From: Akkermansia muciniphila
Lineage (GTDB): Bacteria > Verrucomicrobiota > Verrucomicrobiia > Verrucomicrobiales > V1-33
NCBI GenBank assembly: GCA_943333275.1
Contig: CALQSQ010000009.1
Location: 1-64,000, forward strand
DNA length: 64,000 nt
Reading direction: 5' to 3'
In this document: in pieces, positions 1-64,000 of the stretch
Position numbering within the stretch: position 1 is the stretch's first letter
How the letters are laid out: each line of letters starts with the position of its first letter
The notes under the pieces: model-generated
The model's input: only the letters and a program-made list of their open reading frames with translations
What the model was told of the DNA's origin: nothing
The model's database searches: none
Translations under genes and position numbers: made by a program

Positions 1-52
1 CGCCTCTCGCCTCTCGCCTCTCGCCTCTCGCCTCTCGCCTCTCGCCTCTCGC
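1..52. repeat. Heptanucleotide tandem repeat (CGCCTCT)n
   Basis: Seven perfect copies of CGCCTCT followed by CGC run from the first base of the window, so the array probably continues to the left. It is purine/pyrimidine-skewed and has no coding frame I would defend. A 7-bp unit would change frame with each copy gained or lost. Confidence 0.95.
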
Positions 53-250
53 AGCTCCTGCAACCGCCTGGGCAACCGCTTCCGGATGCGTCTAGCATAG
101 TCAGAGGCGGCACGTTTCGAAGAAAGGCTGGTCATGGCTGGCGGAACGCATCCCCCGCCCCGGGTGCCCGGCAAGAAATATTTTTTGCGCCGGTCCCCTT
201 CCGAAAACGAAATCTGGCGACAACCGCGCAAATATGCTTCACCATCCGCC

Positions 251-310
251 ATGCCCACGCTCAACTGGATCGGCAAGGACGCCGTCATCAATCACGATCT
301 GGCTGTTAAG
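251..310 (+). pseudogene. Truncated start of a site-specific DNA methyltransferase (fragment)
   Basis: From the ATG the frame reads MPTLNWIGKDAVINH, which resembles the conserved opening of type III-like adenine-specific DNA methyltransferases (typically PTLNWIGK-x-AV-x-NH). Resemblance stops after about 17 codons and the frame runs into low-complexity sequence and repeats. No methyltransferase motif (DPPY, FxGxG) follows. I read it as the 5' stub of a lost gene, broken near the mobile-element-like repeats at 451-594. The assignment rests on a short motif recalled from the family and is tentative. Confidence 0.4.
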
Positions 311-450
311 GTTCACCCTTCCATGAGGTCAAGGATCATTTCCATGGGGTCATGGAACGCATTCCTGCCCCCCCATCCGGCGCTTCCTCTTCCGTGTCCG
401 ACGCTTCCTCTTGGGGCCTTTTCCTGGTTCACCACCCTGAAATAACGCGA

Positions 451-594
451 AAAACCGCGACCACCTCAAAATTAAAACCGCGACCACCCTGGGAAGGTGG
501 AAATGTAATGAGTTTCTCGAAGGCACTTCCTTTTTGTCGGCACCACTCCCACCGGTCAGGGTATTCTTTTCCAGACTCAAGTGGTCACGGTTTT
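451..594. repeat. Direct and inverted copies of AAAACCGCGACCACC, possible IS21-type end remnant
   Basis: The 15-mer AAAACCGCGACCACC occurs at 451-465 and again at 474-488, separated by 8 bases. An inverted near-copy, GTGGTCACGGTTTT, lies at 581-594 with one mismatch over 14 bases. Several short repeats at each end, inverted with respect to one another, is the arrangement of IS21-family termini, but no istA or istB gene is between them. This would fit a remnant left by deletion. The rest of 1-684 shows no gene I can support apart from the 251-310 fragment. Confidence 0.4.
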
Positions 595-684
595 CTTTCC
601 CGCGCAATCCTCTAAGAATCAACCTAACTCGCACTGCCCTATGCCTGGTCGGGATATTTAAAGTTTTTGCAACAGAAGCCTGCG

Positions 685-1026
685 CTAGCTGACCCAAGCG
701 TCAGTTTGCGTTCCTGACTCCACGGTTTTCTCTGGGGTGAAGACGATTTCCCAGGTGGCTCCGTCACCCGCCAAGGGTCCAGCCATGCAACCAAAATCAA
801 TTCGGAAGGTATTGGGGCGGAGGCGTCGGACTTCCAGGCAGAAGCCAGAGTCTTCGTTGGTGATGAATAATTCAGCCAGAGTCGCACCCGCATCCAGTTC
901 TTGATTCACCAAGCTGCAGGCGGTAATTCCAAAGGGGCCTTCCATACTCGTCAGACTCCAGCGCAGAAACGCCAGCAGGCGGACATCCCCCAGCCGACGG
1001 CGGGCATTGGCAATGCTGGGATTCAT
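685..1026 (-). CDS. Hypothetical protein, 113 aa
   Basis: I do not recognise this protein. It has natural composition without low-complexity runs, one possible short hydrophobic stretch and no signal peptide. The central part (residues 40-95) looks like a compact alpha/beta or beta-rich domain with scattered Cys and aromatic residues. It is the last of four minus-strand genes (2019 to 685) that are closely spaced and start just left of a divergent XRE regulator, so it may be co-transcribed with the two HNH-type proteins. Coding status is supported by the absence of a better frame on either strand and by its place in the run of genes. Confidence 0.55.
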   Translation of the reverse strand: MNPSIANARRRLGDVRLLAFLRWSLTSMEGPFGITACSLVNQELDAGATLAELFITNEDSGFCLEVRRLRPNTFRIDFGCMAGPLAGDGATWEIVFTPEKTVESGTQTDAWVS

Positions 1027-1108
1027 GACGGGGATTCAGTGGGCCTCTTGGGGCGCTTGGCTTTGGGGGCGGGGGTGGAGGAAAGGGGCGGTGAGGTTTT
1101 CATATTGG

Positions 1109-1312
1109 TTATTTTCTGTTTGCCCGTTTCCGACGAGCCTTCTGCTCACGTTCCCGAGCCCGTATCTTGGCACTCCATATCCGCAGTAAGATTCCCGCCG
1201 CTACTGCGCCAAGAATCAGGATCCAGAAGGAAGGAGATAAACTGAGGAGGCTCTTTGTGACCACCTCGAAAGCACCGGAAACCGTCGGTGGATTGGCGGT
1301 GAGGAGATTCAT
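1109..1312 (-). CDS. Small single-pass membrane protein, 67 aa
   Basis: The sequence has a polar N-terminus, one clear transmembrane segment (about residues 30-46, FWILILGAVAAGILLRIW) and a strongly basic C-terminal tail (REREQKARRKRANRK), which predicts the tail in the cytoplasm. There is no recognisable domain. It lies 52 bases downstream of the HNH gene and upstream of the 113-aa gene on the same strand. Small membrane proteins next to nucleases occur in some defence loci, but nothing in the sequence shows such a role here. Confidence 0.5.
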   Translation of the reverse strand: MNLLTANPPTVSGAFEVVTKSLLSLSPSFWILILGAVAAGILLRIWSAKIRAREREQKARRKRANRK

Positions 1313-1364
1313 TTAGGGAATGGGTGTTTTGGGGCGCTTGGCTTTGAGGGCGGGGTGGGTGCCT

Positions 1365-1703
1365 TTAGGGCTTCTTCTTGGAAACAAGCCCAAACTTCCC
1401 GAGTAGCCAAGATAGGAGTGCTTCCTGATCGTCAATGGTTGCACGACGCACTTGGGCGAGCAGATGAATGCGGTCGGGCTTTGGCAGCGCAGCGTTTTGC
1501 AGTCCTTCATTACAGTTTGTGCAGACGGCGCGGAGGTTTTGGGGCGTATCGTCTCCACCCTTGGATTTGTCTTTAATGTGCCCCATCGTAAGCCGAACCG
1601 AACGCGCCGATCCCAGCGGATCGGGTTCACCCGCGGCTACGCCGCACATCTGGCAGGTATATCCATTCCGCTCCAGCACCCACTCTTGTATTAACTCAGA
1701 CAT
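1365..1703 (-). CDS. HNH endonuclease domain protein, 112 aa
   Basis: A compact HNH nuclease with a treble-clef zinc site. Cys17-x2-Cys20 and Cys61-x2-Cys64 would bind the zinc; His42 (in MGHIKDKSKGG), Asn56 and Asn65 are the HNH residues. The C-terminal 30 residues form a helical tail (LLAQVRRATIDDQEALLSWLLGK). An AAGG stretch five to six bases before the ATG supports this start. The start overlaps the end of the upstream paralogue by 8 bases (1696-1703), so the two are probably translationally coupled. HNH proteins of this size occur in mobile introns, phages and restriction systems; the substrate cannot be told from sequence. Confidence 0.85.
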   Translation of the reverse strand: MSELIQEWVLERNGYTCQMCGVAAGEPDPLGSARSVRLTMGHIKDKSKGGDDTPQNLRAVCTNCNEGLQNAALPKPDRIHLLAQVRRATIDDQEALLSWLLGKFGLVSKKKP

Positions 1704-2019
1704 GCTTACCTTGAAGCCAGTTAAGAACCGCTTTCTGATCCTGCCTGGATGCTTTGCGAATCATGGTGAGTAACTGGATCAAATTTGTTGGTGGCTGGTA
1801 ACGAAGGGAGGTAAGACCGCTAGAACAACAACGACAGATGGTGTGTAAGTTGCCTGGTAACTTTTCGCCTCCATAAAACGGAGGGATTACAAATCGAAGT
1901 CTGGCGGATCGTGCCTGAAGTGGTGCCCCGCACATCTTGCAGAGCCAATTGTCGCGCTGGTGCACACCGAGGCGCATGGCACGTGGAATTATTGAGATAG
2001 GCCGGACGACGAAATTCAT
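1696..2019 (-). CDS. Degenerate HNH-like zinc protein, paralogue of the downstream HNH nuclease, 107 aa
   Basis: This protein aligns along its length with the 112-aa HNH protein encoded immediately downstream. It shares the first zinc pair (Cys27-x2-Cys30), the second pair (Cys62-x2-Cys65), the GNL core and the C-terminal helix LLTMIRKASRQDQKAVLNWL. The segment that carries the catalytic His in the partner reads RLRFVIPPFYGG here, and the final Asn is replaced by Ser66, so it is probably not a nuclease. It may be a structural, DNA-binding or regulatory partner. It starts 72 bases from the divergent regulator if that gene begins at 2092. No strong Shine-Dalgarno sequence is visible. Confidence 0.75.
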   Translation of the reverse strand: MNFVVRPISIIPRAMRLGVHQRDNWLCKMCGAPLQARSARLRFVIPPFYGGEKLPGNLHTICRCCSSGLTSLRYQPPTNLIQLLTMIRKASRQDQKAVLNWLQGKHV

Positions 2020-2091
2020 ACCGATGTGTCAAAAGAGCACAATGTGCCAAACAAGCACACAGCAGCAAGTGGTTTCTGGTATCGCGGAAGG

Positions 2092-2388
2092 ATGGCAGAA
2101 TCCCAGAAGAAAACATTGAGAGTCAGAAAAAACGTGGTCGGTGATCGTGTGCGGCAGGCCCGAAACACAATCGTGCCACCGATTACCCAGGACCAACTCG
2201 CGGGCAGGCTAGCGGCCATCAAAGTAACAATTGACCGTCCGGGCATCGCAAAACTGGAGAATGGCACGCGCAGGGTCTTCGATTTCGAAGTCCTCGCTCT
2301 GGCACAGGCTTTAAGGGTGGACCTCCGTTGGCTGCTCGGAGTGCCAAACATAGCACCGCACGGACGCCGAACCGCCTCTGCCTCGTGA
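2092..2388 (+). CDS. XRE-family HTH transcriptional regulator, 98 aa
   Basis: A small DNA-binding protein with a helix-turn-helix of the XRE/Cro-C1 type: helices around VGDRVRQARN, TQDQLAGRLA, the recognition region with DRPGIAKLENG, and the closing FEVLALAQALRVDLRWLLG. The frame stays open upstream to a GTG at 2026, but that would leave only 6 bases to the divergent gene; ATG 2092 leaves room for a shared promoter. Its TGA overlaps the ATG of the following HNH gene (TGATG), so the two are coupled. It probably controls its own operon, the divergent HNH operon, or both, as such regulators usually do. Confidence 0.85.
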   Translation: MAESQKKTLRVRKNVVGDRVRQARNTIVPPITQDQLAGRLAAIKVTIDRPGIAKLENGTRRVFDFEVLALAQALRVDLRWLLGVPNIAPHGRRTASAS

Positions 2389-3080
2389 TGCCTCTTTCGT
2401 TTGATACAGCCGCCTACCTGCGGACAGCAACAGGACGAGCGAAATCAGATGTCGCGAACAAACTGGTCAGCATGCTTCTTCATCATCTAAGCAAAGAGGT
2501 TTCAACTTTGTTCGGCGAAAGTATCACAGATACATCTTACAGGTCGTCAGTTGCCACGCATTTTGGAAATCTGTGTGCTTACTGCAGTCATTCGTTGGAT
2601 TTTGATCGGGTAGCTGTGGAGCATCTCGATGGCATGAATCGATTCCGATTGGGGTTGCACGTGCCAGGCAATGTCGTGGTGGCGTGCAAGAAATGTAATG
2701 GCGAGAAACGTCGTGACGATCAGCAGCCCACCCTAGTGCTCGCTAATACCGGCTGGGAATCCTTTCTTTCCCACGATTCATCGAGATGTGGTTCGGGTTG
2801 CAAAACCTGCGCATACTGGATGGGCGTCTGGCCAGATATTGACCAGCGCCGGAGGGCGCTTCAAAGTGCGTTAACCAAACTTAAAGGATTCCGAGAAGGC
2901 TACCACGTAGCCATCAATTGGATGGAGCAGCACAGGCAAAGCTTAAGTAGATCCGTGGAACAGCTATACCGTGACGGGCAAAGTTTCGCAGTGATGGAGA
3001 TTGGGAAAATCGTGCGAGAGGTAATCAAGCCTCAAGAAGCAAATCCTGCTGGCGGAAGCTTAGAATGTCCTGTTGCGTGA
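2388..3080 (+). CDS. HNH endonuclease, 230 aa
   Basis: A second, larger HNH-type nuclease. Zinc pairs are Cys63-x2-Cys66 and Cys100-x2-Cys103. The nuclease core reads VEHLDGMNR with His79, then GNVVVACKKCN with Asn95 and Asn104. A further possible zinc knuckle (Cys134, Cys138, Cys141) follows, and the C-terminal 80 residues are helical. The ATG overlaps the stop of the XRE gene, which fixes the start and implies co-translation. Its 3' end overlaps a convergent 53-aa ORF. A regulator-nuclease pair divergent from two further HNH-type genes suggests one functional locus, perhaps restriction or anti-phage, which is inference. Confidence 0.8.
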   Translation: MPLSFDTAAYLRTATGRAKSDVANKLVSMLLHHLSKEVSTLFGESITDTSYRSSVATHFGNLCAYCSHSLDFDRVAVEHLDGMNRFRLGLHVPGNVVVACKKCNGEKRRDDQQPTLVLANTGWESFLSHDSSRCGSGCKTCAYWMGVWPDIDQRRRALQSALTKLKGFREGYHVAINWMEQHRQSLSRSVEQLYRDGQSFAVMEIGKIVREVIKPQEANPAGGSLECPVA

Positions 3081-3186
3081 CATTCCCCAGCAAGACACGG
3101 TCTCCATTGATTTCCCGGAGTCTAAAGCGGATGTCTTCCTCGCCTTTTTGAGGCTTGCTGTATTTTACAAGGTCGTTCAATTGCAT
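3025..3186 (-). CDS. Small hypothetical protein, 53 aa, overlapping the HNH gene tail antisense
   Basis: Reading the minus strand from ATG at 3186 gives a 53-residue protein beginning MQLNDLVKYSKPQKGEEDI and ending with TGA at 3025. Its charged, balanced composition (for example IRFRLREINGDRVLLGNVTQQDI) looks like a genuine folded small protein. It overlaps the last 56 bases of the convergent HNH gene. I do not recognise the family. It could be a small stand-alone protein or the start of a truncated one. Confidence 0.45.
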   Translation of the reverse strand: MQLNDLVKYSKPQKGEEDIRFRLREINGDRVLLGNVTQQDILSFRQQDLLLEA

Positions 3187-3227
3187 GGCGCGAGAATAGT
3201 TTTAGGAAGGCCAGATGTCCACTGTAA

Positions 3228-3386
3228 AGTCCGCTGCTCGGCACCTCCGTGAAGATGACGGTGCCCGCCAGCGAAACCCTCGACTTCGGCGTGGACCTCG
3301 GCTCGCTCGTCTCCCTCGACTACGCCGAACGCCGTCCCTTCAAGTTCGATGGAAAAATCGGGACGGTAAAAGTCGAGTTGAAATAA
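3228..3386 (+). pseudogene. C-terminal remnant of an arylsulfatase
   Basis: After an in-frame stop at 3225 the frame reads about 52 residues ending VSLDYAERRPFKFDGKIGTVKVELK and TAA. This closely matches the usual C-terminus of arylsulfatases (DIGxDxGxPVSxDY followed by PFxFxGKIxKVxVxL). The catalytic part with the CxPSR motif is absent upstream. Sulfatases are numerous in Verrucomicrobiota, so this is probably a decayed copy at the edge of the accessory patch. Confidence 0.7.
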
Positions 3387-3452
3387 GGCAAAGGTTGTGT
3401 CAAACAGCGCATCGTTTCGAAACCAAACCCACTAACAAGAACCCACCTTTCC

Positions 3453-4175
3453 ATGAAAAAATACCTCGCTGAATTCTTTGGCACCTTCTGGCTCACCTTT
3501 GGCGGCTGCGGCAGCGCGGTGCTGGCGGCGAAATTCCTTGCGACGGAGGGGACCACGCCTCTGAACCTGGGGATAGGACTGGTGGGGGTCTCGCTGGCTT
3601 TCGGTCTTACGGTGCTGACGATGGCGTTTGCCATTGGCCACATTTCCGGCTGTCACCTGAATCCTGCGGTCTCCGTGGGGCTTTTCGTGGGGGGGCGTTT
3701 CAAAGGGGCGGACCTGCCCGGCTACATCCTCTCCCAAGTCGTGGGGGGCATCGCGGGAGCGGGGGTGCTCTATGTCATCGCGAGCGGCAAGGCGGGATTC
3801 TCGCTGGCGGATGGATTTGCATCGAACGGGTATGGGGAACACTCGCCGGGGGGGTATTCGCTGGTGGCGGCCTTGGTGGCTGAGGTGGTGCTGACCTTTT
3901 TCTTCCTGCTGATTATTCTCGGTTCCACGGATCAGCGCGCCCCCAAGGGTCTGGCACCCATCGCCATCGGGCTTGGGTTGACGCTGATCCACTTGATTGG
4001 CATCCCGGTGACGAACCTTTCGGTGAATCCCGCCCGCAGCACGGGTCCGGCGCTGTTTGTGGGCGGTTGGGCCTTGCAGCAACTGTGGCTCTTCTGGCTT
4101 GCCCCCATCGTTGGAGCCGCGCTGGCGGGCATCGTCTATCCGCTGATGGCGGGTAAACCGGATCAGGCGGATTGA
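3453..4175 (+). CDS. aqpZ: Aquaporin Z-type water channel
   Basis: A 240-aa major intrinsic protein with six membrane helices and two re-entrant NPA loops: HLNPAVS with Asn70 and SVNPARS with Asn192. The sequence tracks Escherichia coli AqpZ closely, including [15 protein letters not shown] and GGWALQQLW. Of the AqpZ selectivity-filter residues, His180 and Arg195 are kept, but the position corresponding to Thr183 is Leu189, which may alter pore width or hydrophobicity. It should mediate rapid water flow across the inner membrane. The gene stands alone, after a sulfatase remnant and before a lipoprotein. A short hairpin overlaps its stop codon. Confidence 0.95.
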
Positions 4176-4180
4176 TCCGG
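4158..4180. terminator. Hairpin over the aqpZ stop codon, possible weak terminator
   Basis: CCGGATCA and TGATCCGG form an 8-bp stem with a 7-base loop, and the stop codon lies in the right arm. No T-run follows, so termination is uncertain. A separate perfect 16-bp palindrome, ATCGCTCCGGAGCGAT, lies at 4240-4255 in the same intergenic stretch. Confidence 0.35.
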
Positions 4181-4351
4181 CCTACCGGTTCAAAAACCTG
4201 CCGACGCGGCATCCGTGCCGAAAAATCAGGCATCCATGGATCGCTCCGGAGCGATTTGTTTGCTCGACTGTAGCGCAAAACGTCTGCATAGATTCTGGAC
4301 CAAACCCCTAATTTTCTGAACATTTCCATAAAACACCCCACTCCGCCCGCC

Positions 4352-5992
4352 ATGAATAAAACACCCCGCCCTCGTTATCGTCCGCTCGCAATGTTGCTCG
4401 TCCTCGGCCTCGCCAGTTGCTCGCAGTATTCAACCGTCAAGCGGATGCGCCCAAAATATCAACCGGTGACTCCGGTAGGTGCGGTTATTGCCAAAGCCTT
4501 TGCCCACGAGCAAAAGGCTCCCATGGCGGCCATGGGCGGGTATTTGGAGGCGATCAAAACGGCCTCGCTGGAACTCCGCAAGAATCCCGCCGATGCGCAC
4601 GCCAGGAGTGACTACAATTTCGCAGTCAGTCGCCTCATTGGAACTATCAGCGATGCTAAATTGGATCCCTGGACGCAACCGCTCCGAGTGCCTGCCCCTG
4701 GTGGAGGGGAATATGTGCTGACCCACACGCTGGACCCCCGCCCGCAGCGCAATCCAGCCATTTATGATTTTACTCCCGCAGACGAGTTCGACATCAGCGG
4801 CAAGTATGTGGGAGAGCGGAAGATCAAAACAGGGCTGGGAGCACCGCTGGTGGCGATCGGCCGCAACCAAGTTGAAAATGCGAAGGAAAACTTCGCCATG
4901 CAGCGGACGTATTACGGAGTTACCGCCATAGCCCGGTTTGATGGTGCCAACCGGTGCGTGATCTCCTTTGAAGACCCGCTTTCCACAGAGTCAGTTAAGC
5001 TGGATGGCAAGAGCTACCCGCTGGCAGCCGACTTCACCGTTCCCCTGGCGGTAATGCTGGCGCAGCAAAACCCCAAGAAATTGGAACTTTCGCGGCTGCT
5101 GAACCCTCAGAAATATGCCGAGACCGCGAAGATCGCCCGCCTCCAGCCTTACGATCCCAGCAAACAGGTCGTGCTCTGTGTGCACGGTCTGATGGATTCC
5201 CCCGCCACCTGGACTCCACTCATTAACACGCTCCGCTCTGACCCCGATATCAGAAAGCGCTACCAGTTTTGGTTTTATAGCTACCCCAGTGGTTACCCTT
5301 ACCAACACTCTGCCGCCATCCTGCGCCAGCAGTTGGATGCCATCGAGAAACGTTTCCCCCTGCAGAAGAAAATGGTCATCATTGGACACAGCATGGGCGG
5401 GATGATTAGCCGACTGATGGTCACGGATACCGGGGATAAAGTGTGGAAGAATTTCTTTGATAAACCACCTGCGGCCATGGGTTTTTCGCCTGAGTCGAAA
5501 AAGCTGGTGACTGACGCTTTGATTTTTGAGCATCGGAAAGAAATCAGCCGGGCCATTTTCATGGCCGCACCGCATCGTGGAGCCGATATGGCTTCCGGTT
5601 GGCTGGGCAGGCTCGGGACCAAGTTGGTGAAAAGTCCTTTCACCCTGTTGAAGGCCGGGACCGAAGTCATCGGTTCCATCAATCCTCTCGGTGCTAAAAC
5701 CGTCAACAAGATGCCGAATAGCGTGGATACCCTTTCTCCGAACAATCGGTTCGTGAAAATCATCAACACGATTCCAATCAACAAGGACATTCCCTACCAC
5801 TCCGTCATTGGCGACCGTGGCAAGGGTGGAAACAAGGATCACACCAAGCCCATGAGCAGTGATGGCTTTGTGCCTTACTGGAGCAGTCATATGGATGGCG
5901 CCAAGAGCGAACTCATCGTCCCCTCCGGCCACAGTGCTCATCAAAACCCCGAGGCCATCAAAGAAGTGCGCCGGATTCTCCTGCTCCCGTAA
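4352..5992 (+). CDS. Lipoprotein alpha/beta-hydrolase (lipase/esterase-like), 546 aa
   Basis: The N-terminus is a lipoprotein signal peptide with lipobox LASC (Cys23), so the protein is probably anchored in a cell-envelope membrane. The C-terminal half is an alpha/beta-hydrolase domain. VVLCVHGLMDSPATW supplies the oxyanion-hole HG motif, GHSMGG carries the nucleophile Ser347, and a late SGHSAHQ segment could hold the catalytic His. The first 230 residues are an extra domain I do not recognise. The layout resembles secreted lipases or acyl-esterases of the PGAP1/lipase class. Substrate unknown. No operon partner is obvious. Confidence 0.8.
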   Translation: MNKTPRPRYRPLAMLLVLGLASCSQYSTVKRMRPKYQPVTPVGAVIAKAFAHEQKAPMAAMGGYLEAIKTASLELRKNPADAHARSDYNFAVSRLIGTISDAKLDPWTQPLRVPAPGGGEYVLTHTLDPRPQRNPAIYDFTPADEFDISGKYVGERKIKTGLGAPLVAIGRNQVENAKENFAMQRTYYGVTAIARFDGANRCVISFEDPLSTESVKLDGKSYPLAADFTVPLAVMLAQQNPKKLELSRLLNPQKYAETAKIARLQPYDPSKQVVLCVHGLMDSPATWTPLINTLRSDPDIRKRYQFWFYSYPSGYPYQHSAAILRQQLDAIEKRFPLQKKMVIIGHSMGGMISRLMVTDTGDKVWKNFFDKPPAAMGFSPESKKLVTDALIFEHRKEISRAIFMAAPHRGADMASGWLGRLGTKLVKSPFTLLKAGTEVIGSINPLGAKTVNKMPNSVDTLSPNNRFVKIINTIPINKDIPYHSVIGDRGKGGNKDHTKPMSSDGFVPYWSSHMDGAKSELIVPSGHSAHQNPEAIKEVRRILLLP

Positions 5993-6128
5993 GGCAGGCC
6001 CCCGGAAATAATCGCTCGCCACTTCCGAGACTGTGCGTGTGATGGGAAGAACGCGAATCACACGACGATGGCGAGGCGAGTGCTTGCGGTTGATATTGGT
6101 TTGAGTAACCTGCCCATTCCTGCGAGCC

Positions 6129-6545
6129 ATGCCCACCCACCACCACCTGGACGTTTCCACCCACGGGAAAGGCACCTACGAGATTACCGGGGAAATTCAG
6201 ACCATCATTACGAAATCCGGGTTTTCCGAGGGGTTGGTGAATATTTTCGTGCAGCACACAAGTTGCAGCCTGTGCCTCATGGAAAATGCCGACCCCTCGG
6301 CGCGGCAGGATCTGCATGCTTATTTTGACCGCCTGGTCCCGGAAAATGAGCGCTATTTTGTCCATACCGCAGAGGGGCCGGACGATATGCCCAGCCACAT
6401 CCGGGCCGTTTTGACGCGGTCCTCAGAGACGATTCCTGTGGCGAATGGCCGGCTGCTCCTCGGCACGTGGCAGGGGGTGTTTCTTTTTGAGCATCGGCGG
6501 GCACCCCATGACAGAAGGGTGGTCATCACCTTGCTGGGGACGTGA
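6129..6545 (+). CDS. YjbQ/UPF0047 family protein
   Basis: A 138-aa protein with the full UPF0047 signature: FVQHTSCSLCLMENADPSARQDL in the middle and LLGTWQGVFLFEHR followed by RRVVITLLG at the end. Members form compact trimers; E. coli YjbQ has been linked to weak thiamine-phosphate synthase activity, and the true role is unsettled. Length is usual for the family. It stands alone between a lipoprotein gene and a DUF1549 gene. Confidence 0.92.
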   Translation: MPTHHHLDVSTHGKGTYEITGEIQTIITKSGFSEGLVNIFVQHTSCSLCLMENADPSARQDLHAYFDRLVPENERYFVHTAEGPDDMPSHIRAVLTRSSETIPVANGRLLLGTWQGVFLFEHRRAPHDRRVVITLLGT

Positions 6546-6680
6546 GCAAATGATCACGGGTAGGTAAGGAATTTCCCTAATGTTTACGTGTTTACAGCGT
6601 TTCAGGGATGTGTCATACTGGGAACGGTTAAATCCCTCTATTCGACTCATCTCTCCCCAGAATTCCGCATCCCACCTCCC

Positions 6681-8822
6681 ATGAATCTCACCTCATTCAC
6701 CCGCTGGTTCTCAGCCATGGCTCTCGGTCTGCCTGCCATGATCCTGGCGCAGGAAACCCCTCCGTCGCAAAAAATTGACGCGTTCATCGAGTCTGCCCTC
6801 AAGCAGCACAACGTTGCCCCCAATCCTCCCACGAACGACGAGACATTCTGTCGCCGGATTTACCTGGATGTCACCGGCCGTATCCCGACCAAGGACGAGC
6901 TTTCCACATTTCTGACCGATTCCGATGCTGGGAAACGTTCCAAGCTAATCGACAAACTCCTCAATTCCGAAGGCTTCAACAGCCACACCTACAACTGGTG
7001 GGCCGATGTCCTCCGGATCCAGACCGCCGGGATGAATGGCAATGGTGCCGAGGCCGGCATGGCCTACGCAGCCTGGGTCAAGAAAGCCATCGCTTCGAAC
7101 ATGCCCTACGATCAGTTCGTCCGCGAACTGGTCACCGCCAAGGGCTACGTCTGGGACAACGGAGCCGTCGGCTACTACATTAGAGATGCTGGCATGCCTC
7201 TGGACAACATGTCCAACACCGCTCAGGTCTTCCTCGGAACCCGTGTGGTTTGTGCTCAGTGCCACAACCATCCGTTCGATCACTGGAAACAGTCCGATTA
7301 TTACGAAATGGCTGCTTTCACCTACGGAGTGGACACCGAAATGAGCCCCTATGCGATCAATCCCGCCTTGGAAACGGTGCTCATGTCGAATGAAAAGAAA
7401 GCCAAAAAAGGCCGCAAAGCTCCCGATGTCCGCGCCCTCGAAGGCATGATCAAGGACATCCTGACCCCCCTCTCCTACGGCGTTTCCGAAACCAAGCGGG
7501 TTTTAAAGCTTCCAGCCGATTACAAATACGACGATGCCAAGCCAGATTCCGAGATCACCAAGGCGAAGGCCCTCTTCGCCATTGATCGCGTAGACAAAGA
7601 CGGTGCCCCTGTCAAGGTCGACGGAGATATGCGCAACCACCTGGCTGATTGGCTGTGCAACAAGCAAAATCCCCGTTTCACCACCGTGATCGTGAACCGC
7701 ATCTGGAAGCGGGCCATGGGGATCGGGTTGATCGAGCCAGTGGATGATTTCAAGGACGACACCCTCGCATCCAACCAACCCCTGATGAAATACCTTCAGG
7801 AAACCTTGGTGCGCGACAAATACGACATGAAGAAACTCATGAAGTATATTTACAACACCCGCACCTACCAACGTCAGTCCACTCCCGGGGATGTTTCTCT
7901 CGAGTCAGCCTATTATTTCCCCGGTCCCCTCCTCCGCCGGATGACTGCGGAGCAAATCTGGGATTCCATCGTCACCCTCATGATCCCAAATCCCGATGGC
8001 CGTAAAAAGACCGAGGGATTCCAAGCCCGACTCGACAAAATGAAAGAGGCTGCTGAGGAACTCAAGGCCCGCTATGTCGACACCAAGCGTCAGGGAGCCG
8101 AAGACCTCGTCGCCCTCGCCAAAGCCATGCAGGGAGTCGGCAAGATCAACGAAACCAAGATCGCCGAATTGCGCGCCAAAATTACCAAAGCCCGCGAGGA
8201 CAAGGACGAAAAGACCGCCCGTGAACTTCAGGCCGAAGTCCAAAAGCTGACGCTCGAACAGGAAACCGCTGTCTACAAAGCCCAGGCTGAGAAGGAAAAG
8301 GAAATCGACGCCAAGCGGAAGAGCACTCCTTTTGCCAACAAGCCCCTCGCCATGGATTCCGACGCCAAAAAGGGCACCATGAAAGATGGCAAGATGATGC
8401 AAACCTCCGATGCCCCGGTCAGTGCCGCTGAATACGTGGGCTTCGACGAGAAATACTTCCGTGCCTCCGAACTCCCCAGCCCAGCCCCTGCCGGACACTT
8501 CCTTCGTGAGTTCGGTCAGTCCGAGCGTCTGGTGATCGAAAATTCCTGGATTGACGCTTCCGTCATTCAGGCCCTGGCCCTCATGAATGGGGAGATCTTC
8601 GAGGAACTCACCGGTGCCAAGAGCCAGCTCACCAAGGGCGTGGAATTCGCCCTCACCCCGACGGAAAAAGCCACCAAACTCTGGCTCACCGTGTTGGGCC
8701 GCAATCCCACGGACAAGGAGAAACAATTGGTAACCGAAGCAACCGCCGGCAAGGGCAAGGATTCCTGGAAGGACCTCTTCTGGGCTCTGCTCAACGGCCG
8801 CGAATTCATTTTTATTCAATAA
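6681..8822 (+). CDS. Secreted DUF1549/DUF1553 protein, 713 aa
   Basis: A Planctomycete/Verrucomicrobia-type secreted protein. After a signal peptide (MNLTSFTRWFSAMALGLPAMILA) comes a DUF1549 (PSCyt2) domain with FCRRIYLDVTGRIPTKDEL. A CAQCHNHPFDHW segment contains a CxxCH c-type-haem-like motif. The DUF1553 (PSD1) part is interrupted by a charged coiled-coil insertion (about residues 440-570, rich in Lys, Glu and Ala). The ATG at 6681 is chosen because it leads straight into the signal peptide; the frame is open further upstream. It is followed 70 bases later by a DUF1501 gene, the usual partner. These pairs are thought to act on polysaccharides or in periplasmic redox processes, but the function is not established. 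Confidence 0.88.
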   Translation: MNLTSFTRWFSAMALGLPAMILAQETPPSQKIDAFIESALKQHNVAPNPPTNDETFCRRIYLDVTGRIPTKDELSTFLTDSDAGKRSKLIDKLLNSEGFNSHTYNWWADVLRIQTAGMNGNGAEAGMAYAAWVKKAIASNMPYDQFVRELVTAKGYVWDNGAVGYYIRDAGMPLDNMSNTAQVFLGTRVVCAQCHNHPFDHWKQSDYYEMAAFTYGVDTEMSPYAINPALETVLMSNEKKAKKGRKAPDVRALEGMIKDILTPLSYGVSETKRVLKLPADYKYDDAKPDSEITKAKALFAIDRVDKDGAPVKVDGDMRNHLADWLCNKQNPRFTTVIVNRIWKRAMGIGLIEPVDDFKDDTLASNQPLMKYLQETLVRDKYDMKKLMKYIYNTRTYQRQSTPGDVSLESAYYFPGPLLRRMTAEQIWDSIVTLMIPNPDGRKKTEGFQARLDKMKEAAEELKARYVDTKRQGAEDLVALAKAMQGVGKINETKIAELRAKITKAREDKDEKTARELQAEVQKLTLEQETAVYKAQAEKEKEIDAKRKSTPFANKPLAMDSDAKKGTMKDGKMMQTSDAPVSAAEYVGFDEKYFRASELPSPAPAGHFLREFGQSERLVIENSWIDASVIQALALMNGEIFEELTGAKSQLTKGVEFALTPTEKATKLWLTVLGRNPTDKEKQLVTEATAGKGKDSWKDLFWALLNGREFIFIQ

Positions 8823-8892
8823 CCACCAGACACCCCACCCCACAATTCACCGCCCCCAAAGGCCAAGGCTCACAATCAAACAACACAAAACT

Positions 8893-10209
8893 ATGGACTC
8901 CATTCTAAATTCTGACGATCTGACGCGCCGCCGCTTTATGAACTACACCAGCAAGGCGCTGCTTGGTGTAACTGTTCTCCCTGGCATTTCCCTCTCCGCA
9001 TTCGGAGCGGATGTGAAAAAAGGACAGTCCAAAGTCATTTCTGCCCCCACCGCCGCCCCTGGCAAAAAACCCACGGCCCGGAACATCATTTATCTCTACA
9101 TGTCCGGCGGGATGACCCACCTCGACACGTTCGATCCCAAGCCCGGCACCGACGAAGCCGGTGGCGTCAAGGCCATCCCCACTGCGGTGGACGGCACCAT
9201 GGTCACGGAAAACTTCCCGCTCCTCGCCAAGGAATGGAACAAGGTCTGTGCCATCAATGGTCTCACCACCACGCAGGGTGCGCATGAACAGGGCAACTAC
9301 TTCATGCACTCCAGCTACACGATGCGCGGAACCATCACCCACCCTGGTCTGGGTGCCTGGATGCAACGCCTCGAAGGCAAAACCAACCGCACCCTGCCAG
9401 GCAGCGTGCTCGTCGGTGGCGGCGCGGTCGGCGGTGGCGCCGGATTCATGGAATCCAAATATGCCCCGCTCCACATCGGCAGCCCCACGGAAGGCGTCAA
9501 GAACAGCCGTGCCATGGTTGGCACGTCCCAGTTTGATGATCGTCTCATGCTGGCCAAGAAATTCGACGAAGCCTTCCACGGTCGTTACGACAACAAGAAG
9601 GTCCGCGCCTACAAGGACATGTACGATGACGCCGTGCGACTCATGCGCTCCGAAGACCTCAAGGCCTTTGACCTCGGTCAGGAAGACCCCAAGGTGCGCG
9701 CCGAATACGGCGAAAATGGTTTCGGCCAGGGTTGTTTGCTTGCCCGCCGCCTCATCGAAAACGACGTCCGCCACGTGGAAGTCACGCTCGGTGGCTGGGA
9801 CACCCACACCAACAACTTCACAGCCGTCGCCAACATGGCCAAGAATCTGGACCAAGCCCTCTCCACTCTGCTCCGCGACCTTGAGCGCCGCGGGATGATC
9901 GAAGAGACGCTGGTGGTTCTGACCACGGAATTCGGCCGCACGCCGCAGATCAACGACAACGACGGACGGGACCACTTCCCCAAGGCGTTCTCCGGCCTCA
10001 TCTGCGGCGGCAGTGTCAAACCCGGCCACTACGGCAAGACCAACGAGCAGGGAACGGAAGTTGTTGAAGGAAAACTCGGCGTGCCCGACTTCAACGCCAC
10101 CATCGCCTACGGTCTGGGTCTGCCCCTGGACGAAATCATCTACAGCCCCAGCAAGCGTCCGTTTCAAGTCGCCGATAAGGGCAAGCCAGCCACGGAAGTC
10201 TTCGCGTAA
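8893..10209 (+). CDS. DUF1501 family secreted protein with Tat signal, 438 aa
   Basis: The N-terminus has a twin-arginine motif (TRRRFMNYTSK) followed by a hydrophobic stretch ending at ALSAFGA-type cleavage context, so export through the Tat pathway is likely. The DUF1501 domain belongs to the alkaline-phosphatase/sulfatase-like fold: NIIYLYMSGGMTHLDTFDPKPG near the start, a GNYFMHSSYTM segment, GGWDTHTNN, and TEFGRTPQINDNDGRDHFP with putative metal ligands. It follows the DUF1549/DUF1553 gene and probably forms a two-gene operon with it. The strong hairpin at 10236-10265 closes the operon. Its substrate is not known. Confidence 0.9.
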   Translation: MDSILNSDDLTRRRFMNYTSKALLGVTVLPGISLSAFGADVKKGQSKVISAPTAAPGKKPTARNIIYLYMSGGMTHLDTFDPKPGTDEAGGVKAIPTAVDGTMVTENFPLLAKEWNKVCAINGLTTTQGAHEQGNYFMHSSYTMRGTITHPGLGAWMQRLEGKTNRTLPGSVLVGGGAVGGGAGFMESKYAPLHIGSPTEGVKNSRAMVGTSQFDDRLMLAKKFDEAFHGRYDNKKVRAYKDMYDDAVRLMRSEDLKAFDLGQEDPKVRAEYGENGFGQGCLLARRLIENDVRHVEVTLGGWDTHTNNFTAVANMAKNLDQALSTLLRDLERRGMIEETLVVLTTEFGRTPQINDNDGRDHFPKAFSGLICGGSVKPGHYGKTNEQGTEVVEGKLGVPDFNATIAYGLGLPLDEIIYSPSKRPFQVADKGKPATEVFA

Positions 10210-10235
10210 GACTGCCTGCGGCCCATCCGCTTCAC

Positions 10236-10265
10236 GAAGCCAGCCCTCGCTTGGGGGCTGGCTTC
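10236..10265 (+). terminator. Strong hairpin terminator after the DUF1501 gene
   Basis: An 11-bp perfect stem (GAAGCCAGCCC with GGGCTGGCTTC) has an 8-base loop and is followed by GGTGTTTT. It lies 27 bases after the stop codon and before purB. Confidence 0.75.
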
Positions 10266-10349
10266 GGTGTTTTCCGGGCCGGAACATTTCCCGCAAGATT
10301 TGTGCTTCCGGCAGCGATCTCGGTTGTCAAAGCGCGATTTCATTTCGAT

Positions 10350-11780
10350 ATGTCAGCCATGACGATTCCCAATGTTCTCGCCGAGCGCTACGCCACCATT
10401 TCCACTACCGATATCTGGTCCCCGGAAGGAAAGATCCGCCTGGAACGGGAGTTTTGGATCGCGGTCATGAAAGGTCAGCGGGCCCTGGGTTTGGATATTC
10501 CAGCCGCAGCCATCGCCGATTACGAGAGAGTGGTGTCCAATGTTCGCCTGGAGGCGATCGCCGCACGCGAGAGGGTGACGCGGCATGATGTGAAGGCACG
10601 GATCGATGAATTTTGCGAACTCGCCGGCCATGAACATGTCCACAAGGGCATGACCAGCCGGGATCTGACGGAAAATGTGGAGCAACTGCAAATCTTCCGT
10701 TCCCTCCAGGCCATCCGCTTCAAGGCCGTGGCGGTGCTGGCGGCGCTGACGCGGAGAGCCGAGGAATCGGCAGCCTTGATTTTAACTGCACGGACCCACA
10801 ACGTGGCTGCTCAGACCACCACGGTGGGAAAACGCTGGGCGATGTTTGCCGAGGAATTAATGGGGTCGCTCGCTTCTTTGGAGCATGTCCTCAAGCATTA
10901 TCCGGTGCGGGGGCTCAAGGGCGCCACTGGGACACAGCTGGATCAAATTAACCTGTTTGGTGGAGACATCGAGAAAGTGGCGAAACTGGAGCTGCAGGTG
11001 GCTGACCACCTTGGCTTGCCGGAAGCCTTCGTCGCCGTGGGTCAGGTCTACCCGAGGAGTTTGGATTTTCGAGTGGTAAGTGTGCTCGCGGACGTGGCAA
11101 GCGGTCCGTCCAGTTTCGCCAAAACATTGCGACTCATGGCAGGGCAGGAACTGGCAAGCGAGGGGTTCGCTCCTGGACAGACGGGTTCCAGTGCGATGCC
11201 CCACAAAATGAACAGTCGCTCCTGTGAACGCATCAATGGACTTCATGCCATTCTCAAAGGTCACGTGACGATGGCTTTGGCTCTGGCGGGGGATCAGTGG
11301 AACGAGGGCGATGTCTCGTGTTCGGTGGTGCGGCGGGTGGTCATGCCGGATGCTTTCTTCGCGCTTGATGGTCTTCTTGAAACGACTCTCGTGGTGCTTC
11401 AACAAATGGAAGTCTACCCTGCGGTGGTTCGCCGTGAGGTGGAGCGCTATCTGCCATTCCTTCTCACAACGACGTTCCTGATGGAAGCGGTCAGGAACGG
11501 CGTGGGCCGGGAAACCGCCCACGAGTTGATCAAGGAGCACGCCGTTGCCGCAGCCCGGGGTTTGCGGGACGGTTCCCTGACGGAAAATGATTTGTTGAAG
11601 CGACTTGTGGCGACTCCGGAGCTGAAGCTCACCTCCGAACGAGCCGCTGATTTGCTCCAAATGGGCGCGGAAAAAACCGGGGCGGCCATTTCACAAGTCA
11701 GGGAAATCACCCATCGGGCACAGGTCTGGTTCTCCCTGGAGCCCCACGCCGAGGCCTACCGACCCGGGGAAATTCTCTAG
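10350..11780 (+). CDS. purB: Adenylosuccinate lyase
   Basis: A 476-aa member of the fumarase/aspartase superfamily. It catalyses two steps of purine synthesis, cleaving SAICAR to AICAR and adenylosuccinate to AMP with release of fumarate. Visible features include HDVKARIDEFCELAG near the start, GMTSRDLTENVEQLQ, LTARTHNVAAQTTTVGKRWAM, and the signature loop GSSAMPHKMNSRSCERI that closes over the active site. The length is typical. ATG 10350 or ATG 10359 could be the start; the frame is open to an upstream TTG inside the terminator hairpin, which is unlikely. It is convergent with the outer-membrane gene and shares the terminator at 11839-11864. Confidence 0.93.
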   Translation: MSAMTIPNVLAERYATISTTDIWSPEGKIRLEREFWIAVMKGQRALGLDIPAAAIADYERVVSNVRLEAIAARERVTRHDVKARIDEFCELAGHEHVHKGMTSRDLTENVEQLQIFRSLQAIRFKAVAVLAALTRRAEESAALILTARTHNVAAQTTTVGKRWAMFAEELMGSLASLEHVLKHYPVRGLKGATGTQLDQINLFGGDIEKVAKLELQVADHLGLPEAFVAVGQVYPRSLDFRVVSVLADVASGPSSFAKTLRLMAGQELASEGFAPGQTGSSAMPHKMNSRSCERINGLHAILKGHVTMALALAGDQWNEGDVSCSVVRRVVMPDAFFALDGLLETTLVVLQQMEVYPAVVRREVERYLPFLLTTTFLMEAVRNGVGRETAHELIKEHAVAAARGLRDGSLTENDLLKRLVATPELKLTSERAADLLQMGAEKTGAAISQVREITHRAQVWFSLEPHAEAYRPGEIL

Positions 11781-11838
11781 GACTCGGCTACAACCACTGC
11801 GGAGAAGCTGGTCAGACTTGAGATCTCCGCACAAAAAA

Positions 11839-11864
11839 GACCACGCCGATTGCTCGGCGTGGTC
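11839..11864. terminator. Bidirectional terminator between purB and the barrel-protein gene
   Basis: GACCACGCCGA and TCGGCGTGGTC form a perfect 11-bp stem with a TTGC loop. The six A residues at 11833-11838 give a T-run on the minus strand, making it a classical terminator for the outer-membrane gene; TTTA follows on the plus strand. Confidence 0.9.
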
Positions 11865-11903
11865 AGTTTAAGATTCATGGAGCAGGACGAGTCCCGCACC
11901 TGA

Positions 11904-12434
11904 TTAGAAGTTCATGCGGATACCGGCGCGAACGATGGTGTAATCGTCGTCTTGGTCAGCCCATGTGTAACGAGCATCGGCAAAGATGCCGAAGCAATTG
12001 GCGAGACGGATGTCGATACCACCACCAGCGTGGAGGGTGCCGTAGGTTTCACCATCAGTGTGGACACCGCCGCCAAGGAGAGCGTAAGGGGCGATGCAGG
12101 CGCTGAGGATTGGGGCGCGGAGCACGAGGCTGCCGTTGATGGTGTGCACTGTGCTGTCGGTGAAGGCCCAGGTTGCGTCGACTTCCACACCGACGTTGCG
12201 GGTGAAGAAGTAGTCAACAGCGATACCAGCGCCCATGGCGTCATCGATGGTGTCGGAACCAAGAAGAGCGGCAGCATAGAGGCTGAACTGACCACCGGGC
12301 TCGAAGCAGTTGCAGCTAGGAGGCGGGGGGGGGACTGGACCTTTGCTCATGGGAGCTTTGTCCATTGAGGGACCAGCGAAGCTGATTCCGGCGAAGGCGA
12401 TAGAGGCGAGGATTGTTGTAGTGGTGTTTTTCAT
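11904..12434 (-). CDS. Outer-membrane beta-barrel protein, 176 aa
   Basis: A signal peptide (residues 1-20, ending SFAG) precedes a short Pro-rich linker and a barrel of about eight strands. Alternating hydrophobic strands are visible, such as SLYAAALLGSD, VGVEVDATWAF and FGIFADARYTWA, and the chain ends in Phe (GIRMNF), the usual barrel-assembly signal. It resembles the OmpA/OmpW-like eight-stranded family of small surface proteins. A canonical terminator follows. The 294 bases upstream (12435-12728) are AT-rich and hold no gene, consistent with a strong promoter region, though no clear -35/-10 pair was found. Confidence 0.85.
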   Translation of the reverse strand: MKNTTTTILASIAFAGISFAGPSMDKAPMSKGPVPPPPPSCNCFEPGGQFSLYAAALLGSDTIDDAMGAGIAVDYFFTRNVGVEVDATWAFTDSTVHTINGSLVLRAPILSACIAPYALLGGGVHTDGETYGTLHAGGGIDIRLANCFGIFADARYTWADQDDDYTIVRAGIRMNF

Positions 12435-12728
12435 AAGTTAGAAATAAGAGAGATTGACGATAAACGAATTTGGAAGGAGTTCAAGAAGAAATGATGATTA
12501 TTTACAGATATTTCATAATTAACCGTAATTTGCCTGAATTTAAGGATCCGCCGGTGTTTACTGGAAATCAATCGCCCTAGCGGAACGCAGGAGGTAAAAC
12601 GAAGGTAATCGGCTGAAAATCAATGATTTATGTCGCAGGTCAGCCGCAATTTAAAGGACGACAAACCAACGAGCGGCGAAGGATGGAAAATTCGAACAAA
12701 ACACCCCAATCGTTGGATTTTTTCGAAT

Positions 12729-13193
12729 TCAGGAGCGGCTACGAAGGGAAGGCATGAAAATTTGCAATTCGCTCACTTGCAACCAAAGAGCGAAGCCAAC
12801 CACAACAATGGCGCCAACGATGGCGGCACCCATGAAAATTTTTCCTGCTTTGTCATTCGAACCAAGCGAGAGCACGGCTAGACTGGCCAGGGCACCCTGG
12901 GCGTAGAAGATCCATGCATTTTGCTGTCGGATGGAATTGAGCTTTTGCGCTGCCACGGCGTGGTCGAGATCAACAGTCCGCTGGCGGTTGCGAAACGAGT
13001 CGGCGGGCCAGACCAGCAAGGCCGAAGCCGCGAGCAGCAGGAGGCTGAAGATCATGGCCTTGCGTTCCTTGAGGATGAACATCGCAACGAGGAGGCAGAG
13101 CGTCCCAATCAGAGTCCCCCAGATCAGGCCCCATTCGAGGATTTTGCCAAGAATTTTGGGCTCGGTGAGGAAATGCTGGAGGTCTTTAAGCAT
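12729..13193 (-). CDS. Four-helix membrane protein, 154 aa
   Basis: An integral membrane protein with about four transmembrane helices: two in LIWGTLIGTLCLLVAMFIL and AMIFSLLLLAASALLVW, then YAQGALASLAVLSL and IFMGAAIVGAIVVVGFALWL. The loop between the pairs is charged and contains no recognisable motif. The start at 13193 (MLKDLQHFL) is preferred because the longer frame adds a low-quality Arg/Pro-rich leader that runs into ruvB. It lies 10 bases downstream of ruvB on the same strand and is probably co-transcribed with it. Function unknown. Confidence 0.75.
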   Translation of the reverse strand: MLKDLQHFLTEPKILGKILEWGLIWGTLIGTLCLLVAMFILKERKAMIFSLLLLAASALLVWPADSFRNRQRTVDLDHAVAAQKLNSIRQQNAWIFYAQGALASLAVLSLGSNDKAGKIFMGAAIVGAIVVVGFALWLQVSELQIFMPSLRSRS

Positions 13194-13203
13194 CAGGGGA
13201 GGC

Positions 13204-14253
13204 TCAGAAAAGTTCGGCCTGACCCGGCGAGTCGGGGCGTTCCGCGGGCGGCACGGCACCCACCTTGGTGTAGGCGGCGGGCATGGCCACCCGGCCCCGG
13301 GAGGTTCGTTTCAGAAATCCCTGCATCACCAGGTATGGCTCGTGAACTTCCTCAATGGTGGTGGCATCCTCGGAAACGGCGATGGCGATGGTGTTCAAGC
13401 CCACCGGGCCGCCTTGAAAACGGAAAATCAGCGCTTCCAAGATTCGTTTGTCCATGTCGTCAAGGCCGTCCTGATCAATGTCGATCATCGTAAGGGCTGC
13501 GTGAGCCACGGGTTTGGTGATTTCGTTATTGGCCCGGATTTGGGCGAAATCCCGCACGTGGGCCAGCAGTTTGTTGGCGACCCGGGGTGTGCCGCGGGAA
13601 CGGGTGGCGATCTCCATGGCCCCGCCACGATCAATGGCGATATCAAGCAGACCAGCGGAGCGTTCGATGATGGCGCAGAGGTCCTCGGGGTCGTAATAGT
13701 TCAACCGGCAGGTGATGCCCATCCGTGTCCGCATCGGAGCCGTGAGCAGCCCCGCCCGCGTCGTTGCCCCGACGAGCGTGAAACGGTTCAAAGTCAGGGG
13801 AATGCTGCGTGAATTCGGGCCGGAATCAATCATGACGTCCACCCTGAAATCTTCCATCGCGGGGTAAAGGTATTCCTCGATCTTCGGATGCATGCGGTGA
13901 ATTTCATCAATAAAGAGCACGTCCCCATGCTGCAGGTTGGTGAGAACCCCGGTGAGGTCTCCGGGCCGCTCGATTTGCGGTCCGCTCAGGCAGTGGATTT
14001 GCGAGCCGATCGTGGCGACGATGATGTGGGCGAGGCTGGTTTTCCCCAAGCCCGGGGGACCGCTGAGCAGGACATGGTCCAGGACGTCACCGCGCTGCCT
14101 GGCGGCCTCAACGCGCATGGTCAGTAGTTCCACCACGCGTTGCTGGCCCCTGAATTCACTGAAAACAGGAGGCCGGAGCGAGACATCAAACGCGGTCGGG
14201 GGCGCCTCCACGGCATCGTGGTAAAAGTTTTTCTGAATGGAAACGTCGCTCAT
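13204..14253 (-). CDS. ruvB: Holliday junction branch-migration helicase RuvB
   Basis: A 349-aa AAA+ ATPase that drives branch migration of Holliday junctions together with RuvA, in recombinational repair. The Walker A motif GPPGLGKT spans residues 65-72; Walker B is FIDEIH with Asp116 and Glu117. Sensor I lies in [11 protein letters not shown], and the winged-helix C-terminal domain includes the conserved [17 protein letters not shown]. Start at 14253 gives [10 protein letters not shown]; an upstream in-frame ATG at 14295 is possible but adds an unlikely leader. ruvA and ruvC are not in the window. Confidence 0.96.
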
Positions 14254-14477
14254 ACACTCACAGGTGTCCGGCCCGGATGTGGAAATGAGTCGCATGCGGG
14301 GAGGCTTGACAAGTGAAATCCTCCCAGCTGGGAGATTCTCGATATTCAGGAGGAAATCTCATTTTTCGGGGTCCCCAGTCATCTTTAAGCTGGACTTGCG
14401 CGGGAATTTCAATAAGATGGTGGGGAAACGAAGATAAATTTTTCAACTCACCCCCGCCAACCACACCCCTACAAGTG

Positions 14478-15116
14478 ATGATCACACGCTCCTTTTTCAA
14501 AGCATCCGCAGTTCTCACTGCCGCTGCTTTCATGTCGATGGCTTCTGCCGCCAAGCCGACTCTCCAGCAGGTTACCGAGGAAACTGAGGCCGCAGTCGGC
14601 AAGGCCCCGGACAAGGCTGCCGAGATCGTCGCGGAAAAAGTGACTGCCACTCCCGAATACGCCTGCCCCATCATCAAGGCCGCCGTCAAAGGTGGCAATC
14701 TCGCCAAGGAAATCCAGCCTGATCTGGTGGCCGCAGCCCTCGAGGCCGCCCCTGATCAAGCTCCGGAAATCAAAGCCTGCCTCCCCAACCTCCTCGAAGG
14801 TGCCGCTGGCAAAGGTGGTTCCGCAGGCAAAGAGGGTGCAACCGGCAAGGACAAGGTCGCTGGCAAGGACGGAGTCTCCAAGGGCCCGGCCACTGAAGCA
14901 CCTGCTGAGGAAGAAGGCCCGGACACCGGCCTTCCCGGTGGTGTCTATGATTCCTTTTACGGCGTGATCGGCGTCTACCTGACCATCCCGGCCAGCGCGC
15001 CCGTCATCGGTGAACCACAGGAGGAAGAGAATCCACCTCGCGAGGAGCCCAAGAAAAAGAAGCCCAAAAAGCCCCGGACCTCCAATCCAGGCACCTTCAG
15101 CCAGCCGACTACCTAA
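14478..15116 (+). CDS. Secreted Lys/Pro-rich hypothetical protein, 212 aa
   Basis: A signal peptide (MITRSFFKASAVLTAAAFMSMASA) is followed by an Ala-rich helical region in which two similar segments recur (AAEIVAEKVTATPEYACPIIKAA and LVAAALEAAPDQAPEIKACL), each ending near a Cys. Next is a Gly/Lys-rich stretch with repeats of the AGKxG type, then an acidic linker and a basic tail with a run of Lys and Pro (EEPKKKKPKKP). The pairing of two Cys-containing helical repeats suggests an internal duplication. Family unknown. A strong terminator follows at 15144-15179. Confidence 0.7.
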   Translation: MITRSFFKASAVLTAAAFMSMASAAKPTLQQVTEETEAAVGKAPDKAAEIVAEKVTATPEYACPIIKAAVKGGNLAKEIQPDLVAAALEAAPDQAPEIKACLPNLLEGAAGKGGSAGKEGATGKDKVAGKDGVSKGPATEAPAEEEGPDTGLPGGVYDSFYGVIGVYLTIPASAPVIGEPQEEENPPREEPKKKKPKKPRTSNPGTFSQPTT

Positions 15117-15143
15117 ACTGGATTTTGTAGCGTCATTTTTGAT

Positions 15144-15179
15144 GACCCCGGCGGAAGCATCCGCCGGGGTCGTTTTTTT
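15144..15179 (+). terminator. Rho-independent terminator
   Basis: A perfect 12-bp stem (GACCCCGGCGGA with TCCGCCGGGGTC) with a 4-base loop is followed by G and seven T residues. It lies 27 bases beyond the stop of the 212-aa gene. The rest of 15117-15475 contains no gene I can support. Confidence 0.95.
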
Positions 15180-15475
15180 GATCAGCGGAGGGCTTGGGGT
15201 AAGGAATTTGCTTAGCTGGGAATTATCAGCTGAGGAACTCGGCATTGAACCATTGAACGACTGGCGACTTGGTGGAATGTGCCGTCGATGGAGGAATTGG
15301 CCCACGGCGAAAAGAAGGCTGGCTAGGACATGACGGATTTGATACAATCCCGGCGAATACGATAACCGCTGATTCCCGCAGCGTCACGTCCATCACCCCC
15401 CCTCCATCCGAAAATGACCACCGGCCATTCCGTGCCCGATCAGATTTCGGAGACTCCCCTCTCACCAAATTCCAA

Positions 15476-18400
15476 ATGTTCATTCCAAACGTGTCCTTGC
15501 ATTGTGCCCTCAAACTGAGTCTTCCACTTTCCCTGGCCTTCCTGATTCAGGCCGGAGCCGCGCCGGTGGTGAGCGAAATCATGTTCCACTCCACGGAAAT
15601 ACCGGAAAACTACGGTCAGGAGTGGCTGGAACTCCACAACCCTGACCCTGACCCGGTGGACATTTCAGGATGGCGATTCACCAAGGGAGTCGATTTCACG
15701 ATCCCGCCGTCCACGACACTTGCGCCGGGCGGTTACCTTGTGATCGCCGCAAATGTTGCTGTGTTCCAGGCAACTCACCCTGGCTTCACCGGGCAGGTGG
15801 TTGGAGGCTGGGTTGGGACACTCAGCAATGGCAGCGAGCATTTGAAATTCGTGGATCTTACAGGTGCGGTGGTGGACGAGGTCCATTTCTCGAATGAGGG
15901 GGAATGGGCATTGCGCGGCCGCGGACCACTTGTGCTGTCCCACCGCGGATGGGAATGGTTCAGCGACGCCGATGGGCTGGGCAGGACACTGGAGTTGCGC
16001 AATCCCCTGCTGTCGGCTTTTGATTGTGGCCAGAACTGGGGAGTCAGCACCGCTGCGGAAGGCACCCCGGGTGCGGTCAACACGGTGGCGAGCGCCAATA
16101 TTGCCCCGCTGATCAAGGATGTGAAACACAAGCCGGCGATTCCGCATTCCAACGAAGCCATCGTCGTGTCGTGCAATCTTCATGATGAAGGCACGGGAGC
16201 TACTGCATCGCTTCATTGGCGTGTCGATGGTGCGGGAAGTTTCACCACCATCGCGATGACGGATACGGATGGAGATGGAGATGTAGAGGCCGCCATACCG
16301 GCCCAGGCAAACCTTAGCATCGTCGAGTGGTATGTGTCCGCGACGGACGGCACAAATGAGCGCACTTGGCCGGCGGCGGTTCGCACGAGTGATATTGGTG
16401 TGCAACCCGAAACATTCTCCCAGGAGGCCAACGCTCTCGTTCAGGTTGATGACAGCTACGATCCAAACGCGCTCTTCCAGGCAGGTGGGAGCCAGCCGAT
16501 TTACCGGCTAATCATGACTGCTGCGGAGAAAGCGGAGCTGTTGCAAATTCAGACCAATGGCGGGCAGATGAATTCCGACGCGAATATGAACCTCACCTTC
16601 ATCTCGCATGATGGAACGGGCGTGGAGGTGCATTACCTCGCGGGGCTTCGGAATCGAGGCACCAGTTCCAGATTCGGCCCTCCCAACAACTATCATGTAG
16701 GATTCCGAAACGATGACCCGTGGGGAGACCGCGGCACGTTGCAAATCAATTGCCGGTATCCACACTCGCAGGCATTGGGAGCTTTCTGCTTTGAGCGGGC
16801 CGGCATTGCCCCGCAGTCGTCGGTTCCCGTGAGGATTCGTGTGAATGGTCTGGACCTCGCGGAGCCTGGGGTGCGGATGTATGGACGTTACGTGCGCAAC
16901 GAAACTATTGGTGGGGAGTGGGCGAAAAAACACTACCCGGATGATCCCGACGGAAATGCCTATTTCCTCGACGATCACAAACCCGGCGCCGTCGGCACAC
17001 CGCCCGGTAATCTGGGCCGGGGTGAATTCCGCTACGAGGGGACGAATCCAGCCGCCTACAGCGACACCTACATCAAGAAGACCAACGAGGAACTCAATGA
17101 TTACAGCGATCTCATCACCCTCACGGATAAACTTACGAATACCCCGGATGCCACGTTTCTCGCGACCATCCAGCAATACGCCGACCTGGACCAGTGGCTG
17201 ACGTTCATCGCGACGGATGCCTTGATTGGAAACCAGGAGGGTGGTCTCAACTCCGGTCGCGCGGACGACATGGGACTCTATCGCGGGATGATCGACACCC
17301 GGTTCAAGTTTATTCCGCATGATTTCGATTCCGTTTTCGCATTTGGCCTGGGCGCAGAGGACCCCGGACCCAACTCGACCGCAGCATTGGGCGACCCCTA
17401 CACGCGCTCGATTTTCAGCTACGATGGAGAAGCTCCTAGCTTTGCCGTCGGCGACAGCGTGCTGGGGCTGCAGCGTCTTTTCAACCATCCCGAAATCGTT
17501 CCGAAATACTACGCCAAGCTGCTGGAGCAGATAGACAAATGGTTCAACCATGCGGTGCTCGATCCGGCCATCGATCAGTTATTCGCAGGCTGGGTCGCGC
17601 CGACGGGAACCAATGTGAGCATCGCATCGGCCAAGGCGTATATTGACATCCGGCGCACCAACGTGCTGGCCATGATTCAGCAGAACTACAGTTGCACGGC
17701 AACTGGGAACGCCGCGGACGTCAATGGCATGAAACAAACAACCGATGGAGCGGCCATCATCAGCGGAACCTTCAATGTGGCGAAGACTTATTCCATCACC
17801 GTCAATGGCACCCCCGCGACGCTTTTCTACCGAACGGTGGGAGCGGATGCAGCCGGCACCTGGAAACTCGTTGCCACGGCGGGATCCGGTTTTCTGAAAC
17901 GCGGCATCAATCACCTCACCGCGAATTTTTACGACGGTGTCAACGGCACAGGCAATGTGCTGCAGAGGCTCTCCGTGGATGTTTACTACTCGGGAGGAAC
18001 ACAGACCAGCATTGCGGCAAATGGTGTGCCCCAGGTTGGATCGCTTGTGCTGACCGCGCCGGACAGTTATGTCCCGGGTGTTCCGGTCATGGTGCGCGTG
18101 GATGTGCGTGACTCGCAGGGCGCGACGGATCGTTCCCTGTGGAATGGCACCGCCACCCTCACCGCGACCAATGGCGTGACGCTGGTTCCCAATACGGTGA
18201 CGCTCTACAACGGCGTCGGCGGCGCGCTTGTCTCAGCAGGGGGAGGTGGTGGTGGCACGCAGACACTTGTGCCTGCGGGTGCGACGTGGAAATACAAGGA
18301 CGACGGGTCAAATCAGGGCACGGCCTGGCGGGCCGAGGGTTTCAATGATACCGCGTGGGCAAGCGGACCGGCCGAGCTTGGGTATGGTGATGGCGATGAG

Positions 18401-21400
18401 GCTACTCGCGTCGAGGACAACCCGACGCCTGGCTACAACGCCGCAGATACCAATCGCTATGCGACGACGTATTTCCGAACGACGTTCAACGTCACCGATC
18501 CAGCCGCGTTCGCGAACCTGGCATTGACGCTCAAATATGACGACGCGGGAATCGTGTATGTCAACGGCTCGCAGGTCGCGATCACCGCAGGGCTCTCCGC
18601 AGACGTGGCCTACAATGTCTATTCGTCGGCGAACGCCGAGAACGCGACACAGACTTTCACCGTCCCCGCGAGCGCACTGCATGCCGGGGTCAATACGATT
18701 GCGTGCGAAATTCACCAAACGCTGGCGACTAGCTCGGATATTAGTTTTCAGATTGGGCTGGTGGGAAACCTCACCAGCTCGAACCCCGGCAATTTTACAC
18801 TCAGCGCTTCCGCCAACGGCCTAGTTTCCACCAAGGTCCTGACAAGTCTGAATGGCGTCGCTCAGACAAATGTCTCCGGTGCCCTTGCTGGTGTCAATAA
18901 TTGGAGCGGCATCGTCCACGTCACCGGCGATGTCACGGTGCCCGTCGGAGCCAGCCTCACCATCGCCCCGGGAACCCATGTGCTCGTTGATGGCACCAGC
19001 ACCGCCGGGGATACGACCGGCAAAAAACTTACGATCAACGGCACGCTCACTGCCCCAGGCACCCTGGCTGCGCCGATCAGCATAACCTCCTTTGATCCCA
19101 ACGCTCGCTGGGGACAAATCGTGGTCAACGCCGCGCAGCCAACCGTCATGGACTATTGCCTCATTTCACACGCCGCACACGCGCCCAATGTCGGGCATAC
19201 GAACAAGGGTCCCATCTTCAGTATCACCGCATCGAACGTCACCCTGCGCGATTGTGTGATCGGTGAATCACCGGGCAAGGCAATGTTTACCAGCGGGACG
19301 ACGGACATTACCATCCAGCGATCTCTCATCACGCACACCATCACCGGACCCGAGTTGCAGGATGGAACCTCCCTGCTCTGCGAGGATACGAACATTCAGG
19401 AAATTTTACCAACGTATCGCGAGAGCAACGATCTCGTTCCCGATGACGAAGACTGCCTCTACATCCACAATGCACCCGGGAGACCCATTGTCATTCGCCG
19501 GTGTGCGTTCGCAAAATGCGGTGATGACGTAATAGACAACCTCGCCGGTCCCATCACCGTCGAGGATTCGATCCTCCGTCAGGGCTGGGACAAGGGCATT
19601 AGCCTCCTCAATAACGATCTGACCATTTCCCGCACCCAAATCATTGATTGTGACAAGGGCATCGCCATGAAAGCCAACGCGGCCACAACCCAGACCGTAA
19701 CTGCAGATCACCTCACGGTTTCCTCGGAGGAGCACGATACCAATCTGGCACCCTGGGGCTACGCCGTCGCGCCGGCTGCCGGGGATCCCGATGCCCCCGC
19801 CACCGGCCTCTGGACGCAGAACAAGGCCGGGCAGAGCAACACGAGCGCGGTGCTCCGCTACATCGTGAGTAATTCTATCATTGAGGGGAAAATTCCGCTC
19901 AACGTGGATGCTCCGTATCCCACCGCCAACACCACTTCGACCTACACCTGCACCCATGACACGGATACTCCGGGTGCCGCGGTCTGGGCTGGCACGGGCA
20001 ACATCGAAGCCATCCCGCTCTTTGCCGATGCCACGAACCGTGATTTCCGAATCCTGACTGGATCACCCTGCAAAAACACTGGAGATCCCGCCGCGCCACT
20101 GGACGCAGACGGATCACGAACTGATATGGGAGCGCTGACCTTCGGGACGACCGGTGGCGGTGGCGGCAATCCCACCAATATCCTGTGGCCGCTGGCCGCG
20201 AGCCCGTTTCGCATCACATCGGATGTGACGATTCCAGTTGGCTCAACCCTGACCATCGAACCAGGTGTGAGCGTCTTCGTGGACGAGAACAAGCACATTC
20301 TTGTCAACGGCAAGGCCCATGTGCAGGGCAATGCCAACCAGCACATCACGATGCGGGGCATCCCGGGACTCCCGCTCAAGGCAGACCCGGCGGATGCCGG
20401 ATTGCCGCTCACCTCACCCAAATGGGGTGGTTTCTGGATCGAAAACTCCATGAACCCAGACAACGTCATCTCCTATGTCGATTTCATCGATGCGCAGGAT
20501 ATGCTTTCCACCAACAAAGGGACCAGCCGCGGCTGCATCGAGGCAAAAAATTCCGAAGTCCTCATCGACCACTGCACCTTCCGGGGAACTCATCTGCACA
20601 TCATCTACGCGGACTTCTCTTCGATCACCATTCAGTATTGTACCTTCCCTGACATGTTCGCCGCTGGCGAAACACCCGGTGGCCTGGACAACGTTTCCGA
20701 GCATATCAAGATGATCAACAAGTTCCCGGTGGGAGGGCATTGCATCCTGCTGAGAAATACCTTTGGCGGAAACAAGGGCCACAATGACGTGGTGGACATC
20801 GACAGCGATGTGGTGCCCAATCCCATCCTGCAGGTGCGGGAGAATGTCTTCAACGGGCAGACGGGTGATGAGGACCTGGACCTGGGCGGGGATGCCTTCC
20901 TCGACGGGAATGTCTTCAGCCATGGTGGCAAGGATCAGTGGAATACGCCGGGGGGATATGCGAGCGCCTTCACCACCGGCGACGCAGGAGGGGGCACTAC
21001 CATCGTTGCATCCCGTAATGTTTTCTGGGACATGGATCACGCCACAGCCCTCAAAACGGGGACCGGCTCCATCTTCGAGCACAACACCGCTTACAAATTG
21101 CACGCCACCTACAATGACCCCCAGGGCCGTCCCCAGCGGGCGTCCGTCATCACTTTCGTTGTCCCTGAGGAAGGCTCATCCCCGGGTGATGGCGCCTACC
21201 TGGGGAACAACATCTTTTGGAGTCTGCCAGTGGTCCTCGGCCAAGCGGACGTCGGAACCGGTGGAAATGGCGCATTCACCACCAAACTGCAGGCGGACTA
21301 CAATGATCTCGATCCATTGATCCCCACTACTGTGGGCGTCAACCATCCCGGTGGTTTCTTTAGTCTTGGGGTAAACAATTTCACCGGCGATCCCCTGATG

Positions 21401-23554
21401 AAAAATCCCGACGGTGGAGACTTCAGCCTGATGGTGGATTCACCGGCCCGCGGAGCCAATCTTTTTGGCAAGGACCTGGGAGCCTTGGTTCCAAGCGGGG
21501 TATGGATTACCGGTGAACCTCCGGTTCTGACACCATCGACTTCCGCATCCCTTACCGTGGGAGGCCCCGGTATTTTTTACTATAAATGGAAACTCGATGG
21601 CGGTGCCTGGAGCGCCCGCATCCCGATCGATCCAGCGAATCCTCTGAAATTCCCGCGCACCGCTCCGACCATCCGCACCGCGCAACTGGCACTGACTGGA
21701 CTCACCAACGGCCCCCACACCGTATCCGTGCTTGGACAGGACTTCGCAGGCGTCTGGCAGGAGGAATCCGCTGCCACGGTGTCACTGCCATGGACGGTGA
21801 ATACCTCGTTGCAACTCATCCAGATCAATGAGGTGCGTGCGGACAGCGCCACTCTGCCGGACAGCATCGAGATCTACAATGCCGGCGCGGCCGATGTGCT
21901 CATTGGCGGCTGGGGCCTGAGTGACGAGCCGCTGCTGCACAACAAGTTTACCATTCCAGGAGGCACCTTCATTCCTGCCGGCGGCTATCTGACCTTCAGT
22001 TCCGCGACGACCGGCATCAACCTCGACAAGGATGGCGATAATGTTTACCTCTACAATGGACCGACAATGGTGGACTCCGTCACCTTCGGTCATCAAATCC
22101 CTGATCTGACCATCGGACGTGCCGGTCATGAGCGTGCGTGGACGTTGTGCCAGCCAACCCTGGGTGCAGTGAATCTTCCCGTGCGGCTCGGCGCGTCGTC
22201 CAGCGTGCGCATCAATGAGTGGTTCGCCAGCGGCGACGTGCTTTACGACAACGACTGGATTGAACTCACCAATCCCGGATCGCTTCCGGTTTCGCTGACC
22301 GGCCTGAAGCTCTCGGACGACATCGTGCAGAGCACCCCGCCCAGTGTGCTGGGGCCGCTCAGTTTCATTGCCGCCAATGGCTTCGTGAAATTGATTGCCG
22401 ATGGCAGCCCGTCGAGTGGGGCCAATCATTTGAATTTCTCGCTCGATGCGCAGCAGGAAAATATCGCGTTGTTCGATGCCTCAGGGGAGTTGCTGGATTC
22501 CGTGTCCTTTTATCCCCAGACCACCGATTATTCGATGGGCCGCAATCCGGCCGGCGCGCTGGTCTATTACCCACTGCCCACCGCCGGCTTCACCAACGGC
22601 ACGGGTGATCCCGCCTATGCCAACGCTTTCGCCATCCTGCAGGGTCTGCGTATCACCGAGATCATGTTCAATGCGATCGGAGGGGACTTGTACGACTACG
22701 TCGAGTTGCGCAATGTTGGGGCATCCAGCCTGCAGCTCGCGGAAGTAAAGTTTGTTCAGGGAATCACCTTCACCTTCCCAACGACCACCCTTCTGCCAGA
22801 TCAAAATGTGATCGTCTGCAAGGATCTGGTAAAATTCCGCGCCCGCTACGGCAGTGTGCCCGTGGTCGCCGGAGTCTACACCGGCAAGCTCGACAATGGG
22901 GGCGAAACCCTGGCCCTCCAGCTCCCACCGCCTTTCGATGCCAACCTGCTGACCTTTGGCTATAGCGACGCCTGGTTCCCAGCCACCGATGGACTCGGCA
23001 AGGCGCTTGTCGCCGTTGCGCCCGCGACCACGAAGGCAAATGTCTGGGGGGATCGGGACACTTGGATGGAAAGCCCCGTCAATGGTGGGGACCCCGGTGG
23101 TGTGACCGCCCTGACGACCACCTACACCGGCTGGAGCGTCCTGCATGCGGTGCTGAGTCCAACGTCGGACGATGACAACGACAGCATCGCCGCCCTGGTT
23201 GAATACGGCCTCGGCATGGACCCCGCGGACGGCAGCGGTCGCAATGGCCCCGCAGGAGCACCCGATGGCGTGCTGGCCGCCAACAATCATCTTCAATTGC
23301 ACCTGTTGATTCCGGTGAATGCCAGCGCTGCGCAGGGGCATGGCATGGGGGAAGCGGTTTACCGCGTCCAAGCCAGCGACGATTTAAACTCCTGGTCGAC
23401 CGTGGCCACCAAGACACTGGGTGCAGCCTGGAGCGGCACGGGGACCATCGCCGTGGGGACTCCGAGTGGTGGCTACGTGCCCGTTGTGGTCGAAGACCCT
23501 CAGGAATCCATGGAGAGACGCTTTATGCGCTTGGAGGTGGAGTGGGTGCCCTGA
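15476..23554 (+). CDS. Giant secreted protein: lamin-tail domains, CotH-like kinase domain and beta-helices, 2692 aa
   Basis: The start at 15476 gives a signal peptide (residues 1-30, SLPLSLAFLIQAGAA). Domains in order: lamin-tail domain (about 32-150); linker; CotH kinase-like domain (about 340-700, with DTYIKKTNEELNDYSDL and FKFIPHDFDSVFAFG near residue 614); linker; galactose-binding-like beta-sandwich (about 930-1100); two parallel beta-helix regions (about 1140-1550 and 1565-1995); three further lamin-tail domains (about 2108-2218, 2240-2365, 2388-2508); and a C-terminal segment with DDDNDSIAALVEYGLGMDP, common on large secreted verrucomicrobial proteins. There is no outer-membrane barrel and no clear sorting tag. 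CotH in Bacillus is a protein kinase of spore coat; here the role is probably extracellular or surface-attached. Boundaries are approximate. Confidence 0.88.
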   Translation: MFIPNVSLHCALKLSLPLSLAFLIQAGAAPVVSEIMFHSTEIPENYGQEWLELHNPDPDPVDISGWRFTKGVDFTIPPSTTLAPGGYLVIAANVAVFQATHPGFTGQVVGGWVGTLSNGSEHLKFVDLTGAVVDEVHFSNEGEWALRGRGPLVLSHRGWEWFSDADGLGRTLELRNPLLSAFDCGQNWGVSTAAEGTPGAVNTVASANIAPLIKDVKHKPAIPHSNEAIVVSCNLHDEGTGATASLHWRVDGAGSFTTIAMTDTDGDGDVEAAIPAQANLSIVEWYVSATDGTNERTWPAAVRTSDIGVQPETFSQEANALVQVDDSYDPNALFQAGGSQPIYRLIMTAAEKAELLQIQTNGGQMNSDANMNLTFISHDGTGVEVHYLAGLRNRGTSSRFGPPNNYHVGFRNDDPWGDRGTLQINCRYPHSQALGAFCFERAGIAPQSSVPVRIRVNGLDLAEPGVRMYGRYVRNETIGGEWAKKHYPDDPDGNAYFLDDHKPGAVGTPPGNLGRGEFRYEGTNPAAYSDTYIKKTNEELNDYSDLITLTDKLTNTPDATFLATIQQYADLDQWLTFIATDALIGNQEGGLNSGRADDMGLYRGMIDTRFKFIPHDFDSVFAFGLGAEDPGPNSTAALGDPYTRSIFSYDGEAPSFAVGDSVLGLQRLFNHPEIVPKYYAKLLEQIDKWFNHAVLDPAIDQLFAGWVAPTGTNVSIASAKAYIDIRRTNVLAMIQQNYSCTATGNAADVNGMKQTTDGAAIISGTFNVAKTYSITVNGTPATLFYRTVGADAAGTWKLVATAGSGFLKRGINHLTANFYDGVNGTGNVLQRLSVDVYYSGGTQTSIAANGVPQVGSLVLTAPDSYVPGVPVMVRVDVRDSQGATDRSLWNGTATLTATNGVTLVPNTVTLYNGVGGALVSAGGGGGGTQTLVPAGATWKYKDDGSNQGTAWRAEGFNDTAWASGPAELGYGDGDEATRVEDNPTPGYNAADTNRYATTYFRTTFNVTDPAAFANLALTLKYDDAGIVYVNGSQVAITAGLSADVAYNVYSSANAENATQTFTVPASALHAGVNTIACEIHQTLATSSDISFQIGLVGNLTSSNPGNFTLSASANGLVSTKVLTSLNGVAQTNVSGALAGVNNWSGIVHVTGDVTVPVGASLTIAPGTHVLVDGTSTAGDTTGKKLTINGTLTAPGTLAAPISITSFDPNARWGQIVVNAAQPTVMDYCLISHAAHAPNVGHTNKGPIFSITASNVTLRDCVIGESPGKAMFTSGTTDITIQRSLITHTITGPELQDGTSLLCEDTNIQEILPTYRESNDLVPDDEDCLYIHNAPGRPIVIRRCAFAKCGDDVIDNLAGPITVEDSILRQGWDKGISLLNNDLTISRTQIIDCDKGIAMKANAATTQTVTADHLTVSSEEHDTNLAPWGYAVAPAAGDPDAPATGLWTQNKAGQSNTSAVLRYIVSNSIIEGKIPLNVDAPYPTANTTSTYTCTHDTDTPGAAVWAGTGNIEAIPLFADATNRDFRILTGSPCKNTGDPAAPLDADGSRTDMGALTFGTTGGGGGNPTNILWPLAASPFRITSDVTIPVGSTLTIEPGVSVFVDENKHILVNGKAHVQGNANQHITMRGIPGLPLKADPADAGLPLTSPKWGGFWIENSMNPDNVISYVDFIDAQDMLSTNKGTSRGCIEAKNSEVLIDHCTFRGTHLHIIYADFSSITIQYCTFPDMFAAGETPGGLDNVSEHIKMINKFPVGGHCILLRNTFGGNKGHNDVVDIDSDVVPNPILQVRENVFNGQTGDEDLDLGGDAFLDGNVFSHGGKDQWNTPGGYASAFTTGDAGGGTTIVASRNVFWDMDHATALKTGTGSIFEHNTAYKLHATYNDPQGRPQRASVITFVVPEEGSSPGDGAYLGNNIFWSLPVVLGQADVGTGGNGAFTTKLQADYNDLDPLIPTTVGVNHPGGFFSLGVNNFTGDPLMKNPDGGDFSLMVDSPARGANLFGKDLGALVPSGVWITGEPPVLTPSTSASLTVGGPGIFYYKWKLDGGAWSARIPIDPANPLKFPRTAPTIRTAQLALTGLTNGPHTVSVLGQDFAGVWQEESAATVSLPWTVNTSLQLIQINEVRADSATLPDSIEIYNAGAADVLIGGWGLSDEPLLHNKFTIPGGTFIPAGGYLTFSSATTGINLDKDGDNVYLYNGPTMVDSVTFGHQIPDLTIGRAGHERAWTLCQPTLGAVNLPVRLGASSSVRINEWFASGDVLYDNDWIELTNPGSLPVSLTGLKLSDDIVQSTPPSVLGPLSFIAANGFVKLIADGSPSSGANHLNFSLDAQQENIALFDASGELLDSVSFYPQTTDYSMGRNPAGALVYYPLPTAGFTNGTGDPAYANAFAILQGLRITEIMFNAIGGDLYDYVELRNVGASSLQLAEVKFVQGITFTFPTTTLLPDQNVIVCKDLVKFRARYGSVPVVAGVYTGKLDNGGETLALQLPPPFDANLLTFGYSDAWFPATDGLGKALVAVAPATTKANVWGDRDTWMESPVNGGDPGGVTALTTTYTGWSVLHAVLSPTSDDDNDSIAALVEYGLGMDPADGSGRNGPAGAPDGVLAANNHLQLHLLIPVNASAAQGHGMGEAVYRVQASDDLNSWSTVATKTLGAAWSGTGTIAVGTPSGGYVPVVVEDPQESMERRFMRLEVEWVP

Positions 23555-23568
23555 GAAACGCCGCCCAA

Positions 23569-26622
<3,054 letters not shown>

Positions 26623-26624
26623 GA

Positions 26625-28103
26625 TCAGGCGAGCAGGGGTTGGACGATTTTCCCGTGGATGTCGGTGAGCCGGAAGTCCCGTCCCTGACTGCGATAGGTC
26701 AGCCGCTCGTGGTCAATGCCCAGCAGGTGCATGATCGTAGCGTTCAGATCGTGAACGTGAACGCCCTTGGCGGGATCGGTGAGATTGTAACAGAAGTCAT
26801 CGGTCTCGCCGTAGGTTTGACCCGCCTTCACGCCTGCTCCGGCGAGGAAAATGCTGAAACATTTCGGGTGATGATCCCGCCCGTAATCCGTCGCGGACAG
26901 GCCACCTTGCGAATAAATGGTCCGCCCGAATTCCCCGCCCCAGACAATGAGCGTGTCTTTCAACATATCCCGCTGTTTCAAGTCCTGAATCAACGCCGCT
27001 GTGGCCTGATCCGTGTCCATGCACTGACCTTTCAAGGCCGCAGGCAGACCGCCGTGGTGGTCCCAGCCCATGTGGAAAAGTTGCACAAATCGCACGTCGC
27101 GTTCCGCAAGTCGGCGGGCCAGCAGACAATTCGACGCGTAACTTCCGGGACGTTTCACATCCGGCCCATACATGTCGAGCACGTGTTGTGGTTCCTTGGA
27201 AACATCGAGCAACTCCGGAACGCTCGCCTGCATTTTGAAAGCCATTTCATATTGCGAAATGCGCGCCTGAATTTCCGGATCTCCCACATTCGTGAAATGC
27301 TCCTGATTGAGCGCCGCCAGATCATCCAGGGAACCGCGTCGGGTCTCTGCATCAACACCCGGGGGATTTCCAAGATAAAGCACGGCATCGCCCTTGTTGC
27401 GAAATTTCACCCCCTGATATTTTGCTGGTAAAAATCCTGCGCTCCAGAGCCGGTCATACAGGGGCTGATCATCCGGACGGCCACTGCCGAACGAGGTCAG
27501 CACAATGTAGGCCGGCAGATTGGCGTTCTCGCTGCCCAGTCCATAACCCACCCACGATCCAATGCTCGGCCGTCCCGACAGCTGATGGCCGGTCTGGCAG
27601 AAGGTGATCGCGGGATCGTGATTGATTTGCTCAGTGAACATCGATCTCACGATGCAAAGATCATCCGCCACCTTGGCGATATTCGGCATCAGCTCCGTCA
27701 GCCAAGCCCCGCTTTGCCCGTGCTGGGCGAATTTGAAAATGCTGGGGGCGATGGGAAATGTCGCCTGTCCGGACGTCATGGTCGTCAGTCGTTGTCCTTG
27801 GCGGATCGAGGCCGGCAGGTCCTTCCCACGCTGCGCTTCCATCTGCGGCTTCGGATCGAACAAATCCATCTGCGAGGGAGCACCCGATTGGAACAGGTAA
27901 ATAATGCGTTTTGCCTTGGGTGCAAAGTGCGGCAGGCCTGGTATTCCCTGGCCGGTGGCCGCCATGGTCAGCGAGGGATTGAGCAACGAGCCGAGCGCTC
28001 CCAGTCCCAACCCCGTTGCGGACCGCTGGAGAAAAGTTCGGCGGGAGAGGGCGGCGCGCTGGGCGGCGCTCGCGGTGAGGAGGAGGTGATCGTTGCAATT
28101 CAT
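26625..28103 (-). CDS. DUF1501 family secreted protein with Tat signal, 492 aa
   Basis: A Tat signal (SRRTFLQRSATGLGLGALGSLL) precedes a DUF1501 domain: RIIYLFQSGAPSQMDLFDPKP, GSWVGYGLGSENANLPAYIVL, FHMGWDHHGG and VWGGEFGRTIYSQ with RDHHPKCFSIFLAG. It is clearly related to the DUF1501 protein at 8893 but belongs to the longer subfamily that pairs with PSCyt1-containing proteins, here encoded directly downstream. The start at 28103 (MNCNDHLLLT) is preferred; a GTG/ATG further upstream would add 16 residues. Its promoter must lie in the AT-rich 165 bases shared with the divergent flippase gene. Function is not established. Confidence 0.9.
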   Translation of the reverse strand: MNCNDHLLLTASAAQRAALSRRTFLQRSATGLGLGALGSLLNPSLTMAATGQGIPGLPHFAPKAKRIIYLFQSGAPSQMDLFDPKPQMEAQRGKDLPASIRQGQRLTTMTSGQATFPIAPSIFKFAQHGQSGAWLTELMPNIAKVADDLCIVRSMFTEQINHDPAITFCQTGHQLSGRPSIGSWVGYGLGSENANLPAYIVLTSFGSGRPDDQPLYDRLWSAGFLPAKYQGVKFRNKGDAVLYLGNPPGVDAETRRGSLDDLAALNQEHFTNVGDPEIQARISQYEMAFKMQASVPELLDVSKEPQHVLDMYGPDVKRPGSYASNCLLARRLAERDVRFVQLFHMGWDHHGGLPAALKGQCMDTDQATAALIQDLKQRDMLKDTLIVWGGEFGRTIYSQGGLSATDYGRDHHPKCFSIFLAGAGVKAGQTYGETDDFCYNLTDPAKGVHVHDLNATIMHLLGIDHERLTYRSQGRDFRLTDIHGKIVQPLLA

Positions 28104-28230
28104 GATGGGAGGGATGCGGTCACAGCATAGAGGAGGCCTGTGAGAGTGCACCTTACACGTTGAAGGGAAACCTTGGGGCGGGTTCGACAGCGCTATCTCC
28201 TGACAAACAGGGATTTCGGTTGAAGCAAAA

Positions 28231-28266
28231 AAGTAATATGGTAATTATTGAATTTTACTATTACTT
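28231..28266. promoter_or_regulatory. AT-rich inverted repeat before the flippase start
   Basis: AAGTAATA at 28231-28238 and TATTACTT at 28259-28266 are perfect inverted 8-mers 20 bases apart, and the right arm ends 2 bases before the putative ATG at 28269. The block is far more AT-rich than its surroundings. It could be an operator for the polysaccharide genes or a promoter element; no Shine-Dalgarno sequence is present ahead of the ATG. Confidence 0.35.
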
Positions 28267-28268
28267 AA

Positions 28269-29618
28269 ATGACGGAGGTTCCCACGGCAGAAGGTGCACA
28301 GTTGGCGCAGGCTCATCGCAAACGCGCCTTGGGATTGGCGGTGGTGACGTCATTGTTTTCCAAAGGGGGCACCATTGGACTGATCCTGATCGCCATGCCG
28401 CTGGCGCGCCACGTGCTGGGGCCGGAGCGGTTTGGGGTGTTTGGTGCGTTGCAGACGTTGATGTGGTTCATGGGCATGGCGGATTTTGGGATCGGTGCGG
28501 GGCTGGCACGCCGGCTTACCGTGGCTACTTCGATGGGGGATCAGGCGGAGCAAGGGAGGGTCATGTCCACGGGATTTTTCATGATGACAGGAGTGCTATT
28601 GATCGTGGGTCTGGTGGGCGCGCTCGTGCTGTGGACGGTGCCGGTGGAGACGTTGTTTGGCAAAAATTTCGGTCCGTATGCGGACGAACTGCGTTTCAAC
28701 CTGTGGCTGGGGGGCGGAATATTTCTGAGTTTGATGATCATCGGCACCGCCTTGAAATCCCGCGAGGCGAACCATGAGATTCACATCTTCAACCTCTTTG
28801 GAGCGGTGGGAAATGTGCTGGCGGCCGGGTTGTTGTTTTTTGGAATCAAGCGGGTGCCGGAGGTTTGGTTTTTGCTGGTATCGATCTACGGCGTGCAGGT
28901 TGTCATGTGGCTGCTGAACGCCCTGCACGCCTTCCGCCAGCGGCCCTGGTTGTGGCCGCGCATCGGCAGTTTCCACCGGCCACTGGCGGGCAGTCTCGTG
29001 ATGCAGGGGATGGGGTTCTTTGTGCTGCTGGGGGTGACTCCCATCCTGGGAAGGGAAATGATCCGCTGGCTGCTGGGCCAGTATTACACGCCCACTGAGG
29101 TGGGAAATTTCACGATTTTGGCGCAGTTGGGATATTTCATCTTCGGGATGATCTTCATGATCACCTATCCGCTGAGTCCGGCGCTCGTCGACGCCACCGC
29201 CCGGCAGGACTACGCGTGGATTCGGCGGATGAACTCACGCCTCACCCGGATTGGGCTGGTGGGGGTCGTGCTGGGTCCCCTGGTCCTGGCACTGGTGGGT
29301 CCGGCGCTGGTGCGCCTGTGGTTTCAAATGGTCCTGCCGCTGGGTCCGATGGAGTTGGGGGCCTATGGGTTGTTCTTCATGCTCACTGTGTGGACGCACC
29401 TTCATTGTGTGATGCTGGCGGGCCTGGGGAAAATCCGCGCTGCTGCCGGAATCGCCACCCTGGAGGGCGTGGCGGTCTGTGTGGGAGCCTGGATCGGAGT
29501 GAAATCGCATGGCATGGTCGGAGCCTGTTTCGGAGGAGCGGCGGCCATGCTGCTCACCTCGTTTCTGTTGTTTCCACGACTGCTTCGCCAGAGCGTCCCA
29601 TCCGCATCCGTACCGTGA
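28269..29618 (+). CDS. Wzx-like polysaccharide flippase, 449 aa
   Basis: A multipass membrane protein of the MOP/polysaccharide transporter class, with about 12 helices. The N-terminal GTIGLILIAMPLARHVLGPERFGVFGALQTLMWF is characteristic of O-antigen flippases (Wzx), which move lipid-linked oligosaccharide across the inner membrane. Length is normal for the family. The start is uncertain: ATG 28269 has no ribosome-binding site ahead of it, and GGAGG lies just inside the frame. The stop overlaps the GTG start of the next gene (GTGA), so the two are coupled. The downstream Wzy/ligase-like gene supports a role in surface polysaccharide assembly. Confidence 0.82.
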   Translation: MTEVPTAEGAQLAQAHRKRALGLAVVTSLFSKGGTIGLILIAMPLARHVLGPERFGVFGALQTLMWFMGMADFGIGAGLARRLTVATSMGDQAEQGRVMSTGFFMMTGVLLIVGLVGALVLWTVPVETLFGKNFGPYADELRFNLWLGGGIFLSLMIIGTALKSREANHEIHIFNLFGAVGNVLAAGLLFFGIKRVPEVWFLLVSIYGVQVVMWLLNALHAFRQRPWLWPRIGSFHRPLAGSLVMQGMGFFVLLGVTPILGREMIRWLLGQYYTPTEVGNFTILAQLGYFIFGMIFMITYPLSPALVDATARQDYAWIRRMNSRLTRIGLVGVVLGPLVLALVGPALVRLWFQMVLPLGPMELGAYGLFFMLTVWTHLHCVMLAGLGKIRAAAGIATLEGVAVCVGAWIGVKSHGMVGACFGGAAAMLLTSFLLFPRLLRQSVPSASVP

Positions 29619-30931
29619 ATCGCATTACCCTGCTGAAAATTTTCGTCTGGCTTTACTGCCTTTCCTGGGCCTTTGATTTTCGTGGCGAGGATGGCGGGAC
29701 GTTGATTCAGTATGTGTTCTTTGCCTTCACGCTGGGCACGGCCGGGATGGTGATGCTGCTGGGAGCCAGAAGCCTGTGGATCCGGCCGGCCGGCTGGTTG
29801 ATCGTTGGCTGGAGCCTCTATCTGGCGTCCACCCTGGTGGTGGCGAAGGTCAACGGGGTCGAAATGGGCTGGTATCTGCGCAATTTGATCCCGCCACTGC
29901 TCTTGCTGCTCAGCATGTGCGTGACGCAGATCGCAGCGGGGCAGGGACTCAGCTACAAGGAGGTGCTGTATCCGATGCTCCTGGCCGGCGTCACCAATGT
30001 CCTCTGGCGGGCGGTTTACACACTTGTGATTCAGCAAACTCCCCTGGATCTCGTGCGCGTGCAGATGCTCAGCCAGTGTCTGCCCATGCTGCTGGCGTTC
30101 ACCTTTGCGGCCCTGGCGCTGCGCCTGAAATGGCCGCTGATTCCCATGCTGATTGGGTTCATCGGCATCAGTTCGTATGTGGTGAGCATCACGCGTTCGG
30201 CCGTTTTCATCATTGCCGCGGAAATGGCGATGTGTGTCGTGGCGGTCTGGCGGGCCCGGCAACTGGGGGTGCTGCCCCGGGCATTTCATAACACCAAGGT
30301 GAGGCATCTGGTCGCCGGGGTGGGGGCCTTGCTCGCGGTGCTCGTCGTGGTGGGCGTCGCCGCACCGTTTGTCTTTGAACGCTGGGCCGAACGACTTTTT
30401 AATCCCGTGGGTGGCGAGCAGAGCAGCGCCGACCCGTCAGCGTTGACGCGCTTTGCGGAAACCAAGGCCTTCATGACCCTGCTCAACGCCGAACCCGCGA
30501 CGTATCTTTACGGTCGTGGTCTGGGGGCGACCTATTACTGGGATGAATCCTACATGCCGGAGCTGGCGCAATATACCTATGGCAACGAGGACGTCTTCCG
30601 CGGCGATTACACCAACATCAATTTCCCCGGCCACTCCATCTGGACCTACGCGCTTTTCTCGGGTGGCATCATCGGCCTTGGTTTTTACGCGGGATTGTTT
30701 CTCGTCGGCACCTACTGGGCCTATCGCAGCGTGAGGCATCTGGTGGCAGTGCCCGAATACCCCCTGGAAATTGCCTTCCTGCCCTGCATCAGCCTCGTGG
30801 GTTTCCTCAGTCTCAGCCTCACCTTCAATCCGTTCATCGAACGCGCCAGTGCCATCACCATCGGCGTCATGCTGGCCTTTCCGCAGTTTTTGGTCATGGC
30901 CGCATGGCGGAAAGGGCGGAAAGGGACTTGA
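29615..30931 (+). CDS. O-antigen polymerase/ligase-like membrane protein, 438 aa
   Basis: A membrane protein with about ten helices and one large extracytoplasmic loop towards the C-terminus (about residues 270-350, with YLYGRGLGATYYWDESY and a NFPGHSIWTYAL segment). That topology and the GHS motif are typical of the Wzy/WaaL/O-antigen ligase superfamily. The start is GTG 29615, overlapping the stop of the flippase gene; the frame is open further upstream, but that part is the flippase in another frame. It probably polymerises or transfers a polysaccharide at the periplasmic face. Confidence 0.78.
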   Translation: MNRITLLKIFVWLYCLSWAFDFRGEDGGTLIQYVFFAFTLGTAGMVMLLGARSLWIRPAGWLIVGWSLYLASTLVVAKVNGVEMGWYLRNLIPPLLLLLSMCVTQIAAGQGLSYKEVLYPMLLAGVTNVLWRAVYTLVIQQTPLDLVRVQMLSQCLPMLLAFTFAALALRLKWPLIPMLIGFIGISSYVVSITRSAVFIIAAEMAMCVVAVWRARQLGVLPRAFHNTKVRHLVAGVGALLAVLVVVGVAAPFVFERWAERLFNPVGGEQSSADPSALTRFAETKAFMTLLNAEPATYLYGRGLGATYYWDESYMPELAQYTYGNEDVFRGDYTNINFPGHSIWTYALFSGGIIGLGFYAGLFLVGTYWAYRSVRHLVAVPEYPLEIAFLPCISLVGFLSLSLTFNPFIERASAITIGVMLAFPQFLVMAAWRKGRKGT

Positions 30932-30951
30932 AGGAGCGGTGAAATTTAGCG

Positions 30952-31206
30952 ATGGTGCCGCACCGCATGTTCAAGACCACCCTGCCAGAACTCATCATTT
31001 ACAACCTCTGCATTCTGCTGGGCTTGCTGGGCTGCATCTGGGTGATCCAGATTCTGCGGTTGCGGATGCGGGAGCGCCGGGCTTTGAAATATAAAATCAG
31101 CTGCGACATCTGCGGCACGCAGTTCGATGACTTCACGCAGACGCCGCTCGTGGAATGCCCGACCTGCGGCCGGCTCAATGAACGTGAGCGGATCATGGAT
31201 GTTTGA
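30952..31206 (+). CDS. Small membrane protein with zinc ribbon, 84 aa
   Basis: One transmembrane segment (about residues 13-34, IIYNLCILLGLLGCIWVIQI) is followed by a basic stretch and a zinc-ribbon module with Cys51-x2-Cys54 and Cys69-x2-Cys72 (CDICG and CPTCG). It lies 20 bases after the ligase-like gene and 45 bases before the amidotransferase gene, so all four genes from 28269 probably form one transcript. A possible AAGGAG lies about 15 bases before the ATG, which is further than usual. Family unknown; the ribbon may mediate a protein contact at the inner membrane. Confidence 0.7.
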   Translation: MVPHRMFKTTLPELIIYNLCILLGLLGCIWVIQILRLRMRERRALKYKISCDICGTQFDDFTQTPLVECPTCGRLNERERIMDV

Positions 31207-31251
31207 GGAATTTAGGTTGCCCGGCAGGCAGTCTGCTTCTTTATAGACGGC

Positions 31252-33171
31252 ATGTGTGGCATATTTGGATTCGCTGGATTCGAGGAGGAGGGGCTGCTGG
31301 CAAAAATGGCCCGCACCATGAAACATCGTGGACCCGACGGGGAGGGCTTTTACGAACAGCCCGGCTTCAGCATGGGCATGGTCCGGCTGAGCATCATCGA
31401 CCTCAGCGGGGGCTGGCAGCCGATCTACAACGAGGACCGCTCCTGCGCGATCATTCTCAATGGCGAAATATACAACTACAAGGAACTGCGCATCGAACTC
31501 GAGGCCCTCGGCCACCGCTTCTCCACCCACAGCGATACCGAAACCATCCTCCACGGCTACGAGCAATGGGGCATCGAGGGAGTGCTGGCCAAACTCAACG
31601 GCATGTTTGCCTTCTGTCTGCGTGACGAACGCCGGAAGGAATATTTCATCGCCCGGGACCGCGCCGGACAGAAGCCGCTCTACTGGCACCGCGCCCACGG
31701 CCGGCTGCTCTTTGCGAGCGAGGCGAAATCCCTCCTGCAGAGTCAGCACGTCAGCGCCACGCCCAACGTCGCCGCCATCGATGCCTATCTCGGCCTTCGA
31801 AATGTCCCCGAGCCGCAGACGATGTTTGAAGGCATCGAGAAACTCCGCGCCGCCCATTATCTGCATGGCAAGGCCGACGGCAGCATTTCCATCAAACGCT
31901 ACTGGGACATCGTCCTCAGCGATGGGAAACATTACCGCTCCGACGACGAATATTACGAGGAATTGAAATCCCTCTGGGACGATGCCGTCACCCTCTGCAT
32001 GCGCAGCGATGTCCCCGTCGGCGCCTACCTCAGCGGCGGCGTGGACTCCAGCCTCGTCGTCGCCGACATGATGCGCCACAGCAGCAACGTCAATACCTAC
32101 AGCATCGGCTTCGGCTCCCCGCAGGATGAAACCAAGGACGCCGCAGAGACCGCCAGATTCCTCGGCACCAACCACCACGAGATCATCTGCGAGGCGCATG
32201 ACTTCAATCTCCTGCGCAAGATCGTCTGGCACATGGACCGCCCGGTGGGCGATGCCCTCATCATCGCCTTTTACAAACTCGCCGAAGGTGCCAGCAAGGA
32301 CCTGAAAGTCGTCCTCGGTGGCGAAGGTGCGGATGAAATTTTCGCCGGCTACTCGTTCCAAAAAGTCATCAGCAAGGTGGAAGGCTTCCGCCGCAAGTTC
32401 GGCGGCTTCGCCGTCAGCCATCTCGCCGCCAATGCCTTCGCCGCCACGCCCCATGCGTTGCTGAATAAATTTTTTGAGTTCCCCGCCGACCTCGGCAGCC
32501 AGGGGAAGAAGCGCGTCGTCGAGTTCCTCCGCAACTACCCGCGCCGCGATGCCATGAAAAACTTCGTCGCCCTGCGCACCCTCTGGTCGCAGGACGACCG
32601 CCGCAGCATTTACAACAGCGACAAATTCAAACACCTCGCCACCGAAGCCTGGATCCCCCCGGTGCGCGATACCTCCGGCCCCTTCCTCGACCAGCTCCTG
32701 AAACTCCAGTTCGACGAATGGCTCCAAGACTGGGCCCTCATCCGCCAGGACAAGAACACCATGGCCCACAGCCTCGAATACCGCCTCCCGTTCCTGGACC
32801 ACCGGCTCATCGAACTCGCCTTCCGCATGCCCCCGCACCTCAAGGTGCGCGGCAACGAGGACAAATGGATCGAACGCAAACTCGCCGACGAAGCCTTCGC
32901 CAAAATGCCCCGCAACAAACCCGGCCACCGCCCGAAGATCCCCTTCTTCCTCCCCCTCGACTTCTTCTTCGAACACCCCGAATTCAAAGCCCTCGTCGCC
33001 GACACCCTCAGCGAGACCCAGCTCAAGAAACGCGGCTACTTCGACCCCGCACGCGTCCGCTGGCTCATTGGGAAAATGGAGACCCGGGAATTCGTCTATT
33101 TGAAACAAGTCATGAGCCTCGTCATCCTGGAACTCTGGCACCGCGTCTTCGTGGACGGTGAAGGGGCGTAG
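31252..33171 (+). CDS. asnB: Asparagine synthase-type glutamine amidotransferase
   Basis: A 639-aa class II glutamine amidotransferase. The mature N-terminus begins MCGIFGFAG with catalytic Cys2; RGPDGEGFYEQ and LNGEIYNYKEL belong to the glutaminase domain. The synthetase domain carries the pyrophosphate-binding loop SGGVDSS at residues 261-267 and the later GEGADEIFAGY segment. It converts aspartate to asparagine, or amidates another carboxylate, with ATP and glutamine. AsnB paralogues are frequent in exopolysaccharide clusters, where some amidate sugar acids, and its place behind the flippase and ligase genes favours that role. The C-terminal region is longer than in E. coli AsnB (554 aa). 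Confidence 0.9.
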   Translation: MCGIFGFAGFEEEGLLAKMARTMKHRGPDGEGFYEQPGFSMGMVRLSIIDLSGGWQPIYNEDRSCAIILNGEIYNYKELRIELEALGHRFSTHSDTETILHGYEQWGIEGVLAKLNGMFAFCLRDERRKEYFIARDRAGQKPLYWHRAHGRLLFASEAKSLLQSQHVSATPNVAAIDAYLGLRNVPEPQTMFEGIEKLRAAHYLHGKADGSISIKRYWDIVLSDGKHYRSDDEYYEELKSLWDDAVTLCMRSDVPVGAYLSGGVDSSLVVADMMRHSSNVNTYSIGFGSPQDETKDAAETARFLGTNHHEIICEAHDFNLLRKIVWHMDRPVGDALIIAFYKLAEGASKDLKVVLGGEGADEIFAGYSFQKVISKVEGFRRKFGGFAVSHLAANAFAATPHALLNKFFEFPADLGSQGKKRVVEFLRNYPRRDAMKNFVALRTLWSQDDRRSIYNSDKFKHLATEAWIPPVRDTSGPFLDQLLKLQFDEWLQDWALIRQDKNTMAHSLEYRLPFLDHRLIELAFRMPPHLKVRGNEDKWIERKLADEAFAKMPRNKPGHRPKIPFFLPLDFFFEHPEFKALVADTLSETQLKKRGYFDPARVRWLIGKMETREFVYLKQVMSLVILELWHRVFVDGEGA

Positions 33172-33232
33172 CGTCGAAACTGAGCGACGTGGGCGCCAGC
33201 CCGCGTTCGCTCCAGTGAATGGTTCGGCTTTG

Positions 33233-33679
33233 TCATCCTGCAAGATCCAGACGCTTGATTTTCCCATCTGTGCCAATCAAAGCCTTAATGATGTGGCCTG
33301 AATCCTCAAGGTGCGGCTCATCAATCCATAAGCTCACGCTGCCGTCTGGCTTTAAATCTACGGATGACAACTTGAGCCGGTGCAGCACAGTATCGACATC
33401 CAGTGCTGGTCTCTCCTCAAACCACTGGTGGAGATCGGAGCAAATCCAAACCGCGACCTGTCGCAAATACGCAGCGATCTGCGGTAGTATCATCTGCAAA
33501 CCATCGCAGTATGTATCAACAATCTCCGTGATGTGGAGACCCGGAACTTGATCCGGCCGGTATGTGTTCAAGCTCAGCGGAACTTTGACTCCGCCGTGGT
33601 CAAGCATTCCCGCCCAACGCCACTCATCGGGCCTCAGGACGAGAATTCCAAAAACCGGATGCTTCATTTCTCTAGCCAT
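33233..33679 (-). CDS. DUF2262-like protein, 148 aa
   Basis: The N-terminus (FGILVLRPDEWRWAGMLDHGGVKVPLSLNTY) and C-terminus (SSVDLKPDGSVSLWIDE followed by DSGHIIKALIGTDGKI) match the beginning and end pattern of DUF2262 proteins, in which a short beta-sheet measures about 150 residues. An AAGGAG five bases before ATG 33679 supports the start. DUF2262 proteins recur in polymorphic-toxin immunity loci, so an immunity role is possible, but no toxin gene is next to it. It lies 45 bases downstream of the membrane-anchored gene at 33725 on the same strand. Confidence 0.55.
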   Translation of the reverse strand: MAREMKHPVFGILVLRPDEWRWAGMLDHGGVKVPLSLNTYRPDQVPGLHITEIVDTYCDGLQMILPQIAAYLRQVAVWICSDLHQWFEERPALDVDTVLHRLKLSSVDLKPDGSVSLWIDEPHLEDSGHIIKALIGTDGKIKRLDLAG

Positions 33680-33724
33680 ATTCGCTCCTTCAAAGGGACA
33701 TTCAATTTACCGCTGGTATCAATT

Positions 33725-34420
33725 TCATGGGTCTGGCAAAATTTCAGAAGAGTGGAGGAGAGCGAACGCCCACAAGGCCTCTCCGCATGTGTCAAAGCCT
33801 TCGGCCAACGACGATTGCTCTGCCGCGGGCCTCTTCTGACTGAGTTGTTCTGCGAGGGTTTCATAATCGTCTTCTGAGATCTCTCCCCTGTCATAGCGTG
33901 AATAAAGGAGTTCGTCCTCCTCATCAATCAGCTTAATCATGCGCAATGCTTTGGCACATCCCTTCAATCCAACTTCCTCCATTTCAGGAATCAGGCGCAA
34001 GCCCAGTCCACTGTCCTCAGAGAGGTTTCCCGAGTTCTCGCAGCCGCAAAAAAAGCAATTCAGTGTCCGAATCACCCACTCCGGGCGGCTCATGTGGTTG
34101 AGTTCACTTGGCCTGTCGTCATCGAACCCAACGGAAATTCCCTGTGCTTTGAAGCGATCGTCGAGTGCTTGGTGGATCAGGTAAACCTTATGGCTCGCGT
34201 CTCCAGTCGAGTTGGCAATGTGGCTGAATGCAGTTGAAGCCATGGAAGAGCCATTCTTCGTTGTTGGCGATGCGATGTGTGGCTTCATCAATTCTGGCTT
34301 GTCTGGAGACTTATCTAAATGGTGCGCAGGAAGGGCAACTCGTGAATACGATCTCCAAGCGATGACGCCCGTCGCGAGAAGCCCGACCGAAAGTAACGCA
34401 AACTGGAAAAGGCGCTTCAT
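33725..34420 (-). CDS. Membrane-anchored hypothetical protein, 231 aa
   Basis: ATG 34420 gives an N-terminal signal anchor (MKRLFQFALLSVGLLATGVIAW). The rest is polar and probably extracytoplasmic. It includes a Cys-rich patch CFFCGCENS around residue 120 and a helical acidic stretch (MIKLIDEEDELLYSRYDRGEISEDDYETLAEQL). I do not recognise a family. The frame is open upstream through the repeat array to beyond 34700, but that part is repeat sequence and should not be counted. It is followed by the DUF2262 gene, probably as an operon. No clear Shine-Dalgarno sequence. Confidence 0.6.
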   Translation of the reverse strand: MKRLFQFALLSVGLLATGVIAWRSYSRVALPAHHLDKSPDKPELMKPHIASPTTKNGSSMASTAFSHIANSTGDASHKVYLIHQALDDRFKAQGISVGFDDDRPSELNHMSRPEWVIRTLNCFFCGCENSGNLSEDSGLGLRLIPEMEEVGLKGCAKALRMIKLIDEEDELLYSRYDRGEISEDDYETLAEQLSQKRPAAEQSSLAEGFDTCGEALWAFALLHSSEILPDP

Positions 34421-34651
34421 TTGGGAGCCGAACAGTGTTAATACGTGTCCACTCTGGATGCTATGCAGATTTTGGGTTTGGACGCTGAGCAACGGGGTGG
34501 GGTGGGCATTTGTTCGGGCGAGTGTGGCAAACAGTGACCCACAGTGTCCGAAATGGGGAGGCAAGTCAAAGCCAAAACCGTCCAAGCGAGCAGGCGCACA
34601 GCGTCCATTGGCCTCGGGCCCATTGTGTATCGTAGATGAAGGCCGTGGTGG

Positions 34652-34894
34652 CCCCGGCATCGATCCCAAGTTGCAGTTCAACGCCGGGGAATCCCCGGCA
34701 CCGAAGGCGAGTTGCAATTCGATGCCGGGGAATCCCCGACATCAATGGCGAGTTGCAATTTAACGCCGGGGAATCCCCGGCATCGAAGGCGAGCTGCAAT
34801 TTAACGACGGGGAATCCCCGGAATTAAAGGCGAGCTGCAATTCGACACCAGGGAATCCCCGGCGTCGAGGGCGAGTTGCAATTCAACGCCGGGG
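34652..34894. repeat. 41-bp tandem array of hairpin-forming units, about 5.9 copies
   Basis: Five full 41-bp units begin at 34669, 34710, 34751, 34792 and 34833; a partial sixth runs 34874-34894, and a degenerate fragment (34652-34668) precedes the first. Each unit holds a near-palindrome, consensus GCCGGGGAATCCCCGGC, preceded by AGTTGCAATTCAAC-like and followed by ATCGAAGGCG-like sequence. Copies 1 and 3 have the most complete hairpins; copies 2, 4 and 5 carry one to three changes in the stem. There are no unique spacers, so this is not a CRISPR array. It fills most of the 581-base gap between genes at 34420 and 35002, together with a 7-bp inverted repeat (34906-34912 with 34930-34936). Confidence 0.95.
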
Positions 34895-35001
34895 CTTCAT
34901 TTTCTCATTTACGAGAACCTCACTTCGTGGTAAATGGGCGCACGGTCTGCAAGACATTCCGTTTTGCGGCATCGTTCCAACTATTACCTACCTAAAAAAC
35001 T

Positions 35002-35724
35002 ATGGAAAATTGGCAATTCGCACACAACACGTTCGTCTCCGTCACGGCCACGAGCTACAAGCTGATGAACATTCTGCTCTCCGATCACAACACGCGGATC
35101 GGGGCGATCACGGGGGATTCGGACTTTATGGCCATGGTCTCGCGGACGACGCCGGTGAAGACGGCTTGGGATACGGCCTACACCGCGTGGATCAGCAGCA
35201 AGGCGACTTACAAAGGACGCACGGAACTCTGGGAAGCGAAGTTGGCGGACCTTTCCTCCCTGCGCATCAAGCAATGGGACATCGCGATTCAAGGCGTGTT
35301 CCTGGACGGGACGGGCGACTACACCATCCTCCTGCCCAACGGCCGCGGCCCTTTCCAAAAAGGTGCCTATGACCTGCGCCTGGCCGAAGTCAAAGCCCTG
35401 CAAAACCGCCTGCTCGCCGTGACCCCCGCCGTGCCCGCCCTCACCACGCTGGCCGCGACCATCGGCACCTACCACACGGAAATGAAAACCCTGCGCGATG
35501 CCCAGCAGGCCGCCGAGCAAGCCGTGGACAACAACGCCGCCCTGCTGGAAATCCAACGCCTCGCCGCCGCCGCCATGATGTATAAAAACCTGGGCCGCCT
35601 GATGGAAAAGTACTCGGACACCCCGGTGCGCGTGGAGGACTTCTACGACATGAACTACATCCGCGACGGCGCGGCCGCCCCCCCGGAGGACGTGCCGCCG
35701 CCCGTTCCCCCTCCGGTGCCGTAA
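35002..35724 (+). CDS. Unrecognised protein with proline-rich tail, 240 aa
   Basis: I do not recognise this protein. It has no signal peptide or membrane segment. It is predominantly helical, with regularly spaced Trp and aromatic residues in the first half (WDTAYTAWISSKATYKGR, LWEAKLADL), a loop PNGRGPFQKGAYDLR near residue 120, then long helices with heptad-like spacing (about 125-205). It ends in an acidic/proline tail (PPEDVPPPVPPPVP). The gene is isolated: a 41-bp repeat array lies upstream, and a MITE-like element begins 12 bases after its stop. Codon use matches the rest of the window. A structural or scaffold role would suit the composition but is only a guess. Confidence 0.72.
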   Translation: MENWQFAHNTFVSVTATSYKLMNILLSDHNTRIGAITGDSDFMAMVSRTTPVKTAWDTAYTAWISSKATYKGRTELWEAKLADLSSLRIKQWDIAIQGVFLDGTGDYTILLPNGRGPFQKGAYDLRLAEVKALQNRLLAVTPAVPALTTLAATIGTYHTEMKTLRDAQQAAEQAVDNNAALLEIQRLAAAAMMYKNLGRLMEKYSDTPVRVEDFYDMNYIRDGAAAPPEDVPPPVPPPVP

Positions 35725-35785
35725 ACAAGCCCTAGGGAAGCGTTGATTGAAGCGGGGTGCCTTTCAGGCCAACGGCCTGACCCAA

Positions 35786-35930
35786 GCCAGCCCAGGGCAA
35801 CGCCCTGGGTTACTGAGGAAGGAAATCTCAGCCCTGAAGGGGCGGCCCATCCGGGGTGGTGGCGCTTGTGACGCCCCTGCAGGGCTGCATTCCATGTGGA
35901 TCCTGACCCAGGGCGTTGCCCTGGGCTGGC
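35786..35930. repeat. 145-bp imperfect palindrome with REP-like hairpins
   Basis: The 59-base arms 35786-35844 and 35872-35930 are inverted copies. The outer 25 bases pair perfectly, the middle is diverged, and the inner 15 bases differ at one position. Each arm itself contains a hairpin: CCCAGGGCAACGCCCTGGG at 35791-35809 and its inverse at 35907-35925. Cognate short palindromes, CAGGCCAACGGCCTG (35765-35779) and CAGGGCGTTGCCCTG (35937-35951), flank the pair. This resembles bacterial REP/BIME elements. Confidence 0.9.
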
Positions 35931-35959
35931 ATGTTTCAGGGCGTTGCCCTGGAGAACCC

Positions 35960-36019
35960 GCGCACCCGTTGGGGCTGATGCGCACCGGTTCGGGCTGATG
36001 CGCACCCATTGGTGCTGAT
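35960..36019. repeat. Three tandem 20-bp repeats
   Basis: Units GCGCACCCGTTGGGGCTGAT, GCGCACCGGTTCGGGCTGAT and GCGCACCCATTGGTGCTGAT follow each other without gaps. They lie inside the MITE-like element, right of the large palindrome. Confidence 0.95.
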
Positions 36020-36187
36020 GAATGGCACTGGCGCGCTTAGATTCCCAGCGCCTCAAAGTTCCCCCTGAATCTTTAATCAGCGCTTCCTTATTTCGCCAAC
36101 CCCGCCCAGCGCGTTTCCTTCATCGGGGGCGCGCTGGTTGCGTACGCAGGGGTGGGGTGGTCATGCGTTGTTGCCTTTATGCCGGCC

Positions 36188-36700
36188 TCATTCGAAGCCT
36201 GAGCATTGCCAACTCCGCACCAAGTTTCCGAATCCTTCAATCAGCATTTTCATGGCCACATAGAGCCCCGCCCCGGCGGGAAAAACCAAAAGGAAAAAGA
36301 TAACCATTCCGACGGGAGGTAAAAATACAGGGGACAGCAGGCACGACGCTCCGATGGCTATCTCCAGCAGACCGAGCAAAGCACTGCGTATCGAGGTCCT
36401 CTTCATGTGTTTCCGAAATGCCGCGTAGGCATCAGGACTGTCCCATCGGGTGCCAGCTTCACACCCAGCACACCGGGCGCGGGGTGGATCGTTGAGTCGG
36501 AAACATTCCGGGCATCTTTTGGAATAGACGAAGTGCCCCTCGGGCGCATCGTAGGCCCCCGCGCATCGGGGACAAACGTTGCCGGCAGCCGTGAGGCAGT
36601 CGCGGTGCATGACGGTTTCGCAACGCGCACACCAGGTGCCATCGGATTCGAGGAGAATCTTTTGGGAACAGAGTGGGCAGGGGATACCGGCTAATTGCAT
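36188..36700 (-). CDS. RING-like zinc-binding membrane protein, 170 aa
   Basis: The N-terminal half is rich in paired cysteines: Cys8-x2-Cys11, Cys24-x2-Cys27, His32/Cys35, Cys43-x2-Cys46, then Cys63-x2-Cys66 and Cys77-x2-Cys80. The first part, including MHRDC, resembles prokaryotic RING-finger domains. The C-terminal half has two transmembrane helices (about 105-128 and 131-152). ATG 36700 (MQLAGIPCPL) is preferred to an upstream start that adds a leader without domain features. Prokaryotic RING proteins are often found with membrane segments; some have been linked to ubiquitin-like systems, but no such partner is visible here. Confidence 0.72.
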   Translation of the reverse strand: MQLAGIPCPLCSQKILLESDGTWCARCETVMHRDCLTAAGNVCPRCAGAYDAPEGHFVYSKRCPECFRLNDPPRARCAGCEAGTRWDSPDAYAAFRKHMKRTSIRSALLGLLEIAIGASCLLSPVFLPPVGMVIFFLLVFPAGAGLYVAMKMLIEGFGNLVRSWQCSGFE

Positions 36701-36914
36701 GAATTTGGGAAATGTTACTGAGGAACACCAACTTGGGATTTGGGTTCGTCGCAGGATGCTCACCGTTCATTCGGGGTGGCGTTGCTGGCGAGCGGATTGT
36801 TGGCTCCTGCCTGCATTTTGAAGGCCGGGTGCAAACGCTTCCCTGTCGGATGCGTAGGCGGGGCAGATCGCCTTCGTGCTTGCTCTGAGGATTCTGCCGG
36901 ATAAGTCTCAGGGC

Positions 36915-37397
36915 ATGCGGGGATTGACTCCACCATTGATCAAAGCGCTGGCGTATGGCCGTCCCGGGAGGGGGGGCGTGGTTTTGTATGGGCTGTTGCT
37001 GGTGGTGGCGGGGTGGTTGGTGATGATGCCGGTTTTTCCGAAGGTGGCGCGGATCACGATGGAGCGGATGCAATGGCGGGCGCCGAATTTCCCGGCGTGG
37101 GCGGTGCAGCAAATTTCGCCGGCGATGTATAATTTTTCCAATCGCGGACTGCATGGCCGGGACGATCTTCCGCTGGCCGGGTTGACGATCTTTGAGGAGC
37201 GGACGGGGGATTATTTCAATCACTTTCCGGTGCGCAATCTGACCTGGATTGAACGGTATCAGCTCCAACCGCTGGGGACGTTTGGGTATTATGAAACGAA
37301 GTATCGGGGCATGAGGCTGCGGTCGAAGTATCGGTTGGAACCAAGGCCGGAGGGGGGATGGAATGTGGTGTGGAAGGAGTCCGAGTTCACGCCATGA
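36915..37397 (+). CDS. Membrane-anchored hypothetical protein, 160 aa
   Basis: One N-terminal transmembrane helix (VVLYGLLLVVAGWLVMMPVF) precedes a soluble domain of about 120 residues with many aromatic and basic residues. The start at 36915 is the first ATG that keeps a short cytoplasmic leader; an in-frame upstream start exists. Its TGA overlaps the ATG of the next gene (ATGA), making it the first gene of a coupled three-gene operon. I do not recognise a family. Confidence 0.65.
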   Translation: MRGLTPPLIKALAYGRPGRGGVVLYGLLLVVAGWLVMMPVFPKVARITMERMQWRAPNFPAWAVQQISPAMYNFSNRGLHGRDDLPLAGLTIFEERTGDYFNHFPVRNLTWIERYQLQPLGTFGYYETKYRGMRLRSKYRLEPRPEGGWNVVWKESEFTP

Positions 37398-38197
37398 CAC
37401 TGGTCCAGCCATCTCCGAGGCTGACAGCGTGGCGTCTCGTCATGGGGATTTCCCTGCTGGCGTGGTTTGTGAAGTATCCGCTGCAGACGAAGGTGTTTTT
37501 TCAGAATGGGGAAAATTTGATTTATGAACACTCGCTGATTCCGGATTGGTTGTGCCGACCGGACGTGGGAGCGCTGGCGTATTTGCTGCCGGGGATGTCG
37601 GTGCTGGCGTTGTGGTCGCGACGTCTGCTGTGGTTGCAGATGGCGGGGGTGCTGCATGCGCTGGGTTCGCTGGTGATGCTCTGGCATGTGCAGAGCTACA
37701 ACGATGCCACGCACGTGACGGCCTTCTGGACGGGGCTGTGGCTGTGGTGGTGGGCGGGGCAGGTGAACAAACGTGACGGGGCCTCGCTCTGGCATGGCAT
37801 CTCCCTGGCGATGGGAGTGCTGAGTCTGTGCTGGCTGGGAGGTGCGGTGGGGAAGCTGACGTCCGAGTATTGGGAGGGCGAGCCGTTCTATTACCTGTAT
37901 TTCATGGACAAGCCGCAGTTTCCCTTCAGCTACTGGCGGGAGCACCTGTCCAACGAGCAGATTCACACCATGGCGCGGTGGTTCTCGCGTGCCGTGGTGG
38001 TGAGCGAATGCGTGCTGGCCACGGGATTCCTCTGGCCGGCGCGGCTGGCGGCGGTGGCGGGATTGCTTACGCTGACGGGCATGGTGATTATTTCCCAACT
38101 GCAGCTTTTCTCTGTGCTGGGACCGCTGATGGGCCTTAGTATTGCCGTGGCGTGGCTGGTGGAAAAGGAATCCGCCGCGACCCAACCCCATTCATGA
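37394..38197 (+). CDS. Multipass membrane protein, 267 aa
   Basis: An integral membrane protein with about seven or eight helices, rich in Trp, and a large polar loop (SEYWEGEPFYYLYFMDKPQFPFSYWREHLSNEQI) in the centre. The general look, including repeated Trp-rich helices and the central loop, recalls HTTM/DoxX-type membrane proteins, but I cannot assign it. ATGA overlaps join it to the genes on both sides, so all three products are probably made together and may work together at the inner membrane. Confidence 0.7.
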   Translation: MTLVQPSPRLTAWRLVMGISLLAWFVKYPLQTKVFFQNGENLIYEHSLIPDWLCRPDVGALAYLLPGMSVLALWSRRLLWLQMAGVLHALGSLVMLWHVQSYNDATHVTAFWTGLWLWWWAGQVNKRDGASLWHGISLAMGVLSLCWLGGAVGKLTSEYWEGEPFYYLYFMDKPQFPFSYWREHLSNEQIHTMARWFSRAVVVSECVLATGFLWPARLAAVAGLLTLTGMVIISQLQLFSVLGPLMGLSIAVAWLVEKESAATQPHS

Positions 38198-39123
38198 AAA
38201 CGATTTTACTCCCGCTCTGGTGCACTCTGGCCCTCCTCTCCGCCGAGGAAAAGGTGGACGTGCGTCTGGACTGGCAGGCGGGGAAATCCTACCAGCAGGG
38301 GATCAAGCTGGAGCAGTTCATCGGCATACCGCGGCATGGCGAGGCTTCGGCGCACACGGATTTTGATATGAAGCTGGAGGCGCAGGAGGGAAAAAAATCC
38401 AGCCGCAACCTGCTCCTGACATTTTCCCGCATGAAGATGGAGGCCGACCTGCCGCTGCCGCTGGGTAACGAGGAGTTCGATTCCAGACAGCCCGCCGAGG
38501 GGAATCAGGAGATCGGTGATTTCTACAAATCCCTGCAACACTCCCCCATGAAACTCCTGCTGGACCCGCGCGGGAAGGTGCTGGAGGTGGTGGGTCTGGA
38601 CAAACTGAGCGGAGGAAATTCCGTGCTGGGTCGGTTCCTGGGCCGGGAGCAGATGAAAAATTTCCTGCAGCAGGGAGGACTGGTGGAGTTGCCGAAGGCT
38701 CCTGTGGCGCGAGGCGAGAACTGGCCGTTTCAGTCCGTCTTTCCCACGCCGGTTGGCAAGCTGCTCATCAAGGGAAAATACACCCTGACTGGCACGCGCG
38801 AACATCTGGGCAAACCGCATCATGTCATCGCCATGGAAGGTCAGGTGCAGGGGGATTTCTCCGCCGCCGCTGTTTCAGCCAGTGGCAAGGAAACCGATCC
38901 CGAGGTGCTGCGCATCCAGGGCATGATGATCCTGATGGGAGTCACGGTCAAAGAAGGCACCACGACCGGCACGCTGCTCTATGATTCGTCCAGGCACCTT
39001 CTCGTGTCGTCGGAAGTCTCCACGAACATCCGTTTGAGCGTGGCCAAATTTCCCGAAAACGGGAAGCCTGCGGAGATTCCCATCCAGCAGAAAATGTCAC
39101 TGCAACTCATCCCGTCGCCCTAG
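38194..39123 (+). CDS. Secreted DUF6263-like protein, 309 aa
   Basis: A signal peptide (MKTILLPLWCTLALLSAEE) is followed by a beta-rich domain: VDVRLDWQAGKSYQQGIKLEQ, an acidic/Lys-rich segment, SPMKLLLDPRGKVLEVVGLD, then GENWPFQSVFPTPVGKLLIKGKYTLTG and IPIQQKMSLQLIPSP at the end. The pattern resembles DUF6263 proteins, which are secreted beta-barrel-like proteins of unknown function in Verrucomicrobiota, Planctomycetes and Bacteroidetes. It overlaps the upstream membrane gene by ATGA and is the last of the three coupled genes. Confidence 0.7.
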   Translation: MKTILLPLWCTLALLSAEEKVDVRLDWQAGKSYQQGIKLEQFIGIPRHGEASAHTDFDMKLEAQEGKKSSRNLLLTFSRMKMEADLPLPLGNEEFDSRQPAEGNQEIGDFYKSLQHSPMKLLLDPRGKVLEVVGLDKLSGGNSVLGRFLGREQMKNFLQQGGLVELPKAPVARGENWPFQSVFPTPVGKLLIKGKYTLTGTREHLGKPHHVIAMEGQVQGDFSAAAVSASGKETDPEVLRIQGMMILMGVTVKEGTTTGTLLYDSSRHLLVSSEVSTNIRLSVAKFPENGKPAEIPIQQKMSLQLIPSP

Positions 39124-39128
39124 TTGTC

Positions 39129-39590
39129 ATGATGAACATCGTGCTGGTGGAGCCGGAAATTCCACCCAATACCGGCAACATCGGCCGGCTCTGTCTGGCT
39201 ACTGGCACACGGCTGCATCTGGTGGAGCCGCTCGGATTCAGCATCGATGACAAGACGCTGAAACGGGCCGGGCTGGATTACTGGAAGGACGTGGATTGCC
39301 ACCGCTGGCCAAGTCTGGAGGCCGTCCAGGCGGCGGCAGATGCGGCGGCGAGGTTCTATTATTTCACGACCAAGTCCCGGCGCCGTTACTGGGATGCCAG
39401 TTTCCGCGATGGCGACTACCTTGTGTTCGGCCGCGAAACCAAGGGCCTCCCTGAGACCCTGCTCGCGGCAAATGCAGCCACGTGCCTGACAATTCCACAG
39501 ACGGCGGGCCGCAGCCTGAATCTGGCCACGTCAGCGGGCATCGCGCTCTACGAGGCGCTGCGGCAGCTGGATTTTGGCCGCAAGGTTTAG
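39129..39590 (+). CDS. trmL: tRNA (cytidine/uridine-34-2'-O)-methyltransferase
   Basis: A 153-aa SPOUT methyltransferase. IVLVEPEIPPNTGNIGRLC is the conserved start, and LVFGRETKGLPE with IPQTAGRSLNLATSAGIALYEALRQ forms the knotted cofactor-binding region. TrmL methylates the ribose at the wobble position of tRNA-Leu species. Length is typical (E. coli, 157 aa). Its stop codon overlaps that of the convergent gene by 3 bases. Confidence 0.95.
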   Translation: MMNIVLVEPEIPPNTGNIGRLCLATGTRLHLVEPLGFSIDDKTLKRAGLDYWKDVDCHRWPSLEAVQAAADAAARFYYFTTKSRRRYWDASFRDGDYLVFGRETKGLPETLLAANAATCLTIPQTAGRSLNLATSAGIALYEALRQLDFGRKV

Positions 39591-40114
39591 AGCAGCCCGC
39601 GGCGTTTGTAATCGAACATCTGGATGCCCTGCGATTTGTGGGCCATTTCCAGGGTGAATTTCAAGAGGCAGATTTCCCAGGTATCGTCCACGCCGTGGAT
39701 GACGGCCAGCGAGTGGTTGCTCCCGTTGCGGGCGGAGGCGACCAATTTGGCCTGCACTTCCGCCATGGATTCGTGGAGGAGGGATTCCGTGACCTCGCTC
39801 TTTTTGAAATGAAATCCATACTGCAGGATCGCCATGCGGCTGGAGACGCCCTGGAGCCATTGCGAGAAGGCCTCGGATTGTTTCTCGTCGAAGCCCTCGA
39901 AGACAAAATCGCTCAGCCCCTCAGGGCGCACCAGCAGCGGTCGTTCGGCATGCACCTTGCCCTCGCGGACTCGCACCTGACCGATGGCATCCATTGGTTC
40001 GGAGATAATTTGGAAATCAAAACTCGTCTGCCCAAACGTCTCCAACCGCCGCGCTGGCTCAAAGAGCGTCTCGGTCACGGAGAAAGCATAATGCAGATCG
40101 TCTTCACTGAACAT
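39587..40114 (-). CDS. Hypothetical protein, at least 175 aa, start uncertain
   Basis: A soluble protein without signal peptide or membrane helix. The middle contains SFDFQIISEPMDAIGQVRVREGKVHAERPLLV and a helical C-terminal region with HSLAVIHGVDDTWEICLLKFTLEMA. I do not recognise the family. ATG 40114 is the conservative start, but protein-like sequence seems to continue upstream (QFRLPPGNLRVGW) to about 40168. TTG codons at 40147 and 40132 or a non-standard start are possible. It is convergent with trmL and divergent from the RCK_C gene. Confidence 0.6.
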   Translation of the reverse strand: MFSEDDLHYAFSVTETLFEPARRLETFGQTSFDFQIISEPMDAIGQVRVREGKVHAERPLLVRPEGLSDFVFEGFDEKQSEAFSQWLQGVSSRMAILQYGFHFKKSEVTESLLHESMAEVQAKLVASARNGSNHSLAVIHGVDDTWEICLLKFTLEMAHKSQGIQMFDYKRRGLL

Positions 40115-40277
40115 CGTCCAACCAACCCGCAAATTGCCCGGCGGCAAACGAAATTGGCAGTCAGTCAGGGCACGACATTCGTGGGCGCGTGACGCAAGCG
40201 AGGATGAGACCGGGCCTGCGGAGCAGTTGCGCTTTCCATGGAATTCCCTGATAGATCCCCACCAATCCTTCCTCCCC

Positions 40278-40961
40278 ATGTCCTCCGTCATTGCACTGCT
40301 CGTCATTCTCCTGATTTCCCTGCTGGCGGTACGCGTGGGTTCCACGGCTCTCATGATGACCGGGCTCAGTTGGGACACCGCAAGCTTCCAGAGTTATTCC
40401 GCGTTCTTCGGCGTCGGCTTTACCACCCGCGAGGCGGAAATGGTAGTGAACCATCCGCTGCGCCGCCGCATCATTCGCGACCTCATCATGGCTGGAAACA
40501 TCGGGATCACCTCCGCGCTCGCCACCATGGTGGCCACGCTGGTCCAGACGGAACACCACATCAATCCCCTGGTCATCGTGGGTTCGCTCGTCGCCGGAAT
40601 CGTGGGCATCTTTTATTTGTTCCGATTCACCTGGGTGCAGCGGATGATCGATTTCCTCATCCGGCGATCCCTGGAAAAACTCGGCCTCGTGCGGGTGCTT
40701 GACTACGAAATGCTGCTACGGATTCAAAGCGGTTACTGCGTTTCTGAAATTGAAATCATGCCGGAGACACCAGTGGCAAACAGGACGCTGCGGGAATCGC
40801 GCCCCTGGGACAAGGGGGTGATCATCCTGGCTATCAAACGTAACGGTCACACCATCCCCGGGCTGCCCATGCCCGCAGAAACACTGATGCCGGGTGATGT
40901 CGTCACCGCCTATGGAGAGGAGCACCATGTGAAAGCCGTGCTGCAGCCGCCGGTCGGCTGA
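40278..40961 (+). CDS. Membrane protein with C-terminal RCK_C (TrkA-C) domain, 227 aa
   Basis: The N-terminal 130 residues hold about three transmembrane segments (MSSVIALLVILLISLLAVRVG, IGITSALATMVATLV, INPLVIVGSLVAGIVGIFYLF). The C-terminal 70 residues are an RCK_C/TrkA-C domain: VSEIEIMPETPVANRTLRES, VIILAIKRNGHTIPGLPMPAETLMPGDVVTAYG. Such domains bind ligands and gate potassium or other ion transport; the usual NAD-binding RCK_N half is missing. It is a stand-alone gene and may act as a sensor or partner of a transporter. Confidence 0.85.
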   Translation: MSSVIALLVILLISLLAVRVGSTALMMTGLSWDTASFQSYSAFFGVGFTTREAEMVVNHPLRRRIIRDLIMAGNIGITSALATMVATLVQTEHHINPLVIVGSLVAGIVGIFYLFRFTWVQRMIDFLIRRSLEKLGLVRVLDYEMLLRIQSGYCVSEIEIMPETPVANRTLRESRPWDKGVIILAIKRNGHTIPGLPMPAETLMPGDVVTAYGEEHHVKAVLQPPVG

Positions 40962-41046
40962 GTTCCGGGATTCCGCGCATTTTTAAAGCGGATCGATCAG
41001 GCCGCAGGTTGACACTGGGCTGGGAAGTCGTTTCATAGGTGCACGC

Positions 41047-41856
41047 ATGGAAACACTTCGCACATTTTTGGATTTCTCCTGGTATGACCAGCCGGCCGCA
41101 TGGATCGGCCTGCTCACCCTCGTGGCGCTGGAAGTGGTGCTGGGGATCGACAACATCGTCTTCATTTCCATCCTGACTGGAAAGCTGCCCGCTGAGCAAC
41201 AGGCCCGGGCCCGGCGGCAGGGCTTGATTCTGGCGGTCATTCCCCGGATTCTGTTCCTGGCGCTGCTGGGACTGATCATTGCGATGAAGAAGCCGCTCTT
41301 TTATCTGCCGATCGCGGATCCCAGCGGGCATAGCGAGCATCCACAGGGCTGGCTGGGTCTGACAGGTCAGGAACTTGTGCTGATTGTCGGCGGCTTGTTT
41401 TTGATCGTGCAGGCGGTGCGGGAAATCCACCACAGCATGGAGCATGATGACAAGCGCACAGAGGTCGAAGGGGAGAAGGACGCGAAGGGTCGCGGGAAAT
41501 ACCTTGGTGTGCTGACCCAGATCATGTTCATGAACATTATTTTCTCGCTGGACTCGATCGTGACGGCGATCGGCATGGTGAAGGAAGTCACGGTGATGGT
41601 GGTGGCGGTGGTTATTTCCACAGTGATCATGATCTTTGCCGTGGGGCCGATCAGTCTGTTCGTGCACCGGCACCCGACGGTGAAAATCCTCGCGCTGGCG
41701 TTTCTGCTGTTGATCGGCACGAACCTGCTGGGCGAGGCCTTCCACCTGCACATTCCGAAGGGTTACGTGTATTTCGCCATGGCGTTTTCCGTCTTTGTGG
41801 AAATGCTGAACATCAAAGCCAAGCGGGTCCGGGAGAAGCCTACTGCCGGAAATTAA
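41047..41856 (+). CDS. TerC family integral membrane protein
   Basis: A 269-aa protein with about seven helices and the acidic membrane motifs of TerC: EVVLGIDNIVFISILTGKLP in helix 2 and FSLDSIVTAIGMVKEV in the second half. TerC family proteins are linked to manganese and other metal export and to tellurite resistance loci. The hydrophilic loop between the two halves (HHSMEHDDKRTEVEGEKDAKGRG) is His/Asp-rich and could bind metal. No manganese riboswitch was recognised in the 85-base upstream gap. Likely function is metal efflux during protein export, by family. Confidence 0.9.
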   Translation: METLRTFLDFSWYDQPAAWIGLLTLVALEVVLGIDNIVFISILTGKLPAEQQARARRQGLILAVIPRILFLALLGLIIAMKKPLFYLPIADPSGHSEHPQGWLGLTGQELVLIVGGLFLIVQAVREIHHSMEHDDKRTEVEGEKDAKGRGKYLGVLTQIMFMNIIFSLDSIVTAIGMVKEVTVMVVAVVISTVIMIFAVGPISLFVHRHPTVKILALAFLLLIGTNLLGEAFHLHIPKGYVYFAMAFSVFVEMLNIKAKRVREKPTAGN

Positions 41857-41901
41857 AACTCCCCCCTTGCCAGCCGTCGGATCGTTTGCTTACGCTGAGG
41901 G

Positions 41902-42612
41902 ATGTTAAAAAATCCAATACCGGGTGGGTTTCTCATTGCCGTCGAGGGTGTGGACGGCACAGGCAAGACCTCGCTTTCCGCCCTGCTCGCACAGTGGTGC
42001 GGTGAACGTGGACTGGTCTGCACCATTTCCAAGGAACCGACCAGCCTGCGCTGGGGTCAGGAGTTGCGGCAGTCCGCGAAGGAGGGCCGGCTGACGCTGG
42101 AACGGGAGCTGGAACTTTTTGAGTTGGACCGTCGGCAGCATGTGGAAAACAGCATCGGGCCTGCTCTGGAGGCCGGCCATATAGTGATTCTGGACCGATA
42201 TTACTGGAGCACGGCGGCCTACCAGGGAGCGCGCGGGGCGGATCCCAATGCGATCATGAAGCATCACGAAACGTTCGCTCCGCGGCCCGATCTGGTGCTG
42301 GTGCTGGACATAGAAGTAGACGTTGGACTGCATCGCATTCGCGCCCGCGGTGACAAGCCCAACGAGTTCGAAGGGAAGGCTGCCTTGACGAAGGCCCGCG
42401 GCATTTTCCTTCAACTCGTGGAGCAAAATGACAATGCGCTGGTGATCGATTGCTCGGGGTATCTGAAGCAGGCTTTCGAAACTGCGCTCCAGGCCTTCCT
42501 GAGCCGCGCAGCAAAGAAGATCGCCGCAGCCTGCCCGGCCGCGGAAGCGCAGCGGAGGATCGCGCAACTGACCGGGGAGGCATCGGAAGTGACGGCAAAC
42601 CCAACCGCGTAA
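41902..42612 (+). CDS. tmk: Thymidylate kinase
   Basis: A 236-aa P-loop kinase phosphorylating dTMP to dTDP. EGVDGTGKTS is the P-loop with Lys22, DRYYWSTAAYQG the DRY motif for dTMP binding. The C-terminal 50 residues, ending in an Ala-rich helix, extend beyond the usual 210-residue length. The DRYYWST form departs from the common DRYxxSS, so activity on another nucleoside monophosphate cannot be excluded. It lies between terC and the MFS gene and has no obvious operon partner. Confidence 0.85.
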   Translation: MLKNPIPGGFLIAVEGVDGTGKTSLSALLAQWCGERGLVCTISKEPTSLRWGQELRQSAKEGRLTLERELELFELDRRQHVENSIGPALEAGHIVILDRYYWSTAAYQGARGADPNAIMKHHETFAPRPDLVLVLDIEVDVGLHRIRARGDKPNEFEGKAALTKARGIFLQLVEQNDNALVIDCSGYLKQAFETALQAFLSRAAKKIAAACPAAEAQRRIAQLTGEASEVTANPTA

Positions 42613-42674
42613 GGGAAACACTTTGCGGGCCGTTTGGCCGGTTGCAGCATGGCTGAATCTGATTTCATTCCGAC

Positions 42675-44171
42675 ATGACCGATTCCACTACCTCACGTCT
42701 CACTTCCAAGCACTGGCTGATCATCATCATCGCCAGCATTGGATTTCTTTTCGATACCTATGAGCTGCTGATGACGCCGTTGGTGGGGGTGCCGGCGATC
42801 GCGGAGCTGCTGCGCATTCCCCGCAGCCATCCGGATGTCACCCTGTGGATGGGGAATTTGCTTTGGATCACGGCATTGTGCGGCGGCGTGTTTGGTTTGC
42901 TGGGCGGACGTTTGATCGATCAGTTCGGGCGCAAACGGATCATGGCCCTGAGTATTTTCATGTATTCGTTCTCTCCGTTCGCTGCCGCTTACAGCACGTC
43001 GCTGTCGATGTTTATTTTCTTCCGGTGCACGACGTTTATCGGGGTGTGCGTGGAGTTTGTAGCGGCGATTACGTGGCTGGCTGAAGTCTTCGAGGATAAG
43101 AAGCAGCGGGGCCGCTGGCTGGGGATCACGCAGGCATTTGCCTCGCTGGGCGGGGTGCTGGTGACCGCGGTGGCGATTTGGATTGGCAACCACCTTCAGG
43201 ACCTGCCCCATTGGGGACTGCCCAGCGCGCTCGGCGCAACGGGGCCTGATAAATGGCGCTATCTGCTGATGACCGGAATACTGCCTGCGATCCCAATTGC
43301 CCTTCTACTGCCCTTTGTTCCGGAATCCCGCGTTTGGAAGGAGAAGAAAATGGCCGGCACCCTGCAGCGTCCCAGAATCGCTGCGTTGTTTGCGCCGGAG
43401 TTGCGCCGGGCGACTTTGGTGACGGCTGCTCTCAGTGCCTGTGCTTACGGAATTGCCTTTGGAGCCTTGCAGTTGACGCCTAAGAGCGTGGCCCCGGGAC
43501 TGCCTGAATTATCGGAGCAGGCGAAAGGTCTGGCACCCCTGCGGGGCGAGGCGAAGAAGCTCATCGCTGAGTTTGATGCCACGCAGCCGAACACTCCGGA
43601 GCGCAAGGAGGTGATGGCGAAAATTGGCGCGAATGCAAAAGCCCAAAAGCCGTTCACCGATACCGTGGACGCCAAGGGTGAAACCGTGCAAATGTTTCAG
43701 GAAATGGGTGGTCTCACAGGTCGAATTCTGCTGGCGGTGTTGGTGATCTGGGGCATGGCGCATGGCGGGTTGCTGCGGCTTTTCCAGATTCCCTCCCTGA
43801 TCATTCTACCTTTGACCTACCTTTACCTGTTCAAGACAGGAGGGGATGGATTCCTCTGGGCTTATGCGCTTTGTGGATTGCTGACCGTGGCGCAGTTCAG
43901 TTACATGGGGGAATATTTGCCCAAGGTTTTCCCCCTGCATCTGCGGGGCACGGGCGGGAGTTTCGCCACGAATGTGGGCGGCCGGATGATCGGCACCAGC
44001 ATGGCGATCGTGACCACCAAACTCGTTGCGCCGCTGATCGCGGGTGGTGCGGATCTGGTGAAACCCATGCATACTGCGCAGGCGGCGGGCTACGTGGCGG
44101 GGGGAATCGCGCTGGTGAGTTTCATCATCGGCTGGATGCTGCCCAAACCAAGCGCGGAGGAAGGGCACTGA
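42675..44171 (+). CDS. MFS transporter, 498 aa
   Basis: Twelve predicted helices with the sugar/metabolite-transporter motif GGRLIDQFGRKRIM between helices 2 and 3, and VPESRVWKEKK after helix 6. Helices 7 and 8 are separated by an unusually long polar segment (about residues 268-345) rich in Lys, Ala and Glu. Substrate unknown; the closest general type would be the aromatic-acid or sugar symporters. Convergent with cysS, with an inverted repeat between the two stops. Confidence 0.85.
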   Translation: MTDSTTSRLTSKHWLIIIIASIGFLFDTYELLMTPLVGVPAIAELLRIPRSHPDVTLWMGNLLWITALCGGVFGLLGGRLIDQFGRKRIMALSIFMYSFSPFAAAYSTSLSMFIFFRCTTFIGVCVEFVAAITWLAEVFEDKKQRGRWLGITQAFASLGGVLVTAVAIWIGNHLQDLPHWGLPSALGATGPDKWRYLLMTGILPAIPIALLLPFVPESRVWKEKKMAGTLQRPRIAALFAPELRRATLVTAALSACAYGIAFGALQLTPKSVAPGLPELSEQAKGLAPLRGEAKKLIAEFDATQPNTPERKEVMAKIGANAKAQKPFTDTVDAKGETVQMFQEMGGLTGRILLAVLVIWGMAHGGLLRLFQIPSLIILPLTYLYLFKTGGDGFLWAYALCGLLTVAQFSYMGEYLPKVFPLHLRGTGGSFATNVGGRMIGTSMAIVTTKLVAPLIAGGADLVKPMHTAQAAGYVAGGIALVSFIIGWMLPKPSAEEGH

Positions 44172-44268
44172 CGTGGCACGGGCTTCCTGCCCGTATGCCT
44201 TGTGGTGTTCCCTCAATGATTATTTTTCGCAGCGTGTTTGGCTTACGGGCAGGAAGCCCGTGCCACGT
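44171..44268. repeat. 25-bp perfect inverted repeat with 48-base loop between convergent genes
   Basis: The arms 44171-44195 and 44244-44268 are exact reverse complements, beginning ACGTGGCACGGGCTTCCTGC on the left. The left arm starts on the last base of the MFS stop codon, and the right arm ends in the first base of the cysS stop triplet (44268-44270 on the plus strand). The stem could end transcription from both sides; the repeat may also be a small mobile element. Confidence 0.95.
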
Positions 44269-45665
44269 TATTTTGGACCTACGGTGAAGCCTTCCTTGGT
44301 GTCGTTGATCGTCCAGCCGAGGGCATCGACTTGCTTACGCAGGGCGTCGGCGGTGGACCAGTCTTTGGCTTGTTTGGCTTCCCAGCGTTGTTGGGCGAGG
44401 GCGAGGATTTCCGGCGGGGCGTCGGCGGGGGCTTGGAGTTCCGATGACAGGTCCAGGCCGAGGGCTTGGAGGATGAAATGGAGGCCTTGATAGCCGGCGT
44501 CGGCTTCGGCAGGGGAAAGTTGATCGGGCTTGAGGCGATTCAGTGTGGAGAAAATTCTGCCGAGAGCCTCGGGAGTGTTGAGGTCGTCCTCAAGGGCGGC
44601 GAAGGCGTCGGCGAAGGGGCCGGGGGCTTTGGCTGGGTAGAGTGGGGGAGTGCTGACACCTGCGGCGGTGCGGAGGGATTTTTCGGCACGGGAAATTCTT
44701 TCCAGAGCGGACTTGGCGGCGTCGAGACTGGCGAGCGTGAAGTTCAAAGGTGTGCGGTAATGGCCGCTGAGCAGGACGTAGCGGACGCGGCAGGGAGTGT
44801 GGCCCATGGCGGAGAGTTCATCGAGCGTGTAGAGGTTGCCTTTGCTCTTGGACATTTTCTGGCCATCCACAAGGAGATGGTTGATGTGGAACCAGAGGCG
44901 GGACATGGGGTGGCCCGTGCAGCATTCGCTCTGGGCGATTTCATTTTCATGGTGCGGGAAAATGAGGTCCACGCCGCCGGAGTGGAGGTCGAAGGTATCG
45001 CCGAGGTAGGCGCGGCTCATGGCCGAGCATTCGAGGTGCCAGCCGGGGCGGCCACCGCCCCAGGGGCTGGGCCAGAAGTTCGGACCATCCTCGGGCTTGC
45101 GGGCTTTCCAGAGAACAAAGTCGGCGACGCCTTCCTTTTCGTATTCATCGGAATCCACGGCGGTGCCCATTTTGAGTTCCCGCGTGTCGAGATGACTAAG
45201 GCGGCCATAGCCGGGGAAGCTGGCGATTTTGAAATAGACGGAGCCATCCGCGGCGGCATAAGCATGGCCGCTGGCGATGAGGCTTTCGATCATTTCAATC
45301 TGCTGCGGCAGGTGGGCGACCGCGCTGGGTTCGACGTGGGGCGGGAGAAGGTTGAGGGCGGCGCAGTCGGTGTGAAATTTTTCCGTCCAGTGGGTGGTGA
45401 ACGCGCCGAGGGATTTGTTTTCCGCCTGCGACTGACGGATGGTTTTGTCATCGACATCGGTGAGGTTGCGCACGTGGCGGGTGGGGCATCCGCCGAGTTC
45501 GAGGACGCGGCGCAGGGTATCCTGGAGGGCAAAGGTGCGGAAATTGCCGATGTGTGCCGGACCATAGACCGTGGGGCCGCAGCAATAGAAGCGCAGCGTC
45601 TCGCCGTCCATCGGTTGCACGTCGCACAACCGACGTTCCATCGTTTCGTAGAGTTTCATCGCCAT
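44268..45665 (-). CDS. cysS: Cysteine-tRNA ligase
   Basis: A 465-aa class I aminoacyl-tRNA synthetase that charges tRNA-Cys. The catalytic HIGH signature appears as PAHIGNFRT, preceded by the zinc Cys in CCGPTVYG; zinc ligands HLECS and the HHENEIAQSE segment follow, and KMSKS is present as QKMSKSKGN. The C-terminal DALR-like tail ends GWTINDTKEGF. Length and motifs are normal. The 3' end merges with the inverted repeat at 44171-44268. Confidence 0.97.
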   Translation of the reverse strand: MAMKLYETMERRLCDVQPMDGETLRFYCCGPTVYGPAHIGNFRTFALQDTLRRVLELGGCPTRHVRNLTDVDDKTIRQSQAENKSLGAFTTHWTEKFHTDCAALNLLPPHVEPSAVAHLPQQIEMIESLIASGHAYAAADGSVYFKIASFPGYGRLSHLDTRELKMGTAVDSDEYEKEGVADFVLWKARKPEDGPNFWPSPWGGGRPGWHLECSAMSRAYLGDTFDLHSGGVDLIFPHHENEIAQSECCTGHPMSRLWFHINHLLVDGQKMSKSKGNLYTLDELSAMGHTPCRVRYVLLSGHYRTPLNFTLASLDAAKSALERISRAEKSLRTAAGVSTPPLYPAKAPGPFADAFAALEDDLNTPEALGRIFSTLNRLKPDQLSPAEADAGYQGLHFILQALGLDLSSELQAPADAPPEILALAQQRWEAKQAKDWSTADALRKQVDALGWTINDTKEGFTVGPK

Positions 45666-45718
45666 GAGGGGAGGCTAAACTTGCCGATCAGCCGCGACGC
45701 AAGAGCAATGTGGAAAAT

Positions 45719-46378
45719 TTACCTCGAACCTCCCCGGGGCTTTGGAAGTTCCGCGAAGGCAGCGCGCCAGTCCTTGGCTCCAGGCGGGCCCTGAAGGCTG
45801 ATCGATTTGAGTTCCACGGTGGTGGCGGCGGCGGCTCCCTTGTGTCCGATGATGGTGATGGCGAAACTGGCCGAGGGAGCGCCAGCGGCGGGACGACCGA
45901 CCCATTTCCAGGCGGTGCCCTGGAGTTGGATGCCGCGGATCGTCCATCCCGGGGCCAGGGCGACGGGGCGCAGGCGGGAATCGACGAACATGTAAAACGT
46001 GTTGGAAATCTTTGCCACGTTCCATCCCGCGGGAGGTTGGAACTGCGTCATTTTCACTCCATCGACAACGGAGGTGATGGCATCGGCAAACTGGCTGGCG
46101 GTGGTGTGCTGGCTATCGCGCGGCGGTTTGCCATTTCTTGGGCTGAAACAATATCCTGCGGCATGGGCCGCCTGGATGGCCTCGGCTCCGGGAACGCGAA
46201 AATATCCATCCTTGGCCGGCTCCTGATCGTCTGCTTCCTGAGTGGATTGGGATTGCCCGACAGGGTTGCCTTCCGTGCTGAAATTCTGATCCTCAGCATT
46301 CTCCGCAGCCGGGCTCGTTAGTGAAACGAGGCAGCAGAGCAGGGTGAACCAGAGGGGCCGCAGCTTAGGCTTTTCCAT
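45719..46378 (-). CDS. Secreted hypothetical protein, 219 aa
   Basis: A signal peptide (MEKPKLRPLWFTLLCCLVSLTSPAA) precedes a polar, probably disordered region (about 28-60) and a globular domain containing GYFRVPGAEAIQAAHAAGYCFSP and SNTFYMFVDSRLRPVALAPGWTIRGIQLQG. I do not recognise the family. Its start overlaps the end of the proline-rich gene by 14 bases (46365-46378), so the two genes are probably translated together. Confidence 0.68.
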   Translation of the reverse strand: MEKPKLRPLWFTLLCCLVSLTSPAAENAEDQNFSTEGNPVGQSQSTQEADDQEPAKDGYFRVPGAEAIQAAHAAGYCFSPRNGKPPRDSQHTTASQFADAITSVVDGVKMTQFQPPAGWNVAKISNTFYMFVDSRLRPVALAPGWTIRGIQLQGTAWKWVGRPAAGAPSASFAITIIGHKGAAAATTVELKSISLQGPPGAKDWRAAFAELPKPRGGSR

Positions 46379-48371
46379 TGGGCGTGGGCCAGTTGATGGG
46401 AGGGGGCGGGGCTTGTTTCAGTGGGGGCAGGGACCATTCCGGGGTGGGTTTGGGTGCCTCCGGGGCTGCGTTCTCGGGTTTGGATAGAAACGTGAAAGGC
46501 GCGGGATGACTGGAGTCCTCATTCAGAGTGTCCCAGGGCGGCAGTGGTGGAAGTGAACTGAAGACTCCCTGCGGGGCCGGGGATTCCTCTGGTAGCGGTG
46601 GAAATGGGAAGGCCGCCATGGGATTGTCCAGGGGCGATTCCAATTCCTGAACGATTTGGAAGGGGGATTGTGGAGCACGCGGCGGTGGCAATTCCTCGGC
46701 ACTGACCGGGGGAACTGACACCGGTGGGGCTGGGGGCAGGACTGGGGCAGGTGCTGGAACAGGCGGTGCGGACTGCCGCTGGGCAAAGGCCCGCGCGAGC
46801 ATTTCATTCAACACCGCTGCCTTGGTGGAATCGACGGCCGGGGCGGCAGGTTTCGCGACGACCGGGGCTTCTGCCGCCACAGGTTTTGCAGTCGGTGCAG
46901 CAGGCAATGGGGCGGGGGCCTCCTCGGCGAGGTCGGTAATGTCCAAGGCGGTTAAAGCGGCAACTGGTGGAGATGGTGGTAGGGTTGGTTCCTCGAGTTT
47001 TGACTCTACCTCTGCTGGGGCCACAGCCACAAGCATGGGAGTGGATGATGCCGTGGAAATTTCCAAGGCAGGAGGAGGTGCGACCGTGGTGGCGTCCGGC
47101 ACGGGAGCCGGAACGGGGACGAGGGCCGTTTTGAGTTGGCTGACCATCTCGGAGAAAAGTTGGTTGAGCGACTGCCGGGTCTGCTCAATTAGGCTGGAGA
47201 CTTCCGTGACGACCTGCTGCAAATCCGGCGCGGTTTCCGCTGGGGTTGGGGCTGGAGCCGGTGCGGAGACGGGGGCAGGAATCGGCACAGGTGGTGGGGA
47301 AATGATCTGCGAGGGAAGTGGTGGAAGCACGGGTGGCTTCGTCAGTTCCGGCAGGATTGGCTGCGAGATTTGCGGCAGGGGACCCTTTTCCAATGCTGGC
47401 AGCGCGGTGGAAATGGTTGCTTGCGGTTTGGGAGCCACGGCCTGGGTGAGCACTTCGAAGGGTGAGGTCACGGGCTTCGGTGGGTCCATGGGGGCTGGAA
47501 GGACGGCTTCTGGCGTGGTCAGGGGAGTGGGCGCTGGGAACATGGGAGGAGGAACCGCGATGTTTGAGGGAGGCTCGATGGGTGCCGGGGGTGGTGGTGC
47601 CAGGATCGAAAACGGAGAGGCGATGGTGGATGCCTGGGGCGGCAGCGGCGGTGGCGCAGCCGCGATGGGTGGGGCAGCAGTTCTGGTGGGAGCGATGGGT
47701 GCGATGGGCGTGTTCATGGCGTCTGGTTGGCTAAAAGGATTGACCTGGGGGTGGTGTGACCAGGGAGTGCGTTCGGGGTGGACGATTTCTCGTGGTTGGG
47801 ACATGGGGGTTGGGGAGTTGGGGGGGGATTGAGAAGTGGGGGCGGGATTGAAAATATTTTCAAAAAGCGCCTGGGAAGGCGCGGTGGGTTCCTGCGCAGA
47901 GGGTGAGGGAGTCTGAAACATCTGGTCCGCCAGAGTTCCCGGGCCGACCCCGGCGAGTTCGTCCGGGAGACGCTGGGATTTGCGACGGCTGCGGCAGAAC
48001 GTCTGGCAATGCATGCAGTGGAATCCCCGCATGGATAAAATTTCCGCCGCCACCTGACGGCTGTAGCTGATCCCGAGGAATTTGCGGGAGTGGGGATGTT
48101 TGCGATGCCCCTCTCCGCCGCCGAACACCGGGCCCCCGCACACCTGGCAGTGCAGACTTCCCGCCAGAAGATAATAGAGCAGGAACAAAACCACCACCAA
48201 TCCCACAGCGCCGGCCAGGATGGGAACGGTCACGGGAATCGTCAAAAGATAGAGCACAGGAAAGCCGATGAAAAACGCCAGCAGGGCCAGCCAGCTGGCG
48301 AAGGCCAGCAAGGCCGCCAGAGAGAGCTGCAAATCCCGCGACCTGGGCGCGCGTTTCGTGGTGGGTGTCAT
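46365..48371 (-). CDS. Membrane protein with zinc ribbons and long proline-rich region, 668 aa
   Basis: Two transmembrane helices at residues 17-42 and 45-70 are followed by a zinc-binding module with Cys75-x2-Cys78 and Cys119-x2-Cys122 plus Cys126. The remaining 500 residues are strongly proline- and alanine-rich, with short recurring units such as PAPVPAPVSAPAPAP, and are probably disordered. The architecture is a membrane anchor and a cytoplasmic or periplasmic flexible arm that may carry protein contacts. A function cannot be assigned. It is the first of two overlapping genes; upstream is the AT-rich stretch 48411-48627. Confidence 0.75.
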   Translation of the reverse strand: MTPTTKRAPRSRDLQLSLAALLAFASWLALLAFFIGFPVLYLLTIPVTVPILAGAVGLVVVLFLLYYLLAGSLHCQVCGGPVFGGGEGHRKHPHSRKFLGISYSRQVAAEILSMRGFHCMHCQTFCRSRRKSQRLPDELAGVGPGTLADQMFQTPSPSAQEPTAPSQALFENIFNPAPTSQSPPNSPTPMSQPREIVHPERTPWSHHPQVNPFSQPDAMNTPIAPIAPTRTAAPPIAAAPPPLPPQASTIASPFSILAPPPPAPIEPPSNIAVPPPMFPAPTPLTTPEAVLPAPMDPPKPVTSPFEVLTQAVAPKPQATISTALPALEKGPLPQISQPILPELTKPPVLPPLPSQIISPPPVPIPAPVSAPAPAPTPAETAPDLQQVVTEVSSLIEQTRQSLNQLFSEMVSQLKTALVPVPAPVPDATTVAPPPALEISTASSTPMLVAVAPAEVESKLEEPTLPPSPPVAALTALDITDLAEEAPAPLPAAPTAKPVAAEAPVVAKPAAPAVDSTKAAVLNEMLARAFAQRQSAPPVPAPAPVLPPAPPVSVPPVSAEELPPPRAPQSPFQIVQELESPLDNPMAAFPFPPLPEESPAPQGVFSSLPPLPPWDTLNEDSSHPAPFTFLSKPENAAPEAPKPTPEWSLPPLKQAPPPPINWPTPNGKA

Positions 48372-48602
48372 GCGGAAACTGGGATGGGATGTTCAAGGTT
48401 GATGCGTTGAAATGGGAAATCGATAATTACTATAAATGGAATTTCCATTACTAACAACAATTATATCGAATATTTATAAAAATTTACAACATCTCAAATC
48501 TGAGAATTTCCGCAAAAATCAATCGTTAGATTGGCTCAAAACAGACCTTCCCCAAAAACGCGCGGAGTGTTACATTGGTGGCGGGCAAAATAAATCCTCG
48601 GC

Positions 48603-48624
48603 CTGATTTTTCCCCAAAAATCAG
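48603..48624. promoter_or_regulatory. Hairpin in the leader of the subtilisin-like gene
   Basis: CTGATTTTT and AAAAATCAG pair perfectly over 9 bp around a CCCC loop, 33 bases before the start chosen at 48658. The preceding 48411-48600 is markedly AT-rich and holds no gene. The hairpin could be a leader element or a weak terminator; nothing shows which. Confidence 0.4.
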
Positions 48625-48657
48625 ACATTGCGGCCCGTCAGCCTTCCCATTTCCCCC

Positions 48658-50226
48658 ATGCAATTCCTGCTATTCCCATCCTGCAGCACTCTGTTGCTTC
48701 TGCTGTGCGCCCTGCCGGCGCGGGCGGATTGGATGGCGGATGTTGGGTATGTGAAATTGCAGGCGGAATTGGGCGCGGCGTGCCCGAAGGGGGTGGGAGT
48801 GAAGTTCACGCAGGTGGAGGTGCCTGAGCCGGGTGGAGCCTATGCGCCGATGGCGGGTTATGGAAATGTCCCTCTCCCTGGCACTGTTTCCTTCATTGGG
48901 CAGACGTTTCTGCTAAAATCAGGAGACTCCGCAGCGTCTACGCATGCCCAGGTGGTGGGAAGCCGCGCCTACAGCATCTATGGGTTGGCGAGTGGAGTGG
49001 CGAATGTGGATGTGTATGATGCCAACCATTGGCTGTTCGCAGGTTTTCTCAACTACCCCACACCGGAAGCTCCGCAAATCGTGGTGCCGTTGAGCGAGAG
49101 CAGTCATGTGCAGAATCATGCCTGGATAGCTAACCCATCCGATTCGTCACCCGGTCAAATCGCGGCGTTTAACAACCTCCTCCACCGCGTGGACTACAGT
49201 ATAAACGCGGATTCCTCCAATCGCTACCTTTGCTGTGCTGGGATGAATAATTACGTGGGCTCCGCTTTCCCCGTAATGATGGCCAGTGCGTTCAATGTTC
49301 TGGCGGTCGGCCGCAGCGACGGTCAGCACAGCCAGGGGGTGACATCCTCCTCATTCGACGGCGGTGGCCGGAGCAAACCGGAAATCGTCGCCCCATCAGA
49401 TGCTACAAGCTTTGCCACGGGCATGGTCAGCGGGGCTGGCGCGGTGCTGCGCGGCGTGGCGACCACGGCGAATGGCCAGCGGACGGAGACCTTGCGGGCG
49501 GTGCTGCTGGCGGGGGCGACGAAGGAGGAATTTCCCGCGTGGACGCAGACGTCCACCAAGCCCATCGATGGCGTGTATGGGGCTGGGGAATTGAACATCT
49601 ACAACAGCTACAAGATTTTGATAGCTCCGGAGCAGACAGCGCATGTCACCAATCCTGTGACTTTGACGGGATGGCAGCACAAAGCAGTTTTGCCCAATTC
49701 CACCAACGATTACATCCTAAATATTCCCGCCAGCAAAAATGGAGGTTCCCTGAGCGCGGCGCTGGTGTGGAACCGGCAGGTTACCTTCAATGGATCAGGG
49801 TTCACCCATGTGTCGCCTCCCAATCTCAGACTCACCCTTTACAAAGGGCCGAACAACCCGGGCACCCAGGTTTACCAAAGTGACAGCGCCGTGGACAATC
49901 TTGAGCACATTTGGAGGCCCCTGCTTTTGTGCGGGACTTACCGGCTGCGCGTCAATGGTGGGGCGTTTACCACCCAGGCAACGCTGGCCTGGCGCTATAC
50001 CCCACCGGTTGCAAGCCCGGGCATCAAGATCATCAGCTCTTCACCGATTGTGCTGGGCTTCGATAATCTGGTGCTCACGCAGCCGTATTTGATCCAGGTC
50101 TCCACCGACCTCAACGGCTGGTCCACGGCCCACAATTTCACAGCGTCGAGTTCGACCCTGACGTGGAACGCGCCAGCAATGGTGGGCGGACGTTGTTTCT
50201 ATCGGTTGAAATGGACATGTCCGTGA
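48658..50226 (+). CDS. Secreted subtilisin-fold (S8-like) protein with altered active site, 522 aa
   Basis: A signal peptide (residues 1-23) leads into a divergent S8 domain. His96 lies in STHAQVVGSRAYS, and Ser251 in ATSFATGMVSGAGAVLRG, preceded by GRSKPEIVAPSD as in subtilases. The strand that normally bears the catalytic Asp reads GVGVKFTQVEVPEP, with Glu54 at the expected place. The C-terminal part is a pro-protein-convertase-like beta-sandwich (SLSAALVWNRQ, LRLTLYKGPN) followed by a domain with PYLIQVSTDLNGWS, frequent at the ends of verrucomicrobial secreted proteins. It may be inactive or use Glu instead. ATG 48628 is an alternative start. Confidence 0.7.
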   Translation: MQFLLFPSCSTLLLLLCALPARADWMADVGYVKLQAELGAACPKGVGVKFTQVEVPEPGGAYAPMAGYGNVPLPGTVSFIGQTFLLKSGDSAASTHAQVVGSRAYSIYGLASGVANVDVYDANHWLFAGFLNYPTPEAPQIVVPLSESSHVQNHAWIANPSDSSPGQIAAFNNLLHRVDYSINADSSNRYLCCAGMNNYVGSAFPVMMASAFNVLAVGRSDGQHSQGVTSSSFDGGGRSKPEIVAPSDATSFATGMVSGAGAVLRGVATTANGQRTETLRAVLLAGATKEEFPAWTQTSTKPIDGVYGAGELNIYNSYKILIAPEQTAHVTNPVTLTGWQHKAVLPNSTNDYILNIPASKNGGSLSAALVWNRQVTFNGSGFTHVSPPNLRLTLYKGPNNPGTQVYQSDSAVDNLEHIWRPLLLCGTYRLRVNGGAFTTQATLAWRYTPPVASPGIKIISSSPIVLGFDNLVLTQPYLIQVSTDLNGWSTAHNFTASSSTLTWNAPAMVGGRCFYRLKWTCP

Positions 50227-50231
50227 AGGGT

Positions 50232-51236
50232 TCAGGGCTTGGGCTGATTTTCTGCGGCGGCCTGCACCACGTCCATGGTGAAGGCCCCGATTTTGGCTCC
50301 CTCCTCGTCGGGGTAGACCCAGTCACCGAGCGTGCTCAGAGGGATTTCGATCTTGTCTCCAAGGGATAATTTGTTTTGGTGGAGCGGTTCATTTTTGAGG
50401 ATCGCGGAAATGGTTCCACTGCGAATTTCGAGAACCTCGGACCACATGAACTCCTGCTCGCCAGCTTTCCCGAAGCCTGATTTTACAAGGAAGGGGCCGC
50501 GGGAGTCGGAGTAGTCGCGGAAATTCTTGGCAAACTCCGGCCAGCGGCGGCGTGCTTCCGCGATGGCGGCCTGCATCGAGGGGTCATTGGAATCGATTTG
50601 TGTGACCGGTGGCGCAACTTCGATTTCGAAGGAGCTCAGAGGATCGTCTCCCGCGAGCATTTCGCGGACCTCGTCGTTGACGTAATTGAAGTCGCCGCTC
50701 TCGTCGTCGTAGATGGCGAGAGTGTCCGAGAAATCGATGAAGGCGGCGAGGAGGTGAAGGCAGTTGGTGACGGCGGCCTCGCGTTCGTCGTCGGATGTGA
50801 ATTGATTATCGATGGAAATGGCGAGGTGGCCTTTGACACGACGCAGCATGTCCTTCATGCGGAGGTCGGTGGATTTCTCGATGACCTGCGGCTGGTCCTC
50901 CAGCCAGGGTTCGGGTTTGGATTCGATGAGCACCTCGAGATTCTCATGGCGGAGGAGGTAATTTCCATCCTTCCGGCGCAGGTCCAGTTTGCCAGCGGTC
51001 TCGGGCGTGAGTTGCCAGGCTTTGGTGACGGCCGCGACGATGCCCTGCTTGGAGAGCTTGCGGGGTTGCTTGAGGAAGAGGACGAAAGCCAGAACCTCCG
51101 GTTCTTCCTCCGCGGCCTCCTCGGTGGTGGGCGATTTTTCCGATGCATCCTCCGCACGCAGGGCGGAAGTCAGCGGCATCAGCGAGCAGAGAATCCAGCA
51201 GTAGAAGGGCAGGGAGATCTTACTTGGCCTTTTCAT
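50232..51236 (-). CDS. Secreted protein with C-terminal DUF2314 domain, 334 aa
   Basis: A signal peptide (MKRPSKISLPFYCWILCSLMPLTSALRA) precedes an acidic linker. The middle (about 50-210) contains VLFLKQPRKLSKQGIVAAVTKAWQL and a helical region I do not recognise. The C-terminal 100 residues match DUF2314: GPFLVKSGFGKAGEQEFMWSEVLEI, then GDKIEIPLSTLGDWVYPDEEGAKIGAFTM. The start overlaps the end of the upstream 200-aa gene by 17 bases (51220-51236), which fixes the reading frame and suggests an operon. Function is not known for the family. Confidence 0.75.
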   Translation of the reverse strand: MKRPSKISLPFYCWILCSLMPLTSALRAEDASEKSPTTEEAAEEEPEVLAFVLFLKQPRKLSKQGIVAAVTKAWQLTPETAGKLDLRRKDGNYLLRHENLEVLIESKPEPWLEDQPQVIEKSTDLRMKDMLRRVKGHLAISIDNQFTSDDEREAAVTNCLHLLAAFIDFSDTLAIYDDESGDFNYVNDEVREMLAGDDPLSSFEIEVAPPVTQIDSNDPSMQAAIAEARRRWPEFAKNFRDYSDSRGPFLVKSGFGKAGEQEFMWSEVLEIRSGTISAILKNEPLHQNKLSLGDKIEIPLSTLGDWVYPDEEGAKIGAFTMDVVQAAAENQPKP

Positions 51237-51822
51237 CGGCGGCTGGTTTGACCTTGGTGGGGGCGTCGGCATAGGCGGTGCCCAGCAGTTTGAGAAACGC
51301 ATCGCGGCTGGCGAGGATTTGTTTCTGGGGACCGGTAAATTTCACAAAGACGTGTCCGGTGTCGCTTTCAAGGATTGCGCCAATCATTGCGGAATCGGGC
51401 ACCGGTGTCTTGGCACCGAAGGGACTGCCGCTGAGGAACGTGCCCTGGAGAATGACGAGGGTGACTTTCTTTTTTCCGAACAGCCATTCCTCACGATTAA
51501 ACTTCACCGCGGTGCCATCTTCGGCAGGCTGAAACTGGCCTTTCCAGCGCGTCACGTTTGCCTCGACATCGCCACCCTGGCCGTTGCCGAAATGATAAAA
51601 GTCCGCGTCCATGGCCTTGGCACCTTCCGCGCCGGGCAGGCTGAATCCGCCCTGACTCATGGGGCGCGGGGCGGAATCCTTGGACTTCCAGAGTGCGATG
51701 GCCTTGAAGGTGAATTCACCCACTTTCAACGCGCCTTCATCGGCGGCGGAAGCGGGCGTGGAAAGGCTGAGGCCGAGTGCGGTAAGCAGGCAGAGGGAGA
51801 GGAAGGAGCGGAGGGTTTGCAT
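51220..51822 (-). CDS. Secreted hypothetical protein, 200 aa
   Basis: A signal peptide (MQTLRSFLSLCLLTALGLSLSTPASA) precedes a beta-rich domain with FTFKAIALWKSKDSAPRPMSQGGFSLPG and a C-terminal SDTGHVFVKFTGPQKQILASRDAFLKLLG segment. Similar domains are frequent in PVC-phylum secreted proteins, but I cannot name the family. ATG 51822 is chosen; a GTG at 51831 is possible. The gene overlaps the DUF2314 gene and is its upstream operon partner. Confidence 0.68.
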   Translation of the reverse strand: MQTLRSFLSLCLLTALGLSLSTPASAADEGALKVGEFTFKAIALWKSKDSAPRPMSQGGFSLPGAEGAKAMDADFYHFGNGQGGDVEANVTRWKGQFQPAEDGTAVKFNREEWLFGKKKVTLVILQGTFLSGSPFGAKTPVPDSAMIGAILESDTGHVFVKFTGPQKQILASRDAFLKLLGTAYADAPTKVKPAADEKAK

Positions 51823-51944
51823 GGAGCGCACTAAATCAATGGCGGCTCAGGATGCAAGAAGGCAAATGAGGGGCGGGAGCGGATAATCCGGAAATTGTCG
51901 AGTTGCACAGGCCGTGGCTGCTCGCTATTCACAGGGCAATATTT

Positions 51945-52493
51945 ATGCCGCAAAATTTTGTTTATTTCGATCTGGAAACTCTCCGCACTGCGAATGACGT
52001 GGGCGGCTGGGACCAAAAGGAGAAGATGGGGATGTCGGTGGGCGTCACCTACAGCACGGCGACGGGCAAATACATCATCTACCGCGAATCCCGTGCGGCG
52101 GAATTGATTGCGCAGCTGGCGGCCGCGGATCTAGTGGTCGGTTTCAACCACATCAGTTTCGACTATGCCGTGCTCCAGGCCTACGACACATGGGCGGTGG
52201 CCGACCGCATGACGAGTCTGGACCTGCTGGTGGATATTGAGAAAAGGCTCGGTCACCGGCTCAAGCTGGAGGACATTGCGCAGCCGACGCTCGGCACGGG
52301 TAAGATCGCCCATGGTCTGGATGCCATCACCTGGTGGCGGGCAGGCCGGTATCGCGATGTGGCCGAATACTGCTGCTTTGATGTCAAAGTCACACGGCTC
52401 GTCCACGAGTTCGGCATCGCCAATGGCCATGTGAAATACAACGACCGATTCGGGCGCGAGTTGCGCCTGGAGGTGGATTGGAAAGGGCCGTGA
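51945..52493 (+). CDS. DEDDy-type 3'-5' exonuclease-like protein, 182 aa
   Basis: A ribonuclease H-fold protein with three exonuclease motifs: FDLET with Asp9 and Glu11; GFNHISFDYAVL with an Asp; and AEYCCFDVKVTRLV with a Tyr-x3-Asp spacing. This fits the DEDDy class, near the YprB/predicted exonuclease families related to the polymerase B proofreading domain. It has no polymerase or helicase domain attached. It probably trims DNA or RNA 3' ends; the substrate is not known. Start at 51945 (MPQNFVYFDL) is preferred to upstream starts because homology begins at once. Confidence 0.8.
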   Translation: MPQNFVYFDLETLRTANDVGGWDQKEKMGMSVGVTYSTATGKYIIYRESRAAELIAQLAAADLVVGFNHISFDYAVLQAYDTWAVADRMTSLDLLVDIEKRLGHRLKLEDIAQPTLGTGKIAHGLDAITWWRAGRYRDVAEYCCFDVKVTRLVHEFGIANGHVKYNDRFGRELRLEVDWKGP

Positions 52494-52506
52494 GCGCAGT
52501 TGCGTG

Positions 52507-53862
52507 CTATTCCACAATGCGCGCCTTTTTCATGACGCTGGCCTGCCAGATGGTGGGGGTGCGCTGGCCGGGGCCGGTTTCACCACCGGGGATGACATAA
52601 TTTCCATCCCAGGGGACCACCGTGGTGCTGACCGGGGGCCGTGAAGGGAAGTGACCGATGAAACTCCATTCGCTGGCGACGATATCGAAGGCCATGACGT
52701 TGCGACTGTAGCCGGGATAATTTTTGATGATCAACTGGGTGAGCTTGTTGCGGTCCGCCGCCTCCTTGGGATCGGTGGTGTCCTTGGCAGTCTGGCGGTA
52801 GGAGTTTTCCTCAATGAGGGTCGTGAGTTTTTCATCCGTTCCACCCACCAGCACGAGGTGGTGGGGAGGCACGAAGAACGTGGGAGCACCCATGAGCGTG
52901 GCCGCCTTGCCGGCGGGGTCCAGGGCATTGCCCAGCACCGACCAGGATTTCTTGATGGGATCGAATCGATGCAGGTCGGTGAGAAAATCCTCACCATCCG
53001 CACCGCCGGGATTGCGGCCGCCGCAGAGGTAGAGGCTTTCCGTCTCGCCATCCGTGCCGGAACTTGCCAGCGCATTCAGCCGCGGGCTGCCATCCCATGG
53101 AGCGAGCCGCTGCCAGAGGAATCCACTGGGCGAGTTGCGTTGTTTAAGGTCGAGGGCAAAGAAATCGTGCGTGGGTCTGCCGGTCACGGATTCACGACCG
53201 CCCAGCACATAGATAGTATCGCCGATCTTTGCGCAGGCCATGTGAGCCAGGGGCACGGGCAATTTTGGAAATTCCTCCATTTCCACTTTTTCCAAGTCCG
53301 CGTTCCAGCGCAGCACGAAGCAGTCGGAAAGGCATTGCTCCACCGTGCGACCGCCAATGCAGAGCAGCCCGTCCTCAATATTTACAGAGGCGCCGTAGGC
53401 GATGGCCCGCGGGAGTTCGAGTCCGGCGGGATGCCATGCGTATTTGTGATCACCATCCTCGCTGCGGATTTTTTCGAGAACGTAGATGGTGTTCCAATAG
53501 GCCCTGGGGGCGGAATCCGGGGATTGATCCGGCAGGAAATTGGCACCTCCCGCGATGATCAAAAACAGCCCGCTGGCACCGGCATAGGATCCCGCAAGGC
53601 CCGGCTGCTCCTTGAATCCGGCGGGTGCCGGCAGTTGGGCGATTTCCTTCCAGGCGATTTGAGGAGGAGGGGAAATGGTATCGCCGACCGCCTCGGACTT
53701 GGGAATGGCGGGTGGGGCGGGTTGCGCGGGTTGGGCCGGTTGGGCCGGGGGCGCATGGCGGGGCAGGGCCCGCGGCGCGGCGCCAAGGGGAGCTGCAATC
53801 AGGCCGGCGCAGGCGACAACCGTCAGGGAGCGGAGCGGGAGGGAAAGGAAGGAGAATGCCAT
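52507..53862 (-). CDS. Secreted Kelch-repeat protein, cyclically permuted mutarotase-like, 451 aa
   Basis: A signal peptide (MAFSFLSLPLRSLTVVACAGLIAAPLGA) is followed by a low-complexity linker with PAQ repeats and a six-bladed Kelch beta-propeller. Kelch blades are visible as GDTIYVLGGRESVTGRP, SLYLCGGRNPGGAD, HHLVLVGGTDE and GNYVIPGGETGPGQRTP. The order of blades and the SYAGASGLFLIIAGGANF start resemble the cyclically permuted mutarotase family (NanM relatives), which anomerises sialic acids. No sialic-acid genes are nearby, so the substrate is open. It lies 63 bases after the ankyrin gene on the same strand. Confidence 0.8.
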   Translation of the reverse strand: MAFSFLSLPLRSLTVVACAGLIAAPLGAAPRALPRHAPPAQPAQPAQPAPPAIPKSEAVGDTISPPPQIAWKEIAQLPAPAGFKEQPGLAGSYAGASGLFLIIAGGANFLPDQSPDSAPRAYWNTIYVLEKIRSEDGDHKYAWHPAGLELPRAIAYGASVNIEDGLLCIGGRTVEQCLSDCFVLRWNADLEKVEMEEFPKLPVPLAHMACAKIGDTIYVLGGRESVTGRPTHDFFALDLKQRNSPSGFLWQRLAPWDGSPRLNALASSGTDGETESLYLCGGRNPGGADGEDFLTDLHRFDPIKKSWSVLGNALDPAGKAATLMGAPTFFVPPHHLVLVGGTDEKLTTLIEENSYRQTAKDTTDPKEAADRNKLTQLIIKNYPGYSRNVMAFDIVASEWSFIGHFPSRPPVSTTVVPWDGNYVIPGGETGPGQRTPTIWQASVMKKARIVE

Positions 53863-53924
53863 GGGAGGAGGGGGTGGTGAGGGTTTCCCACACTGGGTGT
53901 TTTTTTCAACCACGAATCCTCGGA

Positions 53925-55259
53925 TCATTTTTCAACGACGAGGGTTTCCTTGGTGGCGGTTTCCTCGACGAGAATCTGGGTGGGGCGGACGTCGAGGACC
54001 CGGTAGGATTTTGTGCCGAGCGAAAAAGCATCGCCGGGGTGGACTTCATAAAGGTTGCCGGTGTCCGTTTCCCGCAGCACACCGTAAGTATCGGCGGTGG
54101 TCACGGCCTGGCGGAACTGGGCGAGAACACTTTCGCCGGTGACAGCGTCCCGGACCAGCAAAGTGGAAACATCCACGAGACTGCCCTTGCCGCTCTTGGC
54201 GGGTTTGAGCGAATGCTTGGCGCTCACCATGACGAAGTTCGTGCCGGGCACTTTGTCGCCACTGGCCAGCGGGACAATTTCCTGCTCATTCGTCAGCATC
54301 TGCACGGTGGCGGTGCTGCTGTTTTCGCTGACTTCCTGCAGGATGAATGGCAGCTGACGCTCGCGGTAGGTGTGAAATTTCAATTGCCGGGAAACGGGCT
54401 TGTCAGGCTCGGCGGGAGTGAATGCGTGGCCGGCGAGTTTTTCCAGAGTGGGGGCGACGGCGGTGGGGTCGGATGCGGCCTCGGGGTTTTCGGAAATTTC
54501 CCTGGGATCATTTAAAATCGCCGCAGTGGTGGGGTGGCCGGAGGCTTCCGCCAGCATGGCGGCGGTCTGGAGATCATTGTCGATGGCGAGGACATTCGAA
54601 CCCCGCTGCATGAGGAGTTGCACGGCTTCGTCCTGGCCATTTTTCGCCGCATACATGAGCGGCGTGCGGTTCTCCGAACTCCGGGCCAGCAGGTTGGCAC
54701 CTTGTTGCAGCAGGACATCCAGCACATCCGTGCGGCCTTTCACGGCGGCGAGTTGCAGCGCGTAGTCGAGCGAGGGGTGCGAGGCCGGGGCGAGGATTTT
54801 CACCGCCGAGGCATGGCCGGCCATGGAGGCTTCCGCCAGTGCCGTCAGCCCCTCCTGATTTGCAAGCGAGGGGTCCGCACCAGCCTTGAGCAGGGCTTGA
54901 AGCGCCTGGGCATTGCCATTGCGTGCGGCGAGAATCAGAGGGGTGTCCCCATTGGGGCGGGTCTGGTTTGGTTGCGCTTTATGGCTCAGCAGTTCCTCCA
55001 CGATATATCCCTGGCCGGATTCAGCGGCCACCATCAACGCCGTGCCGCCCTCGGCATCGGCGGCATCCACCGCCATGCCAGCGTCAAGAAAGGCACTGAC
55101 CGAGGAGAGCGTACCCGACTGCACGGCCTTGAAATAATCATCCACGGAAAAATCCAACTGCTTCTCGTGAAGTTCCGCGCGGGATTTTTCCTGCTTGTCC
55201 GAGCATCCTCCCAGCAGCAGCGCCAGCGCGAGCCATGCAGGGGGGAAGGAAGCGGACAT
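53925..55259 (-). CDS. Ankyrin-repeat lipoprotein, 444 aa
   Basis: ATG 55259 gives a lipoprotein signal with lipobox LLGGC (Cys19). About seven ankyrin repeats follow (about residues 45-270), with the consensus forms GGTALMVAAESGQGYIVEELL, GDTPLILAARNGNAQALQALL and NRTPLMYAAKNGQDEAVQLLM. The C-terminal 160 residues form a beta-rich domain with repeated FVMVSAKHSLKPAKSGKG and LYEVHPGDAFSLGTKSYRVLD segments, which I do not recognise. It is probably attached to the outer or inner membrane and binds another protein through the repeats. The frame is open upstream but without a signal. Confidence 0.85.
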   Translation of the reverse strand: MSASFPPAWLALALLLGGCSDKQEKSRAELHEKQLDFSVDDYFKAVQSGTLSSVSAFLDAGMAVDAADAEGGTALMVAAESGQGYIVEELLSHKAQPNQTRPNGDTPLILAARNGNAQALQALLKAGADPSLANQEGLTALAEASMAGHASAVKILAPASHPSLDYALQLAAVKGRTDVLDVLLQQGANLLARSSENRTPLMYAAKNGQDEAVQLLMQRGSNVLAIDNDLQTAAMLAEASGHPTTAAILNDPREISENPEAASDPTAVAPTLEKLAGHAFTPAEPDKPVSRQLKFHTYRERQLPFILQEVSENSSTATVQMLTNEQEIVPLASGDKVPGTNFVMVSAKHSLKPAKSGKGSLVDVSTLLVRDAVTGESVLAQFRQAVTTADTYGVLRETDTGNLYEVHPGDAFSLGTKSYRVLDVRPTQILVEETATKETLVVEK

Positions 55260-55339
55260 CAGTTTGGAGAAGGGTGAAATGGAAGCACCAGTATCAATCG
55301 AAAGTGTCCGGGGGCAAAGCATTTCAAGGCCCCAAACGC

Positions 55340-55371
55340 AACCGGGGCGGCCTTTGCAGGCCGCCCCGGTT
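55340..55371. terminator. 14-bp stem hairpin between small secreted gene and ankyrin gene
   Basis: AACCGGGGCGGCCT and AGGCCGCCCCGGTT form a perfect 14-bp stem with a TTGC loop. It lies 33 bases beyond the stop of the 106-aa minus-strand gene. The minus-strand tail has only a short T-run (GCGTTTGG). Confidence 0.7.
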
Positions 55372-55403
55372 CGGGGTTGAGGAGTGGTTACCAACCGTGC
55401 GGA

Positions 55404-55724
55404 TTACCGTCCGAAGCGGAAGGAGAATCCACCGCGGGATCCACGGTAGGAACAATCGTCGTGGCGGGAGTAACCATGGTCATGTCCGTAGCCATCGCTG
55501 TAGTATTCACGTTCGCAGGGAGGAGCCGTGCGAATCCAGCCGTAGCGGGGGCAGCCGTCGTGGCAGTAACCGACGACACGGTAGACCCAGTAAACCGGGC
55601 GGCCGCAGTCATCGTAGGTAACGCGCGTGCGTTCGCAGGAAGTGTGGCTGGCATTGGCGGAGGTGACGGGTGCGAGCGCGCCAAGGCCAAGGATGGCGGT
55701 GAAGAGGAGCGTGCGGAGTTTCAT
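55404..55724 (-). CDS. Small secreted Cys/Tyr-rich protein, 106 aa
   Basis: A signal peptide (MKLRTLLFTAILGLGALAPVTSANA) is followed by 80 residues rich in Cys, Tyr, Arg, Gly and His. It contains CERTRVTYDDCGRPVYWVYRVVGYCHDGCPRYGW and a Gly/Tyr/His-rich tail ending in GGFSFRFGR. Six to seven cysteines could form disulfides outside the cell. Composition resembles small cell-surface or coat-like proteins, but there is no named family. A long stem-loop terminator follows. Confidence 0.75.
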   Translation of the reverse strand: MKLRTLLFTAILGLGALAPVTSANASHTSCERTRVTYDDCGRPVYWVYRVVGYCHDGCPRYGWIRTAPPCEREYYSDGYGHDHGYSRHDDCSYRGSRGGFSFRFGR

Positions 55725-55896
55725 AACTTTAGAGGAGTGGACTGTTTGTTTGTTTTTTGAACCGTTGTTTCACCTGCCTATTGGTGGCAGCGCGAATGGT
55801 TCATTGCATTCGACGAGGCCCCTCGATTCCTATTCAAAAAATATTTTCTTTCTTAGAAAAATTCCTCACCGGCTCATTCCGCAGGCCCAAAACCAC

Positions 55897-56550
55897 CTAC
55901 ATCATCGAGCGCAGCTTTGCCGCCACCGCCTTCGCCAGTGCCGTGTGATCCTCGGCGGTGAAGTGCAGGCCGTCGATGGGACTGACTTGTGTATACTCCT
56001 GCGCGTTGAGAAATTCCACGCCGTGGAGTTTGGCCATGGCGGCGTAGAGGCGCGGCATTTCCAGCGAGCGCTCGCGGGCGCCTACAAAGCGTGCCGCCAG
56101 ATCCGGCAGCGATTCCAGATTGCCAATCGCGGCCGGACAGATCACCAAAATTTTCGGTGCCCTGGCGCCGGGACCCGCGCCACTCTTGAGGATGAGCTGC
56201 ACCAGCACGCCGACGCCATTGGCAATGTCCTGCGCTGGCAAATGATGGCAGGCCTTCAGATCATTCGTCCCCAGCATGATCGCCACCACTTCCAGCGGAT
56301 GATGCGATTCCAGACAGGGCAGCAAATAATCGCGCCCGCAACGCGAGGCCAGCGCCGTGCGATCTTCATGCACCGCCGCGCGTCCATTTTGACCTTCCTC
56401 AATCACCTGCCAGGAATTTCCCAACTCACCGGCCAACTGGCCCGGCCAGCGAACGTCCGCAGGATAACGAATGGGAAAGGGCGAGGCCGCCGTGGCGGCG
56501 GGATCGTATCCCCAGGTGTTGGAATCTCCGAAACATAGAATAGTTGGCAT
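55897..56550 (-). CDS. SGNH/GDSL-type hydrolase (arylesterase-like), 217 aa
   Basis: A cytoplasmic SGNH-fold esterase with all four blocks: FGDSNTWG (Ser10), a Gly in block II (EEGQNGRAAVH), GTNDLK (block III) and DGLHF with the catalytic Asp and His (block V). The FGDSNTWGYDP start is typical of arylesterase/GDSL relatives in many bacteria. It would hydrolyse ester bonds of small acyl or aryl esters. ATG 56550 is chosen because the motif begins within ten residues; upstream sequence is not protein-like. Confidence 0.9.
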   Translation of the reverse strand: MPTILCFGDSNTWGYDPAATAASPFPIRYPADVRWPGQLAGELGNSWQVIEEGQNGRAAVHEDRTALASRCGRDYLLPCLESHHPLEVVAIMLGTNDLKACHHLPAQDIANGVGVLVQLILKSGAGPGARAPKILVICPAAIGNLESLPDLAARFVGARERSLEMPRLYAAMAKLHGVEFLNAQEYTQVSPIDGLHFTAEDHTALAKAVAAKLRSMM

Positions 56551-56640
56551 GCGGGAAATTACCCATGCGTTGGCGATGCCTGCAAGGACGGCATTGGGGA
56601 ATCGGGAAAACTTTTCGTCTCCTCGAACCACCACGGTTCT

Positions 56641-57711
56641 CTATTGCTGCCATTTTCCGCCATCAAAATAAAAGGCGGCGTAGGGAAGGTGGCTGCCCGT
56701 CCGCCAGAGAAGGACGGAAAAGGGGCCGTCGCAGATCAACCGGCGGGGTTTTGGCTTTGGGGGAGGAGGCGGACCGCCGAAGGGGTCTGCTGATAATTCC
56801 GCCTTGGCTTTGATTCTAAATCCGGTCTCATTCAGTTGAAAATCAATCCACTGTTGGGCGTCAACGATCGAGTAGGGGCTTTGGTTTTTGTCCAGGAAGC
56901 TTCCTTCCAAATCCTTCCCAAAGTCCCTGGTGTTTTCCAAATGAATCCTTGGAACCATCAAGGTGTCTTCAGGCGTCAAATTGCCCGTAATTGAGTCATC
57001 CGGTTTGGCCTGGATCTGGCGCACGGCTTCCATGTGGCTTTGGAGCGAGGGCACATTCGGGCTCCTGACGATCCAGACGCTTTCCTCGTTTGTCGAAGTC
57101 TTGAGTTCCACGATGAAGTTGTTCAACGGGCGGTAGTAATGCACTTTGACTTCGTTGGTGCCAAATTTCTCATTCGCGGCACCGCGAGTGCCGAAGTAGG
57201 GCACTTGAAAGGCCTCTCCCTTGGTAGGGTGAAAGCCCATGGTCTTCGTTTTTGACGAGGAAAAAATTTTCGCAAAATGGACCCGGTGATTCAACGCCAC
57301 CACCGCGGCTAGGGCACCTGGGTAGGGGCTTGGTCCGAAACTCACCGTGCGGTTGGCTCCAGGAAAGAGCTTGGAGAGGCCCGCGTTGATTTGATCGATC
57401 AGTCGCTTGTCCGGGGTGCCAGCCCAAACTTTGGTATCGGCGGGCAGCATGTTTTCCAGATGCCCGGCGGCATCGTTGAGAGCAATTGCCGCCGGATTGT
57501 CTTTGCCGTCGCTTTTGTTCTTGAGGTCAATTTTCTCCACTCCCGCCAGATTACCCAGCTCCTTCCACGCCTTGGGCATCAGGCCGGTCCAAATGAGACT
57601 GTCACCCTGGGAGGATTCGCCGGGATCGAGGATCTGGCGAACGGTGGGCTCCCCCGCCACGCTGGTGCAGCAAACGGCGAGCAGGCAGGAAATTTTTTGG
57701 AAGGTGTGCAT
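56641..57711 (-). CDS. Secreted serpin-like protein with proline-rich loop, 356 aa
   Basis: A signal peptide (MHTFQKISCLLAVCCTSVAG) precedes a region with serpin-like landmarks. VVALNHRVHFAKIFSSSKTKTMGFHPTKG resembles the strand-rich segment around the serpin NAIYFKGxW region, MVPRIHLENTRDF resembles the LPKFKIE strand, and the end ICDGPFSVLLWRTGSHLPYAAF resembles the DHPFLFxIR closing strand. The reactive-loop region here reads DPFGGPPPPPKPKPRR, a poly-proline stretch. A serpin fold is plausible, inhibition less so. The assignment is by pattern only. Confidence 0.5.
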   Translation of the reverse strand: MHTFQKISCLLAVCCTSVAGEPTVRQILDPGESSQGDSLIWTGLMPKAWKELGNLAGVEKIDLKNKSDGKDNPAAIALNDAAGHLENMLPADTKVWAGTPDKRLIDQINAGLSKLFPGANRTVSFGPSPYPGALAAVVALNHRVHFAKIFSSSKTKTMGFHPTKGEAFQVPYFGTRGAANEKFGTNEVKVHYYRPLNNFIVELKTSTNEESVWIVRSPNVPSLQSHMEAVRQIQAKPDDSITGNLTPEDTLMVPRIHLENTRDFGKDLEGSFLDKNQSPYSIVDAQQWIDFQLNETGFRIKAKAELSADPFGGPPPPPKPKPRRLICDGPFSVLLWRTGSHLPYAAFYFDGGKWQQ

Positions 57712-57757
57712 TTGGTGCGTTGAAATTTCCGTTCGAACCAGCCCTCAATGGTTGAAT

Positions 57758-58303
57758 TCAGGATGGCTTCGAGGCGGGGAGCGCGGAGAGGATGGCGGCC
57801 AGGAGGGCGCAGGCCATGGAGGCATAGAGGCCGGGCTGCGGGGTGACGGTGAGGTTATTGCTGATGAGGTCGTTGCCCAATTGTTCCAAGGCTGGAATGC
57901 GGAAGCTCAGGTCTGTCTGTGCTCCCTGTTGGAGTTGCCGGAGTGGCAGGTCTGGTGGGAGGACGGCTTCCCGGAGGTGCGCGGTCAGAAAGAGCAGGCA
58001 ACCGGCGGCGACCGTGCCGCAGATGACTCCGAATCGGCGACTGGTGGGACTGGCTGCGGCCAGCAATCCCAGAATGAGAGCGGCGGCGGTGGTGATGAGC
58101 AGGTAGTTTGGATTATGATTCATCACCCTCTGCGGCTGCTGATCGTCCTGTTTGTGGCCGCTCATCAGTTCCCATCCGGTGATTTTCACCATGTTTAATT
58201 TTCCCAATGCCTGATCCTTGCTGTCGCACGAGACTTCCGCGAATGGCAGCAGGAGGCACAGGAGCGCGAAGAGAAAGGGGGCGATTCGGAGGGGTGTGGA
58301 CAT
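57758..58303 (-). CDS. Membrane protein, 181 aa
   Basis: Four hydrophobic segments: an N-terminal one (APFLFALLCLLLPFA), YLLITTAAALILGLLAAA, VICGTVAAGCLLFLTAHL, and a C-terminal LYASMACALLAAILSAL. The large polar loop between the first and second carries Lys, Gly and Gln and no recognisable motif. ATG 58303 is chosen. Its upstream neighbour is feoB, 73 bases away on the same strand, so co-transcription with the iron transporter is possible. The family is not recognised. Confidence 0.7.
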   Translation of the reverse strand: MSTPLRIAPFLFALLCLLLPFAEVSCDSKDQALGKLNMVKITGWELMSGHKQDDQQPQRVMNHNPNYLLITTAAALILGLLAAASPTSRRFGVICGTVAAGCLLFLTAHLREAVLPPDLPLRQLQQGAQTDLSFRIPALEQLGNDLISNNLTVTPQPGLYASMACALLAAILSALPASKPS

Positions 58304-58376
58304 GGGATGGAAGCGGGGCTCAGCGGGCCCCATTCCCTAATGCAGAAAAGCCCGGATGCAAGGAGGCAACGTTCGA

Positions 58377-60461
58377 TCAATACCCCAGCGCATGGCCGAT
58401 CTGATAGACGACCAGCGCTCCAATGTAGGCGGTGCCGGTCATGTACGCGATTTGGAAAAGGGGCCATTTCCAGCCACCGGTTTCACGGCGGACAACGGCG
58501 ACAGTGCTGAGGCATTGCATGGCGAAGACGTAGAAGACCATGAGGCCGAGGCAGACGGAGGGAGTATAAACGGGACGTCCGTCGGGCCAGTGCGCGTCCT
58601 TTAATTGATCACGCAGTTTTTCGTGATCGGAATCGTCCTCCTCCTCGATGGAGTAAACGGTGGACATGGTCGTGACGAAGACCTCGCGCGCCGCAAAGCT
58701 GGCGATCAGGCCGATGCCCACCTTCCAGTCGTAACCCAGGGGCTTGATGATGGGTTCCACCGCGTGGCCGATTTTTCCAGCGACGCTGTGGGCGAGTTGT
58801 TCGGACTTGGTGCCTTCGGTTTTGGGATAGGTGGAGGCGGCCCAGAGCAGGATGGAAAGTCCGAGGATGACGGTGCCGGCGCGGCGCACGAACATCCAGG
58901 CGCGGGAGTACATCTGCTGGAAAATATTTCGCAACGATGGCCGTTTGTAGCCCGGTAATTCAAGGATCAGCGGCTGGGGTTTGCCGGGGAGCAATTTGGA
59001 TTTGAATAGCCACGCGAAGAAAAAGGCTCCGATGGTTCCCAAGGAATAGAGGCCGACCATCAGCAGGGCTTTGACAGTCCAGGATACCTGCTCGGACGGC
59101 AGCAGCACGGCGATGAGTAACAAATAAACCGGCAGACGTGCGGAACAACTGGCGAGCGGCGCGACGAGAATCGTGATGAGCCGGTCCTTCGGGTTATCGA
59201 TGGTGCGCGCGGCCATGACGCCCGGCACGGCGCAGGCATAGGAACTGAGGATGGGCAGGAAACTTTTCCCATTCAGTCCCACGCGGCCCATGAGGCGATC
59301 CATGATGAAGGCGATGCGGGCCATGTAACCCGTGTCCTCCATGAGGCCGATGAAGAAGAAGAGGATCAAAATTTGCGGCAGGAAAATGATGATCCCCTGC
59401 ACACCGGCCAGCGCCCCATCGACAATCAAACTGCGCAAATCCCCATCCGGCATCCATTGCGTGATCTTGTCGCCCACGGCGGCAAACGCCTGTTCGATCC
59501 AGTGCATGGGCGTTTCCGCGACGCTGAAAATCAGCCAGAACATGGCTCCCATGGCCGCGATAAGGCTGACCCATCCCCAGACGCGATGCAGCAGGATGGC
59601 ATCGAAGCGATCCGTCAGCGTGCGTTTCTCAATGTCCGGACGGTGCAGGGCTTCGCGGCACACGCTGTGGATGACATCGTAGCGGGCGGCCACGAGAGTG
59701 TCCTCCCAGTTGGGAATCTCGCGGGAGAGTTGCTCACGGGCCTGCTGGAGTTTTTCCAAATGCGGCTGTGGCAGACCGTAATGCGTGTCGTCGTGGTCGG
59801 AGAGGAGGTATAGCGGCTCCAGCAGGGAGGTGGTCGAGGCCACCACACCCGCTGCGGAGAGCGATTCACGGCAGCGCAGCAAGGCACCGCGAATGGAAAC
59901 GGGAATGGCATCGAGCAGGGGCTTGGGCACTGGTGGATCCGGCCGGCTCATGGCCACTTTCAACTCGATCAGGCCCTTCTTGGTATTGGCGACCGTCGGA
60001 ACCACCGGACATCCAAATTTCTGCGTCAGACGCTGCAGATCGATGCGCACGCCCTTGGCTTCCGCAGCATCGACCATGTTGAGCGCGAGGATCATGGGGA
60101 TGCCCAGCTCGAGGATCTGGGTGACGAGGTATAAATTTCGCTCAAGGTTCGTGGCATCGAGCACGCAGACGATGCGGTCGGGGCGTGGGGTGTCCGCACG
60201 CCGGCCCAGCAGCACATCGCGCAGAACGGCTTCGTCGGGCGATCGTGCGTTGAGGCTGTAGCTGCCCGGCAAATCGAGGATGCGCATCCGTTCGCCATGC
60301 TGGGAATAGCAATCGCCCTCCTTGCGCTCCACGGTCACGCCCGGGTAATTTCCCACCTTCTGTTTCATGCCGGTGAGGGCATTAAAGAGCGTCGTCTTGC
60401 CGCAATTGGGATTGCCGACCAGGGCGTACACGAGACCGTGCTCAGGGGAGGGGCTGGCCAT
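58377..60461 (-). CDS. feoB: Ferrous iron transport protein B
   Basis: A 694-aa iron permease with an N-terminal G domain and a C-terminal transmembrane domain. G1 is GNPNCGKT (residues 16-23); the switch region VGNYPGVTVERKEG and DLPGSYSL (G3) follow. Membrane helices include the gate segments with SYACAVPGVMAARTI and RAGTVILGLSILLWA. It imports Fe2+ driven by, or regulated through, GTP hydrolysis. It is the second gene of a feoA-feoB operon, 9 bases after feoA. No FeoC was seen. Confidence 0.97.
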   Translation of the reverse strand: MASPSPEHGLVYALVGNPNCGKTTLFNALTGMKQKVGNYPGVTVERKEGDCYSQHGERMRILDLPGSYSLNARSPDEAVLRDVLLGRRADTPRPDRIVCVLDATNLERNLYLVTQILELGIPMILALNMVDAAEAKGVRIDLQRLTQKFGCPVVPTVANTKKGLIELKVAMSRPDPPVPKPLLDAIPVSIRGALLRCRESLSAAGVVASTTSLLEPLYLLSDHDDTHYGLPQPHLEKLQQAREQLSREIPNWEDTLVAARYDVIHSVCREALHRPDIEKRTLTDRFDAILLHRVWGWVSLIAAMGAMFWLIFSVAETPMHWIEQAFAAVGDKITQWMPDGDLRSLIVDGALAGVQGIIIFLPQILILFFFIGLMEDTGYMARIAFIMDRLMGRVGLNGKSFLPILSSYACAVPGVMAARTIDNPKDRLITILVAPLASCSARLPVYLLLIAVLLPSEQVSWTVKALLMVGLYSLGTIGAFFFAWLFKSKLLPGKPQPLILELPGYKRPSLRNIFQQMYSRAWMFVRRAGTVILGLSILLWAASTYPKTEGTKSEQLAHSVAGKIGHAVEPIIKPLGYDWKVGIGLIASFAAREVFVTTMSTVYSIEEEDDSDHEKLRDQLKDAHWPDGRPVYTPSVCLGLMVFYVFAMQCLSTVAVVRRETGGWKWPLFQIAYMTGTAYIGALVVYQIGHALGY

Positions 60462-60470
60462 GGTAGGGGC

Positions 60471-60731
60471 TTAGGTGGGTTCCACCACGATGAGTTCAGC
60501 CTCGCTCTGGCGCAGGGAAAGGAGCGATCCACGCACGGAAAATTCCAACGGATCCCCCAGCGGTGCCCTGCGGATGAGCCGCACTTCCGTCCCTGGTAAC
60601 AGGCCCATTTCCCGCAGGCGGGTCATCGGCGAAGAACCGAACGGCAGCGAGACGATCCGCCCTGAACAGCCAATGTTCAGGCTGGCCAGGGTGTTGGGAG
60701 TTGGGGATGGGGGAGTCGAGGAGGGATTCAT
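60471..60731 (-). CDS. feoA: Ferrous iron transport protein A
   Basis: An 86-aa protein with an SH3-like FeoA domain: ASLNIGCSGRIVSLPFG, then MTRLREMGLLPGTEVRLIRRAPLGDPLEFSVRGSLLSLRQSEAELIVVE. FeoA binds FeoB and modulates iron uptake. ATG 60731 is chosen; a GTG at 60743 is possible. The first 20 residues are Pro/Ser/Thr-rich. It directly precedes feoB. No Fur box was clearly visible upstream. Confidence 0.92.
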   Translation of the reverse strand: MNPSSTPPSPTPNTLASLNIGCSGRIVSLPFGSSPMTRLREMGLLPGTEVRLIRRAPLGDPLEFSVRGSLLSLRQSEAELIVVEPT

Positions 60732-60826
60732 CGCCAAGATCACTTAATGAGACTGTTTCGCAAAAGCAACTGAATTTGCGCGGTGGCGGGTTGACATTCT
60801 AAAAATACATTGAAAATTTAGAAGTT

Positions 60827-62368
60827 ATGAAATTTTCACAATTCTTCCCCAAAATCCTACTTCTTTCCCTCGCCATTTCGCCCGTTCGCGCTGCGGATGA
60901 GAAGCCGGCAAACCAACCTGCCAAGCCCGAGGAGAAACCCAAGGATGGGAAATTTGACCCAGCCCGGGTGCCTGTGTCGGTGACGCAGCATGAAATCAAA
61001 GTTGGCGACCGCGCCATCAAATATGTCGCGACGGCGGGGTCGATGACCCTTTCCAAGCCGGATGGCGATGCGAAGGCGGGGGTGTTCTACGTGGCCTACA
61101 CGCTGGGAGAGATCAAGAAAGACCCGGCGGCCATCGCGGTTGGTCAGGCGCGGCCGGTGACGTTTTGTTTCAATGGCGGGCCGGGGTCGTCGGCGGTGTG
61201 GTTGCATCTGGGGGCGTTTGGGCCGCGTCGTGTTCTGCTGCCGGAGGGCGGCACGGGGACGCCCAAGGCGCCCTTTCAACTGGTGGATAATCCTTACACC
61301 CTCTTGGAAACCACGGATCTTGTCTTTGTCGATCCGGTCAGCACTGGCTACAGCCGTCCGGAGAAGGGTCAGGATCCGAAGCAATTCCACGGATTTAATG
61401 AGGACGTGGAGAGCGTGGGTGACTTCATCCGGCTCTACGTCAGCAAGAATCAGCGTTGGAATTCCCCCAAATTCCTGATGGGCGAGAGCTACGGCGGCAT
61501 CCGCAGCGCGGGCCTGGCGGGGCATTTGCAGAGCCGCTATGGAATGTCGCTCAACGGGATCATCATTGTCTCCGGCGTGCTGGATTTCCAAACGCTGAAC
61601 GGCTCGGGCGACAACGATCTTGCCTTCATCTGTTTCCTGCCGACCATGAGCAACGTGGCCGGGTATCACAAAAAACTCGCCCCAGACCTGCTGCAGGATC
61701 CCGCCAAAACAGCCCAGACGGCCCACGAATTTGCCCAGGGTGCCTATGCCTCCGCGCTGCTCAAGGGGGCCTCGCTGCCAGCGGCTGAGAAGCAGGCGAT
61801 TGCCGCGCAAATTTCCAAATTCACCAGCCTGCCAGAGGACCTGGTGATGCGCGAAAACCTTCGCATTTCTCCCGGATTGTTTTTTGGAAAATTGCTCGAG
61901 AAGGAACGCCAACTCGTGGGCCGCTTCGACGGCCGTGTGGTGGGCGATCCTGAAGTGGGTGATCCCTCCTACAACAATGTTTACGGAGCTTTCTCGAGTT
62001 CGCTCAATGCCTATATTCGCGGCGAACTTCGCGTGAAAAACGACCAGCCTTACGAAATCCTCAGCAACCAGGTGCACCCATGGAACTACGATTCCTTCAC
62101 CAACCGCTACGTCAACGTCGCGGGCACCCTCAGCGAGGCCATCCAGTCAAATCCGAGCCTCAGGGTTTACGTCGCCTGCGGCCACTACGATCTGGCCACG
62201 CCCGCTGATGGGATCAAATTCAGTTTCGATCACATGCCTTTGAATGACAAACAGCGTCAAAACGTCCATTTCGGCTATTACGAGGGAGGCCATATGATGT
62301 ATACGAACCTTCCGGAGCTTGAGAAATTGAGCTGGGAGCTGGCGGAATTTGTGAAAGCGGCTCAATAA
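60827..62368 (+). CDS. Secreted serine carboxypeptidase, peptidase family S10
   Basis: A 513-aa peptidase with a signal peptide (MKFSQFFPKILLLSLAISPVRA) and an acidic/Lys linker. The S10 domain has FCFNGGPGSSAVWLHLGAFGP as the oxyanion-hole region, GESYGG with nucleophile Ser221, YDLATP with catalytic Asp455, and GGHMMY with catalytic His489. It would release C-terminal residues from peptides in the periplasm or outside the cell. Length is typical of bacterial members. No neighbour suggests a specific substrate. Confidence 0.93.
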   Translation: MKFSQFFPKILLLSLAISPVRAADEKPANQPAKPEEKPKDGKFDPARVPVSVTQHEIKVGDRAIKYVATAGSMTLSKPDGDAKAGVFYVAYTLGEIKKDPAAIAVGQARPVTFCFNGGPGSSAVWLHLGAFGPRRVLLPEGGTGTPKAPFQLVDNPYTLLETTDLVFVDPVSTGYSRPEKGQDPKQFHGFNEDVESVGDFIRLYVSKNQRWNSPKFLMGESYGGIRSAGLAGHLQSRYGMSLNGIIIVSGVLDFQTLNGSGDNDLAFICFLPTMSNVAGYHKKLAPDLLQDPAKTAQTAHEFAQGAYASALLKGASLPAAEKQAIAAQISKFTSLPEDLVMRENLRISPGLFFGKLLEKERQLVGRFDGRVVGDPEVGDPSYNNVYGAFSSSLNAYIRGELRVKNDQPYEILSNQVHPWNYDSFTNRYVNVAGTLSEAIQSNPSLRVYVACGHYDLATPADGIKFSFDHMPLNDKQRQNVHFGYYEGGHMMYTNLPELEKLSWELAEFVKAAQ

Positions 62369-62403
62369 CCGCCGACGGACAATTTGCGCCTCTCCCCCGG
62401 TGG

Positions 62404-63237
62404 TCACTCTCCGGTCCAGAGTTCGCGGACACGTTCGATTTTCACGGCCTTGCCTGTGGTAGTATCGATTTCCACCCACGCGCCGCACACCAGCACCGGC
62501 CCGGGAGCCACGATGAAGCGCCCGGGGAGGCTGGTGCGGAAACGGGCGAGGACGGGCTCGATGCGGCTGCCGATGATGCTCTCGACCGGGCCGCACATGC
62601 CTGAATCGCAGAGGAAGGCGGTGCCGCCGGGAAAGATCGTTTCATCCGCCGTCTGAACATGCGTGTGGGTGCCGATTACCGCGCTGACCGTGCCATCGAG
62701 GAACCTCCCCATGGCGATTTTTTCGCTGGTGGCCTCGGCATGAAAGTCCATGAAAATGACGGGCGTTTCCTCGCGGAGTCTGGACACTTCGGCTTCGGCG
62801 GCGAGGAAGGGATTTTCCAAGGGAGGCTGGGTAAACGTGCGGCCCTGGGCATTGAGGACGGCGACTTTCCCCTTGTCCGTTTCCAGCACGATCGAGCCCT
62901 GTCCGGGAGTGCCCGGCGGATAGTTGATGGGTCGCAGCAGCCGGGGTTCGGTGGCCATGTAGTCGATGATTTCCGGCTGGTCCCAGGCATGATCTCCCAG
63001 CGTGACCACCGCCGCTCCGGCACGCAGCAGGGCAATGCAGATGCGCGGGGTGATGCCGCGGCCTCCGGCGGAGTTTTCGCCATTTACCACGACGAAGTCG
63101 ATGTCATGGCGCTCCTTCAACTTGGGAATGAAATCGATCACGGCCTTGCGCCCGGGTTCGCCGAAGACATCTCCGAGGAAGAGGATGCGGATCGTCTGTG
63201 CGGGGCTTTCAGTTGCGTTCAAAAGGGGAAGGGCCAT
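62404..63237 (-). CDS. ymdB: YmdB-family metallophosphoesterase
   Basis: A 277-aa protein of the YmdB/TIGR00282 family, which in Bacillus hydrolyses 2',3'-cyclic nucleotides and affects biofilm and sporulation decisions. Visible motifs are LFLGDVFGEPGRKAV, VNGENSAGGRGI, TLGDHAWDQ and FMDFHAEATSEKIAMG with GTHTHVQTAD. In Bacillus the third motif reads GNHTWD; here Asn is replaced by Asp. It is divergent from the amidase gene, with 24 bases between starts. Confidence 0.92.
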   Translation of the reverse strand: MALPLLNATESPAQTIRILFLGDVFGEPGRKAVIDFIPKLKERHDIDFVVVNGENSAGGRGITPRICIALLRAGAAVVTLGDHAWDQPEIIDYMATEPRLLRPINYPPGTPGQGSIVLETDKGKVAVLNAQGRTFTQPPLENPFLAAEAEVSRLREETPVIFMDFHAEATSEKIAMGRFLDGTVSAVIGTHTHVQTADETIFPGGTAFLCDSGMCGPVESIIGSRIEPVLARFRTSLPGRFIVAPGPVLVCGAWVEIDTTTGKAVKIERVRELWTGE

Positions 63238-63261
63238 GGTGCGGAAGCTTGCTTTTCGGCC

Positions 63262-64000
63262 ATGCCATTTCGTTTGTCCAACCCCATTCTGCTCATCACC
63301 GCCGCGGTCTGCCTGGGGTTGTCGTCATCCTGTGAACGAAAACCGCCGCCGCCGCCGCCTCCCGCTGTCGTGCCTGCAAAGCTGGCCCCGCTTGGATCGG
63401 CACCGGACTGGTCGCGGCTGGAACCCTTTCAACGCACGATCACTCGCGAGGAATTTCAGCGGCGGCTGGATTCCGTCTATGCCCTGCCGGGGGCTTCCAT
63501 CACCACCCTATTCGTTGAGGAGGATCGTGTCAAAATCCGCCGCCAATCCACGCTGCCCATGCTGGAGGCCTCAAACATGGTGGAATTGCACTTTGGAATT
63601 GCCCCGATGCCCACCCAACGTTTCTGGCGCAAGCGTGCTGAACTGCCTCCGCTTACCGATGCCTCACGACCGTTGCGGGGCTTGCGCATCGCGCTGGATC
63701 CGGGCCACATCGGCGGCACCTGGGCAACGATCGAGGAACGAAATTTCATCCCTGAAAGCGGTCCGCCTGTCCAGGAAGGTGGACTGGCCCTGACCACGGC
63801 GCGGGTCCTGCGGACCATGCTAGAATCGATGGGAGCCGAGGTCGTGATGGTGCGTGACAAGCTCGAACCGGTCACGCCGCTGCGCCCTGCGAACCTGCTT
63901 TCCCAGGCCCGTGCGGAATTGCAGGCCATGGGAATCGATCCCGATCATCCGCCTGACACATCACCTGCAAATACCGTGCGCTGGCAATCCGAAAAACTCT
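63262..64000 (+). CDS. N-acetylmuramoyl-L-alanine amidase, partial at window end
   Basis: The frame from ATG 63262 remains open to the window edge (246 codons). A signal peptide with a lipobox-like end (LGLSSSC, Cys24; the -3 position is not ideal) is followed by seven prolines, a linker with a domain I do not recognise, and the start of an amidase_3 domain. LRIALDPGHIGG holds a zinc-ligand His149, and GGLALTTARVLRTMLESMGAEVVMVR continues the fold. Such enzymes cut the bond between MurNAc and the stem peptide in cell-wall turnover or daughter separation. Confidence 0.85.
   Translation, partial: MPFRLSNPILLITAAVCLGLSSSCERKPPPPPPPAVVPAKLAPLGSAPDWSRLEPFQRTITREEFQRRLDSVYALPGASITTLFVEEDRVKIRRQSTLPMLEASNMVELHFGIAPMPTQRFWRKRAELPPLTDASRPLRGLRIALDPGHIGGTWATIEERNFIPESGPPVQEGGLALTTARVLRTMLESMGAEVVMVRDKLEPVTPLRPANLLSQARAELQAMGIDPDHPPDTSPANTVRWQSEKL

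Follow-up and report, generated by a model that had tools for sequence, protein, structure and literature searches.

An XRE–HNH nuclease gene pair found repeatedly beside the remains of NaeI/NgoMIV-family restriction–modification systems

Restriction–modification (R-M) systems are seen as selfish and hard to lose, because without the methyltransferase (M) the restriction enzyme (R) kills the cell. Within the type II systems, both NaeI and NgoMIV recognize the site GCCGGC. A conflict between R-M and type IV systems has been described (PMC8989522), and McrBC is reported to kill cells upon entry of an M gene (PMC2614495). The nearest parallel that we found to the loci described below concerns wH fusion nucleases, beside some of which methyltransferases (MTases) are reported to be inactivated by frameshifts (PMC11037411).

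The locus analyzed here resembles several known systems in part. It lies in the window, the whole stretch of 64,000 nucleotides under study, which forms the first part of contig C9 in a draft genome of 5.8 Mb whose relatives in our searches are Verrucomicrobiota, and its core consists of a gene for an XRE-family regulator followed by one for a predicted HNH nuclease that we call BIG. The small HNH proteins and the pieces of M and R genes beside BIG are members of the NaeI/NgoMIV type II family, but M is absent or truncated at every XRE–BIG locus, and neither XRE nor BIG was found within ~1.5 kb of any of the 44 intact M loci examined. Like type IV enzymes (McrA-like HNH and wH-HNH), BIG is a predicted HNH nuclease without an M of its own, and the moderate depletion of intact M in BIG genomes recalls the exclusion of M genes reported for McrBC (PMC2614495; see also PMC8989522); unlike them, it has no known methyl-binding domain, comes with a dedicated XRE and operator, and sits inside a destroyed M locus. 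The small XRE protein with a predicted palindromic operator directly before the nuclease gene is reminiscent of C-protein-controlled R-M systems, except that here M is missing and the conserved gene is BIG, which is none of the family's known restriction enzymes. HNH homing endonucleases are likewise encoded at or in other genes, whereas at BIG loci the host gene is destroyed rather than precisely interrupted, with ragged ends. Finally, Septu (PtuAB) and retron HNH effectors have weak similarity to the HNH core of BIG but do not match it as full-length structures, and no PtuA ATPase is present among the neighbors common to at least three of the 60 BIG loci, as judged by ORF clustering. The features of the locus in the window are:

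685–1026, minus strand: 113-aa protein (ORF)
1109–1312, minus strand: 67-aa predicted membrane protein (ORF)
1365–1703, minus strand: hnhA, 112 aa, HNH half of an enzyme (profile positions 77–185 of 199), catalytic residues kept; Pfam HNH, 2e-8
1696–2019, minus strand: hnhB, 107 aa, degenerate HNH half, divergent to XRE; HNH_5, 6.5e-6, just under the cut-off
2043–2059, no strand: palindrome of 17 bp (TGTGC-N7-GCACA), the predicted operator of XRE, lying between the divergent hnhB and XRE starts
2092–2388, plus strand: XRE-family regulator, 98 aa from ATG, frame open from GTG 2026; HTH_31, 2e-4
2388–3080, plus strand: BIG, 230-aa HNH nuclease (by sequence), start overlapping the XRE stop; HNH_5, 0.004
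2565–2720, plus strand: HNH (zinc beta-beta-alpha) core of BIG, residues 60–111, resembling solved structures

All of the ORFs, the 8-base overlap of hnhA and hnhB (1696–1703), the TGATG junction of XRE and BIG (2386–2390) and the HNH residues are exactly as an earlier sequence-only reading of this DNA had described them. That reading was also right that the 107-aa protein keeps CxxC...CxxC while both the HNH His and the "CN" Asn are missing from it (GHIKDKSKGG...CTNCN versus RFVIPPFYGG...CRCCS). Its larger proposal, a six-gene unit in which active and inactive nuclease subunits are coupled, is not borne out. A tandem pair of intact and dead HNH genes beside BIG was seen only in the window, and about one quarter of BIG loci have a single, mostly dead, HNH gene divergent to XRE. 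The 113-, 67- and 53-aa ORFs (the last described below) have no relative in any fetched XRE–BIG cassette, the 113-aa protein having only weak matches, in three other genomes, and the 113-aa and 67-aa genes stand outside the conserved unit.

The window begins at the contig edge with a CGCCTCT tandem repeat (positions 1–55), and the left flank, which ends 684 bp before the 113-aa gene, is missing beyond that point. At the other end of the locus, a 53-aa ORF (MQLNDLVKYSKPQKGEED...; 3025–3186, minus strand) is convergent with BIG and overlaps its end; it has no relative among the fetched loci and no family match. The aquaporin gene on the right side of the locus has a 92% identical counterpart in genome G028, where neither XRE–BIG nor R-M genes lie upstream of it. 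Because the left side of the window is a contig edge, an empty site could not be defined from this comparison.

The conserved unit is the plus-strand gene pair of XRE and BIG, with its own operator. Relatives of BIG were found at 59 loci among ~85,000 species genomes, all from Verrucomicrobiota or Acidobacteriota as judged by record titles and most of them 43–64% identical, which together with the window gives a set of 60 loci; within the order, 13 of the 189 other genomes have relatives at ~49–54% identity. No relatives were detected in viral contigs, phage records or plasmid records, so nothing points to transport by phages or plasmids. An XRE gene lies immediately before BIG, and in the same orientation, in 56 of 56 usable loci, the window included; left out of this count are three loci that start inside or too close to BIG, and L113, a short BIG fragment without XRE. 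The coupling of regulator and nuclease noted in the window is thus general, and the earlier concern that homologues might occur without their partners applies to hnhA and the two small proteins, but not to XRE–BIG. Both genes are strongly constrained, with dN/dS of ~0.05–0.18 in close pairs (~0.05–0.15 for XRE). At one locus, L094, fragments of a second XRE copy lie on the opposite strand (6767–6935), and a second operator-like palindrome is located downstream of BIG (6977).

Among 47 BIG sequences, residues E78, H79, N95 and N104 and the zinc cysteines C63, C100, C103, C134, C138 and C141 are invariant. The AlphaFold model (pLDDT 92) comprises a long helix, the HNH core and a helical C-terminal half. 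A known fold for the full-length protein was sought, but the search returned only matches of the HNH core (4h9d GmetHNH and Cas9 HNH domains). No Pfam or NCBIfam model matches BIG at or above its cut-off, and by sequence BIG is a new family of HNH nucleases.

XRE is preceded by a 17-bp palindrome, TGTTC-N7-GAACA or a close variant, in 55 of 55 loci. At least nine of its ten core bases are matched in 51 of these loci, compared to none of the random stretches taken from the same loci; at the less strict level of at least eight of ten, which is the class of the window, the figures are 55 of 55 and 3.9%. The window, L074, L083 and L100 share the symmetric variant TGTGC-N7-GCACA, and in these four the putative recognition-helix residue of XRE is T, S or P, compared to mostly V or A elsewhere; this residue thus tends to vary with the predicted operator class. 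The LexA box of Verrucomicrobia has a 4-base spacer; the palindrome, with a spacer of 7 bases, is probably not a LexA box. The position of the predicted operator (2043–2059) makes ATG 2092 the most likely start of XRE, and, being located between this ATG and the hnhB start (2019), the operator may control both directions. At L064, L065 and L069, what looks like an N-terminal peptide (VFLWRTF) of the small HNH protein is the operator sequence read as codons, and the small HNH genes of these loci therefore probably start after the operator; the corresponding peptide at L076 is VFLWRSF.

The small HNH proteins of the window point to a particular R-M family. As far as their sequences tell, hnhA and hnhB are HNH halves of one restriction-enzyme family. 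hnhA, which lacks the N-terminal domain, is 62–64% identical to the HNH enzyme of L050 (genome G036), encoded directly after a C5 MTase. Its relatives at L050–L054 are open frames of 166–211 aa directly after an apparently intact C5 MTase, L054 being frameshifted. hnhB, which has lost the catalytic His and the last Asn, can be aligned to HNH-type restriction enzymes encoded after an intact C5 MTase. The nearest relatives of both small HNH proteins are restriction enzymes adjoining a C5 MTase, and in this respect the restriction link suggested from the sequence of the window was well founded. The C5 MTase family in question (family M) carries the motif PCPPFSxAGKQLG and is partnered by NgoMIV, NaeI or the HNH enzyme, often together with Vsr; the Pfam types of the R-M family are PF00145, PF09126, PF09015 and PF03852. 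A restriction gene stands alongside M in nearly all of the 44 intact M loci (with contexts of 20 from the 22 acidobacterial genomes that have intact M). HNH enzymes of ~195 aa with the N-terminal domain follow a family C5 MTase at L050–L054, L217, L220, L221, L225 and L226. This enzyme is probably a restriction enzyme for GCCGGC, and would be one more type of restriction fold, unrelated to NaeI and NgoMIV, that probably shares their site.

Remains of this R-M family are concentrated around the cassette. Profiles for the C5 MTase, NaeI, NgoMIV, the HNH enzyme and Vsr gave 63 matches in 40 of the 60 BIG loci, all of them within 1.5 kb of the cassette and none in 376 kb of outer flank. The NaeI, NgoMIV, Vsr and small-HNH profiles were built partly from BIG-adjacent sequences, the M profile was not, and the identification of the R-M families is independent of the profiles, by Pfam. 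Family M is present in 17 BIG loci, always as an N-terminal piece that starts at profile position 1–4 and ends at 24–137 of 324. These pieces occur in either orientation, most of them with their broken end adjoining the cassette, and their end points are ragged; C-terminal parts of M were not found beside BIG. At the loci that retain parts of both M and R (L057, L081, L097 and L099), it is the M–R junction that has been lost, as in L081 (M 1–55, NgoMIV 167–300), L057 (M 3–97, NaeI 176–280) and L097 (M 3–126, NaeI 1–181). No M remnant of the NaeI/NgoMIV family is left in the window. At L107, and also at L148, two N-terminal MTase pieces in the same orientation flank XRE–BIG on both sides, the second of them decayed and followed by a full-length NgoMIV gene.

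Preservation varies among the restriction genes that adjoin BIG. The catalytic His is lost in 11 of 15 HNH sequences beside XRE–BIG, as opposed to 0 of 9 beside intact M; hnhA of the window, with its catalytic residues kept, is unusual. The D-x-K residues of NaeI are lost in L061 and L097 and kept in L071 and L099, and the active-site Lys region is retained in those NgoMIV pieces whose length allows a judgment. Apparently intact restriction genes are found beside XRE–BIG at L060 (HNH), L071 (NaeI) and L084, L087 and L107 (NgoMIV), in genomes that yielded no intact family M. Mapped onto the BIG tree, the type of restriction gene changes 23 times, near random compared to a shuffled mean of 27.6, and the cassette has therefore met R-M systems many times.

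At the level of whole genomes, intact family M was found in none of the 48 BIG genomes searched, where only fragments or other MTase families occur, compared to 12.6% (24/190) of the genomes of the order and 7.4% (22/299) of those of an acidobacterial class, most of the genomes being incomplete MAGs. BIG genomes also encode complete C5 MTases away from the cassette, but the profile places these in other families, and they are not intact copies of family M; in the window's genome the sole PF00145 match, on contig C8, reaches a best family-M score of E 1.7e-33, compared to <1e-120 for intact members. One further genome, G149, is known to have both BIG and an intact family M, on different contigs. 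By rough arithmetic on these mostly incomplete MAGs, ~6 co-occurrences would be expected and one is seen (P ~0.01), a moderate depletion. In the BIG of G149 (L082), as in that of L076, Tyr takes the place of C66, the second zinc ligand in the first Cys pair (2 of 49 sequences).

We tentatively favor the reading, plausible though short of probable, that XRE–BIG has repeatedly replaced the M gene of the NaeI/NgoMIV/HNH R-M family, with BIG acting as a type IV-like nuclease in conflict with the family's methylation. It starts from the coupling of XRE to BIG, the conserved operator, the constraint on both genes and on the HNH residues, the clustering of R-M remains and the truncation of every adjoining family M, and it draws as well on the intact M loci free of XRE and BIG, the lack of intact M in the 48 BIG genomes and the loss of C66 in G149; to these it adds a presumed repression by XRE, a putative dependence of BIG on methylation and a conjectured order of events. 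XRE would hold BIG low via the operator, repressing both XRE–BIG and the divergent gene. Active BIG would harm DNA or cells carrying family methylation, and could establish itself or persist only where M is destroyed, and M and R would be lost together through cuts across the M–R junction. In the window, M would have gone in this way, with two restriction-enzyme HNH halves left behind, one with catalytic residues and one dead. Several observations run against this reading: a simple conflict model does not explain why five loci keep a restriction gene that appears intact while their assemblies contain no intact M, 20 loci have no R-M remains, BIG has no recognizable methyl-binding domain, M depletion is moderate and comes from mostly incomplete genomes, and the window itself, with its left flank cut, holds no piece of M. 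The truncation of M could instead stem from insertion plus decay. The BIG loci are a repeated record of the dismantling of R-M systems and of what replaces them, and if BIG targets family methylation they would also be a physical record of the conflict between R-M and anti-R-M systems.

Insertion lies at the heart of a rather unlikely alternative, a homing-type element in which BIG cuts M or M–R DNA and the cassette is copied into the break, followed by erosion of M and R. The HNH fold is a classical one among homing enzymes, the cassette stands at broken M and R genes in both orientations, and an HNH homing element has been published from a phage methylase (PMC11855218). L064 and L069, which share one junction downstream of a gene reading as thiC, differ by a gradient such as co-conversion would give, from ~80% identity in thiC through 92% in the M piece to 95–98% in the cassette. 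In both, a 49-aa N-terminal MTase ORF (~6700–6845) has a start that overlaps the thiC stop (ATGA). Nearly all differences in its 47 comparable M codons are silent (dS 0.50, dN 0.01, compared to a BIG dS of 0.12), suggesting either that a short M peptide is under selection or that the cassette was recently exchanged between diverged loci. However, a homing element should insert precisely, at a conserved site of a gene that is otherwise intact, whereas the M end points are scattered over 24 to 137 residues, with no C-terminal M piece beside BIG and no fixed insertion site seen, and an XRE with an operator is atypical of homing elements. It is also unlikely, in our view, that BIG is an independent, self-regulated defense nuclease at sites of defense turnover, with the R-M remains as bystanders. 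The 20 of 60 loci without such remains would suit this, as would the weak PADLOC matches of BIG to PtuB (1.6e-7) and to type IV enzymes, but a general hot spot should show mixed defense genes and some intact M, rather than a single MTase family with its three types of restriction enzyme and with Vsr, none of them further away than 1.5 kb.

Closer to the sequence-only reading is the idea that the divergent, often dead restriction protein is the working partner of BIG and provides DNA recognition in a rebuilt restriction or abortive-infection system, which we consider improbable. The dead HNH genes retain open frames and have an operator region in common with XRE, and the NaeI proteins of L061 and L097 without D-x-K residues could be of the same kind. 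In close pairs the dead HNH genes are under some constraint, with dN/dS of 0.22–0.33 in the more diverged pairs and 0.69 in the closest (L064/L069), but this is far weaker than the constraint on BIG, and such proteins are found in a minority of loci, have unrelated folds (HNH, NaeI and NgoMIV) and are often mere fragments. It is also conceivable, though very improbable, that XRE–BIG now protects or controls in place of the lost M: at loci with an intact NaeI, NgoMIV or HNH enzyme and no M, the restriction enzyme would be present without methylation, be kept in check by XRE repression and serve together with BIG as an inducible, methylation-free restriction or suicide system.
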